Below are positions 1 through 64,000 of a DNA stretch of 64,000 nucleotides, in pieces. Position 1 is the stretch's first letter. Every line of letters begins with the position of its first letter. The translations under genes were made by a program, and so were the position numbers. The stretch is taken from the NCBI GenBank assembly GCA_027858855.1, contig JAQIBV010000008.1:62001-126000 (forward strand), read 5' to 3'. The notes below the pieces were generated by a model. That model worked only from the letters and a program-made list of their open reading frames with translations. It did not search any database and had not been told where the DNA came from. This stretch comes from Spirochaetota bacterium (lineage in GTDB: Bacteria > Spirochaetota > UBA4802 > JAFGJZ01).

Positions 1-276
1 AGCCTTCAGTGGTTTATTTCTATGGCTGAGCATCATTCCCTGCATGTAATAGGCCATCGGAAGCCCGGGAGAGAGTGATGCTGCGCGTTCTATTAGTTTT
101 TCCGCCTCATCATAGTCGGAATTTTGAAATGCGCGTGTAGCCCTATCTAAAGTATTGTAATAGATTTCAGACTCTTTTCCTGAGCTTACGCCCTTACTTG
201 GCTGCGGGTCGTCTTTAGAGCAGGCGGTTAAAGCTATAATAGCTGTTAAGGCGAATAGCAGAGTTTTTAATTTCAT
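1..276 (-). CDS. TPR-like lipoprotein, N-terminal part (runs off the window)
   Basis: The reading frame starts at the ATG complementary to 274-276 and stays open to the window edge (92 codons seen). Residues 1-19 form a signal peptide with a lipobox (LTAC), so the mature protein should be lipidated at Cys19. The visible mature part is polar, then shows a TPR-like helical pair (YDEAEKLIERAASLSPGLP). This fits an envelope lipoprotein that scaffolds other proteins. The C-terminus is outside the window, so no finer family call is possible. It diverges from the XRE-cupin gene at 468. Confidence 0.75.
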   Translation of the reverse strand, partial: MKLKTLLFALTAIIALTACSKDDPQPSKGVSSGKESEIYYNTLDRATRAFQNSDYDEAEKLIERAASLSPGLPMAYYMQGMMLSHRNKPLKA

Positions 277-406
277 CAGTACATCCAAGAATATGATTGT
301 TTTAAGGCTCTATATCATTAAAGTAAATTCATAGAGCCAACAGCTAATAAATCAACCAATAAAATACGAATGGTAATACTTTTCGAAGCGTTCTCATCTT
401 TTTTTC

Positions 407-435
407 TTGACAGTTAATGCCGATGTTTATATATA
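407..435 (+). promoter_or_regulatory. Promoter of the XRE-cupin regulator
   Basis: TTGACA at 407-412, a 17-bp spacer and TATATA at 430-435 make a near-consensus sigma-70 promoter about 30 bp upstream of the start codon at 468. Confidence 0.7.
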
Positions 436-460
436 CTGAAGTATCTTAAATATATATAAA
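426..460. repeat. Inverted repeat overlapping the -10 box (possible autoregulatory operator)
   Basis: TTTATATATA at 426-435 is repeated as its exact reverse complement TATATATAAA at 451-460, with 15 bp between. The left arm covers the -10 element. Such a position suits autorepression by the HTH protein encoded immediately downstream, but the arms are pure A/T and could arise by chance. Confidence 0.45.
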
Positions 461-467
461 GTGTGTT

Positions 468-1025
468 ATGAAATACAAATTCGGTGAAAAAATCCGTGCT
501 ATACGCGAAAAGAAAAAGATTACAATGAGAGAGGTTGCCGAAAAGGCCTCTGTCAGTGAAAGTCTGATGTCTCAAATTGAACGTAATAAGATTTCGCCGG
601 CTATTGATACTCTATTGCGTATTGCAGATGTTCTTGATATCGATCTGGAATATCTCTTCATCGATTATAAGAAGAATCGGTGTGTTAACATTGTTCGTTC
701 GCAGCAACGCGATGTGTATAAGGTCAAGGATGTTTTATACGAACAGTTGTGCCGTACACCGGGTAAAACCGAGTATGGTATTGAGGCCTACATGATGCAA
801 ATTGAAGTGGGTGGAGAGAGTAAGAGTGAGGAGTATGGTCATCCCGGTAAAGAGCTGGGTGTGATTATTGAAGGGCAGGGTGTTTTTAAAATTGGTAGCG
901 AATCATATGTAATTGAAGAGGGTGATAGTATCTCTTTTGATTCGGATATTCCTCACAGACTTATAAATGACGGTAAAAAACCACTGAAGGCATTTTGGGT
1001 TATAACTCCGCCACGAATGTTTTAG
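468..1025 (+). CDS. XRE-family regulator with C-terminal cupin domain
   Basis: The protein has 185 residues. The N-terminal part (about residues 6-62) is an XRE/Cro-type helix-turn-helix (REVAEKASVSESLMSQIERN). Residues about 110-182 form a cupin barrel (GHPGKELGVIIEGQGVF, later DSDIPHRLIND). This architecture is known for one-component regulators of amino-acid, sugar or polyamine genes, where the cupin binds a small ligand. It sits on the same strand as the downstream leuC/leuD-type pair, 118 bp before it, so it probably controls that pair and itself. The ligand cannot be read from sequence. Confidence 0.85.
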   Translation: MKYKFGEKIRAIREKKKITMREVAEKASVSESLMSQIERNKISPAIDTLLRIADVLDIDLEYLFIDYKKNRCVNIVRSQQRDVYKVKDVLYEQLCRTPGKTEYGIEAYMMQIEVGGESKSEEYGHPGKELGVIIEGQGVFKIGSESYVIEEGDSISFDSDIPHRLINDGKKPLKAFWVITPPRMF

Positions 1026-1143
1026 AAGTTACTATAAAGGGGCTAGTTAAGACCATTAAATAATAATAACAAGGCGCTTATAAAATACGAGCTTTGGAAT
1101 TACAGTTTTAAAATGAACCAACATTTTTGTTAAGGAGGCAGCT

Positions 1144-2430
1144 ATGGGAAAGACTATTGCAGAGAAAATTTTTGATGCGCATTTGGTTGATCAACCGTAT
1201 GAAGGAGTCAATGTTCTTCGTCTTGACGCCGTCTTTTGTCATGAAATAACAACTCCGATTGCCATAACCGATCTTATGGCACGGGGAAAGGACAGGGTTT
1301 TTGACCCGTCTAAAATAAAAGCGGTCATTGATCATGTTACGCCGGCAAAAGACTCTAAAACTGCGGAACAGGGAAAGATATTACGAGATTGGGCTCGTCG
1401 TCATGATATTAAGGATTTCTTTGATATCGGAAGAAATGGCGTCTGTCATGCAATTTTTCCAGAGAAAGGTTTTGCTCGTCCCGGGTATACCATAATTATG
1501 GGAGATTCTCATACCTGTACGCATGGTGCGTTCGGGGCTTTCGCTGCTGGCGTAGGTACTACCGATCTTGAGGTTGGTATACTCAAAGGGGTCTGTGCAT
1601 TCAAAAAACCAGAGACTATTAAGTTTGTTCTTAATGGATCTCTTCCCGAAGGCGTGTATGCCAAGGATGCTATACTCTATATCATTTCTCAGCTTGGGGT
1701 GAACGGCGCAACAAACCGTGTGATGGAATTTACTGGCCCAGTAATAGACGCAATGAGCATGGAGTCACGCATGACTCTCTGTAACATGGCAATTGAAGCA
1801 GGTGGAACAGTCGGCATCTGTTACCCTGATATGGTAACTGTTGAATATCTATGGCCGTTTATTAAAGATCAGTTTGCAGATAAGGCCGCGGCTCTGAAAG
1901 AATACTCAAAGTGGATATCTGATAGCGATGCTCAGTTTGAGCAGGTTATAGAGTATGATCTTTCGGCACTTGTTCCAAAGGCTACGTTCGGGTATAAACC
2001 TGATCAGGTTAAGAGCATAAGCGAATTGGAGGGTACTCCGGTTGACCAGGTGTACATTGGTTCGTGTACCAATGGAAGAATTGAGGATCTGCGAGTAGCT
2101 GCAAAGGTTCTGAAAGGTAAAAAAATTGCTGATTCGGTACGGGCGATTCTTTCTCCGGCTACACCGGCTATTTACAAGCAGGCATTAAGTGAAGGATTGC
2201 TGGATATTTTTACTGATGCTGGTTTCTGTGTTACCAACCCGACATGTGGTGCATGTCTGGGGATGAGTAATGGAGTACTTGCTGATGGAGAGGTCTGCGC
2301 TTCGACCACCAACAGAAACTTCAGCGGACGCATGGGTAAGGGTGGAATGGTTCATCTGATGAGCCCGGCTACTGCCGCTGCTACCGCTATAACTGGTACC
2401 ATTACAAATTCATTATTGTTTAAAGGATAA
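1144..2430 (+). CDS. leuC: Aconitase-superfamily dehydratase large subunit (LeuC type)
   Basis: The 428-residue protein is the large, Fe-S-binding subunit of a 3-isopropylmalate dehydratase-type enzyme. It shows the aconitase signatures GDSHTCTHGAFGAFAAGVGTTD-like region around residue 120, YIGSCTNGRIEDL, and NPTCGACLG; the three cysteines of the last two motifs ligate the [4Fe-4S] cluster. Length matches the short archaeal/LeuC2 class rather than the 466-residue E. coli class. The start has a strong Shine-Dalgarno (aaggaggcagct before the ATG). It forms an operon with leuD 10 bp downstream. No leuA or leuB is adjacent, so the substrate (isopropylmalate, citramalate, homoaconitate or another malate) stays open. 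Confidence 0.85.
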   Translation: MGKTIAEKIFDAHLVDQPYEGVNVLRLDAVFCHEITTPIAITDLMARGKDRVFDPSKIKAVIDHVTPAKDSKTAEQGKILRDWARRHDIKDFFDIGRNGVCHAIFPEKGFARPGYTIIMGDSHTCTHGAFGAFAAGVGTTDLEVGILKGVCAFKKPETIKFVLNGSLPEGVYAKDAILYIISQLGVNGATNRVMEFTGPVIDAMSMESRMTLCNMAIEAGGTVGICYPDMVTVEYLWPFIKDQFADKAAALKEYSKWISDSDAQFEQVIEYDLSALVPKATFGYKPDQVKSISELEGTPVDQVYIGSCTNGRIEDLRVAAKVLKGKKIADSVRAILSPATPAIYKQALSEGLLDIFTDAGFCVTNPTCGACLGMSNGVLADGEVCASTTNRNFSGRMGKGGMVHLMSPATAAATAITGTITNSLLFKG

Positions 2431-2440
2431 GGAGGAAACC

Positions 2441-2965
2441 ATGCATACATTCGGAGGAAACGTTCTTTTTCTTGACCGTTCAGATATTAATACTGATGAG
2501 ATAATTCCCGCTAAATATTTAACAGAGATTACCAAGGCTGCCTTGAAACCATATCTTCTTGAAGACTTGATTCTTGAAGGTTTTGAGCAGAAACGTGATA
2601 TAGCGGATAAACAGGTTGTTGTAACCCGTGCGAATTTTGGCTGCGGTTCATCGCGAGAGCATGCTCCCTGGGCGCTGGAAGTTAATGGCGTTTATGTTGT
2701 TATTGCTGAAAGCTTCGCCCGAATTTTCCGCCAGAATATGTTCAATTGTGGTATGTGCGCTATTGAACTTCCGGCAGAAACAATTGATATGTTGTTTTCA
2801 CAATTTTCGGGATCTGCAACTTCGGTTAAAGTCGATCTTGACAGAGGTGAGCTGAATTTCTCAGCAGATGGGAAAACAGAGGCTGTAAGTTTTCAGGTTG
2901 CTCCCTTTGACCACGAGCTTGTTAAAGCCGGTGGCTGGGTTGATTACGCTGACACAAAATATTAG
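2441..2965 (+). CDS. leuD: Aconitase-superfamily dehydratase small subunit (LeuD type)
   Basis: The 174-residue protein is the swivelling small subunit partner of the upstream LeuC-type protein. It contains the conserved ANFGCGSSREHAPWAL motif with the substrate-binding SSRE and the ESFARIFRQN segment. The loop that helps set substrate in this family reads YLTE after IIPAK, not the YLRT usual in isopropylmalate isomerases. The gene starts 10 bp after leuC behind a clear aaggagg site, so the two subunits are probably translated together. Pathway assignment to leucine biosynthesis is therefore tentative. Confidence 0.82.
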   Translation: MHTFGGNVLFLDRSDINTDEIIPAKYLTEITKAALKPYLLEDLILEGFEQKRDIADKQVVVTRANFGCGSSREHAPWALEVNGVYVVIAESFARIFRQNMFNCGMCAIELPAETIDMLFSQFSGSATSVKVDLDRGELNFSADGKTEAVSFQVAPFDHELVKAGGWVDYADTKY

Positions 2966-2981
2966 AATACAGGACATATAA

Positions 2982-3016
2982 GCAGATCAGTACTAAAAAA
3001 TATAGTGCTGATCTGC
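2982..3016 (+). terminator. Hairpin after leuD
   Basis: GCAGATCAGTACT (2982-2994) pairs with AGTGCTGATCTGC (3004-3016) with one G-T pair and a 9-nt loop. It lies 17 bp after the leuD stop. No strong T-run follows, so termination may be weak or Rho-assisted. Confidence 0.6.
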
Positions 3017-3059
3017 ATGCATATTAATATTTCACTGAGAAGCTTCTTTATAACAAATA

Positions 3060-3079
3060 GGAACTTCGAAAAATCACCA
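3060..3079 (+). repeat. Direct repeat copy 1, flanking the nitroreductase region
   Basis: GGAACTTCGAAAAATCACCA recurs at 3969-3988 with one change (C to T). The two copies bracket the nitroreductase gene and a non-coding stretch. Confidence 0.6.
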
Positions 3080-3171
3080 AGAATTTTGAAAAAATTTCTA
3101 AATTTCAGAAGGTAAAACCGTTTATGCGCCTATTTCAAAAGAAACTTGGTTGAAAAGTTAATTATTAGAGA

Positions 3172-3696
3172 TTACCCGAATTTATTAAACCATGCCCTTT
3201 GTGAAAACTCCTTCTTTAATGGCAATGATGGTTCCGTTTCAGGAATTCCAATAGGCAGAAAACATACCAACTCGTAATCTTCTGGAACACCTAAAATCTT
3301 TGCCATTTTATCTCCGATTTTATCTTCATCAGTTATATGCCCCTCAAACCAGCAACTCTGATATCCCATCCCAATTATTGCAAGTAGCATATTTTCAATT
3401 GCTGCCGAATAATCCTGAATCGCGAAACACTTATCTCTGTACGCATTTATTCTTTGGGTAAGCACACATATCATGGCAGGTGCAGTATCTCCCGCAGGTG
3501 GATCTATTACACTTCTCAATTTTTCAAGTACCCTGGAGTCATCTACCGCTATTAAACTTGTGGTTTGTTTGTTACATCCAGAAGGCGCAGCAAGTCCAGC
3601 CTTCATTATTGTAACCAAATCTTCTTTGGGAATAAATTCTTTCTTGTATTTACCTCTGTAGCTATGTCTTGCAGAGATTGCCTCTATAACATTCAT
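3172..3696 (-). CDS. Nitroreductase-family flavoprotein
   Basis: About 174 residues. The N-terminal EAISARHSYRGKYKKEFIP and the AAPSGCNKQT segment are typical of FMN-dependent nitroreductases, and GMGYQSCWFEGHI matches the conserved central helix. The family reduces nitro groups, quinones or flavins with NAD(P)H. I chose the ATG at 3694-3696 because a GGGGAGAAG site precedes it at good spacing; an in-frame ATG lies 18 bp further upstream with no such site. The gene stands alone between two copies of a 20-bp direct repeat, which hints at separate acquisition. Substrate is unknown. Confidence 0.8.
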   Translation of the reverse strand: MNVIEAISARHSYRGKYKKEFIPKEDLVTIMKAGLAAPSGCNKQTTSLIAVDDSRVLEKLRSVIDPPAGDTAPAMICVLTQRINAYRDKCFAIQDYSAAIENMLLAIIGMGYQSCWFEGHITDEDKIGDKMAKILGVPEDYELVCFLPIGIPETEPSLPLKKEFSQRAWFNKFG

Positions 3697-4005
3697 CAAA
3701 CCGCTTCTCCCCACTAATCTTCAAATTTATCTTTCTACAAAAGATATTTAATCAGTATCTTCAACAGTTGCCTGGCTGATATTTCCATACATCGAATCAA
3801 ATATTAAGCGCAACTCTTGATTTTATCAAGAGCCATTTAAATTTTTTTGTCAAGATCTTCATCGACATGTTATTTAGTTTTACCTGAACCTCTGTATCTG
3901 TTTTTCCCAACAGATATAGCGGAACTGAATTACTTTCATACGTAAGAATGTTCCCGGATAATCAATTGGGAACTTCGAAAAATTACCATTTGCAGAACAA
4001 CTATA
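3697..4005. other. Gene-free stretch with a hairpin and an inverted repeat
   Basis: No credible gene is visible here. CTCTTGAT/ATCAAGAG forms a perfect 8-bp hairpin at 3814-3832, followed on the + strand by a T-run, so it can act as a terminator. GTTCCC (3950-3955) and GGGAAC (3968-3973) form a second inverted pair, the right arm of which overlaps the second copy of the 20-bp direct repeat. Confidence 0.5.
3969..3988 (+). repeat. Direct repeat copy 2
   Basis: GGAACTTCGAAAAATTACCA, 19 of 20 identical to the copy at 3060-3079, 909 bp away in the same orientation. Confidence 0.6.
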
Positions 4006-4215
4006 TCATTTAAATGAATTAACAGAAAATGTTCCCGCAGCAGCATTGGTCGGGTGCTTGTAGAGGTAATGGCCGGTAGTTACATGATTACCCTTGGCAT
4101 CGAAAGAGTCATAATTCCGTATAAATTCTTTCGCGTGCTCAACACGGAAGGTATTGATATATGATGAAAAACTCTTTTTATAAACACTATTAATGGTTTG
4201 AGAAACATAATCCGG
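4006..4215 (-). pseudogene. Fragment of an AraC-family regulator (C-terminal helix-turn-helix)
   Basis: Read on the minus strand, about 70 codons ending at the TGA complementary to 4006-4008 encode PDYVSQTINSVYKKSFSSYI, then NTFRVEHAKEFI. This is the second helix-turn-helix of an AraC-family activator (compare the usual YVSQ.IN...G.SF..YIN..R...AK..L pattern). Nothing upstream in the frame encodes the first HTH or a sensor domain. The fragment begins within a few bases of where a broken cyclase gene ends, so the two were joined by a deletion or recombination. Confidence 0.7.
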
Positions 4216-4506
4216 TATAGTTACGTATATCTGTAAAAAGAACAGTCACTGTTCTCTCTTCTCCACCGAGAATCATATTCCATTCATCAGGTGATCACGC
4301 ACAGAGGGGTCAACCACCTTGCCGAAGGTCTCTTTCATAAGCTCTTTTTCGAGCAGTTCTCGGCCAAGCTCATTGAGGTTTTCCGATAAAAGACCTAATT
4401 CATTGTTAGACGTCACGGGCAGTTCTGTTTTATAGCTGCCCCTCCGTATGTTATAGAGACATGATGGGCAATAACAGGCATGGTCAAAAAACTTTAAGAT
4501 TATCAA
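4213..4506 (-). pseudogene. Remnant of a HAMP-adenylate/guanylate cyclase gene
   Basis: The minus-strand frame 4273-4506 encodes a HAMP tail (RRGSYKTELPVTSNNELG) and the linker KETFGKVVDPSVRDHLMNG, which closely parallels the linker in the intact cyclase at 38655 (DTFGGSVDPKVREFLLKG). A one-base loss near 4273 then shifts frame; in the next frame the sequence continues MILGGEERTVTVLFTDIR, the start of a class III cyclase catalytic domain. This stops at about 4215, where the AraC fragment begins. The membrane part is also lost or shifted near 4450-4506. The gene cannot make a working cyclase. Confidence 0.75.
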
Positions 4507-4524
4507 GATAATAAAAACGTTTTT

Positions 4525-5148
4525 TCATAACTTCTTATCCTTATACAAATATCGGTAAAGCATATCTGTTGTTTCATTGATTAACTTCTCTTTAGATATT
4601 ATAACATCCGAGAACACGATAATATGCACTATTTCTTCCATGGTTGTCTGAATCAGCACCGAAACGGTATCGATATCCCTGATGCGGAGTTTTTCTATTC
4701 TTGATGATAAAAATCTCTTTGCAAGATTAACGGCCTCAACACGCGTGTTGTTGTAAACCTTTGCGATGTCGGGGTCGGATGCGGCCATAACAGTTAACTC
4801 CTGATGAAGCTGTGGATAAATCGCGTGAGCCTCGATCAGTTTTGTTATCAGATAGTTTAAAAACGTTTTTTCATCAACGAACGAGCTGTTTTGGGGATCT
4901 TCAATATCGTTCAGCACATCACAGATTTTTTGATTATATAATTCAACAATCTCCCTGAAAAGAGCTTTTTTATCGGCGAAATACATATAAAAACTGCCGA
5001 TTGAAACACCGGCTCTCTTTGCAATCTCTTTAGAGTTGGTTTTGTAATAACCTTTTTCGGAAAAAAGCCGTAAACCAGCTTCAATGATGCTGTTTTTTGA
5101 CTCTTTTCCCCTATCCTGCTGAGGAACTCTGATATTGCGATTACTCAT
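4525..5148 (-). CDS. TetR-family transcriptional regulator
   Basis: About 207 residues. The N-terminal helix-turn-helix is clear (AGLRLFSEKGYYKT, then RAGVSIGSFYMYFADKK); the rest is the all-helical ligand/dimer domain of the TetR class. I use the ATG at 5146-5148 rather than the upstream frame extension, because the HTH then starts at the usual distance from the N-terminus. A promoter lies at 5193-5221 and an 18-bp perfect palindrome at 5260-5277 sits between this gene and the divergent methyltransferase. It therefore most likely represses both genes. The ligand is unknown. Confidence 0.85.
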   Translation of the reverse strand: MSNRNIRVPQQDRGKESKNSIIEAGLRLFSEKGYYKTNSKEIAKRAGVSIGSFYMYFADKKALFREIVELYNQKICDVLNDIEDPQNSSFVDEKTFLNYLITKLIEAHAIYPQLHQELTVMAASDPDIAKVYNNTRVEAVNLAKRFLSSRIEKLRIRDIDTVSVLIQTTMEEIVHIIVFSDVIISKEKLINETTDMLYRYLYKDKKL

Positions 5149-5192
5149 AGTAAAATATAATCCTGTTTGACCTATCAAGCGATTCTGGTTAA

Positions 5193-5221
5193 TAAATATT
5201 TGAATAAAAACATAGAGTCAA
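5193..5221 (-). promoter_or_regulatory. Promoter of the TetR gene
   Basis: Read on the minus strand: TTGACT (5221-5216), 17-bp spacer, TATTTA (5198-5193), about 45 bp before the start codon. Confidence 0.6.
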
Positions 5222-5251
5222 GCAAAACATGATTAAAAGTTCATATTAGTC

Positions 5252-5280
5252 TTGACATTCATGAACTATAGTTCATGTTT
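5252..5280 (+). promoter_or_regulatory. Promoter and TetR operator of the methyltransferase gene
   Basis: TTGACA at 5252-5257 is followed by the perfect 18-bp palindrome CATGAACTATAGTTCATG at 5260-5277, which fills the spacer; the -10 at 5275-5280 (ATGTTT) is weak. A repressor bound here would block polymerase. The length and symmetry are typical for TetR-family operators. Confidence 0.75.
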
Positions 5281-5329
5281 TAGTCACCCACCACTCCTTG
5301 CGGAGAAAATTTTAACAGGAGGTACTGTA

Positions 5330-5890
5330 ATGTCTGTTTTAGGAACTATCAGTGGAAGCGGGATGGACCGGATTCCGAATATCGCTTTTAGAGGAATGTC
5401 TTTTCTTTTTGCCGTTTGGGAAATTTTCGCGTCACCGGAAAAACTTCTGAAAAAATTTGATATCAAAGAGGGTGACACCGTTGTGGATTTTGGATGCGGT
5501 CCGGGAAGTTATATCAAAGCCGCGTCCATGCTTGCGGGGAAAAGCGGAACAGTTTACGCGGCGGATATTCATGAACTGGCCATAAAAACGGTTAATAAAA
5601 AGATTAACCGATATGGATTAACAAATGTTCAAACCGTTCAGATAAGCGATTACAAAAGCGGTATCGCCGACAACTGTGCCGATATTGTGTACGCTCTTGA
5701 TATGTTTCATATGGTAAAAAAGCCGGAACTTTTTCTAAAAGAGATTCACCGAATACTAAAGAAAGAGGGCAGACTCTATATCGAAGATGGACATCAGTCG
5801 CGTAAAAATTCTAAAAATAAAATAGAGAGCTCAAAGGTCTTGAAAATAGAGGAAGAGTATCGCGGTTTTCTGGTTTGTTCGCCTGTTTGA
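5330..5890 (+). CDS. Class I SAM-dependent methyltransferase
   Basis: The 186-residue protein carries SAM motif I (TVVDFGCGPGSYIKAA), an acidic motif II region (VYAADIHELAI) and the later EIHRILKKEGRLYIEDG strand-helix unit. The start at 5330 follows an aacaggagg ribosome site; longer in-frame extensions run into the operator. It is divergent from the TetR gene and probably derepressed by that protein's ligand, which suggests a role in modifying a toxic or signalling small molecule. The C-terminus ends shortly after strand 5, so it is a compact member of the family. Substrate unknown. Confidence 0.8.
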   Translation: MSVLGTISGSGMDRIPNIAFRGMSFLFAVWEIFASPEKLLKKFDIKEGDTVVDFGCGPGSYIKAASMLAGKSGTVYAADIHELAIKTVNKKINRYGLTNVQTVQISDYKSGIADNCADIVYALDMFHMVKKPELFLKEIHRILKKEGRLYIEDGHQSRKNSKNKIESSKVLKIEEEYRGFLVCSPV

Positions 5891-5965
5891 TTTAATTAGA
5901 GCTGTAAAACATCTAACAATATTATAAATCATTTTACACGTTCCTTATTATTTAAGAACTCTTAA

Positions 5966-7132
5966 CTAATCGATAACAACAATACGGCCGTTATCTACTA
6001 TAATACCGTCTTTCAGTGGAAAGGGTTTGTTAACCGGAGCGATAATTGAGCTTCGTATAACAGACCCTTCGCCATAATATGCTTCAAATTTTGCAAATCC
6101 CTTGCTCTCTTTTTTTGACGGTTTTTCTGTCAGTTTAGCTTCAAACAGAATATATCGGCCGCCTTTTTCAATAACAAAATCAACTTCGTTTCCAGTGCGG
6201 TCACGCCAAAACCAGAGCGGTGGGTTGATCTTACCTTCTTTTAAAAAAGCATGATAAATCTGACAAAACGCATAGGTCTCCCAAACTGCACCAGAAAGTG
6301 GAGATGCAAGAAGTTCGCTGTATGAGTTGATCCCGACAAGATGGCACAAAAGCCCTGTATCTGTAAAATAGACCTTGGGAGATTTCACCAGCCGTTTACC
6401 ACTGTTAAAAAAATAGGGCTCCAGCAGCTTAACAATTCCAGACGATTCAACTGTGCTTAGCCAGGCTTTTGCGGTATTAGGCGCGATCCCGACATCCCTT
6501 GCCAGATCCGAAAGCGATAATATCTGCCCAGAGCGTAGAGCCAATGCCCTCATAAAGCGATTAAAATCCCGAAGATTATGGATGTTAATAATGTTTCGGA
6601 CGTCACGCTCAAGATATGTATTTACATAGGATGGAAACCAATATGCAGCCTTCATTAAAGTATCAGAATATAAAGCAGGATATCCTCCTTGAATAAGATA
6701 TTCAGGCAAACTAATCTTAATTTTCGAAGAGGCCTCTTCAAAGGATAGAGTAAGCATATTAAGCACTCCGCAACGGCCGGCAAGGCTTTCTGCAACATTA
6801 TGCATTATGTTAAACTGCTGAGAACCTGTTAAAACATAGGAGCCAGGTTTTTTATTAGCATCCACGGCTGTTTTTATATAACGAAAAAGCTCAGGTGCGT
6901 ATTGCACCTCATCAATAATTACCGGGACAGAGAGCGAATCGAGAAACTGTTGTGGCATATTAACTGCTCGTTCGGCTTCTGCAGGGTCATCAAGTGTTAC
7001 ATATTTATATTCAGACAACTGATTAAGCAGAAAAGTCGTTTTACCAGTCTGACGCGGTCCGGTTAGTAGAATTACTGGGAAGAGGTTTAAATATAACTGC
7101 ACTTGATTTTTGATATTTCTGGATATATACAT
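5966..7132 (-). CDS. DUF4143-type AAA ATPase
   Basis: The 388-residue protein begins with an ATPase core: Walker A LLTGPRQTGKTT near residue 22, Walker B VIIDEVQYAPEL near residue 90, and sensor-1 YVLTGSQQFNIM. The C-terminal half (DVGIAPNTAKAWLSTVESSGIV winged-helix segment, then FWRDRTGNEVDFVIE) is the DUF4143 nuclease-like domain, with the D...E.K pattern resembling PD-(D/E)XK folds. Such proteins are common in accessory regions; their role is not settled, and stress, toxin-like or defence functions are proposed. A 45-bp perfect palindrome lies about 60 bp upstream of its start. Confidence 0.85.
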   Translation of the reverse strand: MYISRNIKNQVQLYLNLFPVILLTGPRQTGKTTFLLNQLSEYKYVTLDDPAEAERAVNMPQQFLDSLSVPVIIDEVQYAPELFRYIKTAVDANKKPGSYVLTGSQQFNIMHNVAESLAGRCGVLNMLTLSFEEASSKIKISLPEYLIQGGYPALYSDTLMKAAYWFPSYVNTYLERDVRNIINIHNLRDFNRFMRALALRSGQILSLSDLARDVGIAPNTAKAWLSTVESSGIVKLLEPYFFNSGKRLVKSPKVYFTDTGLLCHLVGINSYSELLASPLSGAVWETYAFCQIYHAFLKEGKINPPLWFWRDRTGNEVDFVIEKGGRYILFEAKLTEKPSKKESKGFAKFEAYYGEGSVIRSSIIAPVNKPFPLKDGIIVDNGRIVVID

Positions 7133-7192
7133 GGCTTAAATTTCCAACCGACTTTACAGCTGACTTCTGCAAGTTTTAGCGATATTGCAATC

Positions 7193-7237
7193 ATTTGTTG
7201 ACAATTTTGCAATTAAATTGCAAAATTGTCAACAAAT
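7193..7237. repeat. 45-bp perfect palindrome in the divergent promoter region
   Basis: Arms of 22 bp (7193-7214 and 7216-7237) are exact reverse complements around a single A at 7215. Each arm contains TTGACA and the core CAATTTTGCAATT. Outside the arms GCGATAT (7180-7186) and ATATCGC (7237-7243, sharing one base) are also complementary, and a further CAATTTTGCAAT copy lies at 7251-7262. The TTGACA in each arm could be the -35 of diverging promoters for the ATPase and the AlkZ-like gene, with the repeats as an operator. Confidence 0.8.
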
Positions 7238-7273
7238 ATATCGCTTTTCACAATTTTGCAATACGAAATGCTC

Positions 7274-7302
7274 TTGACCTAAACATATGAGTAGTTGATT
7301 AT
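7274..7302 (+). promoter_or_regulatory. Possible promoter of the AlkZ-like gene
   Basis: TTGACC at 7274-7279, 17-bp spacer, GATTAT at 7297-7302, about 40 bp before the ATG at 7341. The -10 match is moderate. Confidence 0.4.
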
Positions 7303-7340
7303 GTATTCTGATAGCTTTGACTAAAAGGACTCCCCAAAAA

Positions 7341-8525
7341 ATGAAATTTTCAATAAATGATATTCGTAAATACCTGATTATCTATCATAACCTCAATGAA
7401 AGGGTCGCTCCATCAAAGATTATTCCGCTTCTGTTTAAAAAGCTCGGTTGTATACAGTATGATCCACTTAACATAACCGGCCGCAATGCCGACCTGGTAC
7501 TTCAATCACGGGTTCAGAAATATTATCCAGTAATACTGGACAATCTGCTTTATACGGAACGTCAGCTTGTCGACGGCTGGGACAAGATGATGTCAATTTA
7601 CCCTACGAGCGACTGGCCTTTTTTTATGCGTATGCGGGTTCACAAGGAGGGCGAAACCAGAGGCGGTCTTGCTTGGCGAAAATCACTGCATGTACTGCAA
7701 AAGACCCAAGACGTTGTTGAACATCTGAAAAAAAACGGTGCCTCAAAGCCTGCGGATATCGACCTTGGAACCTTAAACCCGGGAAAATGGGGACATCGCC
7801 GCGAATCAACTGCGGTTCTTGACTATCTTTTTCATACCGGACAGGCCGCTGTAGCACGCAAGTCCGGTACTCAAAAGACTTTTGATCTTACAGAAAATAT
7901 TCTACCGGCTCATATATTAAACGCAAAGGATCCTTTTACAGACGATAAAGCCTATCACCACTGGATTGTTTTGCGCCGTATCTCTTCGGTCGGTATTTTA
8001 TGGAATCGCAACAGCGTACTATGGCAGAATATCGGAGCAGAGCTTAAAAACAGGGACTACAGGCAGCAGATAATCGATGAACTGGTTAAAGAAAAAAAAA
8101 TAAAACAGATAAGTATTAAAGGGATATCTGAGATTTTTTATATCAAGATGAGTGACGTGAAACTCCTGAATTCGGCTGAGAACACTGTTTTAAGAGAGCG
8201 CATGCGCTTTATCGCACCACTCGATAACCTTATCTGGGACCGCGATATGACCGAACAGCTGTTTGGTTTTAAATACCGCTGGGAAGTCTATATGCCAGCC
8301 GTGAAAAGGGAGTACGGTTATTATGTGCTTCCGGTAATTTACAAAGAAAATTTTGTTGGCCGTATCGAACCCGTTGCCGATCGCAAAAACAGTACTCTGA
8401 TAATAAAAAATATCTGGAAAGAGCCGTCAGTCAAATGGACAAAAAAGATGGACACAGCTCTTAATAAAGAGCTGCGAAACTTTGCCGATTTTCTGAATCT
8501 GGAAAAGTTAAAAGTTTCCTACTAA
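7341..8525 (+). CDS. Winged-helix DNA glycosylase-like protein (AlkZ/YcaQ family)
   Basis: The 394-residue protein has the family's tandem winged-helix layout. Near the N-terminus CIQYDPLNITGRNADLVL matches the conserved Q-x-D motif of AlkZ/YcaQ enzymes, which unhook interstrand DNA crosslinks or excise bulky alkylated bases; FIAPLDNLIWDRDM and the YVLPVIYKENFVGRIEP region near the C-terminus are also typical. I start at the ATG at 7341, preceded by aaaaggac. It diverges from the ATPase across the 45-bp palindrome, and its 3' end overlaps the convergent zinc-ribbon gene by 4 bp. A DNA-repair role is inferred from family membership. Confidence 0.82.
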   Translation: MKFSINDIRKYLIIYHNLNERVAPSKIIPLLFKKLGCIQYDPLNITGRNADLVLQSRVQKYYPVILDNLLYTERQLVDGWDKMMSIYPTSDWPFFMRMRVHKEGETRGGLAWRKSLHVLQKTQDVVEHLKKNGASKPADIDLGTLNPGKWGHRRESTAVLDYLFHTGQAAVARKSGTQKTFDLTENILPAHILNAKDPFTDDKAYHHWIVLRRISSVGILWNRNSVLWQNIGAELKNRDYRQQIIDELVKEKKIKQISIKGISEIFYIKMSDVKLLNSAENTVLRERMRFIAPLDNLIWDRDMTEQLFGFKYRWEVYMPAVKREYGYYVLPVIYKENFVGRIEPVADRKNSTLIIKNIWKEPSVKWTKKMDTALNKELRNFADFLNLEKLKVSY

Positions 8526-9286
8526 AGCTTCTCTTCCACAAAACGCTTGCCAAAAGAGTAGGTTAGACCTGAGCTAAAACCGATCATGATATACTCGACA
8601 ACTTCTGTTATGCTAAACAATCCTATATTGCCGTAAATAACAGAAAAAAACGGCACAAGACATAGACCAAGCAGAGTCTTACCGATAATATTTCCATAAT
8701 TGCCGTCAAGCAGCCCATCGACTATGCCATCGATCAATCCCAGAAGCAGGCCAATTGACGCGTAAAAGTAGACAGAGGATATGCTGCTGAAAAAGATGTA
8801 TACGACATATCCCACCAAGGATCCGGAAATACCGTAAAGAAGAGGCCTAATCTGCGGTTTTTGTGGCTGACCTTTTTTGGGACTCTCGTCGGTAACTTTT
8901 TTCCGAAAATTTCCAAGCAATCTCAGATCATCCGAATTAATTCTAATAGTATAATCTTTCTGATAATTTTTTGCTTTATCAATTTCACCATCATCCAGCC
9001 AGAAAATCTGTGAGCTTGGGCAAACATCGACCAAAAAATTGTTATCGGAATTATCGTGTCTCAAAGGAAACTGTATCATCTCTTTGTTACAATAGGGACA
9101 GGGTTTTCCCGGAAGCCCCAATCCATTGGCGGTCATATCCCAGATTTGCGTAAACAGCCGGTTATTCACATCAAAAGCAGCTATATTAGAGACAGCGATG
9201 CCACAACATTTAGGACAGTAGAGGATTGTACCGATTTTAGAGTTTTTATAAATCAATTTAACGTTACAGTTTGGACAGATATACAT
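8522..9286 (-). CDS. Zinc-ribbon membrane protein
   Basis: The 254-residue protein opens with CPNC...CPKCC and then CPYCNKEM...CPSSQIFWLDDGEIDK, two zinc-ribbon modules of the TFIIB-like type (FWLD.GE is common there). From about residue 150 there are three or four hydrophobic helices (YGISGSLVGYVVYIFFSS; SVYFYASIGLLLGLIDG; LLGLCLVPFFSVIYG), so the zinc part is probably cytoplasmic and membrane-tethered. The stop codon overlaps that of the convergent AlkZ-like gene. Function unknown. Confidence 0.75.
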   Translation of the reverse strand: MYICPNCNVKLIYKNSKIGTILYCPKCCGIAVSNIAAFDVNNRLFTQIWDMTANGLGLPGKPCPYCNKEMIQFPLRHDNSDNNFLVDVCPSSQIFWLDDGEIDKAKNYQKDYTIRINSDDLRLLGNFRKKVTDESPKKGQPQKPQIRPLLYGISGSLVGYVVYIFFSSISSVYFYASIGLLLGLIDGIVDGLLDGNYGNIIGKTLLGLCLVPFFSVIYGNIGLFSITEVVEYIMIGFSSGLTYSFGKRFVEEKL

Positions 9287-9516
9287 AGAGGCTCACTTCG
9301 GTAGTAAAAACAAATCAAGTATTTAGTCAATAGCAACTTTACTATTGTTGTATGTATAGTTTTTCAATTAAAAAAAATAAATAAAATTCAGTATGCAGTT
9401 GTTTGAATCTAAGTATAATAAGATTCCATGATAATGTGAGTTAGCAGTTGACACTCAGATTATGTCCCTTTATGATTGGTGCTGATGGTGATTACTATTA
9501 CAATTATGAGGAATAA

Positions 9517-11226
9517 ATGGTAAGACGAATATTGACAGTCACCGGGATTATTGGAGCGATAACCGGCATGGTGCTGGTTTGTTACATTGCTATCCTTGGT
9601 ATGTTCGAATACCGGACTGATACAGCAAAATTACGTGCGGATCACATGCGTAATAATTATGAACGCCTTCAGCAGTATGTTGATACTCAGTATCGCTCAA
9701 TTATTTTTGATACACGAAATGCTGAAAAAGAACTACAAAGAAGCCTGAACGATGAACTTAATCATTACTACACACTACTTGATACTATTTATAAAAAGAC
9801 TCCTTCCGATAAACGCGATTTGGTTATTGAACGGTTTATTAAAACCGTTAGAAAGACTGATCCCCGATTATACGCTGTAACCTATGAGGGAGTCGCTCTA
9901 ATTTTTCCAGAAAACAGGGATTTAGAGGGTAAGTCAATAGTTGATCGCAGGGATGATAATGGTAAAGCTGTCATTCGTGAAGAGCTTGATGCGGTTAAAA
10001 GCGAAAAGCAGGCCTGTGTCGAATCAAGCTGGAATCGTAACAATGGTAGTTCGCTTTCGCCAGAAAAAAGGCTCAGTTGCCTTGTAAGGTTTGATGCTCT
10101 TGACTTCTATCTGGGGCTTGGTGATTGGGTAACATTAAACAAGCCGGTTTCATTGCGCCAGATTGGTGAACGTGTTGGATATGCAGGTGAAGTTCTAGGT
10201 TACCGTTTTGTGCTTATCGACTATGAAGGAAATGCTGTTTATCATTTTGATAAGGGGCTGAAAGGTAAAAACATCAGTGATGAAAGAGATGCAAGCGGAA
10301 AGTATATTACTCAGGAAATATTAAAGGCACGCAACAGTAACGAAGGTCTGGTGTTAAATTCAGAGCGAATTGATGTGACAAAAGAGAGGCGCAAGACCAT
10401 ACTATATTGTCGCGACATCCCCGAAATTGGCGCTGTTCTTGCTGCAGAGGCTGATGTAATAATTGAAGGTGATGAGTATATGCAGGAGCGATCCAGTCTC
10501 TATTCAAGAGCTACATTCAGATTTATATCTGTATTGTTTATTGTAACAGCTCTGATTCTGATTGGTGCCTCGCTCCTTCATTCAATGTGTCGTCACTATC
10601 TGCTCAATACCAAACGGCTTATAGAAAATTTTTCCAGGCCCCTGTCCAAAATAGAAAAAGCCGATCCTAAAGATTTTTCTCTCAAAGAACAGAGAGTCTG
10701 TGTTGATGCGTTCAACAGGGCAATCGATGAAATTTCGAATATGACAAAGAAGTTGATTGAGGCCTCTCCGGTTGATTCTGTTACCGGTTTATTGAATAAA
10801 CGGTCAATGACAGATCATCTTGCAAATGAGTTACATCTTTTTAAAGAGTTTAAGAATCCTTTTTCTTTGGTGTATCTGGATGTTGATGACTTCATTCAGT
10901 TCACCGCAGATTTGAATAAAGAACAGAGTCAGCAACTTCTATGTAAAATTGCTGAAGTAATAACTGTAGAATTGCGTAGGGTCGATTTGGCTTCCCGCTG
11001 GCACGGTGATGAGTTTCTGATTATTCTTCCAAGAAGCAGTCGCCTACAGGCAAAACTCGTTTCTGAACGAATTCGAAAAGCAGTAGAGACGATTTGTCAG
11101 GTTACGGTAAGTGCAGGTGTGGTATCGTGCCGAACAGGTGATACAATCGACGAACTTATGGAACGTTCCCGGCGAGCACTCGAAAAGGCAAAATCCGAGG
11201 GTAAAAACAGTACTGTAATGATATGA
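9517..11226 (+). CDS. Membrane diguanylate cyclase with double Cache-like sensor
   Basis: The 569-residue protein has a TM helix at residues 5-27, a periplasmic region of about 300 residues with two repeated sensor modules (AVTYEGVALIFPENRDLEGK and FVLIDYEGNAVYHFDKGLKG), a second TM near 335-360 and a C-terminal GGDEF domain from about 425 (VTGLLNKRSMTDHL). The signature reads RWHGDEF, with His for the first Gly. An RRVD upstream matches the inhibitory RxxD site. It should make c-di-GMP in response to an extracellular ligand; the variant residue leaves activity uncertain. Start ATG follows atgagg. Confidence 0.85.
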   Translation: MVRRILTVTGIIGAITGMVLVCYIAILGMFEYRTDTAKLRADHMRNNYERLQQYVDTQYRSIIFDTRNAEKELQRSLNDELNHYYTLLDTIYKKTPSDKRDLVIERFIKTVRKTDPRLYAVTYEGVALIFPENRDLEGKSIVDRRDDNGKAVIREELDAVKSEKQACVESSWNRNNGSSLSPEKRLSCLVRFDALDFYLGLGDWVTLNKPVSLRQIGERVGYAGEVLGYRFVLIDYEGNAVYHFDKGLKGKNISDERDASGKYITQEILKARNSNEGLVLNSERIDVTKERRKTILYCRDIPEIGAVLAAEADVIIEGDEYMQERSSLYSRATFRFISVLFIVTALILIGASLLHSMCRHYLLNTKRLIENFSRPLSKIEKADPKDFSLKEQRVCVDAFNRAIDEISNMTKKLIEASPVDSVTGLLNKRSMTDHLANELHLFKEFKNPFSLVYLDVDDFIQFTADLNKEQSQQLLCKIAEVITVELRRVDLASRWHGDEFLIILPRSSRLQAKLVSERIRKAVETICQVTVSAGVVSCRTGDTIDELMERSRRALEKAKSEGKNSTVMI

Positions 11227-11238
11227 GTTAACAGTGGT

Positions 11239-11270
11239 AAACCTTGATTGAATAACTAGGTTTTTGTTTT
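11239..11270 (+). terminator. Weak terminator after the diguanylate cyclase
   Basis: AAACCT (11239-11244) pairs with AGGTTT (11258-11263), followed by TTGTTTT. The stem is short. Confidence 0.35.
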
Positions 11271-11293
11271 AAAATTGAAAATTTCTTGATACA

Positions 11294-11860
11294 TTAAATA
11301 CCTTTATACAGATGATCAACAAGAATTTTAGTAGCAATAATTATTAGAATTGCGCCTCCGGCATATTCTATTCGTCTTCCAAAAATATTGGCTATGCGGT
11401 TAGCCAGAAAAATACCTGCAAGGCAGTTGATGAAGGTGACTAAACCGATGAGTAAAACTGGTAAAATGATATCAATGTTTAAAACCGAAAAACTGATTCC
11501 AATTGCAAGTGCATCAATGCTTGTGGCAAAAGACATTATCAGCAGTACCTTAGGATCAAGACAGTTTTTGCATACTTTCCCGTCTTCGGCACCACGTGCA
11601 TCGTAAATCATCTTAATTGCGACTCCCGATAACAGAATGAAGGCTATCCAGTGGTCCCATTGTTGAATGTAGGCTATAAGTGCTATTCCGGCTAACCAAC
11701 CTATAACAGGCATGAATGCCTGAAAAAGACCAAAGGAGAAAGAAATCAGAAATGCATGCTTTATCTTAAGATCTTTAATAATTATGCCATTGGCAATAGA
11801 AACGCTTAATGCGTCTATTGACAGGGCTATGGCAATTGCGATTATTGACACAAAACTCAT
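11294..11860 (-). CDS. mntP: Manganese efflux pump MntP
   Basis: The 188-residue, six-helix membrane protein shows the duplicated family motif: IAIALSIDALSVSIANGI near the N-terminus and SFATSIDALAIGIS in the second half. The paired aspartates (SIDAL) are the conserved metal-translocation residues of MntP/YebN. It exports Mn2+ to prevent toxicity. No yybP-ykoY manganese riboswitch is recognisable upstream. It is convergent with the diguanylate cyclase and transcribed alone. Confidence 0.9.
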   Translation of the reverse strand: MSFVSIIAIAIALSIDALSVSIANGIIIKDLKIKHAFLISFSFGLFQAFMPVIGWLAGIALIAYIQQWDHWIAFILLSGVAIKMIYDARGAEDGKVCKNCLDPKVLLIMSFATSIDALAIGISFSVLNIDIILPVLLIGLVTFINCLAGIFLANRIANIFGRRIEYAGGAILIIIATKILVDHLYKGI

Positions 11861-12430
11861 TAAATATCCGTTTGCATATAAATTTGATAAATGCGGTTGA
11901 CTTTAAAGAAAATAGAACTAAAAAAGTGATTTAGAGTATCAATTATCAAAATTACTCTTTTTGTAAAGAGGATTTCAAAAAATTAGGAGTATATTAAGGT
12001 AATTTCCATTAATTCGAAAGGTTATCTTTTTTATTTAGAAAAACTAATTTCATCTATCCTCGCCTCCGACAGGGATAGATGAAATTATATAGCGATGTAC
12101 TCGGTTGATTTTTCTTCCGTCTGTGATGAAAGAAAAAAGTGTATGATTTATGCCAAAAAAAGTCTTATAATTGATTCAGAAAAACAATCTCATCACCCCT
12201 CATCTCTGGTGAGTGAAAAAAGCAATGAATTATATCAAAATAAATAATTTATCTTCCTTTGCGATCGGTAGGAATAAGTTGTTATGATGAATTCAGAGAG
12301 CACCATTTTATTTTTTCCGTTTTAGCAAGGGAAGAAATTATGATGTTTTTATTCAGAAAATTAATTTTTTATCCCCCGCCTTTGGCGGGGGGGAATAATA
12401 TTTATAGATTTTATTCATAATGGAGGATCC
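11861..12430. repeat. Non-coding region with three hairpin-bearing repeats
   Basis: This 570-bp stretch has no credible gene. Three similar leaders recur: TTTAGAAAAACTAATTT (from 12034), ATTCAGAAAAACAATCT (12174) and ATTCAGAAAATTAATTT (12351), each followed by an inverted repeat. Hairpin 1 has 14-bp perfect arms (12046-12059, 12073-12086). Hairpin 2 is weak (TCACC 12193-12197, GGTGA 12208-12212). Hairpin 3 is GC-rich (CCCCCGCC 12373-12380, GGCGGGGG 12384-12391) and lies just upstream of the SH3 lipoprotein gene. The arms differ but the lead motif is kept, as in a REP/MITE-like family. Confidence 0.55.
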
Positions 12431-13285
12431 ATGCGATATCAAAATAAATTGATCTTTTTGCTTTTTCTTTTGCTCTCATTATTTGTGGTAAGCTGTTCAA
12501 AAGACAAGACTGCGACTATTGTTCCGGGTGAGAGAGTTGGTCCGGTAATAGCAGATATTACAGAAGAGGCACTTACTGATCTTGTAGGTTCTGATAATAT
12601 AAGGCGCAAAAAAATACCTACCGGCGAGGGAGAGTTTGCTAATGGCTCTGTACTGTTTGAAGGTACGCCGGATGAGTGTGAGATTCTTTGGTCCGGACAG
12701 TATAAGAAGCCAATTACAACGGTGCTGTTAAAGGAAAAAAAAAGCAGTTGGGTTACTGCAGAAGGAGTGACTGTTGGTCTGTCTCTGGATGAACTAATGA
12801 GTATTAATGGTAAGCCCGTAACTTTTTTAGGATTCGATTGGGATTACGGTGGTTATGTAATGTCGCATAATGGTGGGGCTCTGGATAAATATCAGGACAA
12901 GCTTAATTTGAGGATCTATTATACTAAAAGAGGCGAGTCTGAAGACTACACAGAGGTAATTGGAGATCGAGAAATTCTCTCGACTCATCCTGTTTTAGAT
13001 AAAATGAATGTTGAAATAATCGAGATGCGGGTGAATCTGTTTTCGGAAATTCGTTCAAAAGATATAGGAGTTGTGCATGCCAGAAGTGGATTGGTGTTAA
13101 GAAGCAAACCAACGGTATCGGGTGATAAACTGTTAACTATTCCCGACAATACCGAGATAAAAGTTGTATCACAGGATGGCCCTGAAGAAGAGATATCCGG
13201 TATTACAGCAAAATGGATAAAGGTACAATATGGCGGGCAAATTGGTTGGGTTTTCGGAGCATTCGTTGATTATAATGATTATTAA
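12431..13285 (+). CDS. Lipoprotein with C-terminal SH3-like domain
   Basis: The 284-residue protein starts with a signal peptide and lipobox (FVVSC, Cys22). The middle (residues 30-200) resembles no family I can name but has a QSINGKPV-like stretch (LDELMSINGKPVTFLG). Residues about 215-280 form a bacterial SH3 domain (VHARSGLVLRSKPTVSG, WIKVQYGGQIGWVFGAFV), which usually binds peptidoglycan or a protein. The start has an exceptionally good aatggagga site. It is 9 bp from rsmE and probably co-transcribed with it. A sensor or wall-contact role is plausible, not shown. Confidence 0.8.
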   Translation: MRYQNKLIFLLFLLLSLFVVSCSKDKTATIVPGERVGPVIADITEEALTDLVGSDNIRRKKIPTGEGEFANGSVLFEGTPDECEILWSGQYKKPITTVLLKEKKSSWVTAEGVTVGLSLDELMSINGKPVTFLGFDWDYGGYVMSHNGGALDKYQDKLNLRIYYTKRGESEDYTEVIGDREILSTHPVLDKMNVEIIEMRVNLFSEIRSKDIGVVHARSGLVLRSKPTVSGDKLLTIPDNTEIKVVSQDGPEEEISGITAKWIKVQYGGQIGWVFGAFVDYNDY

Positions 13286-13294
13286 TCGAAGCTG

Positions 13295-14005
13295 ATGAAT
13301 TTACTTCTCTTTTCGGAAGAGGACTTGTGTAGCGATGGTCTGATATGTGTTGAAGGTAGACGACACGACCATATAAATAACACACTCTGCTCTGTAGTTG
13401 GAGACAGAATCAGAGTTGGTTTAATTAATGGTAAAACCGGAACTGCATTAGTAGAGCATATTGGCTCTAAAGTTACCCGACTTGTTCCAGAACTTACGGA
13501 TGAACCACCAATGAAACTACCCGTTAGAATAATAATCGCAATGAGCCGACCGAAGTCTATGCGTAAAGTTTTGCGTTACGGAACAGCAATGGGTGTCAGC
13601 CATTTTGCAATTATTAACAGTTGGCGTGCCGATAAAAGTTATTGGCAGAGTCCGCTTTTATTTCCAGAAAAAATTCGAAGTGAGCTTTTGCTATCGCTTG
13701 AACAGGCCTGTGATACCGGTTTACCGCATGTTACAATGCATAAGTTATTTAAGCCATTTGTTGAAGATGAATTACCGCAGCTGGTCACCGGTTCTGATTG
13801 TTTTACGGCTCACCCCTATGCGGATGTGCCGGCACCCTTTGCTTTGAACAGGCCGATAAGTCTGGCGATCGGACCTGAGGGAGGATTTATTCCTTATGAA
13901 GTGGAGCTTCTTCAAAAAACCGGCTTCACTCCAGTTTCTATGGGGCGCAGAATTTTACGGGTTGAAAACGCAGTTCCGGCTCTGATCGGTCGGCTTTTCG
14001 TGTGA
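13295..14005 (+). CDS. rsmE: 16S rRNA m3U1498 methyltransferase RsmE
   Basis: The 236-residue protein matches RsmE: an N-terminal PUA-like part (HDHINNTLCSVVGDRI) and a C-terminal SPOUT domain with the SAM-binding knot LAIGPEGGFIPYEVELL and ILRVENAVPALIGRL. It methylates N3 of U1498 in 16S rRNA. Length is near the family's usual 240-245. It follows the SH3 lipoprotein gene by 9 bp. Confidence 0.92.
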   Translation: MNLLLFSEEDLCSDGLICVEGRRHDHINNTLCSVVGDRIRVGLINGKTGTALVEHIGSKVTRLVPELTDEPPMKLPVRIIIAMSRPKSMRKVLRYGTAMGVSHFAIINSWRADKSYWQSPLLFPEKIRSELLLSLEQACDTGLPHVTMHKLFKPFVEDELPQLVTGSDCFTAHPYADVPAPFALNRPISLAIGPEGGFIPYEVELLQKTGFTPVSMGRRILRVENAVPALIGRLFV

Positions 14006-14062
14006 ATCGGCGATTCAATAGTTGTTTGCAATGATTATCAAATTAGGGAGGACTCATTAATA

Positions 14063-14938
14063 ATGAAAATTGAAACTATTGCTGTGCATGACGGGGTTTT
14101 TCATGCTGATGATATTTTTGCAGCAGCAATCATTCGCTTGTTGTATCCGGATGTTAAAATTATTCGAAGTCGTTCTGAGGATGTTCTTAACCAGGCCGAC
14201 TTGAGGATTGATGTCGGTGGTGTCTTTAACCCGGAATCAGGCAATTACGATCATCATCTGGAAAAGGGAGCCGGAGAGCGACCCAACGGAATTCCATATG
14301 CCTCATGTGGATTGATCTGGAATGATTTTGGAATGAAACTTGCGAAAACTAAATTCAAGTTCGACCATATCGAGAGAAAGATAATTCAGTCAGTTGATGC
14401 GAATGATTGTGGTTTCAGTTTTGGGGAGGATAGGTATTCTTTCAGCCATTTTACAGTATCGGACCTTTTTGACTCATTCAACCCGGTCTGGTTTCGTGAA
14501 AATAACAACCATGATGAAGTTTTTGAAGAGGCGGTAGAGTTTGCCAAACGCATATTGATAAATGAGCTGGATAGAGCTGAAGGTTTTGAATTGTCACGGG
14601 AATATATCTACACAGTTGTTGAAGAGTCAGTTAATCCTTTTTATGTAGTACTGGATCGGTATATTCCGTGGCAGCATATTATTATTAACGAAACAGATTT
14701 TCTTTTTGTTCTGTTTCCGTCTACAGCCGGTGACTGGCGTGTACGGGCTGTTCCACGGCATCTGGGCTCTTTTGAATCACGAAAACCGCTTCCGGCCTCG
14801 TGGGCAGGAAAAAGGGAGAGTGAGCTGGCCGACTTAACAGGTGTTCCTGACGCAACATTCTGTCATCCGGCGCGCTTTATTGCGGGAGCCCGTTCCAGAG
14901 CCGGGGCAATAGCATTGGTAGAAATGGCTCTCAATTAA
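14063..14938 (+). CDS. MYG1-family (UPF0160) DHH-type nuclease
   Basis: The 291-residue protein carries the MYG1 set: HDGVFHADDIFAAAII at the N-terminus, RIDVGGVFNPESGNYDHH (the DHH metal motif) and AVDANDCG-like QSVDANDCG, and the C-terminal FCHPARFIAGARSRAGAI. Eukaryotic MYG1 is a 3'-5' RNA exonuclease in nucleus and mitochondria; bacterial members are little studied. A good ggagg site precedes the ATG at 14063. It follows rsmE by 57 bp, so both could act in RNA metabolism. Confidence 0.87.
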   Translation: MKIETIAVHDGVFHADDIFAAAIIRLLYPDVKIIRSRSEDVLNQADLRIDVGGVFNPESGNYDHHLEKGAGERPNGIPYASCGLIWNDFGMKLAKTKFKFDHIERKIIQSVDANDCGFSFGEDRYSFSHFTVSDLFDSFNPVWFRENNNHDEVFEEAVEFAKRILINELDRAEGFELSREYIYTVVEESVNPFYVVLDRYIPWQHIIINETDFLFVLFPSTAGDWRVRAVPRHLGSFESRKPLPASWAGKRESELADLTGVPDATFCHPARFIAGARSRAGAIALVEMALN

Positions 14939-14996
14939 ATATAGGTAGAGATATTAAAGATATTAAAAAATAATTAAACCTTAGTTGCTTGCGTCC

Positions 14997-15743
14997 CTAC
15001 AGTGTTGGATGATTTTTCTGTATAAAGGTAAGCATCTCTTTAACTGTTTCCTGTAGTAGCGGGTCGTTGCTGTTTTTACAATATACGCCATAAGGAATTA
15101 CAGGTTTAACCAGCGATTTCCCATGGTGCCTGTAGTTTACTATGATTGCCATATCAGTTCCGTTTACACCATTGTTTGAACATGACAGACTTGCTCGAAC
15201 CAAACCTGGGTCATCCGGATCGAGCAGGTTAATCTGGTAGCCTCTTTTGTGCCGTGACACTGTAATCATTTCACTGTTATGCTCAATAAGTGATTTAAAA
15301 AAATCGGAGCCTTCTTTGTTTGGTGAAATATCTTTTTGAGATCCCTTAATGATTGTCAGTTTTAGTTTTTTAAATGAATCGGGTGTATAGAGCTCTTCCG
15401 GGTTTGTTATTACGTGATAGTTCTTTTCATCGGTAAAATAGTGAAAAATTGAATCCACCTTCCCGTCGTTATCTGAATCAGTGATCAGTGTTATTCGGCG
15501 CGTCCCCTCTGTAAAGTGTCCCAATATTACATTTGTGGCCTGTCCTATCGATTGTAAAACGGCATAGTCTTCATATGATGCGGGTACAGGTAATTTTGCC
15601 AAGGCAGATTTATTTACAAAATCTTTGGGAACATATACACCAGTTGCAACAACCGATTGGATTTTTTGGTGTTTCAGTACGGCATCTGCTGTAAATGAGA
15701 TTGTTAGAGCGCAAACAAGAAGGATTAAATAGGATTTCTTCAT
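14997..15743 (-). CDS. Exported protein of unknown function
   Basis: About 248 residues. The N-terminus (MKKSYLILLVCALTISFT) is a signal peptide, probably cut near ADA. I use the ATG at 15741-15743, which has a TTGGAG site 9 bases upstream. The mature part contains LITDSDNDGKVDSIFHYF, which resembles a calcium-binding EF-hand/dockerin-type D-x-D-x-D-G loop, and LLDPDDPGLVRASLSC. No enzyme motif is visible. It is convergent with the MYG1-family gene. Likely periplasmic. Confidence 0.7.
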   Translation of the reverse strand: MKKSYLILLVCALTISFTADAVLKHQKIQSVVATGVYVPKDFVNKSALAKLPVPASYEDYAVLQSIGQATNVILGHFTEGTRRITLITDSDNDGKVDSIFHYFTDEKNYHVITNPEELYTPDSFKKLKLTIIKGSQKDISPNKEGSDFFKSLIEHNSEMITVSRHKRGYQINLLDPDDPGLVRASLSCSNNGVNGTDMAIIVNYRHHGKSLVKPVIPYGVYCKNSNDPLLQETVKEMLTFIQKNHPTL

Positions 15744-15878
15744 ATTAAGATTCTCCAAGTATGATAACAGTATAAGATACTATTACCATATAATATGTCT
15801 CTTATCAACTAAAAGATTGGAAATTTTAAATAAAGTTTCATGGGATTTGTTTCATTTCATTCGGAGGGTAAAAACTAA

Positions 15879-15904
15879 AAAAGGGAAGCATAAGCTTCCC
15901 TTTT
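15879..15904 (-). terminator. Rho-independent terminator of tRNA-Asp
   Basis: AAAAGGGAAGC (15879-15889) and GCTTCCCTTTT (15894-15904) form an 11-bp stem with a 4-nt loop; reading on the minus strand it is followed by T residues and lies right after the tRNA 3' end. Confidence 0.9.
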
Positions 15905-15909
15905 AAAAG

Positions 15910-15983
15910 CGGGGTAGACGAGACTCGAACTCGCGGCCCCATGCGTGACAGGCATGTACTCTAACCAACTGAGCTACTACCCC
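15910..15983 (-). tRNA. tRNA-Asp (anticodon GTC)
   Basis: Minus-strand cloverleaf: acceptor GGGGTAG/CTACCCC with discriminator G at 15910, D arm GCTCAGTTGGTTAGAG, anticodon arm CATGC-CTGTCAC-GCATG giving anticodon GTC, and T arm with GTTCGAG loop. G73 fits aspartate. The 3' CCA is not encoded. Confidence 0.97.
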
Positions 15984-15997
15984 TCGCTTCGTAAATG

Positions 15998-16027
15998 ATA
16001 AGACAATATTAGCCCCTGTCCTGTCAA
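15998..16027 (-). promoter_or_regulatory. Promoter of tRNA-Asp
   Basis: On the minus strand TTGACA (16027-16022), 18-bp spacer, TCTTAT (16003-15998), about 15 bp before the mature 5' end. Confidence 0.55.
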
Positions 16028-16355
16028 TGAAAAAAGCAGTTAAAAATTTTAAAATAATGTGGTTTTGAAAAAAAATAAGAGGGGAACTATAACCAGTTAT
16101 TATTTTTTAAAGGTCGACTGTCGACTTCAGTATACTAGATATTTCTTGTTGACAGTCTTCTCCTTTTTCTGATTGGATTTTGTTAAGAATAAGTATATTC
16201 AGTGATTACTATTTATGCTTATGAGTATATTATCGATAATGTCAAAAAAACTGATGGTAGCTTCCGTTAAATCAAACCTTAAGAAATCAACAAATCAACA
16301 AATGAACAATTAATAGGGGTTCTCTGAATATGAACAAAGAACGGCAGGCATGTGA
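16028..16355. other. Leader region of the Fe-S oxidoreductase with a short upstream reading frame
   Basis: No full gene is seen. GTCGAC at 16113-16118 and 16120-16125 form a 13-bp near-palindrome. TTGACA lies at 16149-16154. A nine-codon frame MNKERQACE starts at 16330 after an AGGGG site and its TGA (16357-16359) overlaps the ATG of the next gene at 16356, a layout that permits translational coupling. Confidence 0.45.
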
Positions 16356-18401
16356 ATGATGAAGGAGTTATCTGCAATACTACCCGATTATGAAATTATT
16401 CCTGGGTTTCTTTTTGGAGTTAACGGAATTTCCTCGTTTATGCCCTACTTTGTGTTGATTACACTGTCTGTTGCCTGTGTTATTGTCTGTATAGAGTTTT
16501 TTTATCGACGTTCTCTGTGGCGACTTGCCCGTAATCATGGAAAAACCGGATCAATATTTTCTCATATAATTAATTTTTTTAAAATAGTAGTGTTTGGAAA
16601 AGTACCGGCAACCAGGTTTTATGCTCATGCCTTTAAACTGTTTCTTTTCTGTGGTCTGCTGATCTGTTTTTTGGCTGTTATGGCCTTCAGTATTGATTTT
16701 CTGATTGTACATCCCCTGACAAATAACCATTTTCTGAAAGGAGTATACTATCTTATATGGATATTTGCTCTGAATTGTGCGGGAGTGCTACTTTTTATCT
16801 CGCTATTGATAACTGTTTATATTCGTATTATAGTACGTCCCAGATATATGACAATCTACAGAAAAGACACTATTACGATTATTCTATTTTCTGTTTTACT
16901 GATATCCGCCGCCATTGGTAACGCTTTGAGAGTTTTGCTTATAGGACGGCCACAGTACGAATCATGGTCTTTTATAGGTTATTATCTTGCGCCGGTTTTT
17001 GGGCAAACAGATCCGGTACATATTGAATTTCTTTATGGTGTAGTCTGGTTTCTCTTCATGGGAGCTTTGGTTGCTCTTATCCTTATAGTAATTGGTAAGC
17101 GGAGGGCTTTTTCTCTCTTTTCACCACTTCATGTCATTCTTTCTGTTCACGATTCTGAGGTGTGTACTTTTTATGTTCCGGTCACGGAAGAAAAAACCAG
17201 TGATACAGGTTTCGGATGGAGTGATGTCTCTGATTTCAGTGAACCTCTGTTACGCAGTACAGATGCCTGTACCGGGTGTGGAAAATGCGACGAAAAATGC
17301 CCTGCGGTTATTGCAGAACTGCCTCTGTCTCCACAAGCCTTGATCAAAAAACTTAATCATTCCCTGGATACAGCATGTTCCTCTCGGAAAAGACTCTTTG
17401 CAGAAAGTGTTTCGGTTGAGGAGATATTCTCCTGTTATGATTGTGGGTTATGTGCAGAAGTCTGTCCTTCCGGTGTAAACCCTCTTGCTGTAATTATCGG
17501 TTTAAAGCGCCACTTCGTTCTTGAAAAGGGTGAAATGCCATCACATGTATCTCAGCTTTACCGTAATATTGAGTACACATCAAACATGAATGGCAGTTGT
17601 CTTCCTCGTAGGTGCAGCCGTGTTGATGGTTTGCCACTTGTTTCGGAGTCGAATGATTATGAATATCTACTTTATGTGGGGTGTAATTACTCCTTTGACA
17701 AAAATAAGCAGCAAACTCTCAAATTTATCGTTAAGTTGTTTTTGTCTCATGGCATCAGGGTTGCAATCTTGGGCGATGAAGAGGTCTGCTGCGGAGACGC
17801 AGTTGTTAGAACCGGTAACAGCGCTCTTTTTGAGCAGTTAGCTGAAAAGAATCTCGCTCTTTTCAATAAATACGGTGTGAAAAAAATGATCACCCTCTGT
17901 GCGCACGGATATAATGTTTTCAAAAACGAATACCCTCGAATAGCATCGATTAAAGGCGCTGAAATGCCAGAAGTAGTTCACTATACTGAAATAATAAAAA
18001 AACTGATTACAGATGGATTAGTTGTTTATAAGCGAAATGTTAATAAGAATATTGTTTTTCACGACTCCTGTTTTCTTGGGCGTTTTAATAATTTTTACAA
18101 GACCCATCGCTTTATTCTGGATTCTATACCCGGAGTGCATCTTCTTGAAATGCGGCGTACCGGTTGTACAGCAACCTGTTGTGGTGCTTCTGGTGCAGTG
18201 AATATAGAAAAAAAACGGTTGGCATACAAGTTGGGAGAATTCAGGGCGATGGAGGGGTATTCTAGCGGGGCACATGTGATTGCGGTGGCCTGTCCCTTTT
18301 GTCTGGATAGTATTTCAGAAGGAGTAAGAGATATAAATCAGCAGGGTATTATTGTTCTTAATATTGCTGATATTCTCGCATTATCACTGGAACAGGATTA
18401 A
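16356..18401 (+). CDS. Membrane Hdr-like Fe-S oxidoreductase
   Basis: The 681-residue protein fuses a membrane part to a cytoplasmic redox part. Residues 20-260 hold five hydrophobic helices, like the b-type cytochrome subunit of nitrate reductase gamma/HdrE/DsrM. Then come two [4Fe-4S] sites (CTGCGKCDEKCP and CYDCGLCAEVCPSG) and two CCG domains (EVCCGDAVVRTGN; CTATCCGASGA...CPFC), as in HdrD/DsrK. In the first CCG domain the last motif reads CAHG, so one ligand cysteine is missing. Such fusions pass electrons between menaquinol and a soluble thiol or ferredoxin. It overlaps the next gene by one base (TAATG). Confidence 0.8.
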   Translation: MMKELSAILPDYEIIPGFLFGVNGISSFMPYFVLITLSVACVIVCIEFFYRRSLWRLARNHGKTGSIFSHIINFFKIVVFGKVPATRFYAHAFKLFLFCGLLICFLAVMAFSIDFLIVHPLTNNHFLKGVYYLIWIFALNCAGVLLFISLLITVYIRIIVRPRYMTIYRKDTITIILFSVLLISAAIGNALRVLLIGRPQYESWSFIGYYLAPVFGQTDPVHIEFLYGVVWFLFMGALVALILIVIGKRRAFSLFSPLHVILSVHDSEVCTFYVPVTEEKTSDTGFGWSDVSDFSEPLLRSTDACTGCGKCDEKCPAVIAELPLSPQALIKKLNHSLDTACSSRKRLFAESVSVEEIFSCYDCGLCAEVCPSGVNPLAVIIGLKRHFVLEKGEMPSHVSQLYRNIEYTSNMNGSCLPRRCSRVDGLPLVSESNDYEYLLYVGCNYSFDKNKQQTLKFIVKLFLSHGIRVAILGDEEVCCGDAVVRTGNSALFEQLAEKNLALFNKYGVKKMITLCAHGYNVFKNEYPRIASIKGAEMPEVVHYTEIIKKLITDGLVVYKRNVNKNIVFHDSCFLGRFNNFYKTHRFILDSIPGVHLLEMRRTGCTATCCGASGAVNIEKKRLAYKLGEFRAMEGYSSGAHVIAVACPFCLDSISEGVRDINQQGIIVLNIADILALSLEQD

Positions 18402-19264
18402 TGAATAAGAATATTGACCTTATCTATTTTTCAGGTACGGGCAATAGCAGGGAAGTTGCTACAGAACTTGCCGACGTATTAGAGAATTGTTCTGTTCGAC
18501 TTTTTGATGGAGCCATTGTGCTTAAAAACAGTAGTTATACGCCTGTAGCACAGGGCGTTACTGGTCTTGTTTTCCCTCTATATTTTGGAGCTGCTCCAAA
18601 ATCGGTTTTCCTTTTTCTGGAAAAATGTTTTAAAGCTGGTTCTTTGCATCTGTTTCTTATTGTGACAAATGGATTGCCCTACAGATTTTTTATTCAAAGT
18701 GTTAATCCCCTTATACATGTAATTGAAAAAAAAGGGGGTAATGTTTTTGCCGTATATCAGGTTGCAATGCCAATACAAATGTCAGGGTTTTTTGAATATC
18801 CGGACGTGTTTTCAAACCGTCTTCTTCATGAGATGAAAAGAAGAGTGAAAAAAATTGGAAGTTATGTTGTTCGTGGGCGATCATTTCCTTATAAGCTAAC
18901 TATGGCGGGTTCGGCATTCAGCCGTTTGGGTCAATTTGTGCAGTTATTATTACGAATGTATGGCTTAGGGCTTGAAGTAACCGGAGCATGTGAACAATGC
19001 GGTCTTTGTATCCGGGGGTGCCCCGTATCCGCCATTGTTATGGACAGGGGAGTACGTTTCAGTTCAGGCTGTATTCTCTGCATGCGATGTATCTGTTCCT
19101 GTCCCGTTTCAGCTATTAAGCCCCGGCGTCTCAAGCGGTTCTTTTCGTATCCTCTCTATAAGCTTTCTTCAGAAAGCAGAATGGAGGATAACAATTCTAA
19201 AATATCCAGAAAATGGAGTTTTTTCGAGAAAACCATCTCTGGATATTTCAATGAAGATTTATAA
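18401..19264 (+). CDS. EFR1-type flavodoxin-ferredoxin protein
   Basis: The 287-residue protein begins with a flavodoxin fold (LIYFSGTGNSREVATELAD, the FMN phosphate loop) and ends with two [4Fe-4S] sites (CEQCGLCIRGCPVSAI; CILCMRCICSCPVSAI). This EFR1 architecture is common in anaerobes and shuttles electrons. Translation is coupled to the upstream membrane Fe-S oxidoreductase (TAATG overlap), so the two proteins likely exchange electrons. Its 3' end overlaps the convergent hemerythrin-like gene by 6 bp, and the last codons lie inside an 11-bp inverted repeat. Confidence 0.83.
   Translation: MNKNIDLIYFSGTGNSREVATELADVLENCSVRLFDGAIVLKNSSYTPVAQGVTGLVFPLYFGAAPKSVFLFLEKCFKAGSLHLFLIVTNGLPYRFFIQSVNPLIHVIEKKGGNVFAVYQVAMPIQMSGFFEYPDVFSNRLLHEMKRRVKKIGSYVVRGRSFPYKLTMAGSAFSRLGQFVQLLLRMYGLGLEVTGACEQCGLCIRGCPVSAIVMDRGVRFSSGCILCMRCICSCPVSAIKPRRLKRFFSYPLYKLSSESRMEDNNSKISRKWSFFEKTISGYFNEDL
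19200..19248. repeat. Inverted repeat at the convergent gene ends
   Basis: AAATATCCAGA (19200-19210) and TCTGGATATTT (19238-19248) are exact reverse complements with a 27-bp loop. They lie in the last codons of the EFR1 gene just before the overlap with the hemerythrin-like gene and could serve as a two-way terminator. Confidence 0.45.
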
Positions 19265-19663
19265 CTTCTCAAATTCTGCAAACAGAATTTTCTCTTCAGC
19301 CTCAATTCTTTTTTGAAGAGCGTTAACCAAACGAGCATAATCGGCATTAAAGTCCTGGTGTTCGGTTGTCTCGCGGTATTTTTTGAAAAAGTTTTCCACA
19401 AAAACGGTTATGTCTTTCATCTCATCCTGAAATTTCTGAGCTGTCTGATTATATGAGCTGGAAAAGACATTGTTAAAAAACTCATCACTATAAATTGTAT
19501 GATCTTCATGATCAAGATGGCTTTCAAACAGCTTTTTGGCTCTTATGACGGCCTCTTTCCATTCAGACGACGCTATACCGTTTCCGCTATAGGCATTTTT
19601 CAAAATTTCCAGAATTTCTTTATGTTCCTGTTTTAGTTTTTTAATAGTATTCTGTTTTTTCAA
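19259..19663 (-). CDS. Hemerythrin-like (HHE) protein
   Basis: The 134-residue helical protein has the His/Glu spacing of hemerythrin HHE domains: LKQEHKEILEIL near the N-terminus, HLDHEDHTIYSDEF in the middle and a third helix with ARLVNALQKRIEAEEKIL. Such di-iron proteins bind O2 or NO or repair Fe-S clusters. Start is a TTG with AAGGAG seven bases upstream. It follows the ferredoxin gene by 26 bp on the same strand and may share its FNR-like promoter. The canonical metal-ligand set is not fully certain. Confidence 0.7.
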   Translation of the reverse strand: MKKQNTIKKLKQEHKEILEILKNAYSGNGIASSEWKEAVIRAKKLFESHLDHEDHTIYSDEFFNNVFSSSYNQTAQKFQDEMKDITVFVENFFKKYRETTEHQDFNADYARLVNALQKRIEAEEKILFAEFEKL

Positions 19664-19689
19664 TTTTTACTCCTTTCAGTTTATCAAAT

Positions 19690-20502
19690 TTAATGCAAGG
19701 TTCCATCAATTCCGACTACAATTTTTCTGTAGGGTATTGTTTTTTTAGCGAGTTCAAGGGCCTGTTTAGTAATGATTTCTGTACCCATACAGCATGGCAC
19801 CTCCATGACTGCCACTGTAACCGATTTAATGCTGTTGTTTCGAAATAATTCAGCAAGTTTATCGATATATCGGTCGTTGCTATGATCTAGTTTGGGACAT
19901 AAAGTGATTACTTTGTGCCCCTTAAGCAGATCAGAATGAAAGTTCCCGTAAGCATAAGGTACACAATCTGCTGAAATAAGTAGGTCACAGTCATTAAAAT
20001 ACGAAGCACCGGGATTGATAAGATGAAGTTGTACCGGCCACTGCCGTAACTCTGAAGATGAAGCAGCCGTTTCAGAGCTTTGAGCCGTTGATGGTGAAAT
20101 AGTTTGAGTCTTGCATCCAGGGCATGAGTCTACCGGTTTGCTTTTATACTCAGGAATGGTGATGTTCTGTTTTTTTAGTGTTTCAAGAGCTTCAGAAAGA
20201 AAGCCAGTTTCTCCATGTGAATGCAGGTGGTTCAGGTGTTCGCGTATTGTGGACTCACCTTTTGGTATAATCTGCTCAAGAAGCACGCGGGTTTCATTAT
20301 AAGGTTCAGCTTCCCGCTCTTCTATACTGATTGCTCCAACAGGACAATGGCCCATACATGCGCCAAGGCCGTCACAAAAAAGATCACTTATCAGGCGTGC
20401 TTTTCCGTCAATCAGCTTCAGGGCGCCCTCAGGGCAGTCCGGGATGCACTCTCCACAGCCGTTACATAGGTTTTCATCAATTTTTATTATTTTTCGTTTC
20501 AT
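19690..20502 (-). CDS. Two-cluster ferredoxin-domain protein
   Basis: About 270 residues. Residues 8-70 hold two [4Fe-4S] motifs (CNGCGECIPDCPEGA; CDGLGACMGHCPVGAI, where the second Cys of the second site is replaced by Leu-Gly spacing). The C-terminal half has a CPGCKTQ motif and the segment ADCVPYAYGNFHSDLLKG followed by TLCPKLDH and EVPCCMG, a family found in anaerobes. I start at the ATG at 20500-20502 behind a GGAGGA site; an upstream in-frame start lacks one. An FNR-like box lies at 20553-20566. The enzyme partner is unknown. Confidence 0.78.
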   Translation of the reverse strand: MKRKIIKIDENLCNGCGECIPDCPEGALKLIDGKARLISDLFCDGLGACMGHCPVGAISIEEREAEPYNETRVLLEQIIPKGESTIREHLNHLHSHGETGFLSEALETLKKQNITIPEYKSKPVDSCPGCKTQTISPSTAQSSETAASSSELRQWPVQLHLINPGASYFNDCDLLISADCVPYAYGNFHSDLLKGHKVITLCPKLDHSNDRYIDKLAELFRNNSIKSVTVAVMEVPCCMGTEIITKQALELAKKTIPYRKIVVGIDGTLH

Positions 20503-20525
20503 TTTCTCCTCCGTTACGGTCATAA

Positions 20526-20566
20526 ATATAACAGAAGAGACAATGAAACGATTTGATTCAGGTCAA
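20526..20566 (-). promoter_or_regulatory. FNR/CRP-type site with -10 box before the ferredoxin gene
   Basis: Minus strand reads TTGACCTGAATCAA (20566-20553), 9 of 10 to the FNR core TTGAT-N4-ATCAA. A TTATAT-like -10 lies at 20531-20526. The implied start near 20518 puts the box centre at about -41.5, the class II activator position. Confidence 0.65.
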
Positions 20567-20580
20567 GCTACTAAGAAAAA

Positions 20581-21402
20581 TCAGTCTTTTTTATAGAATT
20601 TTTTTATTCCTACAATAAAAAGAATACCGCCGATTATCATGGCTAAACACAATATCTGTCCCATCGAAAGAAATTTATAGATAAAACCAAGATGAGCGTC
20701 AGGCTCGCGGAAAAATTCGATAAAAAATCTAAAAAAGCCATAACCAATGAAATAAAGAGGAAGCATCAGATATTTCACATGCTTATTTTTGCGAATAAAC
20801 CATAGAATAAGAAAGAGCACAATTCCTTCAAAAAAAGCTTCGTAAAGCTGAGAAGGATGGCGTAAATTTGATGGATCACGAGGGAAGTACATACCAATAG
20901 GTGACGTTGTAACTCTGCCAAACAGTTCGCCATTTATAAAGTTTCCCAAGCGGCCGAAGGTGTACCCAATGGCCAGTGTCGGTGCGACGAGGTCTGTAAC
21001 TTCCAAGAAGGCAGTTTTATATTTTTTTGTGTAAAAGAATGTGGCGAGTGCTGCACCAATTGCGCCCCCATGGTACGACATCCCTCGAAAACCGGTAAAT
21101 GTGAATCCGTTTTCGAATTTAAAAGGCAGCAGTATCTGAAAAGGATGTGAAATAAAATAACCAAAATCATAAAATAGAACATAACCTATACGTGCCCCCA
21201 GCAGCATTCCAATAACACCCCAGACGTACATAGTTTCGATATCTTCCTTTTTATACGGAAAGTTTTCATTTTTTATGCGATAGTGTGTTAAAAAATATGA
21301 GAGAGAGATGGCTACGATGTACATTAGGCCATAGTAGTGAACGGAGAATGATCCAATTGAAAAAATAACCGGATCAATGTGTGATGGTAAATTTTGCCAC
21401 AT
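20581..21402 (-). CDS. lgt: Prolipoprotein diacylglyceryl transferase
   Basis: The 273-residue multi-helix inner-membrane enzyme carries the Lgt signature GRLGNFINGELFGRVT and the conserved MSYHGGAIGAAL region. It transfers diacylglycerol from phosphatidylglycerol to the lipobox Cys of prolipoproteins, the first step in making the many lipoproteins encoded in this window. It lies upstream of the ferredoxin gene on the same strand, 78 bp away, which has its own promoter. Confidence 0.95.
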   Translation of the reverse strand: MWQNLPSHIDPVIFSIGSFSVHYYGLMYIVAISLSYFLTHYRIKNENFPYKKEDIETMYVWGVIGMLLGARIGYVLFYDFGYFISHPFQILLPFKFENGFTFTGFRGMSYHGGAIGAALATFFYTKKYKTAFLEVTDLVAPTLAIGYTFGRLGNFINGELFGRVTTSPIGMYFPRDPSNLRHPSQLYEAFFEGIVLFLILWFIRKNKHVKYLMLPLYFIGYGFFRFFIEFFREPDAHLGFIYKFLSMGQILCLAMIIGGILFIVGIKKFYKKD

Positions 21403-21687
21403 AGCGGTTTCCTTTGAGGTAGTATATTTAATTGAACAGATAGAGACCTTTTCTCTGTTGTCAAGATAACTTTACTAAATTAATTCTGGATTATGTCAAT
21501 AAAGTCTGATTAACAGGGAAACCCTACAAAACTTAGTGTGTAAACGCTGTTTTTGCCGTCAGATGGCTGCAGTCCGGCTTAAAAGCTAAAAAATATGTTG
21601 ATTAATATTGACCAATGAAATGATTTGTAAAAAGACTATTAAAAAAATACCTTCCGCCCTGGTCGCGGAAATTGAAAAGAGGAAATT
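21403..21687. promoter_or_regulatory. Divergent region between lgt and tpiA
   Basis: No gene is seen in these 285 bp. TTGACC at 21610-21615 before tpiA could be a -35, but a convincing -10 at the right distance is not visible. A ribosome site (aaaagagg) precedes tpiA. Confidence 0.3.
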
Positions 21688-22440
21688 ATGTCAAGAAGAG
21701 TGATTATTTCAGGTAACTGGAAAATGTATAATACTACAGCCGAGGCAAAAGAGCTTGTTGAGGGGCTTCTTGCTGGGGTAAAAGACCTTGGTGAGAAAGA
21801 GATGCTTATTTTCCCACCGTCGATTCACCTGAAAGAGGTTGTGGCTCAGTGTGAGGGCAGTAAAATCCAGGTCGGTGCTCAGAATATGTATTTTAAAGAA
21901 GAGGGTGCTTTTACCGGTGAGATCTCTCCTACAATGGTAAAAGATGCCGGTGCAGATTATATTCTTATTGCTCACTCTGAAAGACGACATGTCTTTGGAG
22001 AAACAGATGAGCTAATAAATGACAAAGTCAAGGCAGCTTTTTTATACGATCTTAAGCCTGTATTGTGCATCGGTGAGCTTCTAGAAGATTATGAGGCAGG
22101 TAAATCAAAAGAAGTTTGTCGAAACCAACTGGTTGAAGATCTGAAAGGCATTTCTGCAGAACAGATGAAACAGATGGTTATAGCGTATGAGCCTGTCTGG
22201 GCGATAGGTACGGGTAAAGTTGCGACTCCTGAAATTGCAGAATCAATTCACATGAGTATTCGCGAAGTGCTTAAAGAGCTATATTCAGAAGAGATTGCAG
22301 AACTGGTTCCTGTTCTGTATGGTGGATCAGTTAAACCTGATAATGCGGCCGGTCTTCTTGTTAAGCCGAACATCGATGGCGTTCTTGTTGGTGGAGCTTG
22401 TCTTAAGGCGGACTCTTTTCTTGGAATTGCAAACGCGTAA
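21688..22440 (+). CDS. tpiA: Triose-phosphate isomerase
   Basis: The 250-residue TIM-barrel enzyme shows SGNWKMYNT (catalytic Lys), AHSERRHVFGETD (catalytic His) and AYEPVWAIGTGKVAT (catalytic Glu), and the phosphate loop YGGSVKPDNA. It interconverts dihydroxyacetone phosphate and glyceraldehyde 3-phosphate. tpiA followed by secG is a common order in bacteria. Confidence 0.97.
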   Translation: MSRRVIISGNWKMYNTTAEAKELVEGLLAGVKDLGEKEMLIFPPSIHLKEVVAQCEGSKIQVGAQNMYFKEEGAFTGEISPTMVKDAGADYILIAHSERRHVFGETDELINDKVKAAFLYDLKPVLCIGELLEDYEAGKSKEVCRNQLVEDLKGISAEQMKQMVIAYEPVWAIGTGKVATPEIAESIHMSIREVLKELYSEEIAELVPVLYGGSVKPDNAAGLLVKPNIDGVLVGGACLKADSFLGIANA

Positions 22441-22448
22441 GTAATGAT

Positions 22449-22474
22449 TGTCCGGTTTAATTATCAGCCGGACA
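22449..22474 (+). terminator. Hairpin between tpiA and secG
   Basis: TGTCCGG (22449-22455) pairs with CCGGACA (22468-22474), followed by a T-rich stretch (tgctgttgttttcttt). Probably a terminator or attenuator. Confidence 0.65.
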
Positions 22475-22520
22475 TGCTGTTGTTTTCTTTATATCAGGTA
22501 TATTAAGTAAGGATTGAATT

Positions 22521-22832
22521 ATGGGTATTTTAATAACTGTTTTAACTGTTTTTTTTGTAATAATATGTCTTCTAATAATTTTACTGGTTCTTCTTCAGTC
22601 TGACCGTTCTTCGGGAATGGGGATAATTGGTGGTTCCAGCCAATCAACTTTCGGTTCATCCACAGCAGATGTGGTAACCAAGATTACCGGTTTTCTTGTG
22701 GCTCTTTTCCTTATAGTTGCTCTGGCTTTGGCCGGTCTGAATTCTTTTTCCAGAGGTTCCTCAAAAGAGGCTCTTGAAAAGGGAACTATTTCTGCTGATA
22801 GCGACACAACAGAATCCGGAAGCAGCGAGTAG
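22521..22832 (+). CDS. secG: Preprotein translocase subunit SecG
   Basis: The 103-residue protein has the SecG pattern: TM helix at residues 3-24, the loop LLVLLQSDRSSGMGIIGGSSQSTFGSS-like region and a second TM near 52-72, then a polar acidic tail. It is the accessory third subunit of the SecYEG channel. It opens the envelope block of the window. Confidence 0.9.
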   Translation: MGILITVLTVFFVIICLLIILLVLLQSDRSSGMGIIGGSSQSTFGSSTADVVTKITGFLVALFLIVALALAGLNSFSRGSSKEALEKGTISADSDTTESGSSE

Positions 22833-22840
22833 ATTTGTAT

Positions 22841-22861
22841 GGGTCATAATTATCATGACCC
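22841..22861 (+). terminator. Hairpin after secG
   Basis: GGGTCAT (22841-22847) and ATGACCC (22855-22861) form a 7-bp stem, followed by tctcttc. It sits just before the barrel gene, so it may act as an attenuator. Confidence 0.5.
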
Positions 22862-22876
22862 TCTCTTCGGGGACTT

Positions 22877-24418
22877 ATGAAATTCCGGATAATTACAACT
22901 ACCATTCTTTTATTGAGCTTTTCACTATTTGCTCAATCTTACCGTGATCCTATTGATGAGTTACTCTTTTTTTCTGATGAAACAACTGATAGTGCTTTGG
23001 AGGATGACTCTTCCAAGAGCAACAAGGATGATGAGTCAGGAAAACTGGATAAGGCAAATCTTGATATGCAGGTTGTTTACGGTCAGTACAACAACATGCT
23101 CTCTACAATAAATCTTTCTCAGGAACGGGGTGGCTTCGCTTATATATTGAAGTCAAATTATAAACGGTCTAATGACTACGGATACAAAGACACCGTTTAT
23201 AATAACTCTAGTTATTTTGAGAATCTTCTTGAGTTCACTGGGAATGTCTCCTTTTCTGACAGGTTCTCCTCTATTTTTACGGTTGGTGTTGAAAACGATT
23301 CACGCGGTATGTTTGACAAATTGGATTACTCACGAGAGGAGAAGGATAAGGTAACCTTCTATTCTAAAAACACCAGAAAATTTTCCCAAAATTATGAGGC
23401 CTATGTTGCTTTTGATGCCGCTTTTTACAAGCACCGTCTTGAAGGTCGTGATGACGAAGCAGAGCCTGTACGTAACTATCTGACTCGTTATGCGGGAGAG
23501 GTAGGAGGCGAATATATCTGGTCTTCATCGAACCGCATCAGTTATATGGTGCAGGGGTCTCAGTACAACTACTCTGAACAGGGTATAGGTGATGATCGTT
23601 TTGTACATGGTCAGATTGTTGACGATTTTAAAATTACTGGCCTCTTTGGCGCCAATGTCGGTATAAATACTGCCTGGAGCAAAGATTCGGGTCTTTTTGC
23701 CTGGGATTTGGGTGGAATGCCCCTTCCGCTGATGCCTATTGCGGGTGTTACATTTTACGGGAATGATTATTATACTGTTTACACCAACTATCGCTACACT
23801 CTTGAGTCATTCCGTCCTGAAGAGTATTACTATTCACTTAACTACATATCTCCTACATATAATCTTCCACCGGCTCGTGTTCATTACGCAGATATTCAGC
23901 TTGATGTTATGGTGCGTAGTGCGTTTACTCTCAAGAGTATATTCTCTTTTGAAAATTCTGATAATTTTTACAATTATCTACCATCTGAAAACAGTGATAA
24001 TCTGCTGACTGCTCACGCCGTAGAGGCTGAGGTTGTATCTTTTTCTACAGATCTGGATCTGAATATAATTGGCAAAACTCTTAGGCTTCTGGGAAGCTAC
24101 CAGTTTAAAAGCTTTCATGCTAAAGAGAACATCACTTATTTGCCGTCAAATACCTATACCCTCGGACTGCGTTATGAGGGTGATTTACTGAAAGTTGACT
24201 GGACTAATAATTTTCTGGGAGAAGTCTATGTCGACCCAGAAGACAACAGGACTCTTGATAATTCAACAATGGGTTATCTTGATATTCAGTTTAAAACTAT
24301 AGAGAGTTTCTATGCCTACCTGCGGCTAGAAAATCTTTACAATTCACGCTATTATATACGTGATGGTTATCCGGAAGCAGGTCTTACCGTGCTTTTCGGT
24401 TTAAGAATAATTTTATAA
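22877..24418 (+). CDS. Outer-membrane beta-barrel protein (TonB-receptor-like barrel)
   Basis: The 513-residue protein has a signal peptide ending FAQ near residue 20 and an acidic linker (residues 25-60). From about residue 65 on it is built of alternating strands rich in Tyr and Asn, and its end (ENLYNSRYYIRDGYPEAG then LTVLFGLRIIL) closely matches the last strands of TonB-dependent receptors. No plug domain or TonB box is evident, so it may be a plug-less barrel. It lies directly before exbB and exbD, which energise such receptors. Confidence 0.65.
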   Translation: MKFRIITTTILLLSFSLFAQSYRDPIDELLFFSDETTDSALEDDSSKSNKDDESGKLDKANLDMQVVYGQYNNMLSTINLSQERGGFAYILKSNYKRSNDYGYKDTVYNNSSYFENLLEFTGNVSFSDRFSSIFTVGVENDSRGMFDKLDYSREEKDKVTFYSKNTRKFSQNYEAYVAFDAAFYKHRLEGRDDEAEPVRNYLTRYAGEVGGEYIWSSSNRISYMVQGSQYNYSEQGIGDDRFVHGQIVDDFKITGLFGANVGINTAWSKDSGLFAWDLGGMPLPLMPIAGVTFYGNDYYTVYTNYRYTLESFRPEEYYYSLNYISPTYNLPPARVHYADIQLDVMVRSAFTLKSIFSFENSDNFYNYLPSENSDNLLTAHAVEAEVVSFSTDLDLNIIGKTLRLLGSYQFKSFHAKENITYLPSNTYTLGLRYEGDLLKVDWTNNFLGEVYVDPEDNRTLDNSTMGYLDIQFKTIESFYAYLRLENLYNSRYYIRDGYPEAGLTVLFGLRIIL

Positions 24419-24428
24419 ATGAGGAAAT

Positions 24429-25040
24429 ATGGAATCGGGAATTATTTTATCGCTGCTTATTTCAATACCTACCTGGGTAATGCTCTTTCCGATAGGGATA
24501 TGTTCGCTTCTGCTGGTAACGGTTTTTATCGAGCGTTTAATATTTTTCAAAGTTTATTCTCGTAACGTAGCAGTAACAGTAAAAAGCAGCATTATGCTTT
24601 ATCTTGGCGGAAGCCATAAAGATGCCATCTCGATATTAAAAGCTGACTCTACTTCTGTTTCCAGGGTTATTTTGTCGATTATCGAGGCTCGCAATTCCCG
24701 GGATCGCGAAAAGGTGATAAATGAGGGCGTACATGTTATTACAAATAAAATTGAAAGATTTTCAGGGTTGGTATCAACTATCTCTACTATTTCGCCAATG
24801 TTCGGCCTTTTAGGTACTGTAACTGGAATGATGAAGTCCTTTAATGCGCTTGCTAAGAGCTCACAAGAGGCACAGAACCTGTTAGCAAATGGAATTGCTG
24901 AAGCATTGGTTACAACAGCAACAGGCCTTCTCGTTGCCATACCTGCTGTTATATTCTATAACTATATGGTGGCACGATCATCGCAGCTGCTTAATGACCT
25001 GGAAGTTATGTTGAATTCTATTACTGATACAGGCAAATGA
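24429..25040 (+). CDS. ExbB/TolQ-type proton channel protein
   Basis: The 203-residue protein has three TM helices (about 15-38, 115-140 and 150-180) and the MotA/TolQ/ExbB motif LVSTISTISPMFGLLGTVTGM followed by the ANGIAEALVTTATGLLVAIPAV helix. It forms the proton channel with the ExbD-like product of the next gene, overlapping it by four bases. Whether it serves a TonB or Tol system cannot be told; no tonB, tolA or tolB is adjacent. Confidence 0.88.
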   Translation: MESGIILSLLISIPTWVMLFPIGICSLLLVTVFIERLIFFKVYSRNVAVTVKSSIMLYLGGSHKDAISILKADSTSVSRVILSIIEARNSRDREKVINEGVHVITNKIERFSGLVSTISTISPMFGLLGTVTGMMKSFNALAKSSQEAQNLLANGIAEALVTTATGLLVAIPAVIFYNYMVARSSQLLNDLEVMLNSITDTGK

Positions 25041-25447
25041 GTATGATAAAATTGACTCCCAGATACACAAAAAAAGGTGGAATAGATCTTACAGCGTTGA
25101 TTGATCTGGTTTTCCTGCTGGTTGTTTTCTTCATGGTCTCGTCCAGTCTTGGTAAAACTTCTTCTATTCATGTCACGGTGCCTTTTGCAAAAAATAGTGG
25201 AGAATCACAAAGCGCTTCAGCTATTATTACGGTGGACAGTGATAATAAGATATTTCTGAATGATAGTCCTGTTAATGAAGAACAGCTTGAACAGGTCTTT
25301 AGTGATAATCTTGAACGTCTCCAGAAAGATACAGTCCTAATTCGTGGTGATGAGTCTTCTGACTATGGAGTAATTATCCGTATTATGGACTCGTTGAGTT
25401 CTGTTGGAATTAATGATTTCACCTTTTCCACATCCGTGCTTAAATAG
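25037..25447 (+). CDS. ExbD/TolR-type protein
   Basis: The 136-residue protein has a short cytoplasmic start (MIKLTPRYTKKGGIDLTALIDLVF), a single TM helix with the conserved membrane Asp in DLTALIDLVFLL, and a periplasmic domain. This is the stator partner of the ExbB/TolQ protein encoded upstream. Translation is coupled (ATGA-type overlap at 25037-25040). Confidence 0.88.
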   Translation: MSMIKLTPRYTKKGGIDLTALIDLVFLLVVFFMVSSSLGKTSSIHVTVPFAKNSGESQSASAIITVDSDNKIFLNDSPVNEEQLEQVFSDNLERLQKDTVLIRGDESSDYGVIIRIMDSLSSVGINDFTFSTSVLK

Positions 25448-25464
25448 AGCCAAACCATAAATTC

Positions 25465-25491
25465 TTGACAGTAGAGTCTAATAAATATATC
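25465..25491 (+). promoter_or_regulatory. Possible promoter of bamA
   Basis: TTGACA at 25465-25470 lies 126 bp before the chosen bamA start, with TATATC at 25486-25491 as a -10 candidate (15-bp spacer, short). If real, bamA has its own promoter as well as read-through from exbD. Confidence 0.4.
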
Positions 25492-25590
25492 AGGCATAGT
25501 AGTGTCCTGTCCGGTTTTTATACCGAGTGTAACAAGATTGCGTATAATAACTCAGGACTAATATCGCTTATAAGGTTTCCTGTGGTACTA

Positions 25591-28254
25591 ATGAAAAAAA
25601 AACCGGCTCTATTTCTAAATATACTTCTACTTCTGTTTATTCTTTTCTCTATGGATAAACCACTCCATTCACAGGCTCCGATGCCTTCCCGCTTCAAAGG
25701 TAAAACCATTGTTCGAGTCGATTTTATTGGAAAGAAGCGACTTACTGATGGAAAAGAAGAGGATATTGCAATCCGTAATCTTGATCAAAGCGACCTGGAA
25801 GCTTATGTTTTAACTGAAAAAGGGTATCCACTTGATCCGGAAGTGATTACAGCTGATATTAATGCCTTGTTCAAGGAGGCCGATCTGCTGGATGTTCGAG
25901 CCGAAGTGACTGAATTTGGTGCGGGAGTCGCAGTCAGGTTTATAGTCATAGAACGTCCCGTTGTATACCAGATTCTTTTTAAGGGAATGGATGAGATTGC
26001 CGAAACAGACTTTACAGAAGAGATCCCAGTTAAAGTTGGAGAGGCTTATCGAGAACAGCAGATACCAATAGCTGAACAGATTATTCGTGAACGTTATATT
26101 TCAGAAGGCTTCTTTAATGTTGTGGTTACGACCCGAATTGATCATGTTGATGATGAAAAGAATAATGATGTAACAGTTTCTTTCAGAATAGATGAGGGTG
26201 AAGACATAGGTGTTCAAAAAATAACTCTTCTTGGAACACATAAGCTGGGTGATGATAAATTACGTTCTGTTATGGAGACCAAAGAGGAGAGTTTCTTTTC
26301 TGAAAGTCAGTTCAGTGTCGCAACATATGAGGCAGATAAACAGAAAATATTGATAGCCTATCGACAAGAGGGTTATCTTGATGCAGATATAGTCGATGAG
26401 AAGGTAGTTTACGACTGGGTTAATCCGAATAATAAAGAAGAGCGCGGGATTTACATAACATTGCGTATTTCTGAAGGTGAGCGCTACTTTTTTGAAAAGT
26501 ACACTATTGAGGGAAACAGTATACTGTCTACAAAAAGAATAATGGATCTTTTTGAACTGCGTCACAAAGAAGAGACGCCCGTGACTCGCATGACAGATAA
26601 AATAGTCCGCTTTTTTGGCGGTGAAATTGAGAATGATACAGTCTGTAATGATACTCTTTTTCAGATGGATAGGTATAATCTGGCTTTTGAATATGGTAAG
26701 CAGGGGTATCTGTTTACTCGTATTCTTCCTGAAAAGAATATCATTGAGCGAGAAGTCGTAGTAGATGGTAAAAAGGAAATTCGAAAATATGTTCACTATC
26801 ATCTGACTATTGCTGAGGGAACACAATCCTACATAGAAAACATTCTTATTCGTGGAAATGATAAGACTAAAGACCATGTTATAAGACGTGAGGTGCTGTT
26901 TAACGAAAAAGAGCTCTACAACTCGGAAAAGATTCAGACGACTCGCGAAATACTCTTTCGTCTGGGGTATTTTGAAGAGGTTAATATTGATATCAGACCT
27001 GGTAGCAGTGGTGAAAAGGTTAACATAATTATTAGTGTTGTTGAGCAAAATACCGGTACACTTTCACTTGGTGGTGGTTTCAGTTCGGATGTGGGTTTTT
27101 CGGTTTTTGCAAGTGTTGCCGAAAAGAACCTTTTTGGTTATGGGTACAGTGCTGAATTAAAGGTAGAGTATGGTGAGTTTAACAAGTCGGCTACGATAAC
27201 CTTCACTGACCCATGGTTAACTACTATTAATGATAATCCTGTGTCGTTGACTGCCTCTATATTCTATTCTTTGCAGAAAATTAGAACTGTATCTATTTTC
27301 CCAGACACATCAGAAGATGAAAGAGCCTATTATGAGAAGCAGACTCTGGGTTACTCTTTGGGGCTGGGGTATCGATTCTGGATATATCATTCGGTTGGAA
27401 CAATATGGTCGCATTCATTCAAGACTGTAATTAACCCGTCGGGAAATGCCTCTGAAGAGGTCATGCGGCTTGAAGAGATCGGACTACAGGAAAAACGAAA
27501 ACTGACTCTGTATACATCATACAATTCGACAGATAGTTATATGAATCCGACTAAGGGACTTTCCGCATATATGGGAGTATCGATGGTCGGTGGGGTTCTG
27601 TTGTGGGGTGATGATCACTTTGTAAAAGTTTCACCAAAAATAGAGTGGTTCAAGAGTCCTTTTACTTTACCATATTTGAAAGACTATCCCTGTGTCATTC
27701 AGTTGAGGGCAAATGCACATTTTATGATGCCTCCGGTTGGAGATTCGATTATTGCTAGAAGTCAGCCGGCAAATGAAAATCCTTGGATCGAGTCAGAGGA
27801 CAGGCTTTTCCTAGGTGGACCCGAGACTCTACGAATTTGGGACTATTATGATAAGGATTTACCTCTTTCCTGGCGAAACCGTCTTTTTCATCAGATTACT
27901 TATGGCGCGGAATTCCGGGTACCTGTTCATCCACAATATTTCTGGGTAGCGCTCTTTTTTGATTCTGGGGCTTTATATTCGGATCAATACTGGGATGATT
28001 ATTCGGAATATTCTGATGATATATATGTTGATAAAGATAACGGTGACGTTGTAGATATCCGAGATATACATACTGTTAATCCTTTGAAATATTTCCGTTA
28101 CTCATATGGTTTTGGTTTTAGGGTTCAGATCCCCATGTTGCCGATGCGTTTCTGGTTTGGTAAAAAAGCTCTATGGGAAGGGCTTACTGAAGGTGGACTT
28201 AAACCTTTAGACGGATTTGAATTTCAGCTACAGTTAGGAGATATACGCTACTAA
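25591..28254 (+). CDS. bamA: Outer-membrane protein assembly factor BamA
   Basis: About 887 residues. The start MKKKPALFLNILLLLFILFS is a signal peptide; an in-frame extension upstream is open but has no start at a ribosome site and crosses a TTGACA promoter-like box. Five POTRA-like repeats follow (for example IVRVDFIGKKRLTDGK and FFEKYTIEGNSILSTK, IENILIRGNDKTKDHVIRRE), then a 16-strand barrel (GTLSLGGGFSSDVGFSVF) ending in the aromatic FQLQLGDIRY. It inserts outer-membrane proteins. Its neighbour is a Skp/OmpH-like lipoprotein, as in many genomes. Confidence 0.95.
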   Translation: MKKKPALFLNILLLLFILFSMDKPLHSQAPMPSRFKGKTIVRVDFIGKKRLTDGKEEDIAIRNLDQSDLEAYVLTEKGYPLDPEVITADINALFKEADLLDVRAEVTEFGAGVAVRFIVIERPVVYQILFKGMDEIAETDFTEEIPVKVGEAYREQQIPIAEQIIRERYISEGFFNVVVTTRIDHVDDEKNNDVTVSFRIDEGEDIGVQKITLLGTHKLGDDKLRSVMETKEESFFSESQFSVATYEADKQKILIAYRQEGYLDADIVDEKVVYDWVNPNNKEERGIYITLRISEGERYFFEKYTIEGNSILSTKRIMDLFELRHKEETPVTRMTDKIVRFFGGEIENDTVCNDTLFQMDRYNLAFEYGKQGYLFTRILPEKNIIEREVVVDGKKEIRKYVHYHLTIAEGTQSYIENILIRGNDKTKDHVIRREVLFNEKELYNSEKIQTTREILFRLGYFEEVNIDIRPGSSGEKVNIIISVVEQNTGTLSLGGGFSSDVGFSVFASVAEKNLFGYGYSAELKVEYGEFNKSATITFTDPWLTTINDNPVSLTASIFYSLQKIRTVSIFPDTSEDERAYYEKQTLGYSLGLGYRFWIYHSVGTIWSHSFKTVINPSGNASEEVMRLEEIGLQEKRKLTLYTSYNSTDSYMNPTKGLSAYMGVSMVGGVLLWGDDHFVKVSPKIEWFKSPFTLPYLKDYPCVIQLRANAHFMMPPVGDSIIARSQPANENPWIESEDRLFLGGPETLRIWDYYDKDLPLSWRNRLFHQITYGAEFRVPVHPQYFWVALFFDSGALYSDQYWDDYSEYSDDIYVDKDNGDVVDIRDIHTVNPLKYFRYSYGFGFRVQIPMLPMRFWFGKKALWEGLTEGGLKPLDGFEFQLQLGDIRY

Positions 28255-28311
28255 CTGTATTCTATGCGGTTAGGATTTCATTTTTAAGGTTCGGAGGTAC
28301 GGTAAGGAATT

Positions 28312-28725
28312 ATGCGGCTTAAGCCACGGGTTTATTTATTTTTTCTTCTTTTATTTCTTTTACTGGTGTCGTGTAACGCTTTAAATAGAAAATCTGTAGC
28401 GGGCTTATCAATCGCTTATGTAGACATGAAAAGCCTCTATCTTTACTCAATTGCACATGATCCTGATTTTGTTACATATAGAGATAATGAGGCATTGAGG
28501 GATTTGTCTGATAATAATCTTTCTCCATATCTTCTTGATATTAAGAAATCCGTTTTGGTAAAAATTGATGATGCTATCCGGTATATTGCTGATCAAAACG
28601 GCATTACGGTAGTGCTTGCGAAAGACAGTTCCCTTGTTTATGCCGAAAATAGCCTTGATATAACTCAGTCTGTTATTAATGAGTTGAAGCTTCGTAATAA
28701 TCGCCGGGCAATTCACACCCGTTAA
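28312..28725 (+). CDS. Short Skp/OmpH-like lipoprotein
   Basis: The 137-residue protein has a signal peptide with lipobox (LLLVSC, Cys21). It shares the two ends of the OmpH/Skp fold: an N-terminal strand (LSIAYVDMKSLYLYS) and a C-terminal unit NGITVVLAKDSSLVYAENSL followed by DITQSVINEL. The long coiled-coil arms between these in Skp are missing (about 60 residues instead of about 100), and the protein is lipid-anchored rather than soluble. Its place right after bamA supports a chaperone or BAM-related role. Start follows ggaggtacggtaaggaatt. Confidence 0.7.
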   Translation: MRLKPRVYLFFLLLFLLLVSCNALNRKSVAGLSIAYVDMKSLYLYSIAHDPDFVTYRDNEALRDLSDNNLSPYLLDIKKSVLVKIDDAIRYIADQNGITVVLAKDSSLVYAENSLDITQSVINELKLRNNRRAIHTR

Positions 28726-28797
28726 ATTATTTATTGACATAATAGGACTCGCTAATAGTTTGATAATAATTTTCACATAGCCTATTGGAGGAATACA

Positions 28798-29142
28798 TTG
28801 AATTTTATAGCGTTAGCTCAATCTGCAGGCGGAGCTCCTGCCGGAGGCGGTCTGATTAGTTTTGCACCCTTTCTGTTAATAATTGTAATTTTTTATTTTC
28901 TTATAATTCGTCCGCAGCAAAAGAAGGAAAAAGAGCGTAAAAGAATGATCAATGAACTTAAAACCGGTGATAAGGTTTTAACCATTGGTGGTATGTATGG
29001 TGTAATAACATCTATCAAAGAAGGCAATGATGTTGTTACAGTTAAAGTTTCGGACAATACAAAAGTTGATTTTGTTCGTTCGTCAATACAAAATAAGGTT
29101 CTTCCACCCTCTTTAGATGGTAAAAAGAAGGCAAAAAAGTAA
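28798..29142 (+). CDS. yajC: Sec accessory subunit YajC
   Basis: The 114-residue protein has the YajC pattern: TM helix LISFAPFLLIIVIFYFLIIRP, then PQQKKEKERKRMINELKTGD and VLTIGGMYGVITSIKEG. YajC binds SecDF. The start codon is TTG at 28798, with ggagga seven or eight bases before. It is followed by an unknown membrane protein gene and then secD/secF, the usual order apart from the insertion. Confidence 0.93.
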   Translation: MNFIALAQSAGGAPAGGGLISFAPFLLIIVIFYFLIIRPQQKKEKERKRMINELKTGDKVLTIGGMYGVITSIKEGNDVVTVKVSDNTKVDFVRSSIQNKVLPPSLDGKKKAKK

Positions 29143-29146
29143 TATA

Positions 29147-29740
29147 ATGATCTGTAAACCGTTTCAAATAATTGGAATTGCTGTTCTTCTGGTTTTTGCC
29201 CCTTTGATTGCGCAGGATAGTTCTTCTACGGATGTTGAGGGTGCATTTTCAGAGGATAGTGAGGTCGGAATCGCTGAGACAAGCTCAGCCTCTCCGAAAG
29301 AGGCAGAAGCTGAAAAAGAGGAAGTCGATGCAGTTTTACCTGATGCCGAAACTGCACCTGAACCACTTGCAGAACCTGTCTCTACGCCTAGGCGTACTGG
29401 GCTTCAATTACTTGATATCTCTGATCTGCGTCTCTATGATGCCAGGATTCCCGGTCTGGAAATTAAAGAAAGTGAACAGATTATAGCCGAACTGGATGAG
29501 CCGGAGTTGCAGTCTCTGGCAAACAACAGTGAAGAGACTCCGAAAGTTGCCGGGGATGAAGTTTCCGAAAAGGGCTCTGATGTAAGTGCCGGTTACCACT
29601 CGATGAACAAACTTGTTAAGCTCTGGTTTCCGCGCGCGTTGATTATACTGTTGCTGATTATTCTTATAATGCTTTACAATACAAAATCAAAGAAAAGACG
29701 CAGAAGGGTTTTTCGAAAAATACCTTCAAAACGACGTTAA
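29147..29740 (+). CDS. Unknown membrane protein inside the yajC-secD operon
   Basis: About 197 residues. MICKPFQIIGIAVLLVFAPLIAQ is a signal peptide. The next 125 residues are acidic and rich in Ala, Glu, Ser and Pro, with a conserved-looking core LQLLDISDLRLYDARIPGLE. One TM helix (ALIILLLIILIMLYN) sits near the C-terminus, followed by a very basic tail (KSKKRRRRVFRKIPSKRR). So the bulk should be periplasmic, with a cytoplasmic positive anchor. I do not recognise a family. Its fixed place between yajC (4 bp) and secD (16 bp) suggests work with SecDF-YajC. Confidence 0.75.
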   Translation: MICKPFQIIGIAVLLVFAPLIAQDSSSTDVEGAFSEDSEVGIAETSSASPKEAEAEKEEVDAVLPDAETAPEPLAEPVSTPRRTGLQLLDISDLRLYDARIPGLEIKESEQIIAELDEPELQSLANNSEETPKVAGDEVSEKGSDVSAGYHSMNKLVKLWFPRALIILLLIILIMLYNTKSKKRRRRVFRKIPSKRR

Positions 29741-29756
29741 TAATTAAGAGGCTTAC

Positions 29757-31403
29757 ATGATTAAGGGTTTTAGAGGAAGATTTATATTAATTCTGTTTAT
29801 ATCTGTTTTTTCCGTTCTGCTTGTTTTGCCTACTTTTGGTGAAAAGACACTTAAGCTGACGGTTGTTGACGGAGAGATAGAGCGTGCAAAGAAAGAACTT
29901 GCATCACGTTTTTCTGATGAATCATACACATATGATTATGACGGAAATACTATCTATATGAAAGGCTATTCGTTAACCCACGCGGTTATGAATGAAGTCA
30001 AAATGAAATTTGATTATGTGTCAGAAGCTGACTTTGTTCCGCATTGGGCGGAGAAGTATCTGCTTGCAAGTAAGGTAAAGCTTGGCCTTGACCTTCAGGG
30101 TGGTATGAACCTGGTTATTCAAGCAGATTACAAAAAGATGGAAGAGAAGATCGGACGCAAGCTCGATGAAGAAGACAAAAAGAGGATTACATCTCAGGCG
30201 ATAGAGAAGATCAATAGCCGGATTAACCTTTTCGGTGTTTCCGAGTCGGTTGTACGTCCAAAAGGAACTGATGCAATTGAGCTTCAGCTTCCAGGTGTCA
30301 GTGATCCTCAGACCGTAAAAAACACTATCGGTAATACCGGACAGGTGGAATATCATATTGTTGATGATGAGTGGTCGGCAAAGGTCGGAGATTATTATAA
30401 AGCCAACAAAGTAGATCTTCCGAATGATCGTTTCAAATTGCGAGATATATCGAAAGAGATTGCTGAAGAGATTGCTCTTCCGGAAAATCTTGAAATTTAC
30501 TACCATTATAACAGACAGGAAGATGGAAAATTGTATCCGGCGTATCCTGTGGCATTGCATAAGACAATCAGTATGTCCGGTGATGATATAAAAAACGCGA
30601 CAATTGGTCAGGATCAATTCCAAAAACCGGCCGTGTCGTTTACTCTTACTGAAAAAGGTGCGGAGAAGTTTGCCCGTGTGACCGGTGAAAACAAAGGCAA
30701 ACGATTGGCAATACTTATTGACGAGCAGGTCAGAAGTGCTCCTCAGATTAACGATCGAATTGTTGGTGGCCAGGCTCAGATTACTGGTGATTTTACATAT
30801 GAAGAGTGTGAAGTGCTTGCTAATATAATTGAAGAGGGTGCACTTCCCGTAGAGCTCATGTTCGTTGAAGAGCGAACAGTTGGCCCATCACTGGGGCAAG
30901 ACTCGATTAACGCTGGTTTTAAGGCTATCATAATCGGTCTTGCCGGAATAATGATCTTTATGCTTATCTATTATAAGCTTTCAGGTTTTGTTGCAAATCT
31001 TTGTCTTATTCTGAATATGCTTTTTCTGATGGCAATTTTTTCTTGGATAAAGGCAACATTGACTCTTCCAGGTATTGCCGGTCTGATTTTAACGGTTGGT
31101 ATGTCGGTAGATGCCAACGTCATTATTTATGAGCGAATCAAAGAAGAGATAAAAAGGGGAAAGAGTCCCCGTGTTGCGGTTTCCAATGGTTTTGGACGTG
31201 CATTCTGGACAATTTTTGATGCAAACCTTACAACTCTTATTGCAGCATTCATTCTTTCTCAGGTAGGAACAGGGCCGATAAAAGGTTTTGCTGTTACTCT
31301 TGCGTTCGGTATTGTTTGTAGTATGTTTGCATCACTATATGTTTCCCGTTTTATCTTTGAGTTTATTACTGCAAAGACGGATATCAAGAAACTTAGTATT
31401 TGA
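29757..31403 (+). CDS. secD: Protein translocase subunit SecD
   Basis: The 548-residue protein is SecD: N-terminal TM, P1 head (KVKLGLDLQGGMNLVIQ, RINLFGVSESVVRPKG, DAIELQLPGV), then ILIDEQVRSAPQINDRI and GGQAQITGDFTYEE, and five TM helices including the RND motif VGMSVDANVIIYERIKEE (Asp in TM4). With SecF it uses proton flow to pull exported proteins through. Confidence 0.96.
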   Translation: MIKGFRGRFILILFISVFSVLLVLPTFGEKTLKLTVVDGEIERAKKELASRFSDESYTYDYDGNTIYMKGYSLTHAVMNEVKMKFDYVSEADFVPHWAEKYLLASKVKLGLDLQGGMNLVIQADYKKMEEKIGRKLDEEDKKRITSQAIEKINSRINLFGVSESVVRPKGTDAIELQLPGVSDPQTVKNTIGNTGQVEYHIVDDEWSAKVGDYYKANKVDLPNDRFKLRDISKEIAEEIALPENLEIYYHYNRQEDGKLYPAYPVALHKTISMSGDDIKNATIGQDQFQKPAVSFTLTEKGAEKFARVTGENKGKRLAILIDEQVRSAPQINDRIVGGQAQITGDFTYEECEVLANIIEEGALPVELMFVEERTVGPSLGQDSINAGFKAIIIGLAGIMIFMLIYYKLSGFVANLCLILNMLFLMAIFSWIKATLTLPGIAGLILTVGMSVDANVIIYERIKEEIKRGKSPRVAVSNGFGRAFWTIFDANLTTLIAAFILSQVGTGPIKGFAVTLAFGIVCSMFASLYVSRFIFEFITAKTDIKKLSI

Positions 31404-31472
31404 TATATTATCTGAATATGCCTTTTCGTGATCCCGAGAGAAGGCTCATTCAACTTACATAAGGAGATTACT

Positions 31473-32369
31473 TTGAAGCAAAAAATATTACCTTTCTTAC
31501 GGTTTAAATATGTTGCCTACGCTGTTTCTGTTTCTCTGTTTGCTCTTTTCCTTGCCATTACTATACCGCAGGGAGGATTAAACTGGGGTATAGATTTTGT
31601 TGGTGGAGTCAAGGTCAGGGCACAATTTGATAGTGGAGTTTCCGTATCGGATGTAAGATCGTCGTTACAGGATGGCGGACTGAATGTTTCGGTACAGACA
31701 ATTGGAAGTGAAGAGACAAATGAGTTGGTTATTTCGACCAAGTTACTTGCAGGTTCCGAGGATACAGAAGAAACCTATAATCTTTTATGGGGCACTTTGA
31801 AATCAGATTTCCCTACAGTAGTTCAACTTTCGAATGATTCTGTTGGTCCTACCATCGGAGATTATCTGAAAAAATCGGCTTTGAAGCTGGTTATTATTGC
31901 AATGGCTTTGATGATGATCTATCTGTCATTTCGTTTTGAATTAAAGTATGCAATCGGAGCAATGGCCGCACTTGTCCATGACCTTACGCTTGCTGTTCTC
32001 TTTTGCGGTATGATGAATGTAGAGATCAATGTTCAGGTTATTGCAGCTCTTTTAACTATATTTGGTTATTCAGTGAATGACACAATTGTAATATTTGACC
32101 GTATACGTGAAAATGCTGAGAATGAGACTTCACCTATTTTTGCTGATGTAATAAACATAGGAATCAGTCAGTCGATCAGCCGTACATTATTGACATCTTT
32201 AACAACTCTTTTTGCGGTAATGTCTCTTTATCTGATTGGTGGAGATACAATAAATGATTTCGCACTTATTCTTCTTTTTGGAATTTTTGTGGGAACTTAC
32301 TCTTCTATCTATGTCGCTTCGCCAGTAGTATTAGCGCTTACTCATCTTTTTGATAAAAAGAAAAGGTAG
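31473..32369 (+). CDS. secF: Protein translocase subunit SecF
   Basis: About 298 residues, with six TM helices. The motif GLNWGIDFVGGVKVRAQF opens the periplasmic domain, and IFGYSVNDTIVIFDRIRENAEN carries the conserved TM4 Asp and Arg pair. I start at the TTG at 31473, which has aaggagatt six bases before it; a longer GTG frame at 31428 has no comparable site. SecD precedes it and ribD follows after 11 bp. Confidence 0.94.
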   Translation: MKQKILPFLRFKYVAYAVSVSLFALFLAITIPQGGLNWGIDFVGGVKVRAQFDSGVSVSDVRSSLQDGGLNVSVQTIGSEETNELVISTKLLAGSEDTEETYNLLWGTLKSDFPTVVQLSNDSVGPTIGDYLKKSALKLVIIAMALMMIYLSFRFELKYAIGAMAALVHDLTLAVLFCGMMNVEINVQVIAALLTIFGYSVNDTIVIFDRIRENAENETSPIFADVINIGISQSISRTLLTSLTTLFAVMSLYLIGGDTINDFALILLFGIFVGTYSSIYVASPVVLALTHLFDKKKR

Positions 32370-32380
32370 GTATATATCAT

Positions 32381-33532
32381 TTGGACTATGATACCCGCTT
32401 TATGGAGAAGGCTCTTGAAAAAGCCTTCTCTGTTGTTGGTATAACCTCTCCTAATCCTCCTGTGGGCGCTGTTATCGTTAAGGACAACCGTGTTATAGGT
32501 TGTGGAGCCACTTCTAAATTCGGTGGCAATCATGCCGAGATTAACGCCCTTCAAAACTCTTCCTCTTCAACATCTGGCGCTCATATGTATGTAACTCTTG
32601 AACCCTGCTGTCATTATGGTAAAACCCCACCATGTACCAAAGCTATCATCGAAGCAGGTATTACCAGGGTTGTGATTGGAGTAATAGATCCGAACCCTTT
32701 GGTATGCGGAAGAGGCGTCTCTCAATTAAAAGATGCCGGTATTGATGTCTATATAGATGAAGTTTATCGGGCCTCTTCACAGGAACTATTAATGCCTTTT
32801 CAAACCTATATTGAGAAGAGACGCCCGAGAGTTATTCATAAGGCAGCTATGACGCTTGATGGTTGCACCGCATCTCAAACAGGTGATTCGAAGTGGATTT
32901 CTTCAGCATCATCACGGGCCGTATCACATCGCCTGCGTTCTTTGGTTGATGCTGTAATAATCGGCAAAGGTACTTATCAGGCAGATAATCCCCGCCTGGA
33001 TGTTAGAGAGAATTTAGTTAATCAGGACTCTGTTAGTCGCTTACAAAATGATTCATATCTGTTTTCGCGACTGATAGGTGCTGATTTTATTGTTCAGAAG
33101 CATTCTCCAATGCGTGTGATGGTTGGAATGCCCGATTCGTTCGAAAACAGAGAGTTGTTTTATGATGATAACTATCTGATTGTCTGTACAGAAAGAGCCG
33201 AGCGATGTCGTGTTCCCGAAGAAATTTCTTCTGATAAGGTAATTTCTCTAACAGCTAAGGGGTCGGAATTCATTCACGAACTGTTGCAAATTCTTTACAG
33301 CAGGGGAGTCATGATGGTCATGGTTGAGGGTGGAGCCAGGCTAACTACCTCATTTTTTGAAGCAGATGTTATTGACTCTTTTCTCTATTTTTATGCTCCA
33401 AAAGTTGTCGGAGGAGGGCTTCCACTCTTTTTCGGTGCGGGCAGGAAACTGATTTCCGAATCAAAGCCTGCACATATAAAAGGAATTGCAACTGTGGATA
33501 CAGATATATCAGTATATGGTGACTTAATTTAA
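32381..33532 (+). CDS. ribD: Riboflavin biosynthesis deaminase/reductase RibD
   Basis: The 383-residue bifunctional enzyme has the zinc deaminase (GGNHAEINAL and EPCCHYGKTPPCTKAI) and a C-terminal reductase domain (RPRVIHKAAMTLDGCTA, MVEGGARLTTSF). It makes 5-amino-6-ribitylamino-uracil phosphate in two steps from the GTP-cyclohydrolase II product. The start is a TTG at 32381 (ATG at 32402 is an alternative). No FMN riboswitch is seen upstream: it lies 11 bp after secF. Confidence 0.92.
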   Translation: MDYDTRFMEKALEKAFSVVGITSPNPPVGAVIVKDNRVIGCGATSKFGGNHAEINALQNSSSSTSGAHMYVTLEPCCHYGKTPPCTKAIIEAGITRVVIGVIDPNPLVCGRGVSQLKDAGIDVYIDEVYRASSQELLMPFQTYIEKRRPRVIHKAAMTLDGCTASQTGDSKWISSASSRAVSHRLRSLVDAVIIGKGTYQADNPRLDVRENLVNQDSVSRLQNDSYLFSRLIGADFIVQKHSPMRVMVGMPDSFENRELFYDDNYLIVCTERAERCRVPEEISSDKVISLTAKGSEFIHELLQILYSRGVMMVMVEGGARLTTSFFEADVIDSFLYFYAPKVVGGGLPLFFGAGRKLISESKPAHIKGIATVDTDISVYGDLI

Positions 33533-33611
33533 TAGAAATTTTTTTACTTCCAGTAATTTTGAACAGGGAACAGTTCTCTGTAAATAACATATGTTAAAGA
33601 GGTTAACCCTT

Positions 33612-34250
33612 ATGTTTACCGGAATAATCGAAGAGACGGGCCATATTCGGTCTGTAAAAAAAATGCAGAACGGTTTACATATTACCATTGAAGCTAATTC
33701 TGTTCTTGAAGGTACAGTAATTGGCGATTCCATCTCTGTTGATGGAGTTTGTCAAACGGTGGAATCCTTGCAGAATAAGAGTTTTACTGTATTTACCTCT
33801 CAGATAACTTCGGGGATTTCAACCCTTTCACAGAAATCTCCTGGGGATTGCGTGAATCTTGAACGGGCACTCACACCGGAAAAGCGTATGGGAGGGCATA
33901 TAGTTCAGGGGCATGTTGATGGTGTTGGTACTATTACGGCAATTAATAAACTTCCAAATGGTCATCAGTATCGAATTACATGTCAACCGTCAGAGATTAG
34001 ATATCTGGTAACACGTGGTTCTGTCTGTGTTGATGGAATATCGTTAACCGTTGTTGAGACTTTTGCTAATGGGTTTTTAATTTATCTTATTCCTGAATCT
34101 ATAAAGAACACCTCGTTGGCTGTAAAAAAAAGTGGAGATATGGTTAATATTGAAGTTGATATTATCGCTAAGTATATAGAAAAAATGGCTGGTCTTGAAA
34201 AAAAAGAGGGTATGCAGGAGAAGCTGGAAAGAAATGGATTTCTTAATTAA
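33612..34250 (+). CDS. ribE: Riboflavin synthase alpha subunit
   Basis: About 212 residues, two lumazine-binding repeats: MFTGIIEETGHIRSV at the start and RMGGHIVQGHVDGVGTIT in the middle, with the C-terminal copy of the fold to SIKNTSLAVKK. It dismutates two lumazines to riboflavin. The ATG at 33612, giving the conserved MFTGIIE start, has an agagg site; a longer ATG at 33591 does not fit the family. Only ribD and ribE are here; ribA/B and ribH are not in the window. Confidence 0.92.
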   Translation: MFTGIIEETGHIRSVKKMQNGLHITIEANSVLEGTVIGDSISVDGVCQTVESLQNKSFTVFTSQITSGISTLSQKSPGDCVNLERALTPEKRMGGHIVQGHVDGVGTITAINKLPNGHQYRITCQPSEIRYLVTRGSVCVDGISLTVVETFANGFLIYLIPESIKNTSLAVKKSGDMVNIEVDIIAKYIEKMAGLEKKEGMQEKLERNGFLN

Positions 34251-34288
34251 TTGACAGGTCTATTTGAGATAAATTTTGATGATTTTAG

Positions 34289-34621
34289 CTATTCGAATTT
34301 ACTGGGGATATCTTTGGTGGCAACAATGTTAAAAAATTTATCCAGGTAGGAAAGCTTGAAGACAAGATTGATGTTCTCTTTTAGATCACAAAGATAAAAC
34401 GAAATGTTTAGTTTTTTGCAAAGATTGAGGCCTTTAATTAGAGAACCAAGTGCTGAAGAGTCGATATATTCGACATCGTGAAGGTTAATAGCGACTGCTT
34501 TAGGGTTTTGACCAATTATTGCATGAAGATTGTCATCGAACACATCTATGTGATCGATGTTAAATTTGCCATTAAGAATAATAGTGGCAATCTCTTTTTT
34601 AGTGTCTATAGTAATTTTCAT
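34289..34621 (-). CDS. STAS-domain anti-sigma factor antagonist-like protein
   Basis: The 110-residue protein is a single STAS domain (IATIILNGKFNIDHIDVFD, then VEYIDSSALGSLIKGL). The Ser in DSSALG is the usual phosphorylation site of SpoIIAA/RsbV-type switches, where an anti-sigma kinase inactivates it. No kinase or phosphatase gene is adjacent. It is followed on the same strand upstream by the glutamine synthetase-like gene. Confidence 0.85.
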   Translation of the reverse strand: MKITIDTKKEIATIILNGKFNIDHIDVFDDNLHAIIGQNPKAVAINLHDVEYIDSSALGSLIKGLNLCKKLNISFYLCDLKENINLVFKLSYLDKFFNIVATKDIPSKFE

Positions 34622-34705
34622 TCGATATTGCCATAGACAGAGTTTCTATATTCGATTGGATTAATCATAAAATCATTCTTAAACAAATACAAAATCCGTC
34701 AAGAA

Positions 34706-36034
34706 TTAAAGTAACGGATAATATTTCATGATGTCGTAATCTGTAACATAGTTGTTTTGTTCAGAGATTTCTAACATCTTGTTTTCAATAAATTTATCAA
34801 TGACGCTTTCACCCAGTGTTTTTCGCATTAATTCGCTTTTCTGCAAGTTAAGTAATGCCTCCGATAGATGAGAAGGAAGTTTTTTAAAGTCTCTCTTTTG
34901 CTCATTTTTGCTATTTTCAGTTGTTTTGTGGTCTTCCAGAGCCTTTTCCAGCTTATACTTATTCTTAATTCCGTCTAAACCGGCGGCTAATATTGCGGAA
35001 AACACAAGGTATGGGTTACAAGATGGATCGGGGTTACGCAGTTCGATCCGCATTGAATCAGGTTTTCCTTTGCGCATTTCAGGCACACGAATCAGGGCGC
35101 TGTTAAGACAACTGCTCCAGGTAATATGTGTTGGTGCTTCGTGACCATGCACAAAACGTTTATATGAATTTGCCCACTGATTTGTTATTGCAGTAAACTC
35201 ATGAACGTGCATTAAAAGCCCAGCAATAAAGTGACCGGCAGTTTCAGACAAATTGTGAGGATTAGTTTCGGAGTAAAAAGTGTTAGTCTCATTCTTATCA
35301 AAAAGAGACATGTGAAGGTGCATGCCAGATCCGTTCTGATGAGAGAGAGGTTTGGGCATAAACGAGGCATAAATGTTGTTCACCTGTGCGATTTCTTTTG
35401 CAACAATCCGGAAAGTCATAATGTTGTCAGCGGTTGTTAAGGCATCTTCGTGTCGAAGATCAATTTCGTGCTGGCTGTATGCCCCTTCGTGGTGTGAAGA
35501 AATTACATCAATGCCCATTTTCTCAAGAGTCAGGACTGTCATGCGACGGTAGTCTGCAGCAAGATCTAAAGGAGTAAGGTCAAAATAGCCGCCACGATCA
35601 AGAAGTTCGGGTTTTTCGGTCGATTTGAAGAAAAAGAACTCAATTTCAGGTCCGGTGTAAAATGTGAAACCCTGCTCAGCCGCCAGCTTTAAATTTTTTC
35701 TTAAAATATAGCGTGGATCCTCTTCAAAGGGTTTCATTTCGCTGTTATAGATGTCACAAAACATGCGCGCCACCGAGTCTTCGTTCGGTCTCCAGGGAAG
35801 AATTTGAAAAGTAGATACATCAGGTAAGGCGACCATTTCGTGTTCATTTGTTCTGATAAAACCACCAAGTGTAGCACCATCAAAGCGCACTCCCTCGCAA
35901 ACGGCATCCTCAAGTTCATCAATTGTTATAGTGAAACTCTTTAGCATGCCGAGTATATCGGTGAACCAAAGTTTAATAAATTTTACATTTTTCTCGTGAG
36001 ATAATTTTATTATGTAATCTTTGTCCTGATCCAT
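34706..36034 (-). CDS. glnA: Glutamine synthetase-family protein
   Basis: The 442-residue protein is a type I glutamine synthetase by layout: FDGATLGGFIRTNEHEM, GPEIEFFFF (metal Glu pair), HHEGAYSQHEIDLRHEDA, FMPKPLSHQNGSGMHLHMSL and MRIELRNPDPSCNPYL. The site for the catalytic Arg of the NRSA motif (Arg339 in enteric GS) reads CLNSAL, so that Arg is Asn. Other catalytic residues, including Glu of HEAP and the following Arg, are present. It may be a divergent synthetase or ligase. Short (442) forms lack the adenylylation region of the longer ones. Confidence 0.8.
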   Translation of the reverse strand: MDQDKDYIIKLSHEKNVKFIKLWFTDILGMLKSFTITIDELEDAVCEGVRFDGATLGGFIRTNEHEMVALPDVSTFQILPWRPNEDSVARMFCDIYNSEMKPFEEDPRYILRKNLKLAAEQGFTFYTGPEIEFFFFKSTEKPELLDRGGYFDLTPLDLAADYRRMTVLTLEKMGIDVISSHHEGAYSQHEIDLRHEDALTTADNIMTFRIVAKEIAQVNNIYASFMPKPLSHQNGSGMHLHMSLFDKNETNTFYSETNPHNLSETAGHFIAGLLMHVHEFTAITNQWANSYKRFVHGHEAPTHITWSSCLNSALIRVPEMRKGKPDSMRIELRNPDPSCNPYLVFSAILAAGLDGIKNKYKLEKALEDHKTTENSKNEQKRDFKKLPSHLSEALLNLQKSELMRKTLGESVIDKFIENKMLEISEQNNYVTDYDIMKYYPLL

Positions 36035-36071
36035 GAAGTAACCTGTATAAATAGTATTTTAAATTCAGAAA

Positions 36072-37082
36072 CTAAAGCAAGATGTATATTGCAACAATTA
36101 AGATGAAAAGCAGAAGAGCAAGACCTATGGAAAGAACAATCGTAATTCCTGAATTCTCTTTTATTACATAGTCCTGTTTGTTATAGTTTGCAATGGTTTT
36201 TCCAATGACTGCCTTCTGAGAGCTACTTTTCATTGCCTGAATGCTGCGATCGGTAGCTGCATTGTAGATTCTAAGTTTAACCTGTCGTTCGTCTTCAATA
36301 GATTTTGCATACACCGACTCTTCAATACGGGTTAATATCTGTACTGGGTCGGTTTTTGAAGTAGCTTTAATATCAATTACTTCAGCAGGAACAGGGGAAT
36401 AGGTATTATTGTCTGATTTTAAGTTATATAGAGAAATATATTGCTGATTTCGTGAAGATGAAGGATCAAGTTTGATCATTATTTTTTCACCAATTTTCAA
36501 GTCATATAGTGGTTTTCCATTAACCGGTGATAAAACAAGAGATGCACTTAATACTGTAGATCCTTCTTCAACCGAGAATCCAGATTCTTTTTCCTTCTGA
36601 TATTTTTGTTGGCGTTCAGTTTCTCGCTGGTTGCGTACCATCGTGATTTCATCTGCTGATACTTCCTGAATGCTCAACTCCAGTTTCATGTTCTTGTCTT
36701 GTAAAATTCTGCGGGCAGAATCGTACATCATCTGCTCAGCAGCACCGTAATCATAATCATTGGCGGCTTCAAATAGTTGAGTTCGTTGAAATGTGTCATC
36801 GAAAATTGAGTCCAGTTGAAGCTGAAAATCACGGGTTATGTTGTTGTTATATTTTCCGTTCCACTTGGTCTGTACAATCTGATTTTCATAATCTTCCCAA
36901 CCTGACTGTGGATTAATTTCGTAGGTTTCTGAAAAGGTAGAGGCGATGACCTGGTAATTTTCTACAACGCCTGATGGATTGAAGTCGATTAAAATAAGGC
37001 CGTAAAGGTTACGGGCGCTGGATTTAAAGCGACATTTAATAAAAATATTGTGTTTATAGATTTCAGTTGTTTCTTCGCTCAT
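36072..37082 (-). CDS. Tail-anchored protein of unknown function
   Basis: About 336 residues, counting from the ATG that begins MSEETTEIYKHN. The first 150 residues mix short strands with charged loops, residues 160-190 have a Gln/Lys/Glu-rich segment (RNQRETERQQKYQKEKESGF) and the last 22 are one TM helix (SGITIVLSIGLALLLFILIV). So it has a large cytoplasmic part held by a C-terminal anchor. I do not recognise a family. No RNA or enzyme motif is clear. It is the upstream neighbour of the glutamine synthetase-like gene on the same strand. Confidence 0.65.
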   Translation of the reverse strand: MSEETTEIYKHNIFIKCRFKSSARNLYGLILIDFNPSGVVENYQVIASTFSETYEINPQSGWEDYENQIVQTKWNGKYNNNITRDFQLQLDSIFDDTFQRTQLFEAANDYDYGAAEQMMYDSARRILQDKNMKLELSIQEVSADEITMVRNQRETERQQKYQKEKESGFSVEEGSTVLSASLVLSPVNGKPLYDLKIGEKIMIKLDPSSSRNQQYISLYNLKSDNNTYSPVPAEVIDIKATSKTDPVQILTRIEESVYAKSIEDERQVKLRIYNAATDRSIQAMKSSSQKAVIGKTIANYNKQDYVIKENSGITIVLSIGLALLLFILIVAIYILL

Positions 37083-37106
37083 AATATAATCCATTAAAAT
37101 TGTCAA

Positions 37107-37434
37107 AATTTAATTGTCAATAATATTAACCGGATAAGACGTGTATGGGATTTAATCTTCTTCTGAAAGCGTGATAATGGCCAATTGTTGTTTACCTTGT
37201 ACCTTGATCTCATATGCTGTAAATTAATAAGCAGTAAAGTGCTTGATTTTAGATATAAAACAGTAATAAAGACAAAGGTGATTAAGGTGTCCTTTGAAGT
37301 TGTGAAAGCCTGATAAAATCAGGTTTTAACCAAAGCATGAGCATATGAAGCTTGAGCTTGTGAAGCCTCATAAATCGGTGTATAATCGTTAATATTCTCT
37401 CTATATTTAATCCTTATCAGAATAACTAATTAAG
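37107..37434 (+). ncRNA. Possible small RNA or leader with two hairpins
   Basis: This 328-bp gap has no gene. It contains CAAAGG (37273-37278) pairing with CCTTTG (37291-37296), and CCTGAT (37309-37314) pairing with ATCAGG (37318-37323) followed by TTTT. Together they resemble a small transcript ending in a terminator, about 120 bp before the next + strand gene. No promoter is clear, so this is tentative. Confidence 0.3.
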
Positions 37435-37443
37435 GTGGTTTTT

Positions 37444-37944
37444 GTGAAAAATTTTAATGTGACTGTCATTTCATTTCTTTATATGGGGTTAACCCTGATA
37501 AGTGCAGGTTTGGCGCTTTCTTATGGAGTTACTTATCTGTTTCATGAGATGGGTTATTCCTTAAGTATATGGTTTTCAGTTGTAAAATTACTTTTCAGCT
37601 ATATGTTTCCTGATATGATAATTTTTATTGTTATTGTTTTTTTGGGCGCTTTAGGAAGTACATGGATTTCATTACAATTGCTTAAACGAAAAAAATGGGC
37701 TCGTATTTTCTTTATCTGTTTTTCTGCTATACTAATGCCATGGGGCGTGTATCGTCTGATTAATGCTTTTATTAACATGCCCACTTTTGTCTCGTTCAGT
37801 GCAATAATAGGCTCTAATCCTTTGACAAAATATCCCTCAATTATTTATTTCATGTTTCCGGTTGTACTCATTCTTCTTGAAGTTCTTTTTGTCTATACAC
37901 TTACTACTCTCTTAAAATCTGAAGTAAAACAGGAGTTTATCTGA
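37444..37944 (+). CDS. Four-helix membrane protein of unknown function
   Basis: About 166 residues, with four hydrophobic helices (near residues 8-32, 40-67, 83-100 and 128-158). The start is a GTG at 37444, behind aaggtgg; a longer GTG frame is possible nine bases earlier. The stop overlaps the ATG of the glycosyltransferase gene (TGATG at 37942-37946), so the two products are made together and likely function together in the membrane. Confidence 0.65.
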   Translation: MKNFNVTVISFLYMGLTLISAGLALSYGVTYLFHEMGYSLSIWFSVVKLLFSYMFPDMIIFIVIVFLGALGSTWISLQLLKRKKWARIFFICFSAILMPWGVYRLINAFINMPTFVSFSAIIGSNPLTKYPSIIYFMFPVVLILLEVLFVYTLTTLLKSEVKQEFI

Positions 37945-38630
37945 TGGAACTGATCGCACTGCCTATCTACAACCAGGCTCATATAACACCTAAGCGAATT
38001 GCCGAATTGTATACTTTTGTATCTAACTGTAATGAAGTTTTGATAATTGATGATGGTTCTAATGATGGTTTGGGAGAGTTAATTGAAACTGGAGAAAATC
38101 TTAAATATATATATCACTCAAAGCCCTTGGGGTATGGTGGAACAGTAATGTCGGCTTTGGAATATGCGACAAAGCATGATTTTGATCGAATCTGTTTTCT
38201 CGATCTTTCAAACGCGAATTTTACGGAACCTATTGCAATAATGCGAGAGCATCTTGATAATGGAGCTGATATAGTCAATATCAGCAGAAAAGAAGACAAA
38301 AGAAAGGATGATGATTATCTTATGTTTGATCCAGCAGAACCGGTTTCGCAACGGCTGAATTCGGTTACAGGTTTGAATCTTTCAGATGTTTTTTCACCAT
38401 TTAAGGGTTTGAAACTATCAGCGATTGAAGGAATGACGCTTGAAGAATTTGACGAGTCTATTCTTCTTCAATTATGGATACAGGCACGCCATTTTAATAA
38501 AGTAGTGCGTGAAGTGTTCAGTGCAAAAGTGCAGGATCAAGAAATCAATGATATAGCTGTTTTAAAAAAAGATGTTTCTCATTATCTGACATTTATTCAG
38601 GGAGAAATTTTGCTCTATCCTCAACCTTAA
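37944..38630 (+). CDS. Family 2 glycosyltransferase-like protein
   Basis: The 228-residue protein has the GT-A start ALPIYNQAHITPKRI, the UDP-sugar loop EVLIIDDGSNDG and RICFLDLSNANFTEP, where the family's DxD site would sit but the sequence reads LDLSNAN. So the metal motif is replaced, and the substrate and activity are uncertain. Translation is coupled to the upstream membrane protein. It could glycosylate a lipid carrier or a cell-surface polymer. Confidence 0.7.
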   Translation: MELIALPIYNQAHITPKRIAELYTFVSNCNEVLIIDDGSNDGLGELIETGENLKYIYHSKPLGYGGTVMSALEYATKHDFDRICFLDLSNANFTEPIAIMREHLDNGADIVNISRKEDKRKDDDYLMFDPAEPVSQRLNSVTGLNLSDVFSPFKGLKLSAIEGMTLEEFDESILLQLWIQARHFNKVVREVFSAKVQDQEINDIAVLKKDVSHYLTFIQGEILLYPQP

Positions 38631-38654
38631 AAAAGAGCAGGGAGTTAAAGAGGA

Positions 38655-40409
38655 ATGATAAAAAAGCATATAAAAAGAAGGTCGACTGATCCGCATCGAA
38701 TGGCGCGTATCTATTATATTTTTACAATAATGGTTTTTGTTGTAATTAATTGTATTTCTCTGCTATTCGTAAATTTTGTTTTTTTAAATTATCAGGAAAA
38801 TCTCACACTGCTTGTTCGAAAAACTTTGACTCCCGTCTATCCTGCATCTATGCTTTTAGCTGTTATAGCCGTCTCATTTTTTCTACTTCCGTTTATAAAA
38901 AGACATGGATTAGAATTAACCGAATCCAGAAAGAAGCGGCTTTTAACTGTTCCGGTTATAGTAGGGCTTTTTAATTTAACAGCAGTTCTCTTTGCGTTCA
39001 TATACGCCGGTTTCTTCTTTTTTGTTAAACCTGAGATTCATACTTCTCATATGGTTTCTTACATTGTTACAGCAATGTTGCTTGGATTCATCCCGACCAT
39101 ATCAATAATGGTTGTTTTAGATTGTGCAGGACGATTTTGGTTTGTCCCATATTTTTTTAGAAGTAGTAGCTTAAACAGTTTTTGCTCAATTTTTTCTTTT
39201 TCCTTGAGAAAGAAATCAGTTCTTCTGTTAATTGTACTACATATTTTACCCGTTGCGGTTTATATTTCTACTTTATTCGGTTCTGTGCAGATCAGCAGTA
39301 ATTCGAAAACGGTAACTATGATTATTATTACATCGGTATTGTTTTTCATCTTTTCTATTTTGTTGCTTACTTTGTTTATACGACAAATTAGAATACCAGT
39401 TTTAAAATTGGCACGCATGAATCAAAAAATATCCCGTGGTAAATATTCAAATAAATTGCCTATCAGTTCAGATGATGAGATTGCTTTTTTAACAGAAACG
39501 GCTAATGATGCCGCTGTTTCATTGCATGAAAAAGAGTTAATTGAAGATACCTTCGGGGGGAGTGTTGACCCGAAGGTTCGGGAATTTCTGCTAAAAGGAA
39601 ATCTGAAACCCGAGGGTGAGCAGAATAACGCAACACTACTTGTTGCGGATATTCATGATTTCAGAAAGATAACATCTTTCATGGAAGCTGACCTTGTTGT
39701 TAGTTACCTTAACTGTTTTTTTGACAGAATGAGCTCTTTAGTTGAATCTAATGGCGGGTTAATAAATAAATATGTGGGAGATGCCCTTCTTTCAGTATAT
39801 GGTACACCAATGGTTGACGAGAATCATGTAACTCGTACGCTCGAAACTGCAATAAGCATGCGTGAAAATCTTGTCTATTTGAATCGTGAACTTGCAGAAA
39901 ATAATCTTCCTGCCTTAGAGTTTGGAACGGGAATACATACCGGTGAAGTTGTTACTGGTAATGTAGGTTCAAAAGCAAGAATGCCGTATACTGTAATCGG
40001 TGAACCGGTTAGCATAGTATCACGTATGCAGAATTTGACGACTATGTACCATGTTCCGGTTTTATTGACAGGTGCCACATACGACCTGCTGGAAAATAAA
40101 GAGGCTTTTCATATTCGCTATATTGATTGTGTGCGCATACCCGAAAGTGAAGAACCGATTCGTGTGTACGAGCTGTTTGATTCTGATAAAGAGAAGCATA
40201 AGCGTTATAAAAAGCGATATCTTGAAGACTTTGATGAGGCAATGGCTTACTATCAGGATAGTGAGTTTGAAAAAGCATTAAATAAATTTGAGTATTGCCG
40301 AAAGGAACTTCCCTGGGATTATATTTCGGCAATGTATGTAAAAAGATGTTCTAAACTAATAGAGAAGGCTCCTTCAAACTGGAATGCTGTTGCAATAATA
40401 AACAGGTAG
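38655..40409 (+). CDS. Membrane adenylate/guanylate cyclase with HAMP (variant catalytic site)
   Basis: The 584-residue protein has six TM helices (about 20-245), a HAMP segment (SDDEIAFLTETAND) with the DTFGGSVDPKVREFLLKGN linker, and a class III cyclase domain (ATLLVADIHDFRKIT; INKYVGDALLSVYGTP). Both metal Asp residues are present. The downstream motif reads IGEPVSIVSRM where active cyclases have IGD-x-VN-x-A-x-RL, so the substrate Asp is Glu and the ribose Asn is Ser. It may be a weak cyclase or a pseudoenzyme. A C-terminal helical tail (about 490-584) resembles a TPR-like segment. Confidence 0.8.
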   Translation: MIKKHIKRRSTDPHRMARIYYIFTIMVFVVINCISLLFVNFVFLNYQENLTLLVRKTLTPVYPASMLLAVIAVSFFLLPFIKRHGLELTESRKKRLLTVPVIVGLFNLTAVLFAFIYAGFFFFVKPEIHTSHMVSYIVTAMLLGFIPTISIMVVLDCAGRFWFVPYFFRSSSLNSFCSIFSFSLRKKSVLLLIVLHILPVAVYISTLFGSVQISSNSKTVTMIIITSVLFFIFSILLLTLFIRQIRIPVLKLARMNQKISRGKYSNKLPISSDDEIAFLTETANDAAVSLHEKELIEDTFGGSVDPKVREFLLKGNLKPEGEQNNATLLVADIHDFRKITSFMEADLVVSYLNCFFDRMSSLVESNGGLINKYVGDALLSVYGTPMVDENHVTRTLETAISMRENLVYLNRELAENNLPALEFGTGIHTGEVVTGNVGSKARMPYTVIGEPVSIVSRMQNLTTMYHVPVLLTGATYDLLENKEAFHIRYIDCVRIPESEEPIRVYELFDSDKEKHKRYKKRYLEDFDEAMAYYQDSEFEKALNKFEYCRKELPWDYISAMYVKRCSKLIEKAPSNWNAVAIINR

Positions 40410-40437
40410 CTGTTAAGACTTACCCGGCCACCTGTTT
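40400..40437. terminator. Hairpin between the cyclase and the xylulokinase
   Basis: AAACAGGT (40400-40407) pairs with ACCTGTTT (40430-40437), partly inside the cyclase stop region, followed by atctgtttt. It may terminate the cyclase transcript. Confidence 0.4.
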
Positions 40438-40465
40438 ATCTGTTTTACCTGTATTATTAGCGAAT

Positions 40466-42064
40466 TTACATTGCTGCTTTTTCGAAAGCCTCTTTAAATT
40501 TAGGTAAGTATTCTTTGTAGCGTTTTACATCTTCCTCTACTGGTTCTATAGCTTTACCGCGAGGCAGTACTGATGCAGAAAGCTGTTCAGCGTCAAAATT
40601 CTCTTTTGTATGTTTTGCTAAAGCCTGTGCGCCTGCTACAGCTGTACCTAACCCTGCACCTACCGAACCAATAGTTACAACCGGTCGTCCCCAGATTCCG
40701 GCTGCACGCCGCATAATGCCTGCACTCGAAGTTGGTCCTCCTGTAATATAGAGAGGTTCGTCAGTTTTACGGGCGAATGGCTGTGAATAGGTGAAAACAG
40801 CCGCAAGGGATGAGTCTATGATTCCCGAATAGTCAAATTCCAAGGAACCGGAATCTGCTCCGATACGAACTGGTTCAAACCGTGACGATGGTGGAAATGA
40901 CTCATTATCTATTTGCCATATGAATATACCGGTTGCTGGTTTTGCGGCACTAAGAGCCTGTTCCGCTTTGTCATAATCTTTTTTTGTTAAACCATAGTTA
41001 GCTCGCACGCGGTCCCAGACCATTGCTCCGTTGGTACGACAACCGAACATGAACGGGCGACCCACGCCGTCATACATTGCGTTTGCAAAACCACCCATGT
41101 CGTAAGAAGCTCCGTCGGTTGCGACCATATTAACAAAGCTGGTGCCCAGACTTAGAAGGTCTCCCTTTATCAATACCTTGGTTTGGGGATTATCGCCAGA
41201 ACCGGCAGCGATAAGACAGTCTGTAAAACCATATTTATCTTTAAAATAGAGCGCGATTGAACCTACAATAGAGTCGGGTGCGGTTATGGCAGGTAGTTTG
41301 CTGTTTAAGGAGCTACTTTCTCCAGGCAACCCGGCTGATGCCGCTTTGATAAGAGTGTCAGACCACTCCTTTTTTTCATAATCCATGAGTGACATTCCGC
41401 AGCCATTACCGAAATCAATAGGAACTTCGCTGTTGGCGCACAATATTGCAGGAATAAAGCTGGAGATCAGTTGAACAGTTTGAGTCTCTTCATATACTTG
41501 GGGAAATTGCTCGCCAACACGACGGATAACAGCACCGGTAAATCGAAGTGGAGAATCAGAACCAGATATGGTGATCATCTTGTCTTTGCCACCCGCGCCT
41601 TCACGGATTGCGTTGGCCTGTTTAAGCGTATTTGAGGTCTTCCATATAGGTGCTGTTTGATAAGAGAAAGATGATGCTAAAATGTCGGTAAGCTGTGAGT
41701 CGGAAGAACCTTTGCTGTTAAGTTCTGCAAAAATAGTTTTTGCTTTTTTGTTCAGATAAAGATGGCCGTGTTGCTGTCCGGAGGTGTTGATAACCTTGAT
41801 AGCCGGAATATCTACACCATCTTTTTTCATATCTTCGAAGAGCGCATCGAGAGAGGCTATGTACATCAATGGCGGTTGGTCGGCTTCACCTGATTCACGC
41901 GGTGGAACCAGGTACTCTTTATGGTTTATGCCATAACAGTTCAGGCGGGGGTCAGATGCGTAATCCAGTGATTTACTGTATACCACTTCTCCATTGTCGA
42001 TGTCAATAAGTACTGCTGTCATACTCTGTGTACTTGAATCAAGACCGAGTGAAAGTCTTTTCAT
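40466..42064 (-). CDS. xylB: Xylulokinase (eukaryote-type XYLB-like, FGGY family)
   Basis: The 532-residue kinase starts with SLGLDSSTQSMTAVLIDI and has the xylulokinase motif SGQQHGHLYL. The ATP half has AAGSGDNPQTKVLIKGDLLSLGTS, and the middle reads LISSFIPAILCANSEVPIDF, GNGCGMSLMDYEKKEW and RFTGAVIRRV, which resembles the longer human XYLB protein (536 residues) more than the 480-500-residue bacterial XylB. It phosphorylates D-xylulose. An aaggag site lies before the ATG. Sugar specificity should be confirmed. Confidence 0.8.
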   Translation of the reverse strand: MKRLSLGLDSSTQSMTAVLIDIDNGEVVYSKSLDYASDPRLNCYGINHKEYLVPPRESGEADQPPLMYIASLDALFEDMKKDGVDIPAIKVINTSGQQHGHLYLNKKAKTIFAELNSKGSSDSQLTDILASSFSYQTAPIWKTSNTLKQANAIREGAGGKDKMITISGSDSPLRFTGAVIRRVGEQFPQVYEETQTVQLISSFIPAILCANSEVPIDFGNGCGMSLMDYEKKEWSDTLIKAASAGLPGESSSLNSKLPAITAPDSIVGSIALYFKDKYGFTDCLIAAGSGDNPQTKVLIKGDLLSLGTSFVNMVATDGASYDMGGFANAMYDGVGRPFMFGCRTNGAMVWDRVRANYGLTKKDYDKAEQALSAAKPATGIFIWQIDNESFPPSSRFEPVRIGADSGSLEFDYSGIIDSSLAAVFTYSQPFARKTDEPLYITGGPTSSAGIMRRAAGIWGRPVVTIGSVGAGLGTAVAGAQALAKHTKENFDAEQLSASVLPRGKAIEPVEEDVKRYKEYLPKFKEAFEKAAM

Positions 42065-42141
42065 GTTTTTTCTCCTTAAATGAGGTTATGAGTTCTTTTA
42101 TGTGATGAGAGTAAATAAGTGATATGTCAATAGATTTTAAT

Positions 42142-42166
42142 AAAACTGCTTTTAACAAGCAGTTTT
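42142..42166 (-). terminator. Terminator after the M23 peptidase gene
   Basis: AAAACTGCTT (42142-42151) pairs with AAGCAGTTTT (42157-42166). Reading on the minus strand, the stem ends in TTTT then ATT. Confidence 0.75.
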
Positions 42167-42179
42167 GTAATGATGTAAC

Positions 42180-43553
42180 TTAAAAAGATCTTAGATCTGT
42201 TGTGCTGAAGAGCCATTCCGGGGTTTCAATCTTTTCGCGACGATTGCTGAACCAGGGTGAAAGATATGGCTCTTTCGGGTTCACCAAAATCTGTATTTCC
42301 TGAGCTGGCATAAAGCTCTGAGCCAGCATAAAAAGCCTCTCTCCTGTTTCTGATTCGGCGCAATCGACAACGATTACAGCATGACCGTAGGGTTTTCCCT
42401 TTTGGATAAAAATATCACCAGGAGAAATTAATTCAATTTTTTTGGGTTTTAATTCATGATGAAGAGAAGAGGTATTGGCGTAGGCGAAAATATAGTCCAT
42501 GTATTTCCTGAAGTTTTTGTAGTCAGACTGATCTCCACCGAATTTAGAATAGTAACGTGGCTTACCGTCACTTAGAAAGTTGAAGCGGATTTTACTGTAC
42601 TGTTTTTGAGCAAAAAGATATTCTGCGCGTAATAGCATCGCCGCATCGGCACATTGTAAAAGATCCTTGGGGCCGGTTTCGTAATCCAGGACAGAAATAT
42701 AGATTCCCTCTGGGGACTTAATATCTCCGTTAAAGTAGCGAACAATATGGCTAAACGGTTTAAGCGGCAGGTTCTGCATGAAACGGGCATAACTTAATTT
42801 GGAATAGTTAATCCGTTTATATCCTGCCGGTGTTGAAAAGCGATTTTTAACAGACATTTTGTCTTTATTAATTAGTTTCGGGCAGCCCGATTGATAACAG
42901 CTGATAAACGGAGTTGGAGCAATATAACCCTTAGTTGATTTAGAATAACCACCACCTATATCAAGAGAGATGTCACTCCTGATTTCGAAGTGAAGATGTG
43001 CATAGTAGATACCATCGGCATTTCCAATACTTCCGATCTGTTTGCGATATTTAACAAATTCACCTTCAGATACAGAAAAGTCGTGAAGGTGTCCGTAAAG
43101 CGAAACAATAGTATGGTCACTTTTTAAGCGATGCAAAATTGTAACAACGTTTCCCCATCCTGGGCCGAAGTCACCTGCGTACAGAACGACTCCGTTTCCT
43201 ATGGCGTAAACCGGGTCGCCAAGATCACTGTCGCCACCCCCAGTTCCATTCCAATCTTCGCCCAAGTGGTAGGCATTATTAAAGTTGCTGTTGCGTATAC
43301 CGAATTTCTGTGCATTATAGTATTCACGGAGAGGGGGATCGCCAACCGGAAAGTCGAGGCGGTCAACTATAAGCGAGTCATCAGAAAAAAGTCTTTCATA
43401 TGGTGTTGGTGGTAAGAGTTCCGGTGAATTGGGTTTGCCAGAAGTATTTTGATTGAAAAGAGCGATTAAGATAATAAAAATTGCAATAACTGATAAAGGA
43501 ATCAGATAGGTACAGGTTTTGTTTCGTGCCCGTGCAATTATATTCATCTTCAC
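42180..43553 (-). CDS. M23-family peptidase with DUF4846 C-terminal domain
   Basis: The 457-residue protein has an N-terminal TM helix (TYLIPLSVIAIFIILIALF). The M23/LytM part has the zinc motif H-x3-D in HLGEDWNG, GPGWGNVVTILHRL, and HLHFEIR (HxH). The C-terminal 200 residues (KYMDYIFAYANTSSLHHEL, GDIFIQKGKPYGHAVIVVD) match DUF4846. Such proteins cut peptidoglycan cross-links; the metal residues are intact, so it is likely an active endopeptidase. The second domain may bind a partner or cell wall. It is 45 bp from argB. Confidence 0.87.
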   Translation of the reverse strand: MKMNIIARARNKTCTYLIPLSVIAIFIILIALFNQNTSGKPNSPELLPPTPYERLFSDDSLIVDRLDFPVGDPPLREYYNAQKFGIRNSNFNNAYHLGEDWNGTGGGDSDLGDPVYAIGNGVVLYAGDFGPGWGNVVTILHRLKSDHTIVSLYGHLHDFSVSEGEFVKYRKQIGSIGNADGIYYAHLHFEIRSDISLDIGGGYSKSTKGYIAPTPFISCYQSGCPKLINKDKMSVKNRFSTPAGYKRINYSKLSYARFMQNLPLKPFSHIVRYFNGDIKSPEGIYISVLDYETGPKDLLQCADAAMLLRAEYLFAQKQYSKIRFNFLSDGKPRYYSKFGGDQSDYKNFRKYMDYIFAYANTSSLHHELKPKKIELISPGDIFIQKGKPYGHAVIVVDCAESETGERLFMLAQSFMPAQEIQILVNPKEPYLSPWFSNRREKIETPEWLFSTTDLRSF

Positions 43554-43598
43554 TAATCTTTATTCATCTTTATCAAACTTAATAGACCTTTAGTCACT

Positions 43599-44474
43599 TT
43601 ATTCTTCATCATGTTCCAGTACAATTTGCGACCCGATTCCAGAGTCGGTAAAAACTTCAAGCAGTACTGAATGTTCTACTCTTCCGTCAATGATTGATGT
43701 TTTGTGAACACCGTTGGATATAGCGGACGTGCAGCATCGGGTTTTAGGGATCATGCCTCCACTAATAACTTTTCGTACTATCAGCTCTTCTATTTCAGCG
43801 ATTGTTGCTGAAGAAATAAGTGTGTCTCCATCTTTTATGCCCTCAATGTCTGTTAGAAGAATTAGTTTTTCGGCATTGAGTGCCTCTGCAATCTTACCGG
43901 CGGCCGTATCCGCATTGATATTGAAGGTCTGACCTTTCTCGTTCACTCCAATAGGTGCAATAACAGGGATATAGTTTTCGCGATCAAGAGTTTCGATTAT
44001 ACTCGGGTTAACTGTACGCACGGTTCCAACGTGACCGATGTCGATCTGGTTTTCACCGTCCTGGTGATAAATCTTGTCTGCAAGAATAAGATTTGCGTCT
44101 TTGCCGGAAAGGCCGACAGCGCGACCACCCTCCATGTTGATCATATTAACAATTTCCTTGTTAACCTGGCCAACAAGAACCATCTCTGCGATATCCATAG
44201 TTTCCGAGTCAGTTACCCGTAAGCCGTTTTGAAAGACAGACTCCTTGCCAACACGAGAAAGAAGGTTTGCTATTTGAGGACCGCCGCCATGTACGATAAC
44301 AGGGCGTATACCAACATATTTTAGCAGAACCATATCCAGGGCAAAAGCCCGTTTTAGTTTTTCGTCAACCATGGCGTTACCACCATATTTTATGACAAAG
44401 GTTTTACCGTAAAATTTTTTAATATAGGGAAATGATTCAATAAGGGTATTGATTTTTTCAATGTATTTCAGCAT
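43599..44474 (-). CDS. argB: Acetylglutamate kinase
   Basis: The 291-residue kinase has FVIKYGGNAM (phosphate Lys), PVIVHGGGPQIANLL, NINADTAAGKIAEALNAEKL and a C-terminal arginine-feedback region. It phosphorylates N-acetylglutamate, the second step of arginine synthesis. Its length, near 290, fits the arginine-inhibited class. No other arg gene is adjacent. Confidence 0.95.
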   Translation of the reverse strand: MLKYIEKINTLIESFPYIKKFYGKTFVIKYGGNAMVDEKLKRAFALDMVLLKYVGIRPVIVHGGGPQIANLLSRVGKESVFQNGLRVTDSETMDIAEMVLVGQVNKEIVNMINMEGGRAVGLSGKDANLILADKIYHQDGENQIDIGHVGTVRTVNPSIIETLDRENYIPVIAPIGVNEKGQTFNINADTAAGKIAEALNAEKLILLTDIEGIKDGDTLISSATIAEIEELIVRKVISGGMIPKTRCCTSAISNGVHKTSIIDGRVEHSVLLEVFTDSGIGSQIVLEHDEE

Positions 44475-44486
44475 GTTAGCTTCATC

Positions 44487-44960
44487 CTATTTATCCTTTT
44501 TTATATCTTCGAGAAATCTCTGATATTTTGCATCATCTTTCAAAATATCACTGCTCCAGTTCTCCATTTTATCTGTCAGATCTTTAATCATTTGTCTGTC
44601 AATATCATCAATCTTTTTACGGGCATTCATATTTGCCAGTTCAAGTTTTATTTGTAAGTCATATAGTTCTTTAGTGCACTTTATCAGTTTTTTGCGATCA
44701 GGAGTTTTTGCAGAACTGAGGTCTGCGAATTCAGATTTTTTGGCATCTATCTGTTTTACAAGTTCCTGGTTTGTTTTTTGAACATCGGTTGCAATACGAT
44801 TTTTTTCACTGTTATAGGGTTCGACAAATGCTGCATTAGTTGCGTTTGTAAAAATTATATCCATGGGCCAGTGCGGATTTTCATCAGTAGTGTCCTGTTG
44901 AGCAAAAAGAGTTACTGCCGCAGACAAGACTAATATTAGGGTGATAATTTTTAGTTTCAT
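44487..44960 (-). CDS. Exported coiled-coil protein
   Basis: The 157-residue protein has a signal peptide ending in FAQ (residue 21) and a long helical part from about 55 to 150 with heptad-like Leu/Ile spacing (KKLIKCTKELYDLQIKLELA). It recalls Spy/Skp-type periplasmic chaperones but no signature is secure. It lies 12 bp from argB on the same strand. Confidence 0.65.
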   Translation of the reverse strand: MKLKIITLILVLSAAVTLFAQQDTTDENPHWPMDIIFTNATNAAFVEPYNSEKNRIATDVQKTNQELVKQIDAKKSEFADLSSAKTPDRKKLIKCTKELYDLQIKLELANMNARKKIDDIDRQMIKDLTDKMENWSSDILKDDAKYQRFLEDIKKDK

Positions 44961-45002
44961 AACTATTCTCCTAAAAAAATTGAAATAGTATACACTAAGT
45001 CA

Positions 45003-45023
45003 TTGCATGTTTTTAACATGCAA
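45003..45023. terminator. Hairpin between the coiled-coil and DUF2156 genes
   Basis: TTGCATGTT (45003-45011) and AACATGCAA (45015-45023) form a perfect 9-bp stem with a 3-nt loop. No strong T-run follows in either direction. Confidence 0.5.
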
Positions 45024-45036
45024 ATATTTATTAATG

Positions 45037-45906
45037 TTAACAGCTTGTACTCTGTTTCTTGGTAATTCTGTATTTCATACCCATGTGATCCGGTTTATAT
45101 GACGATTTAGCCTGTCTTAATGATTGCAGGCCAAGATCCTGTTCGAATTTTATATACTTTGATTTTCCATGAATTTCTTTGGCCAGATCATTGTACATAA
45201 ACTGATAGACCCCCTTAAACCTCACAAGTCCTTTTGCAAAATGGAGTGCGAAGGTATCATCAGTTATATCCTCCCCAAGAACATAGGCGCCTGGTATGCC
45301 GTCTATGATGTACAGAAATCCTCGTAGATTGAGTTCCTCCATAAATTCAAAGGCTTCAGTTGCTGCTGAAAAATCTGTTTCGCCTGAATTTAGTGAAATT
45401 TCTTGTTGCCAGGTGTTAAGTATATCTTTTGCTTTTTGAACATTGTCTTTGGTGAGTGGTTCCCTAACATATTCGTGGTTGGTGTTAAACTGCTTCAGCA
45501 GGTTTCTCTTTTTTGCCAGATTACGACCTGAGTAGCTTGCCATTTTATCGACGGTGTAAATATAGTCCGAGTCATCTTCATTATGGTATATTTCAAATTC
45601 TCTTGGATCAAAATAGCGAAGCCAGCAATCACAAACTGGAAAAATCATTCCGAATTCATCCAAAAGCTTATTGATTTGATCAAGGTCTGGTTTGTTTTTT
45701 TTACATAGCGGTAAAACGAATTTTTGATTGTCGCCAGTGTATCCGGTTATGAAGAGACAATCATCATCAGTTAAAACCTCATAGCGATGTGTTTTTCGAA
45801 ACAGATAAAGATTTGCGAAACTGTATTCTGAGAGCCTTATCGAAATGGTTCGTAATTTGTCATATAGCATCTCTTTGTGTTTTAAAGCAAGGGGTTCTGT
45901 ATGCAT
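45037..45906 (-). CDS. DUF2156 (phosphatidylglycerol lysyltransferase C-terminal-like) protein
   Basis: The 289-residue protein resembles the cytosolic acyltransferase part of MprF/LPG synthase without the membrane flippase. It contains SGRNLAKKRNLLKQFNTNHE, FMEELNLRGFLYIIDGIPGAYVLGE and FAKGLVRFKGVYQFMYNDLA, the usual GNAT-like core. It may transfer an aminoacyl group to a lipid or other acceptor. It belongs to the same minus-strand run as the ABC ATPase and cyclase, starting 20 bp after the ATPase gene. Confidence 0.8.
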   Translation of the reverse strand: MHTEPLALKHKEMLYDKLRTISIRLSEYSFANLYLFRKTHRYEVLTDDDCLFITGYTGDNQKFVLPLCKKNKPDLDQINKLLDEFGMIFPVCDCWLRYFDPREFEIYHNEDDSDYIYTVDKMASYSGRNLAKKRNLLKQFNTNHEYVREPLTKDNVQKAKDILNTWQQEISLNSGETDFSAATEAFEFMEELNLRGFLYIIDGIPGAYVLGEDITDDTFALHFAKGLVRFKGVYQFMYNDLAKEIHGKSKYIKFEQDLGLQSLRQAKSSYKPDHMGMKYRITKKQSTSC

Positions 45907-45926
45907 ATTTGTGGTTTCTCCAATTA

Positions 45927-46682
45927 TCAGGATGAGGCGCGACCGGCGATAAATCTTATAATTACATCATCGTCTGAACGGTTAAACTCATCCGGGGTTC
46001 CTAAAAAAATAAAATCACCTTCGTGTAACATCGCGATACGATCTGCAATGCGGAATGCTGATTGCAGATCGTGAGTTATCACTACAGAGGTGATATTAAA
46101 ATCATTATTCATTTTAACTATTAATCTGTCAACTGCACTTCCGGTAATCGGGTCAACACCTGTTGTCGGCTCGTCATAGAGCATTATTTCCGGTTTCATG
46201 GCCAACGCTCGAGCCAGGCCCACACGCTTCTGCATGCCGCCGGATAGCTCAGATGGCATTTTCTGTTCAATGTCGCGAAGTCCGACCTGTGCTAAAAGCT
46301 CGGGAACCCTCTCTTTAATCTGTTTGTCTTCAATTTTTTTTCTGCGCATTGCAAATGCAACATTATCAAATATATTCATGGAATCAAAGAGGGCGGCCAT
46401 CTGAAACAGAACCCCAAATTTATGCTGAATGTTATAAAAGTCAGCGCCCGTAGTTCCTGTAAATTCCTTGCCGTCAACGAAGATCGATCCATCGTCGGGG
46501 TGCATCAGTCCGATTATATTTTTTAGTATAACCGATTTTCCGGACCCAGATTGACCGATAACACAGAGTATCTCTCCTTCTTCAATTGAAAGATTAATAC
46601 CCTGAAGTATCTTTTTTTCACCGAAAGATTTATACAGGTTTTTAAGTTCAACTTTGGGGTTTCCAGATGTATTAGAATGCAT
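45927..46682 (-). CDS. MlaF-like ABC transporter ATPase
   Basis: The 251-residue protein has Walker A GQSGSGKS, Q-loop, signature LSGGMQKRVGLARALAMKP and Walker B IMLYDEPTTGVDPITG. The LSGGMQKRV signature and the DPITG following DEPTTG point to MlaF/Ttg2A ATPases of phospholipid-transport systems. No mlaE or mlaD is next to it. It overlaps the upstream cyclase gene by one base (TAATG), and is followed by the DUF2156 gene, so the three may form one operon. Confidence 0.85.
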   Translation of the reverse strand: MHSNTSGNPKVELKNLYKSFGEKKILQGINLSIEEGEILCVIGQSGSGKSVILKNIIGLMHPDDGSIFVDGKEFTGTTGADFYNIQHKFGVLFQMAALFDSMNIFDNVAFAMRRKKIEDKQIKERVPELLAQVGLRDIEQKMPSELSGGMQKRVGLARALAMKPEIMLYDEPTTGVDPITGSAVDRLIVKMNNDFNITSVVITHDLQSAFRIADRIAMLHEGDFIFLGTPDEFNRSDDDVIIRFIAGRASS

Positions 46683-47686
46683 TACTGTTCAGAGACCTCA
46701 AAAAGATTGATCTCACTGCTTTTCCCTCGTAAAGCAATGCGGGTTAATGGCGAAAACAGATAATCGGTTTTCCATTTATTACTTGAGATGGCATTAACCA
46801 TGTCTTCAGAAATCAGTAGCCCGATATTTCGGGAAGACGCTTCTGTTGTTATCCGCGCAGTTGTATTCACAACATCCCCCAGGTAGGCAATCTCACGTTT
46901 CACTTCACCCATTTCACCGACTACAACGGTACCAACATGGATACCAGCACGAAAGTCAGGGGTTTCACCATATTTTGACATAAAAAAATCATGATTAGTA
47001 CTAATCTGATTTTGAATCTGAAAAAAGAGGCGCAGGCAGTTCAGATATTCCAATCCCTTTTTAGGTTTCCATGAGATAATTATTTCATCACCGATATATT
47101 TATATATATCTCCTCTGCGTTCAAGAATTAATGGGGTGGCTGTATATATAAAGTCATTAAGAAAGGAGTGAAATTTGAGGTTGCCCAGTTTTTCGGCAAG
47201 AGCGGTGGAGCCTTTGAGGTCAAGAAACATGAATATACGCCTCTCTTCGAACGGGCGGTTGTAATGCCCGCTGAAAATACGTAAAAGCTCAGATAAGCCT
47301 ACCAGGTTTATTATGGCTGCTAAAAAATTTAAAAGAAGGGTGGCCAAAACACTATAGATCAGTATTGGCAATAGAAAATTTTTAATAAATTCATGTAAGT
47401 TAAACAGATTGAAAACTGTGAAAACAACCGTGGTAATAGTTAGCGAATAGTAGGCACTGGTAATAGCAAGTTCGAGTAAAAAAGGTAGCCCTCTTAAATG
47501 AGGTTTTATTCTATGACTATATAATATCGCAAAAAAACAGACTGACAGTCCAATAATGAAACCAATGGCAAAATCGGATAAAGGGTTACTGTCAGAAAAC
47601 ATTAAACCGAAAAGTCCACCGCCTGATCCTGAAAGAAGCATGAAAAACATATCGTTCTTTAAATGGTTCTTCTGATGTTCATTCAT
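46682..47686 (-). CDS. Membrane adenylate/guanylate cyclase
   Basis: The 334-residue protein has about six TM helices in the first 150 residues, then a class III cyclase domain: FMFLDLKGSTALAEKLGN (metal Asp), IYKYIGDEIIISW (second metal Asp), GIHVGTVVVGEMGE and AYLGDVVNTTARI with the substrate Asp, Asn and Arg all intact. So it is probably an active cyclase. It shares one base with the MlaF-like ATPase gene, so cyclic-nucleotide signalling may be linked to lipid transport. Confidence 0.87.
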   Translation of the reverse strand: MNEHQKNHLKNDMFFMLLSGSGGGLFGLMFSDSNPLSDFAIGFIIGLSVCFFAILYSHRIKPHLRGLPFLLELAITSAYYSLTITTVVFTVFNLFNLHEFIKNFLLPILIYSVLATLLLNFLAAIINLVGLSELLRIFSGHYNRPFEERRIFMFLDLKGSTALAEKLGNLKFHSFLNDFIYTATPLILERRGDIYKYIGDEIIISWKPKKGLEYLNCLRLFFQIQNQISTNHDFFMSKYGETPDFRAGIHVGTVVVGEMGEVKREIAYLGDVVNTTARITTEASSRNIGLLISEDMVNAISSNKWKTDYLFSPLTRIALRGKSSEINLFEVSEQ

Positions 47687-47766
47687 TTAGAATTCCTTGA
47701 TTGATAATACCAAACTGTATAATCGCTATTAGAGACTTGCGTTACAATAAAATTAGAATAAAAATA

Positions 47767-47792
47767 TTCCGAACCGATACATCGGTTCGGAA
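47767..47792 (-). terminator. Terminator after glycogen phosphorylase
   Basis: A 26-bp palindrome: TTCCGAACCGAT (47767-47778), AC, ATCGGTTCGGAA (47781-47792). On the minus strand it is followed by ATATTTTTATTC. It lies between glgP and the cyclase. Confidence 0.88.
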
Positions 47793-47824
47793 ATACAATT
47801 TTGAAATATTTATGCAGTAACTAG

Positions 47825-50314
47825 TTATTCAAGAGACACCGCAACTGGCTTTATGTTCCATATATCATCGGCGTACTCTTTAATGGTGCGGTCAGTAGAA
47901 AATTTTCCCATTCTGGCTACGTTATAAATTGCCATAGTAGTCCATTTTTCGCTATCAGTATACGATCGATTGACCTCCTCCTGCTTTTCAATGTACGATT
48001 CATAGTCGGCAAGCAGCATGTAGGGATCACCGTGGTTAAGCAGTGAGTCAATAATCGGTTTAAACAGATCCGGCATTGATTGGCAGAAGTAGCCGTTTGA
48101 AATTGCGTCAAGTGTTCGTCGAAGTTCTCCGTTTTTATGGTAGTATTCACGTGCATTATAGCCGGAATATTTTGTCTGTTGAACCTCTTCAGCGGTTAGG
48201 CCAAAGATGAATATATTATCATCCCCGACCTCTTCCTTGATTTCTACATTTGCACCATCCAGAGTACCGATAGTAAGGGCGCCGTTAAGTGCAAACTTCA
48301 TGTTCCCAGTTCCTGAAGCTTCAAAACCAGCAGTTGATATCTGTTCTGAAAGATCTGCAGCGGGTATCAGCCGTTCTGCGATAGAGACAGAGTAGTTTTC
48401 AACGAAAACAACGGATAACCTTCCTTGTACATCCGGGTCATTGTTAACAACATCGCCAATGGCTGTAGCCAGTTTGATTATCAGTTTTGCCATATGGTAT
48501 CCCGGAGCGGCTTTACCAGCTAAAATGATGGTTCGAGGCACAATGTCGCGTTTTGGATCATCCTTTATGCGATGATAGAGTGTGACAACGTAAAGAAGGG
48601 CGAGTAGCTGTCGCTTATATTCATGTATTCGTTTTACCTGGCAATCGAACAGCGAGTCGGGGTCAACATCAATTCCGTTGTGCTCCTTGATATAGCTTGC
48701 AAACTGTTTTTTGTTCTCTTTTTTAATTTTGATAAACGAGGAGCGAAAATCCTTATCATTAATAAATTGTTCAAGTTTTTTAAGATTATAAAGATCGGTT
48801 GTCCACTCTTCGCCAATAACCGAGCTTATAAGATCGGCAAGTGCAGGGTTACACAGCTTTAACCAGCGGCGCTGGGTTATGCCATTGGTTTTATTGTTAA
48901 AACGTTCAGGCCATAGTTCATAAAAATATTTGAAATTGCCCTTTTTGATTATTTCAGTATGCAGGGCTGCAACGCCATTGACTGAATGCGATCCTACAAT
49001 TGAGAGATTGGCCATACGGATATTTTTGTATTCGCCCTCTTCAACGATAGACATGGCTGCAAGTTTTTTTTGATCATTTTTGAATTTGGATTTAACAACT
49101 TCCATAAACTTCATGTTAATCGTATAGATTATCTCAAGGTGCCGTGGAAGAACACGTTTAACCAGCTCGACAGGCCATTTTTCTAAAGCTTCGGGAAGTA
49201 CAGTGTGGTTTGTGTAACCAAATGTGCCTGTTGTGATGCTCCACGCCTCATCCCATCCAAGTCGTTCATCGTCTACCAGGATGCGCATAAGTTCCGGAAT
49301 AGCAAGAGCTGGGTGTGTATCATTTAACTGAATAGCAACTTTTGATGTGAATTCTTTGAAGTCGTCATGGTATTTTCTGTAACGGCGTATAATATCCTGA
49401 AGGGATGCTGCTACAAGAAGGTACTCCTGCTTAAGTCGCAACTCTTTTCCCTGCACGGTATTATCATTTGGATAGAGAACCTTGGTAATGGTTTCAGAGT
49501 TAGCCTTATTCTCTACCGCCTGGTTGTAATCGCCTTCGTTGAAGTGAATGAAGTCGAATTCCCGGTCGGCTTTGGCGGCCCATAGTCGCATTGTGTTAAC
49601 GGTATTGTTATTATAACCCGGTACTGGAGTGTCATAGGCCATAGCGTATATTTTATGGCCGTTTACCCATTTTTTTACAGCAGTGTTTTCTGAATCGGGA
49701 ACAAATTCAACATTTCCATAAAATTTTATCGGGAAAAGATATTCCGGACGACCGATCTCCCATGGGTTTCCATAGCGAAGCCAGTTGTCGGGAAATTCAA
49801 CCTGGTAGCCGTCGCATATTTTTTGCTTAAAGATTCCGAATTCATAGCGTATACCGTATCCGTATGCGGGATAAGCAAGCGTTGCCATCGAATCGAGAAA
49901 ACAGGCCGCAAGGCGTCCAAGACCACCATTTCCCAGACCTGCGTCAAATTCAATTTCGCGTAATTCTTCAAGCTCGTACCCAACCTGTTTTACCGCCTCG
50001 GCTGTCTGATCCATCATATCCATATTTATCAGACTGTTTCCCAGCGTACGTCCTACAAGAAACTCCATTGACAGATAATATACACGTTTGACATCCTGGT
50101 CGTAGTAGGTCTGTTGCGTTTTTATCCATCGTTCAATAAGGCGGTCTCGCGTAGTAAGCGCAAGACTTTCGTAAATATCGCGGTCTGTTGCTGAATATCG
50201 GTCTTTTGCAAGAGAATAGACAAGGTTTGTTCCTATACCTTTTCGAATTGATTCTGTGTCCATTCCTTCTAAGCCCTCAATAACTGGTGGCAGTTTAATT
50301 TCTCGATTTTTCAT
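47825..50314 (-). CDS. glgP: Glycogen phosphorylase
   Basis: About 829 residues. It has EFDAGLGNGGLGRLAACFLD near residue 100 and the PLP-site motif EASGTGNMKFALNGAL (split across SGTGNMKFALNGALTIGT, Lys binds PLP), with GTLDGANVEI after it. It cleaves alpha-1,4 glucan with phosphate to glucose 1-phosphate. I start at the ATG that opens MKNREIKLPPVIEG; an upstream in-frame ATG gives a longer, less typical N-terminus. It indicates that the organism stores glycogen. Confidence 0.95.
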   Translation of the reverse strand: MKNREIKLPPVIEGLEGMDTESIRKGIGTNLVYSLAKDRYSATDRDIYESLALTTRDRLIERWIKTQQTYYDQDVKRVYYLSMEFLVGRTLGNSLINMDMMDQTAEAVKQVGYELEELREIEFDAGLGNGGLGRLAACFLDSMATLAYPAYGYGIRYEFGIFKQKICDGYQVEFPDNWLRYGNPWEIGRPEYLFPIKFYGNVEFVPDSENTAVKKWVNGHKIYAMAYDTPVPGYNNNTVNTMRLWAAKADREFDFIHFNEGDYNQAVENKANSETITKVLYPNDNTVQGKELRLKQEYLLVAASLQDIIRRYRKYHDDFKEFTSKVAIQLNDTHPALAIPELMRILVDDERLGWDEAWSITTGTFGYTNHTVLPEALEKWPVELVKRVLPRHLEIIYTINMKFMEVVKSKFKNDQKKLAAMSIVEEGEYKNIRMANLSIVGSHSVNGVAALHTEIIKKGNFKYFYELWPERFNNKTNGITQRRWLKLCNPALADLISSVIGEEWTTDLYNLKKLEQFINDKDFRSSFIKIKKENKKQFASYIKEHNGIDVDPDSLFDCQVKRIHEYKRQLLALLYVVTLYHRIKDDPKRDIVPRTIILAGKAAPGYHMAKLIIKLATAIGDVVNNDPDVQGRLSVVFVENYSVSIAERLIPAADLSEQISTAGFEASGTGNMKFALNGALTIGTLDGANVEIKEEVGDDNIFIFGLTAEEVQQTKYSGYNAREYYHKNGELRRTLDAISNGYFCQSMPDLFKPIIDSLLNHGDPYMLLADYESYIEKQEEVNRSYTDSEKWTTMAIYNVARMGKFSTDRTIKEYADDIWNIKPVAVSLE

Positions 50315-50359
50315 TGTTTTACCCGGGGAAGTAGAATTTATGACGGGAATACCGTGCAT

Positions 50360-50511
50360 AACTAAATTGATAACAGGATATTCGATAAAAGCAATTGTTT
50401 TTTAGGTGAATATTGATTTTAGCTTGCTATTTTCATTAATTATTATTATATGAATATATCTGACATTTGAGTCAAATACTTGTCGGGTAATTCGATGCAG
50501 GAGAGTACTTC
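50360..50511. promoter_or_regulatory. Divergent region with a 13-bp palindrome
   Basis: Between glgP and the 53-residue gene. ATTTGAGTCAAAT (50465-50477) is a perfect palindrome around one G, of a size that suits an operator. No clear -10/-35 pair is seen. Confidence 0.4.
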
Positions 50512-50673
50512 ATGGCAGCAATACCGGCAGAAAGCTTTACTTTTCAAATGGGTAATATCAACTTTCAGGTTGAACGCCAGAATACAGAGATGTTTCCCGG
50601 AGTAGAAGGTGAAATGATCGTGATCGAATATGAAATTGAGGAGTCAGAAGCGGGGGTTTGCCCCATTATTTAA
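50512..50673 (+). CDS. Small acidic protein (53 residues)
   Basis: This short frame starts at the ATG at 50512 with a good ribosome site (caggagag, about nine bases before) and ends at TAA 50671-50673. The product begins MAAIPAESFTFQMGNINF, is acidic in the middle and ends EAGVCPII. The last 30 bases overlap the end of the convergent YprB-like gene. Start, site and codon use favour a real gene. No family is recognised. Confidence 0.5.
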   Translation: MAAIPAESFTFQMGNINFQVERQNTEMFPGVEGEMIVIEYEIEESEAGVCPII

Positions 50674-51873
50674 AATTGAAATCTTCTTTTCAAGACGTTT
50701 ACGACGCTTGTTAAGAAGGTCTCTCTCTTTTTCGGCTTTATCGGTGTGAATGGTTGTTGATTGTTCCATTTCTGATAATACCTTATCTGCTTTTTCACAT
50801 ACATTCATAGCCTGAATGTAATTTTTTTGTCTGTGTTCATGATATTTCGCAAGTTCTATCAGTGAAAAATATGAACCCGACTCTTGCCAGAACTTCACAG
50901 CTTTTTCCCACTCTTTATTTCGTTTTAAGACAATCGAAAACTTTTCAAAAACCGATTGATCACCAAAAAGGTCAGTGCCTAAATATTCGGTAAGCTGAAG
51001 AAAAAGTTCAGTATTCGTGTGAAACAGGTGCCGAGCTATGGTATAAAGCGAAGAATTTTTCAGATTTGAATAGTCTCCATTTTCTATGTCTGTAAAAATG
51101 GAAGAGAGCACCTGCAACAGAATATACATTGAAAAAATATCATACATATTGTGCTCTATGACGCCCGGAAGTCGAGAACTCTCGCCTGTTTTTTGAAAAG
51201 TGAAGTATATTTCCGGTATCATCCATCCTGGAACATCTCCAATTCTTTCAAACCCAAGAATATTTTTTTCCAGGTTCTGCAAGGAGCAGCTATCAAATAA
51301 AGATTTGAATATTCTACGAGAAGATACAATAAGGTCGATGGTAATAATGTTCACAGGAAAGCCATAAACCCGATTCATCATATATCTGTTTTTTATCAGA
51401 GGCATATCAAAGCTGTTTCCATTAAAGGTTACGACAGCTTTAGCATTAACGAAAAAATCATTCAGATAGGTTAAAACTGCTTTTTCATCGGCATAGCTCT
51501 CCATGAATAGCTGCTCGGTAATAAAATCTTCACCATCGGTATAACCAATACCACAGACGAAAGGATAATTACCAGTTGCAATAGAGAGAGAAGTCGTTTC
51601 CAGGTCGAAAAAGAGAAGGTCCCTTAGAGTTAGGCTGCTGTCGAAACCGTTTATCCTAAGAAACGAGGTTATCTCTTTTGACACCGAAAGATTAACAGGA
51701 GAATAGACATCAAAAGAGGAGAGCCTATTTTCAAAGCGCCAGACCGTTCCATCTTCGATTGTTAAGCGGTCTCCTGTGCTGTTTTCGGGGAAATCAGAGT
51801 TGTTTTCTGTCTGCAGGATATCGGTAGAATTCCGCTTTTTTTTATAGATTCCAAGTTTTGAGGCCAGGTCCAT
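50644..51873 (-). CDS. YprB-like RNase H-fold exonuclease
   Basis: The 409-residue protein has the DEDD layout: LLFFDLETTSLSIATGNYPF (Asp and Glu), AVVTFNGNSFDMPLIKNRY (N-G-x-x-F-D) and VIEHNMYDIFSMYILLQ (final D). This matches the YprB ribonuclease H-like domain, with a C-terminal helical tail that looks TPR-like (KAVKFWQESGSYFSLIELAK). Members are predicted 3'-5' exonucleases. Its 3' end overlaps the small gene at 50512-50673. Confidence 0.83.
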   Translation of the reverse strand: MDLASKLGIYKKKRNSTDILQTENNSDFPENSTGDRLTIEDGTVWRFENRLSSFDVYSPVNLSVSKEITSFLRINGFDSSLTLRDLLFFDLETTSLSIATGNYPFVCGIGYTDGEDFITEQLFMESYADEKAVLTYLNDFFVNAKAVVTFNGNSFDMPLIKNRYMMNRVYGFPVNIITIDLIVSSRRIFKSLFDSCSLQNLEKNILGFERIGDVPGWMIPEIYFTFQKTGESSRLPGVIEHNMYDIFSMYILLQVLSSIFTDIENGDYSNLKNSSLYTIARHLFHTNTELFLQLTEYLGTDLFGDQSVFEKFSIVLKRNKEWEKAVKFWQESGSYFSLIELAKYHEHRQKNYIQAMNVCEKADKVLSEMEQSTTIHTDKAEKERDLLNKRRKRLEKKISILNNGANPRF

Positions 51874-52335
51874 TTTTATTACCGATCCATTTTAGCCATT
51901 AATATCGTAAATGTTTTTTTAGAAGATTTTTAAATGAAGATTGTATAAAATAATGATGGGTTTTCGTTCCTGATAGGTCAAATAAAAAGCATTTAAGCCT
52001 AATTAATTTCGAAATGAAAGAATTTTTCTAAAATAAATCTGTAAAATTCCGTTAAGAAGCCGGTTGCGTAAATATCGAGATGCGTCTTTAAAGCATAACT
52101 AGGGGCGGATTAGGCAATAACGCTTTTTAAGAGTTTATATAAGCTGTTGTTTAGCATGATACATGGTTATTAATTTGTATCCAAATTGTTGTTATAGTTG
52201 TTATAGTTGTTATAATTATGTGTGATTCTTGTACTTTTTAAGGAATTGCTATTTGTAAGTGAGAATTTAATAATTGTTGACGTGCAAAAAAAAATCTCAT
52301 TAAATGCATTTCACAACAAGAGTAAGGAGTTTTCG
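51874..52335 (+). promoter_or_regulatory. Leader of the LpoB-like gene, with tandem 9-bp repeats
   Basis: A 462-bp stretch with no gene. TTGTTATAG is repeated three times in tandem (52189-52215, the last copy ending in A). The last copy runs into a consensus TATAAT (52211-52216), with TTGTTA (52189-52194) as a possible -35 at 16 bp. A second TTGACG lies near 52277. So the lpoB-like gene probably has a repeat-bearing promoter and a leader of about 110 nt. Confidence 0.5.
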
Positions 52336-52923
52336 ATGAAAACAGTAAATCGATTGGTTGTTTTAAGCTGTATTCTTATGTTTGTCGGCTGTGTGTCAAA
52401 ACCGGAAGTCGTGTATGAGCGTGAAATAACAGAAGATCATGGATCCCGCCAATGGGGGGCGCTCGAAGTAAAGCTGGTTGTCGAGAAAATGGTTGAGTCT
52501 TTGCATACGTTTTTAAAAGAGGATTGGGAAGGCTCTGCATATTTGCAGGTTAAGAAGTTCAGGAATAGAACAGCGGAACATATTGATACTGCAATTGTAA
52601 CTGACGAGATAGCAACCGAACTGATTAGACGAAGAATAAAATTCCTTGATGATTCGTTAACAGAAGATTCAATTTCAGAGATGGAAAAGGGGATGACAGG
52701 TCTGTATGATCCATCAACTGCTGTTCCAACAGGACGCCTTAAGTCACCGAATCTTTACCTTTCAGGAGATATAAGAGAGGCGGTATCGGTTCGTGATGGC
52801 CGTGAAATTCAACTTCTGGTTGTTACAATGAGACTGTACGAAATTAAAACTGGTGAAATCCGCTGGCAGGATAATGCACGTTTCTTAAAATCAAAAGAAC
52901 GAGGCAAAGGGGTAGAGTTTTAA
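52336..52923 (+). CDS. LpoB-like penicillin-binding protein activator lipoprotein
   Basis: The 195-residue protein has a signal peptide and lipobox (FVGC, Cys18). Its fold matches LpoB: YLQVKKFRNRTAEHIDTAIV, a RRRIKFLDD turn and NLYLSGDIREAVSVRDGREI, then MRLYEIKTGEIRWQDNARFL. LpoB activates the wall synthase PBP1b from the outer membrane. The ATG has an aaggag site. It lies one base before the COG3014-like lipoprotein gene, a pairing seen in other Gram-negative bacteria. Confidence 0.82.
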   Translation: MKTVNRLVVLSCILMFVGCVSKPEVVYEREITEDHGSRQWGALEVKLVVEKMVESLHTFLKEDWEGSAYLQVKKFRNRTAEHIDTAIVTDEIATELIRRRIKFLDDSLTEDSISEMEKGMTGLYDPSTAVPTGRLKSPNLYLSGDIREAVSVRDGREIQLLVVTMRLYEIKTGEIRWQDNARFLKSKERGKGVEF

Positions 52924-52933
52924 GGTGCTGATT

Positions 52934-54346
52934 ATGAATAATTCCGGTAATTGGATATCCACCAGATTAATTGTGCTGATTATGCTTCTGCTATCTGGTT
53001 GCAGTTCAGGATATAATACCAGAGTTGCTGATGCAGAAAAGTCGTTTTATGGCGGTGATTATACTGGCGGTGCTAAACTAATGGTGCCGCTCGTTAACTC
53101 CGAAAGCAATGAGAAGCTTCTTTATATGATGGAAGCAGGTATTATGCTTCACACTGCGGGTGAATATCAAAAGAGTAACGAGTTTTTACTCGAGGCTGCC
53201 CGTTTTGCGGAAGATCAGAAGATAAGCGTTCGTAAACAGGCTGCATCGGTATTGCTGAATGAAGAGAAGACCCGTTATCATGGTGAAGAGTTTGAGCGGG
53301 TGCTTATCCATATGTATGCCGGAATCAATTTTCTTATGCAGCAAAATTATCAGAGTGCACGTGTAGAATTTAATCGTGTTTCTCGTCGTCTTGATGAGTT
53401 GCGCCGTAATAATGAAGAGGTATATCAGCAAAATATTATGGCTCGTTATTTGACAGCACTCTGTTATGAAATAATTGCAGAAATTGATAATGACGAAGGT
53501 GCTCTCGAGTTCGCCTATATTGAGTATAAGCGCATTTTAGAGATGAGACCTGACTATACTCAGGTTCAGAAGGATCTGCTGAGATTGGCTCACATGATGA
53601 GAGACAAAGAAGACCAGAGAAAATGGGGATCTCGTTTTAAGAACGTTAAAATGCCTGAGTATAAAAATAAGGGTGAACTTGTTGTTATTCACCAGTCCGG
53701 CCGTGGTGCATTTAAGAAGTCGAGAGGCACTCTTCTTGCAGATGCTACTATGAAAGGAGCAATTATTATCTCGATAAACAATATGAGCCTGAAACAGGGG
53801 GTTACTATTGGTGCTGTCATGGTGGCGCTGAATAGTATAGAGCATCCAATACCGGACTATATGAGTGCCCCAAACAAAACAGATCATATCGCTATTGTTT
53901 CAGCCGACGGCTCTAAGCTCGGCAGAACCTATGTTCTTGAGGATATTGAAAAAACAGCTCGCTTGAGTGCTGAAAAGAGATACGAAGATACCCGCGAAAA
54001 AGTTGCCGCAGGTGTTGCCGTTAAGGCTGTGGCAACTATTGCTTCATCAATTGCCGCAGAAAAAATAGCCGAACAGACTCCGCTTAAGGATGCCTCGAAA
54101 TTGATAGGCTTTCTTGCCGGTGCCGGAATCGGAACTGCTCTTGCTTCTCAGATCAAGCCCGATTTACGATGTTGGCGCAGCCTGCCTTCTAATCTGCAGG
54201 TATCACGTATTTTTCTGGATCCGGGTAAATATACCTTCTATTTGCAGCAGGTCGATAATAATGGAAAAAATTTCGCTGCAGAAAAGGTGCAGGTCGAAAT
54301 AAAAGAAAATGAAAAAACCATAATAAACAGACGAACGCTTCAGTAA
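52934..54346 (+). CDS. COG3014-like lipoprotein with TPR-type repeats
   Basis: About 470 residues: signal peptide with lipobox (LLLSGC), then TPR-like helical repeats (residues 35-220: AEKSFYGGDYTGGAKLMVPL, KSNEFLLEAARFAEDQK, FAYIEYKRILEMRPDYTQ). The C-terminal 200 residues hold ELVVIHQSGRGAFKKSRGTLL and AAGVAVKAVATIASSIAAEK, with a final beta part. It follows the lpoB-like gene and probably works with it at the outer membrane in wall growth. The ATG at 52934 is preferred to a GTG nine bases earlier. Confidence 0.78.
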   Translation: MNNSGNWISTRLIVLIMLLLSGCSSGYNTRVADAEKSFYGGDYTGGAKLMVPLVNSESNEKLLYMMEAGIMLHTAGEYQKSNEFLLEAARFAEDQKISVRKQAASVLLNEEKTRYHGEEFERVLIHMYAGINFLMQQNYQSARVEFNRVSRRLDELRRNNEEVYQQNIMARYLTALCYEIIAEIDNDEGALEFAYIEYKRILEMRPDYTQVQKDLLRLAHMMRDKEDQRKWGSRFKNVKMPEYKNKGELVVIHQSGRGAFKKSRGTLLADATMKGAIIISINNMSLKQGVTIGAVMVALNSIEHPIPDYMSAPNKTDHIAIVSADGSKLGRTYVLEDIEKTARLSAEKRYEDTREKVAAGVAVKAVATIASSIAAEKIAEQTPLKDASKLIGFLAGAGIGTALASQIKPDLRCWRSLPSNLQVSRIFLDPGKYTFYLQQVDNNGKNFAAEKVQVEIKENEKTIINRRTLQ

Positions 54347-54632
54347 AAAAAGATTTTATTAGGTTTTGGCTCGTTATATCCCGCTTTTTTATAGTTTGTT
54401 CCGTAATTACGCTTTTTGTTCAGACCTTGAATATTTTATTGATTAATTTTCCCCTCTGTAAAAACTGACAAATAACCTTCGCGGGTTCCTGAAAATTCGG
54501 GATTCATATCAGATAATAGTCAAAAATCAGGATTGTTATCAATTGAGTCCGAATCGCTTTAACGAATTTTTCAGGACGTGCTCAGCTATTATGCCCTTTT
54601 GAGGTTGTAGTTGTTGGTTCAAGGAGAAACGA
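54347..54632. other. Gene-free stretch before the hybrid kinase
   Basis: No gene or firm regulatory site is seen. An AT-rich block near 54430-54450 could host a promoter. The ribosome site aaggag lies at the end. Confidence 0.4.
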
Positions 54633-56438
54633 GTGGATTTTTCAGTGTTACATGCCCTCTCTGTTCCCCTCTGTGTGCTTAACTCTTCAGGGGAGATAAT
54701 ATTTAAAAACGAATCTTTTACAGATCTGACAGGTTCTTCTGAAGCAACCGAATTGAGTCTGGACGATACGCATGAACTGTTTAATGAATACAGGAAAAAA
54801 ATAGCTCTTAATTTTTCAAAAACTCTTTCTGGTGTTGATACACGTTTTTTTGTCGTTTTGAAATCTGTCAATGGACAAAGAATTCCCGCCGAACTCTACC
54901 TCTATCCGATGAAACTGGATTCAGAAAAAGCCATAACACTAATAATTCGTCCTGTTGAAGACCGGGTTATTTCATTTGATCGTTCTACACAAGATCGCAA
55001 TGAGCATGTTGCCCTGTATGACTATTCCCCCTGTCCGGTAGTCACGGTTGATTCTTCATCCCGCATTGTACGCATAAGCAGCGCCGCAGAAAACTATTTC
55101 GGGGTTAACCGAGATATCGCTCTGGCAAAGTCGGATCAATTTGTGACATACTTTACATCATATTGTGCCGAAAAAATAAAAGCCGCAGTTTATGCAATCA
55201 GTACCGGATCAAAAAGTTTTATACGGATTAACGATCTGAAAGTTGTAGGGGCATCCGGTTTTGATAAATCATGTAATGTTGCGTTATATACAATAGATTC
55301 TGATATAAACGGTCATGATGTAGAGCTTGTATTTGAAGATACTACCCGTGTTAAGAATCTTGAAGCAAAATTGAGTAAAATGAACCGCATCCAGATCTTT
55401 AGTGATATGACAAAGGGTTTGCTCCATTCGTTCAATAATCTGATAAATGTTATTATCAATAGATCACAGATGCTTTCGCAGTTAACTGACAAACCCAATA
55501 TCCTAGATGGCCTGCAGTCAATTAATGAGTCTGCCTTAGATGCTGCAACACAGATTCGTCGGATACAGGAGTTCATTACAACAGATTCAATCGAATTTGA
55601 AGAGAAGGGTAGTGTTGAAATAATAGAACTTGTTCGTGACGCAATCGAATTTGCCTCTATTCACTTCAAAGTAGAGAGAAAGGAGAAGGGTCGCGCAATT
55701 TCGATCAGTAAGCAGTATTATACTAAGGCAAGAATTAGCGGAAACCTCAAAATATTAAGAGAAATTGTTGTCTCGATGATCTTCAGAATTTCATCTTATA
55801 TAACCAAGGCCGGTATCATTGATATCGAGTTAAAACAGGAAGAGGATATAATTTTCAGTGTTTCTATTAAAAAAGATATGATAAACAGCGATTCTGTTGA
55901 CCTGGGTGAAGGTTTTATACCTGAAATTGAATTGCGACGTATAGCTGATAAGATTAATGTTAGGATTATTGAAGAAGAGTCATCTGAGCGGATTTCTTTA
56001 AGTGCTGTTATTCCTGGTAAGATGATAGTTGCTGAAAAAAGTGAGCCATCCTCTTCTGACAAACAAAAGATACGGGATTGTGATATCTTAATTATTGAAG
56101 ATGAAGTGGCTCTGACTGAAATTTTATACGAACTGTTCGATTTTATGGGAAACCGGGTAACCATTCATGATAATGCGGAGTCTGGGCTTAAAGAGTTTAA
56201 GTCACATACCTTTGACATTGTTATCTCTGATTACGGTTTAAAAGGCATGAGTGGAGTTGAATTATTGACCGAGGTACGTTCTCTTAGTACGGATGTTGTT
56301 ACAGTTCTTTTAACCGGTTGGATGATTGATGATATACAGAATTATAATGAACAGATAGATCTTTTTCTTCAAAAGCCGTTTCAGATTGAAATACTTCTTA
56401 ATCAGATTGCAGCTAAATTGGCGGAAAAGAGACGTTAA
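54633..56438 (+). CDS. PAS-containing hybrid histidine kinase-like protein with receiver domain
   Basis: The 601-residue soluble protein has a PAS domain near residues 5-110 (LCVLNSSGEIIFKNESFTDL), a second PAS near 125-240, a HisKA-like helix (GLLHSFNNLINVIINRSQ, His present), and a C-terminal receiver (DILIIEDEVALTEILYELFD, phospho-Asp in IVISDYGLKGMSG, Lys in LFLQKPFQ). The ATPase region (LKILREIVVSMIFRISSYI and later) lacks the usual N-box Asn and the DxG of G1, so ATP binding is doubtful. The start is GTG. It may be a phosphate relay or scaffold. Confidence 0.77.
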   Translation: MDFSVLHALSVPLCVLNSSGEIIFKNESFTDLTGSSEATELSLDDTHELFNEYRKKIALNFSKTLSGVDTRFFVVLKSVNGQRIPAELYLYPMKLDSEKAITLIIRPVEDRVISFDRSTQDRNEHVALYDYSPCPVVTVDSSSRIVRISSAAENYFGVNRDIALAKSDQFVTYFTSYCAEKIKAAVYAISTGSKSFIRINDLKVVGASGFDKSCNVALYTIDSDINGHDVELVFEDTTRVKNLEAKLSKMNRIQIFSDMTKGLLHSFNNLINVIINRSQMLSQLTDKPNILDGLQSINESALDAATQIRRIQEFITTDSIEFEEKGSVEIIELVRDAIEFASIHFKVERKEKGRAISISKQYYTKARISGNLKILREIVVSMIFRISSYITKAGIIDIELKQEEDIIFSVSIKKDMINSDSVDLGEGFIPEIELRRIADKINVRIIEEESSERISLSAVIPGKMIVAEKSEPSSSDKQKIRDCDILIIEDEVALTEILYELFDFMGNRVTIHDNAESGLKEFKSHTFDIVISDYGLKGMSGVELLTEVRSLSTDVVTVLLTGWMIDDIQNYNEQIDLFLQKPFQIEILLNQIAAKLAEKRR

Positions 56439-56450
56439 TAATGTCAGTTC

Positions 56451-57452
56451 CTACATCATCTCTTGCAGTTGAGCTATCTTCTTTTTCTTTCCAACAAAAA
56501 TTAGAACATCTGACTTATCCAGTCTTAAATCCGAAGTCGGATTAAATAGCATCGATCCATTTTGCTTTTTTATTGCGATGATAATAATACCATAATCGTT
56601 ACGGATGTTGCTTTCAAGCAGCGTTTTGCCTATATATGGGGAGCTTACTGTTATAGTGACTTCTCCCAGTTCCAGGCCGAATTCAGTATCAAGCATTGTC
56701 ATGTCCATAAAGTCGACAACTGCAGGTCGTATTAAAGATTGAGCCATCCTTTTTCCACCAATGATATGTGGAAAGATTACTTTTGTTGCCCCAGCTCGCT
56801 TGAGTTTGCTTTCTGTCGAAATCTCGGAGGCACGTGCCAGGATATAGATGTTGGGGTTAATGCTGCGCGAAGTCAGAACAATAAAAACGTTATCTGCATC
56901 ACTCTGTAAGGCAGTAACAATGGCCTTGGCGCGTTTAATTCCGGCTCTGTTTAGAACTTCTTCGTTAGTTGCGTCGCCGATGATATGAATAATCTTCTCA
57001 TTTTTTAACCGTTCCTGAATTTCAGTATTGTTTTCTACTACAACACAGTCGTAGCCATTATGACTCAATTCCGAGGCTATTAGGCCGCCTATCCGACCAT
57101 AACCACATACAATGTAATGGTTCTTCATCTTTTCTATTATGCGGTTCATTTTCTTCCTCCCGAAACTTTCTTTGATTTCGCCTTCGACAATTATTTGAAT
57201 CAAAGACCCGGCCGAATAACCGACAATAAAAATACCACTGATTATAACAATGATTGTAACTATTCGCCCATTTCGGCTTAGAGGGAATATTTCCTGGAAA
57301 CCAACTGTACTGATAGTAATGAGTGTCATGTAAAAAGAGTCAAACAGTGACATCCGCTCTTCTACAATATAATAGAGGACCGTACCCAGGCTAAGCGTGC
57401 CTATCATTAGAGATAGTAGTTTAATTACTTTTTTGTAAAGAGTTGCAATCAT
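56451..57452 (-). CDS. Potassium channel with RCK (TrkA) domain
   Basis: The 333-residue protein has two TM helices around a pore with filter STVGFQEIFPLS, a TVGFQE version of TVGYGD. The cytoplasmic part is an RCK/TrkA-N domain (YIVCGYGRIGGLIASELSH, dinucleotide motif) and a TrkA-C end. It is likely a ligand-gated K+ channel. It is convergent with the hybrid kinase gene. Confidence 0.88.
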   Translation of the reverse strand: MIATLYKKVIKLLSLMIGTLSLGTVLYYIVEERMSLFDSFYMTLITISTVGFQEIFPLSRNGRIVTIIVIISGIFIVGYSAGSLIQIIVEGEIKESFGRKKMNRIIEKMKNHYIVCGYGRIGGLIASELSHNGYDCVVVENNTEIQERLKNEKIIHIIGDATNEEVLNRAGIKRAKAIVTALQSDADNVFIVLTSRSINPNIYILARASEISTESKLKRAGATKVIFPHIIGGKRMAQSLIRPAVVDFMDMTMLDTEFGLELGEVTITVSSPYIGKTLLESNIRNDYGIIIIAIKKQNGSMLFNPTSDLRLDKSDVLIFVGKKKKIAQLQEMM

Positions 57453-57787
57453 GATGGCTGCATGTTTTTTATAGTGATTATCTGTTCGATGATATTAGAA
57501 CCTCTAATGATTAAGTATTCATGAAATGATAGAATGTTTCTAGTAGTATTCATAATAATAAGAAGATTATTCAATTTTTCCATAAAGAGACAGGTTTATT
57601 TAAATTTTTTTCTTGCACATAATCGGAAACATTGTTATACAATCAACTAAGTTTTAGTTTAATTTTCTTAAAAATGAAAGTTAATGTGAATTCAATTGAC
57701 TATTAAGAGAAAGTAAGTGCAGGCGTATAGCGACTGTCCTTTAGGTTATACACAATTTTAAACTTAATTACTCTAGGGAGTTATGTA
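57453..57787 (+). promoter_or_regulatory. Promoter region of the lipase/histone-tail gene
   Basis: TTGCAC (57613-57618), 17-bp spacer and TATACA (57636-57641) make a good sigma-70 promoter, giving a leader of about 145 nt before the ATG at 57788. The rest of the gap has no gene. Confidence 0.65.
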
Positions 57788-58948
57788 ATGTCAAATTATA
57801 ACTATGAGGATGGAAAGATTAACGGTAAAGAAGAGGTCGAGCTCTATTATCAGGCCTGGTTGTCTCCCAGAGAGAAGGCAATCCTGATTATTGTTCATGG
57901 TCTTGGTGAACACTGTGGTCGTTATTCCAACCTTTTAGATCAGTTAAGTGGAAAAGGTATCTCTGTTTATGGAATGGATTTGCGAGGGCATGGGAAATCG
58001 GGTGGTAGACGAGGTCATGTTGAATCCTTTCTTGATTATGTACATGATTTGAAGTCATTTATTGAATTAATTAAGGAGAAGCATGACGGTGTTCCTATTT
58101 ATATGCTGGGGCACAGTATGGGGGCTACAATTGCCTGTCGTTATGCTCTTCAGTATCAGGAGGATCTTTCTGGAATTATTACAACTGCAGGCGCTTTTAT
58201 ACCTAAGGTTGAGGTTCCATCCTTTATTCAAAAAACAGGTTTAATTTTATCTAAAATAGTGCCTAAACTTCAAAAAAAGAATGGAATTGATCCTTCGAAG
58301 TTGTCGCACGATGCAGAAGTAGTTAGTTTGTATAAGCAGGATGAACTCGTTCATGACCTGGTAACTGTCAGGTGGTATACTGAGTTTAACAAAAACGTGG
58401 AGAATTGTCTTGGCAGAGGGGTTGAGATTCGATTGCCAGCTCTTATTCTTCATGGCGGAAGTGATGAAATAGCGGATATAAAAGGAAGCAAGCTTCTTTT
58501 TGATAAAATAATGTCAACAGATAAGGAGATGAAGGTTTTTGAAGACCTTTACCATGAGATTATGAATGAAACCGGAAACAAAACCCAAGTATTAGCAGTT
58601 ATTTCTAAGTGGATGAATGATCGTATTACTGCAGTTGCGAAAAAGCTGAAAACAGAGAAGAAACCTCTTCAAAAAAAGGGGAGTCCTTCGGGCTCTGTTC
58701 CAGAAAAAGCGGTAACAAAATATTCTTCCAAAAAAGCAGTTAAAAAAGTAAAAAAAGCAGCAAAAAAAGCAGCAAAAAAGGCTGTGAAGAAGGCTGTGAA
58801 GAAGAGTGCAAAAAAAGCAGTGAAGAAACCGGCCACTAAAAAAATTGCGAAAAAAACTGTGAAGAAAACTGCAAAGAAAGCCGTAAAAAAAACATCTACA
58901 AAAAAAGCAGCAAAAAAGACGGTTAAAAAAACTGCAAAGAAAAAGTAG
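57788..58948 (+). CDS. Monoacylglycerol lipase-like hydrolase with histone-H1-like tail
   Basis: The 386-residue protein has an alpha/beta hydrolase (about residues 1-280: AILIIVHGLGEHCGRYSNLL, GMDLRGHGKSGGRRGHV, nucleophile in MLGHSMGATIACRYAL, Asp in LHGGSDEIADIKG, His in YHEIMNE), as in monoglyceride lipases and lysophospholipases. From about residue 305 the rest is a Lys/Ala tail of repeats such as KKAVKKVKKAAKKAAKK, resembling bacterial histone H1-like proteins (Hc1). Such a tail binds nucleic acid or anionic surfaces. Both parts are in one unbroken frame. Confidence 0.87.
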   Translation: MSNYNYEDGKINGKEEVELYYQAWLSPREKAILIIVHGLGEHCGRYSNLLDQLSGKGISVYGMDLRGHGKSGGRRGHVESFLDYVHDLKSFIELIKEKHDGVPIYMLGHSMGATIACRYALQYQEDLSGIITTAGAFIPKVEVPSFIQKTGLILSKIVPKLQKKNGIDPSKLSHDAEVVSLYKQDELVHDLVTVRWYTEFNKNVENCLGRGVEIRLPALILHGGSDEIADIKGSKLLFDKIMSTDKEMKVFEDLYHEIMNETGNKTQVLAVISKWMNDRITAVAKKLKTEKKPLQKKGSPSGSVPEKAVTKYSSKKAVKKVKKAAKKAAKKAVKKAVKKSAKKAVKKPATKKIAKKTVKKTAKKAVKKTSTKKAAKKTVKKTAKKK

Positions 58949-58960
58949 TCATGGATTACA

Positions 58961-58996
58961 TTTTATACTGAAGGGTGAACTCCCTTCAGTATAAAA
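58961..58996 (+). terminator. Terminator after the lipase gene
   Basis: A perfect 15-bp stem: TTTTATACTGAAGGG (58961-58975), loop tgaact, CCCTTCAGTATAAAA (58982-58996). The long arms make a strong stop, though the 3' side ends in A/T, not a run of T. Confidence 0.75.
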
Positions 58997-59200
58997 ATTG
59001 TATAACCTATCCGAGGGGTTCTATTAAGAACTTGCCATTCAAATACTCTTTGCCGTTGAATCCCAGTTATAAACGGGATTCTTAATTTGTGTCCTGGTGG
59101 AGTTTTATCTGATAAATCTGGTGTTTTGCAGTTTTGTTTTTTTTTAGTAAATAGTCAACAATCTGCTTTCCCAGGTAAATTGTACAGCAGGCTGCAGGTT

Positions 59201-59668
59201 ATGTTTAAAAAAGTTATTTTTTTTGTAATATTTATTATTGTTGTTAAGTCCTCAGCTATTTCCGAACCTCTTAAAACCGAATCGCATGATCGACCGGACA
59301 CCATTGTCAGGCTTAGTTATTATTCAAAGCCTGTAACCCACCTTGAATGGAGTGTGACAGTTTATCGTAGAGGATCTGTTGCATATGTTCAGATAGAGAA
59401 CTTTCGTTCTCACACCCAAAAAAGATCCATTGATCCACGAAGGTACCAGAGCTTTGTTGATATAATGGATAGAGAACATCTGTTGAATATTGAAAAAAGT
59501 GATGTAATTGCTGAAGGTTCGTGCTTTTATGAGATATTCTATCAGTATCGCGGTGTAACTCGCGTTGTCAGGATTGATCCGTTCATATCGCATATGGGGA
59601 AAAAAAGAGGAGTTCCTGTAATTATCAGAACATTGACTAATTATGGTGTATTAATCTTAAGTGACTGA
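59201..59668 (+). CDS. Exported protein of unknown function
   Basis: About 155 residues from the ATG at 59201 (MFKKVIFFVIFIIVVKSSA is a signal peptide; the frame is open further up but crosses no likely start). The mature part has several beta strands (VTHLEWSVTVYRRGSVAYVQI) and ends in RTLTNYGVLILS. No domain is recognised. It is followed by the OmpL47-like gene 199 bp later. Confidence 0.6.
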   Translation: MFKKVIFFVIFIIVVKSSAISEPLKTESHDRPDTIVRLSYYSKPVTHLEWSVTVYRRGSVAYVQIENFRSHTQKRSIDPRRYQSFVDIMDREHLLNIEKSDVIAEGSCFYEIFYQYRGVTRVVRIDPFISHMGKKRGVPVIIRTLTNYGVLILSD

Positions 59669-59867
59669 TACTTGAAAGTTCAAAGAGTTAACTTTTACAA
59701 CAAGCAGGGATGTTCCCAGGTAATAACCTGAAAGACGGGGCAATAAATTGTCTTTATTTCAAATTTCTATTGACAATAGTGAAAATATTTTCTTCATTAT
59801 ACATTATCTGTATACAAACAGAGCACTTATTTTCTATTACAAGGTCACTTTATAAACGGAGGATTAC

Positions 59868-61049
59868 ATGTATAAAAAATTAGCACTAATAACGGTGGTC
59901 GCCCTGCTCTCTTTTGGCTCCCTCTTTGCTCAGGAAGAGCCTGAAGCGGCTACTAGCGATTATTCTTCACTTGAAGAAGTAACAACAGACAGCCCTACAG
60001 CGGATATCGGTCTTGATGCACCAGTTGATGACTCCATGGATGATGACACTTCGTCTGTAGATGATGTTGCACCAGTGGGTGGAGTTGCACCAGTGGGTGA
60101 TGTTACCCCGGTTGGTGGCGCTACAATGACAGATTCAGCTCCGACAACAACTACTGCTTCAAAAGGCAAAACCTATTTTGACGGAGTTAATACCTACGCA
60201 AATTCTATGGTTATGTTTAAATTAGACACAAGTGACAACTTTATGTCGGATAAAATTATGTATACTATTGATGACATAGGCGAGACTGAGTATGCGTCAC
60301 CCTTTTCTATCGCTGACGAAGGTCGTCATAATATCAAGTACTGGGGTGTTGATAAAATTGGTAATATAGAAAACCCACAGGTTTTCAGTATATTTATCGA
60401 TAACACTGCTCCTGAAACTGTTGTTACTACAGATGAGCCGGTTTGGGAAGTTGCCGGTAAATACTACATTTCTGAAACAAATTCGGTTTCAATAACCGGT
60501 CGTGATACAATGTCTGGGCTTAACAATATTCAGTACGCTCTTGATGGTATGTCATATACCGGATATTCAACTAGCTTCAAGTTTACAACCGAAGGCGATG
60601 TCGATTTCCGTATTCGTTCTGAGGACAATGTCGGTAACGTTACCGATGAGTTTCGTGTATATCTTCCCGATGTGAGTGGTACTCCAACATCAATGGTTAG
60701 AAGCTCTTTGAGTTTTTATGTAGATAAGACTGCTCCTACTGTTGCAATTGCTGCTGACAGGCCGTTTCTTGAAAGAAAGGGAAAAAATGTTGCGGGTGTT
60801 GATTATAACTACTCAATTACTGCAGATGATACTGAATCCGGAGTGAGAGAGATTCTATATCGTTTAGATGGTAAGGGCGCATTCAGAAAATATGATGGAA
60901 CTTTCAATATCACAACAAACGGAGATCACTTTATTGAAGCGCGTGCAATAGATAATGTTGGTAACCGCTCAGAAATAGTTATTATTTCTATCTTTGTTGA
61001 TGTAATACCACCGGCTTCTACTATTACTACAGTCACTGAAGAGGAATAA
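59868..61049 (+). CDS. OmpL47-like surface protein with three beta-sandwich repeats
   Basis: The 393-residue protein has a signal peptide ending in FAQ (residue 21), an acidic/Pro-rich linker with imperfect copies of PVGG (APVGGVAPVGDVTPVGG), and three repeats (about 115-185, 195-290 and 300-385) that each have SxxxYTID or LDG turns, then a GxxxxxxRAxDxVGNxxE end and VFIDxxPPxT. These match the OmpL47-type repeat of leptospiral surface proteins. It is likely exported and surface-exposed. Start follows cggagg. Confidence 0.8.
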   Translation: MYKKLALITVVALLSFGSLFAQEEPEAATSDYSSLEEVTTDSPTADIGLDAPVDDSMDDDTSSVDDVAPVGGVAPVGDVTPVGGATMTDSAPTTTTASKGKTYFDGVNTYANSMVMFKLDTSDNFMSDKIMYTIDDIGETEYASPFSIADEGRHNIKYWGVDKIGNIENPQVFSIFIDNTAPETVVTTDEPVWEVAGKYYISETNSVSITGRDTMSGLNNIQYALDGMSYTGYSTSFKFTTEGDVDFRIRSEDNVGNVTDEFRVYLPDVSGTPTSMVRSSLSFYVDKTAPTVAIAADRPFLERKGKNVAGVDYNYSITADDTESGVREILYRLDGKGAFRKYDGTFNITTNGDHFIEARAIDNVGNRSEIVIISIFVDVIPPASTITTVTEEE

Positions 61050-61076
61050 AACAAAAGATTAGAATAAATTGAGATT

Positions 61077-61112
61077 AACAAAAAAGAGAGGTCTATGCCT
61101 CTCTTTTTTGTT
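61077..61112. terminator. Two-way terminator between the OmpL47-like and TPR genes
   Basis: AACAAAAAAGAGAGG (61077-61091) and CCTCTCTTTTTTGTT (61098-61112) are exact complements with a 6-nt loop, with A-run on one side and T-run on the other, so both transcripts can end here. It also overlaps the TAA of the TPR gene. Confidence 0.92.
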
Positions 61113-61602
61113 ACTTATCTGAATATTCTGAATCTGTTTTTTTTGTTCGAAGGTAGCGGTCATAATAATGAAGTGATTTGTTAGGATGCCCCATGAGATC
61201 GTATACAGCTCCAATATTATAAAGAGCCTCGATTCTGGTGCTATCGTAATGAAAAGCTTTCTGAAATGCCGTTAATGCGTAAGCATACTGTTGTTCAAGC
61301 ATGTAGGCCATTCCCAGATAAAAATAGGAGGATGAGAAGTTTTTATCGAGGGTAATAGCTATCTTAAATTCACGGATAGCCTCTTTTCTTTTCCCGTCTA
61401 TGTTAAGATAACACCGGCCAAGACCATAATGTGGCAGTACATAATAGGGGCTTAATTCAATTGAACGTTTAAATTTCTCAGCTGCCTCTTCAAATTGCAT
61501 ATTAAGAGCCATTTTACGGCCCTCATTATAGATGATTGTACTGTTTTCCTGTGCCTGTAGCAGAGAAACGGAAAAAAAAAGTATAATAATAAATTGTCTC
61601 AT
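61111..61602 (-). CDS. Exported TPR protein
   Basis: The 163-residue protein has a signal peptide (MRQFIIILFFSVSLLQAQ) and four TPR-type units (AAEKFKRSIELSPYYVLPHY, AIREFKIAITLDKNFSSSYF, ALTAFQKAFHYDSTRIEALY, SLHYYDRYLRTKK). TPRs bind other proteins. Its start overlaps the stop of the following membrane protein gene (ATGA), so the two are made together. Confidence 0.8.
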   Translation of the reverse strand: MRQFIIILFFSVSLLQAQENSTIIYNEGRKMALNMQFEEAAEKFKRSIELSPYYVLPHYGLGRCYLNIDGKRKEAIREFKIAITLDKNFSSSYFYLGMAYMLEQQYAYALTAFQKAFHYDSTRIEALYNIGAVYDLMGHPNKSLHYYDRYLRTKKTDSEYSDK

Positions 61603-62042
61603 TTAAAAAATGGAAACAGTTCTATGACTTTGTTATAAAGTATATCATCTATGCCTTTCTTGTTGTAGGAATAGATTGCGATACCGATCCAGAAGGCAAT
61701 TGTAAAAAAAACCATGAATTTAAGTAACCTCTCGGCTGCGAAGTCGTCATATTTATAAAAAATAATTATTAGTGATAATGGCCAGAAGATGAACATCATA
61801 TAAAAAAGTAGATAGAGGGTCTCTTTAAAAAATAGAATGAGAGTCTGATACCAGTTGTCCCGAGCCAATACGAAAAATGCTTCAATATCTGAACGAAATA
61901 CAGAGATGTAGAAAAGGAAAAGAAGGATTGCAGCCATCTTCCAGATGATGGGGATTCGCGGTCTAAAAATAAGAAAGGCTACAGAGATACCCCAGATAAT
62001 TGTAAAAAAAGGGATTGTTTTTAAAAAAATGTTTGTTTCCAT
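61599..62042 (-). CDS. Four-helix membrane protein of unknown function
   Basis: The 147-residue protein has four hydrophobic segments (FLKTIPFFTIIWGISVAFLI, KMAAILLFLFYISVF, LFYMMFIFWPLSLIIIFY and MVFFTIAFWIGIAIYSY). No family is recognised. It is translationally coupled to the TPR gene, so it may be the membrane anchor of that protein. Confidence 0.6.
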   Translation of the reverse strand: METNIFLKTIPFFTIIWGISVAFLIFRPRIPIIWKMAAILLFLFYISVFRSDIEAFFVLARDNWYQTLILFFKETLYLLFYMMFIFWPLSLIIIFYKYDDFAAERLLKFMVFFTIAFWIGIAIYSYNKKGIDDILYNKVIELFPFFK

Positions 62043-62099
62043 ATTTGTTCCGTTTAAGTTTTATAAGTCCCAATAATAAAAGTATCGGTAAGAAGTTAA

Positions 62100-62495
62100 A
62101 TGAAAAAAAGAATTATGTGCCTATTGGTTTCAATTTTTGTCTCAATTGTAATGATGGGATCTCTGTTTGCAACCGGAATATCTGTGCTCAGTGAAAGCCC
62201 TAATTTTGTTGAGAAGGACTGTAAATTAGTCGAGCGAAGTCTTGTTGAGTCGAGAGGAAGCTACAATACAGAGATTATTATCCTAACAATGAATAATAAG
62301 AGCGAGATATACCGACGAAACAGTGACGGTGATGTAATTATGGAAGAGCAGCAGGCCTATATACGCTTTATGATTACCGTTAAAGACAATAGTGTAAAAA
62401 AAAGTGTGAAGTTTTTTGAGCTTTTTGCTCCAACAAGAAAAGATCTGATGTTTCGTGCAATCAGAACTATTAATGGAGAATTAAAAAGTCTTTAA
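62100..62495 (+). CDS. Exported protein of unknown function
   Basis: The 131-residue protein begins MKKRIMCLLVSIFVSIVMMG, a signal peptide cut near FATG. The mature part looks beta-rich (EIIILTMNNKSEIYRRN, EQQAYIRFMITVKD). No domain is recognised. No near ribosome site is strong. Confidence 0.55.
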   Translation: MKKRIMCLLVSIFVSIVMMGSLFATGISVLSESPNFVEKDCKLVERSLVESRGSYNTEIIILTMNNKSEIYRRNSDGDVIMEEQQAYIRFMITVKDNSVKKSVKFFELFAPTRKDLMFRAIRTINGELKSL

Positions 62496-62551
62496 TGGCA
62501 TTTTGTCAAAAGCTGTCAATGTCGTGTTGCTTTATAAAATATCAATGTCAA

Positions 62552-63565
62552 CTATGATTGTTGCAGGCTTTTACAGAGAGTGATCGCCTCTATCATAGAG
62601 CTATACGAGGCGACACCTTTACCAGCAATGTTAAATGCGGTGCCGTGGTCAACCGATGTTCTAACCAGTGAAAGCCCGAGTGTTACGTTTACACCAGTAT
62701 CGAAGGCGAGCATTTTAAAAGGAATTAACCCCTGATCATGGTAGTGAGCTACAATAATATCATATTTTTCCCACTCAGAGGGTATAAAGAGGGTGTCGGA
62801 TGCAAAAGGACCATTAATATTTATTCCACTGTTATGTAATTCTGTAACAAGAGGAGCGGTTATCTGTGTGTCAAAATTGCCGATTGCACCACCATCTCCA
62901 CAGTGGGGGTCCAGGCCGCATATAGCAATACGGGGTTCTCTTCTTTTTATACGCTTCATTCCCTTATAGGCAGTTAAGACTGTATTTCTGATTTTATCTT
63001 CTGTAACAGAACTGTGAACATTTGCCAATGGTTCGTGAGTGGTTACAAGTATCACCGTATATTTTTCAGAATACATCATCATGTATGGATCTTTTTCTTC
63101 GATGGAATCAGCAAAATATTCGGTATGTCCGGTAAAAGGTGTACCGCTCTCTTCAATCAATTGTTTGCTTACCGGGGCTGTTACAATGGCGCTGATAAGA
63201 GACTTCTTCCATAAAGTTACTGCTGTATCAATATAGTCCAGAGATTCTCTACCGGTGTGTTTGGATCCCAGCCCAGGTTTTGGCAGGTTGTAATCTTCGG
63301 GTACATCAAAGACGGGAATTGTTTCAGGAGGTATTGATTCAGGAGAAGATAGATGATGTTCAGATGCGATAAAGATTCTTTTGTTTAATGGAAGGTTTGA
63401 GTGATAGTATTGCAAAACAGGTAGTCTACCAATAAGAACGGTAGGGTAGTCAGCAGAGGGCAAAGAGTCGACGGCTCGAAGAGAAACCTCGGGGCCGATG
63501 CCCGAGGGGTCGCCAATTGTAATGCCAATCAGTTTATGCTCTCTTTCGAGCTTCGATGAATTCAT
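62552..63565 (-). CDS. pdxA: 4-hydroxythreonine-4-phosphate dehydrogenase
   Basis: The 337-residue enzyme has IGITIGDPSGIGPEVSLRA, the metal site FTGHTEYFAD and YHDQGLIPFKMLAFDTGVNVTLGL, and GTAFNIAGKG. It is part of vitamin B6 synthesis (DXP-dependent route). Its start overlaps the end of the bactofilin gene by 32 bp. The first ATG has no good ribosome site, so translation may be coupled to bactofilin. Confidence 0.93.
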   Translation of the reverse strand: MNSSKLEREHKLIGITIGDPSGIGPEVSLRAVDSLPSADYPTVLIGRLPVLQYYHSNLPLNKRIFIASEHHLSSPESIPPETIPVFDVPEDYNLPKPGLGSKHTGRESLDYIDTAVTLWKKSLISAIVTAPVSKQLIEESGTPFTGHTEYFADSIEEKDPYMMMYSEKYTVILVTTHEPLANVHSSVTEDKIRNTVLTAYKGMKRIKRREPRIAICGLDPHCGDGGAIGNFDTQITAPLVTELHNSGININGPFASDTLFIPSEWEKYDIIVAHYHDQGLIPFKMLAFDTGVNVTLGLSLVRTSVDHGTAFNIAGKGVASYSSMIEAITLCKSLQQS

Positions 63566-63968
63566 TAGGAACGAATCTATTTTTCAGATATTCTTTATCT
63601 ATTAGTTCACGTGCTGAAGATTTAAGATCATTAGCTATTGTACAGCGTCCTTCAAGGATTACGCCGTTTTGGATAATTAGTTCAGGTGTACGAATGTCTC
63701 CAAGAACTTTGGCTGTAGGCATTAAAAGCACACGACTTGAAGCATTAATATTACCTATAATAAGACCCTCAACTATTACAGAAACTGCCTCAATGTTGGT
63801 TTTTAAACGTCCTTTCGGGCCGATATAGAGCTGGTCGGCTTTCAGATATTTTCCTTCAAAACACCCGTCTATTCGTAGAGAACCGTTTATATGAAATTTA
63901 CCGGTGAAATATGAGCTTTCTCCGATAGTATTATTGGCTGTATCGCCACCGCTTTTTGCAAGTGCCAT
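63534..63968 (-). CDS. Bactofilin (polymer-forming cytoskeletal protein)
   Basis: The 144-residue protein has a right-handed beta-helix of short repeats (SYFTGKFHINGSLRIDGCFEG, LKTNIEAVSVIVEGLIIGNIN, RVLLMPTAKVLGDIRTPELII), flanked by short polar ends, as in bactofilins. These form filaments that shape cells and place wall enzymes. The ATG has an aaaggag site. It overlaps pdxA by 32 bp. Confidence 0.9.
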   Translation of the reverse strand: MALAKSGGDTANNTIGESSYFTGKFHINGSLRIDGCFEGKYLKADQLYIGPKGRLKTNIEAVSVIVEGLIIGNINASSRVLLMPTAKVLGDIRTPELIIQNGVILEGRCTIANDLKSSARELIDKEYLKNRFVPNEFIEARKRA

Positions 63969-64000
63969 AGAATCTCCTTTAGTGAATACGAGTCTGATCA

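Follow-up and report, generated by a model that had tools for sequence, protein, structure and literature searches.

Why would a hydrolase of the monoglyceride lipase family end in a long array of lysines? The question is raised by a gene of an uncultured spirochaete that occupies positions 57788..58948 (+ strand) of the window, the whole 64,000-nucleotide stretch of DNA that was analysed. The gene runs from ATG to TAG without interruption or frameshift, and encodes a protein of 386 aa in which a monoglyceride lipase-type hydrolase is joined to a C-terminal lysine-rich tail. This assignment draws on the open frame, the match to PF12146, and orthologues found through the order.

The N-terminal portion is a lipase in sequence and fold. 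The alpha/beta-hydrolase core spans residues 1-282 (57788..58633, + strand) and was delineated by Pfam, a PDB profile search, AlphaFold, and Foldseek. Residues 29-262 match the full length of the Hydrolase_4 profile (PF12146) with 259 bits. The closest solved relatives by both sequence and fold are monoglyceride lipases (MGLs), above all Rv0183 of M. tuberculosis, against which the orthologue profile scores 230 bits in the PDB profile search; the description of a complete monoglyceride lipase-type domain in the initial annotation is borne out on both counts. In the AlphaFold model, pLDDT in the core is mostly above 95. The top Foldseek matches of the core are all MGLs, at an rmsd of about 2 A (6eic, TMt 0.92), and the fold includes a cap like that of the solved MGLs. 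The catalytic triad is intact: Ser110 (codon 58115-58117) sits in the GxSxG nucleophile elbow, GHSMG, at residues 108-112 (58109..58123), as read from the sequence and alignment A1; Asp226 (58463..58465) and His256 (58553..58555, in YHE) occupy invariant columns of alignments A1 and A2; and an HG pair lies at residues 37-38. All these codons are on the + strand. The fold, the GHSxG elbow, and the Asp and His are common to this protein and to family members such as Rv0183 and human MGL. Judged from the family, the substrate is probably a monoacylglycerol or lysolipid. The protein starts with MSNYNYEDG and has no signal-like hydrophobic stretch there, so it is presumably cytoplasmic. The core has a net charge of -4 and a pI of 6.3.

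The tail is of the opposite character. Its 104 residues (283-386) comprise 46 K, 18 A, 11 V, 9 T, and 2 E, with neither D nor R, giving a net charge of +44 and a pI of 11.0. Two parts can be distinguished. Residues 283-314 (58634..58729, + strand) form a linker, consisting of the end of the last core helix followed by a low-confidence loop (AlphaFold pLDDT below 50 at 303-313). The lysine-rich repeats proper begin near residue 315 and extend to residue 386 (58730..58945, + strand); this Lys/Ala/Val/Thr segment, defined by composition, tandem-repeat arrays, and predicted helices, is about half Lys and has no acidic residues. AlphaFold predicts helices, with moderate confidence, at 315-346, 351-368, and 372-385; in a Lys/Ala stretch such predictions call for caution. 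The original estimate of about 80 residues is roughly right, since the tail measures about 72-104 depending on the start chosen. Its comparison to histone H1 holds for composition, which is Lys/Ala-rich and acid-poor, and fails for domain content: the Pfam scan of the protein, read up to an E of 0.1, contains no linker-histone globular domain, HC1, or HC2. The same scan gave no phasin domain. In the solved MGL relatives, with chains of 279-348 aa, the matched stretch ends at the last helix, and none has been reported with a lysine-rich tail.

The fusion is a shared feature of the lineage. The window genome is a 3.35-Mb draft in 63 contigs, 97% complete, and a second genome of the same genus (G001) carries the whole fusion in frame, in a protein of 394 aa that is 70% identical. 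A homologue at E <= 1e-30 is present in 41 of 46 genomes of the order, the one order by which this class-level lineage was sampled. Among 41 orthologues with a complete C-terminus, 37 end in a Lys-rich, acid-poor tail. These tails are 15-113 residues long, K+R making up 33-52% and acidic residues no more than 7%, and their genomes span 34-63% GC. The exceptions are L031, with 12 residues only; L021, in which the tail is present but out of frame; and L035 and L041, tail-less second copies in genomes (G008 and G009) whose other copies (L044, L045) are tailed. An assembly or sequencing artefact that joined two genes has virtually no chance of explaining the locus, draft assembly and repetitive tail notwithstanding, because the same in-frame fusion recurs in dozens of separately assembled genomes; with it falls the idea of a frameshift, and the fusion first noted in this one genome is genuine and has the tailed homologues for which that first reading suggested looking. 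Named records of the clade include Spirochaetes bacterium ADurb.BinA120 and other Spirochaetota metagenome-assembled genomes (MAGs). The lineage possibly corresponds to UBA4802, an uncultured class for members of which expression of syntrophic butyrate degradation has been described (PMC7382037). A plasmid search returned only hydrolases that cover the core, with 26-34% identity among the best matches.

In a maximum-likelihood tree of 79 core sequences, the tailed proteins of the order form one clade (support 94/91), which also takes in two sequences without a tail, one from a MAG labelled Syntrophomonadaceae and one from a MAG labelled Desulfohalobiaceae. The tail-less copy of G008/G009 is sister to the latter (L084), a placement that may reflect transfer or a binning error. 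Outside the order, whether in the rest of the phylum or in other phyla, the homologues examined stop with the core or continue into a tail without Lys enrichment, with one exception: L075 and L076 (G061, G117), from one genus of another spirochaete family, bear a K/A tail of 50 residues. These two fall in a different clade of the core tree, so their tail was gained independently. A deviating paralogue, L051 (G007), has a basic tail of 23 aa and lies outside the tailed clade on a very long branch.

Lysine-rich extensions on folded bacterial proteins have precedents. PhaF and AlgP of Pseudomonas, with their histone-H1-like KPAA tails, likewise combine a non-tail domain with a long, disordered, Lys/Ala-rich C-terminus, and in PhaF the non-tail domain is a lipid- or polymer-surface domain. 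They differ in that the partner is a phasin or helical domain instead of a hydrolase, and in that the repeats are KPAA instead of mainly KKxVKKxA. HBHA of Mycobacterium and its relatives TadA/MLDS are lipid-associated proteins that also end in Lys-Ala(-Pro) repeats; where the protein here has an alpha/beta hydrolase as its N-terminal part, HBHA has no enzyme domain but a coiled coil and a hydrophobic stretch. Bacterial topoisomerase I, Ku, and HupB bear comparable Lys-rich C-terminal extensions of low complexity (cited in PMC6821194 and PMC10665949), on partner domains that, unlike the lipase, already act on DNA. The lipase family is known, and so are Lys-rich tails on other domains; we found no report of their combination in the open-access literature, nor there any earlier account of a Lys-rich tail on a monoglyceride lipase. 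Within that literature, the remark that no such pairing was known stands for monoglyceride lipases and yields to PhaF, AlgP, HbhA, and topoisomerase I as parallels in principle.

These systems inform our preferred reading, to which we give a probability of roughly 0.42: the tail may serve as an electrostatic tether of a lipase-family protein, with nucleic acid its likeliest target. A cytoplasmic hydrolase of the monoglyceride lipase family would bear a long, flexible or helical polycation; the polycation would attach, with no preference for sequence, to a polyanionic surface, nucleoid DNA or RNA being the likeliest; and the lipid-binding domain would be kept there on the model of PhaF, AlgP, or HbhA. 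A tether is favoured because comparable sequences bind polyanions or membranes. The AKKA-repeat C-terminus of HbhA is necessary and sufficient for DNA binding (PMC10665949), and the KPAA tails of AlgP and PhaF have been linked to DNA binding and granule positioning (PMC9239181). The HBHA tail is also needed for binding phosphoinositides, which are anionic lipids (PMC6176652), and NmPin is directed to membranes by a patch rich in Lys (PMC4922055). On this comparison we favour nucleic acid first and anionic membrane second as the target. The tether also draws support from the charge of the tail, conserved across the lineage, from its second, separate gain, and from its persistence where the nucleophile is gone. 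The joining of a lipid enzyme to a nucleic-acid-type polycation is conserved across a whole uncultured spirochaete lineage, and bacterial H1-like tails are portable beyond DNA-binding or granule proteins. With the variants that the lineage offers (copies without a tail, an independent second origin, proteins that have lost the Ser, and split tails), comparison and simple assays can address the role of Lys-rich tails on non-DNA proteins.

The membrane deserves consideration in its own right. The tail could be an electrostatic anchor that keeps the lipase at the inner face of the cytoplasmic membrane, an anionic surface at which the lipids it acts on are generated; this is a possible reading that we nevertheless doubt. 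It suits a core that is a lipid hydrolase, as well as the lipid and membrane binding of HBHA and NmPin. Gene context contributes too: in many genomes of family f7 the lipase lies directly downstream of a same-strand ABC ATPase, whose curated matches are headed, or nearly so, by the phospholipid-transport ATPase MlaF. That match scores 197 bits, far below the cut-off of 441; no gene for MlaD or MlaE was recognised beside the f7 ATPase; and the window locus has no ABC ATPase neighbour. Apart from Ala and Val, the tail itself offers scarcely any hydrophobic or aromatic residue that could serve as an anchor.

Similar extensions elsewhere in the window genome bear on several readings. The pattern KKxxKKxxKK has 32 matches there, against 18 for a reversed-pattern control, and the lipase tail, with 11, is the longest array; the frequency of such tails was gauged from this pattern search and from 378 kb of genomic sequence picked partly around its matches. 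Extensions of the KKxVKKxAKK type occur at five further loci. An ABC ATPase (L176) and a DUF2161 protein (L189) bear them as C-terminal tails, a glycosyltransferase (L170) and one further protein (L192) as N-terminal stretches, and the fifth is found in an 80-aa basic protein (L164) that has no Pfam match. The ATPase and the glycosyltransferase can be counted in favour of a membrane anchor. The recurrence of one extension on several unrelated proteins of a genome points to a general, portable charge module.

The same recurrence is compatible with a tail that has no specific ligand: it would be a stretch of low complexity whose effect is greater solubility or net charge and whose sequence drifts as repeats slip. 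We hold this to be unlikely. Tails do vary widely in length and sequence; a range of 4-113 aa is as readily expected of a charge module under loose constraint as of a dedicated domain. The tail-less second copies L035 and L041 are in keeping with a dispensable extension, and dN/dS is higher in the tail than in the core in every pair tested, reaching about 1 in the tail of L026/L028. Lysines behave differently. In most close pairs, Lys columns are better preserved than the remaining tail columns: 41 of 47 against 22 of 55 in G000/G001, and 37 of 38 against 47 of 61 in L011/L013. Because lysines are preferentially kept despite the elevated dN/dS, we read selection as acting on the charge of the tail and not on its sequence. 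The near absence of acidic residues, the retention of the tail across a deep clade, and its renewed gain in another spirochaete family also speak against a tail without a ligand. Slippage in A-rich DNA as the sole cause is disfavoured: tail charge density shows no fall at high GC (r = 0.22 with genome GC across 34-63%), high-GC genomes retain the tail, and both AAA and AAG are used for Lys. A tail of such steady charge, written in both codons, is no artefact of A tracts.

Genus g22 provides a further case against drift alone. In five of its six genomes the frame ends within the tail (set: L012, L015, L017, L019, L021, L009), through a TAA in L015 and L017 and through frameshifts in L012, L019, and L021. 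Past the break, all six genes contain a Shine-Dalgarno motif, AAGGAGT, and then a GTG that is separated from GGAG by 8-11 bases. The GTG opens a Lys-rich frame of 25-28 codons, e.g. VGTKKSAKKTVKKAAKKSAKKTTKKKK, and a hairpin-like GC block lies 3' of it. This distal frame has a pN/pS of 0.03-0.41, with Lys positions kept at 69-100% per pair, a level of constraint past the stop that is hard to square with a ligand-free, drifting tail. As read from these sequences, either a separate mini-protein may be made or slippage on A runs, perhaps programmed, may restore the fusion. Homopolymer errors could account for single frameshifts, but not for the two in-frame stops.

The lipase active site is itself altered in parts of the lineage. 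Some orthologues lack the catalytic Ser, unlike the monoglyceride lipase family. In G002 and G003 (L008 and L007, of a sister genus), GEGFG replaces GHSMG and HD replaces HG; G003 retains a tail of 64 residues, and the G002 contig stops ahead of any tail. In G039 (L040, of another family), the motifs are GHGVG and HS, and the tail is 92 residues long. The core of G002 versus G003 has a pN/pS of 0.13, which indicates that the Ser-less protein is still under purifying selection. The loss of Ser with the tail kept, in a gene that remains constrained, speaks for a role that lies at least partly in binding and not in hydrolysis. From here one can picture a lineage-wide bridge, an improbable and speculative extension of the tether: the lipase domain would be a lipid- or membrane-binding module tied by its polycation to the nucleoid, catalysis would be dispensable (having been lost twice), and the g22 distal tail would be translated on its own, as a Lys-rich mini-protein some 27 aa long that works together with the lipase.

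Two inclusion-based ideas can be set beside these. By PhaF-type logic, an inclusion is expected for the tail to connect to the nucleoid. A tether between polyhydroxyalkanoate (PHA) granules and nucleoid is unlikely because PF07167 (PhaC_N) is found in 0 of 45 genomes of the order, in a search by this profile alone, with none specific to class III/IV synthases and with a positive control that responded. As for triacylglycerol (TAG) inclusions, WS/DGAT likewise gave no match in the 45 genomes, in a search whose control was also silent. A tail that binds polyphosphate in the style of AlgP, instead of nucleic acid or lipid, is very improbable. AlgP, with its KPAA tail, does associate with polyphosphate granules (PMC9239181), and all three genomes with Ser-less lipases (G002, G003, G039) are among only 5 of 45 in the order that have PPK1; this coincidence is post hoc and involves two independent lineages. 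A search limited to PPK1, among the polyphosphate kinases PPK1 and PPK2, detected the gene neither in the window genome nor in 40 of the 45 genomes, most of them tailed, and its rarity makes polyphosphate unlikely as a general ligand.

The remaining neighbours of the gene are conserved to varying degrees. Pfam and neighbour comparison identify a PAS/response-regulator protein upstream (54633..56438, + strand), which precedes the lipase in families f1, f5, and f6. Between the regulator and the lipase lies a TrkA-type potassium channel (56451..57452, - strand), recognised by the same means and found in the same order and on the opposite strand in f5 and f6 genomes. In genomes of f3-f6, a flagellin gene follows the lipase on the opposite strand. 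In three f7 genomes (L010, L031, L039), a class II DAHP synthase gene lies downstream on the same strand.
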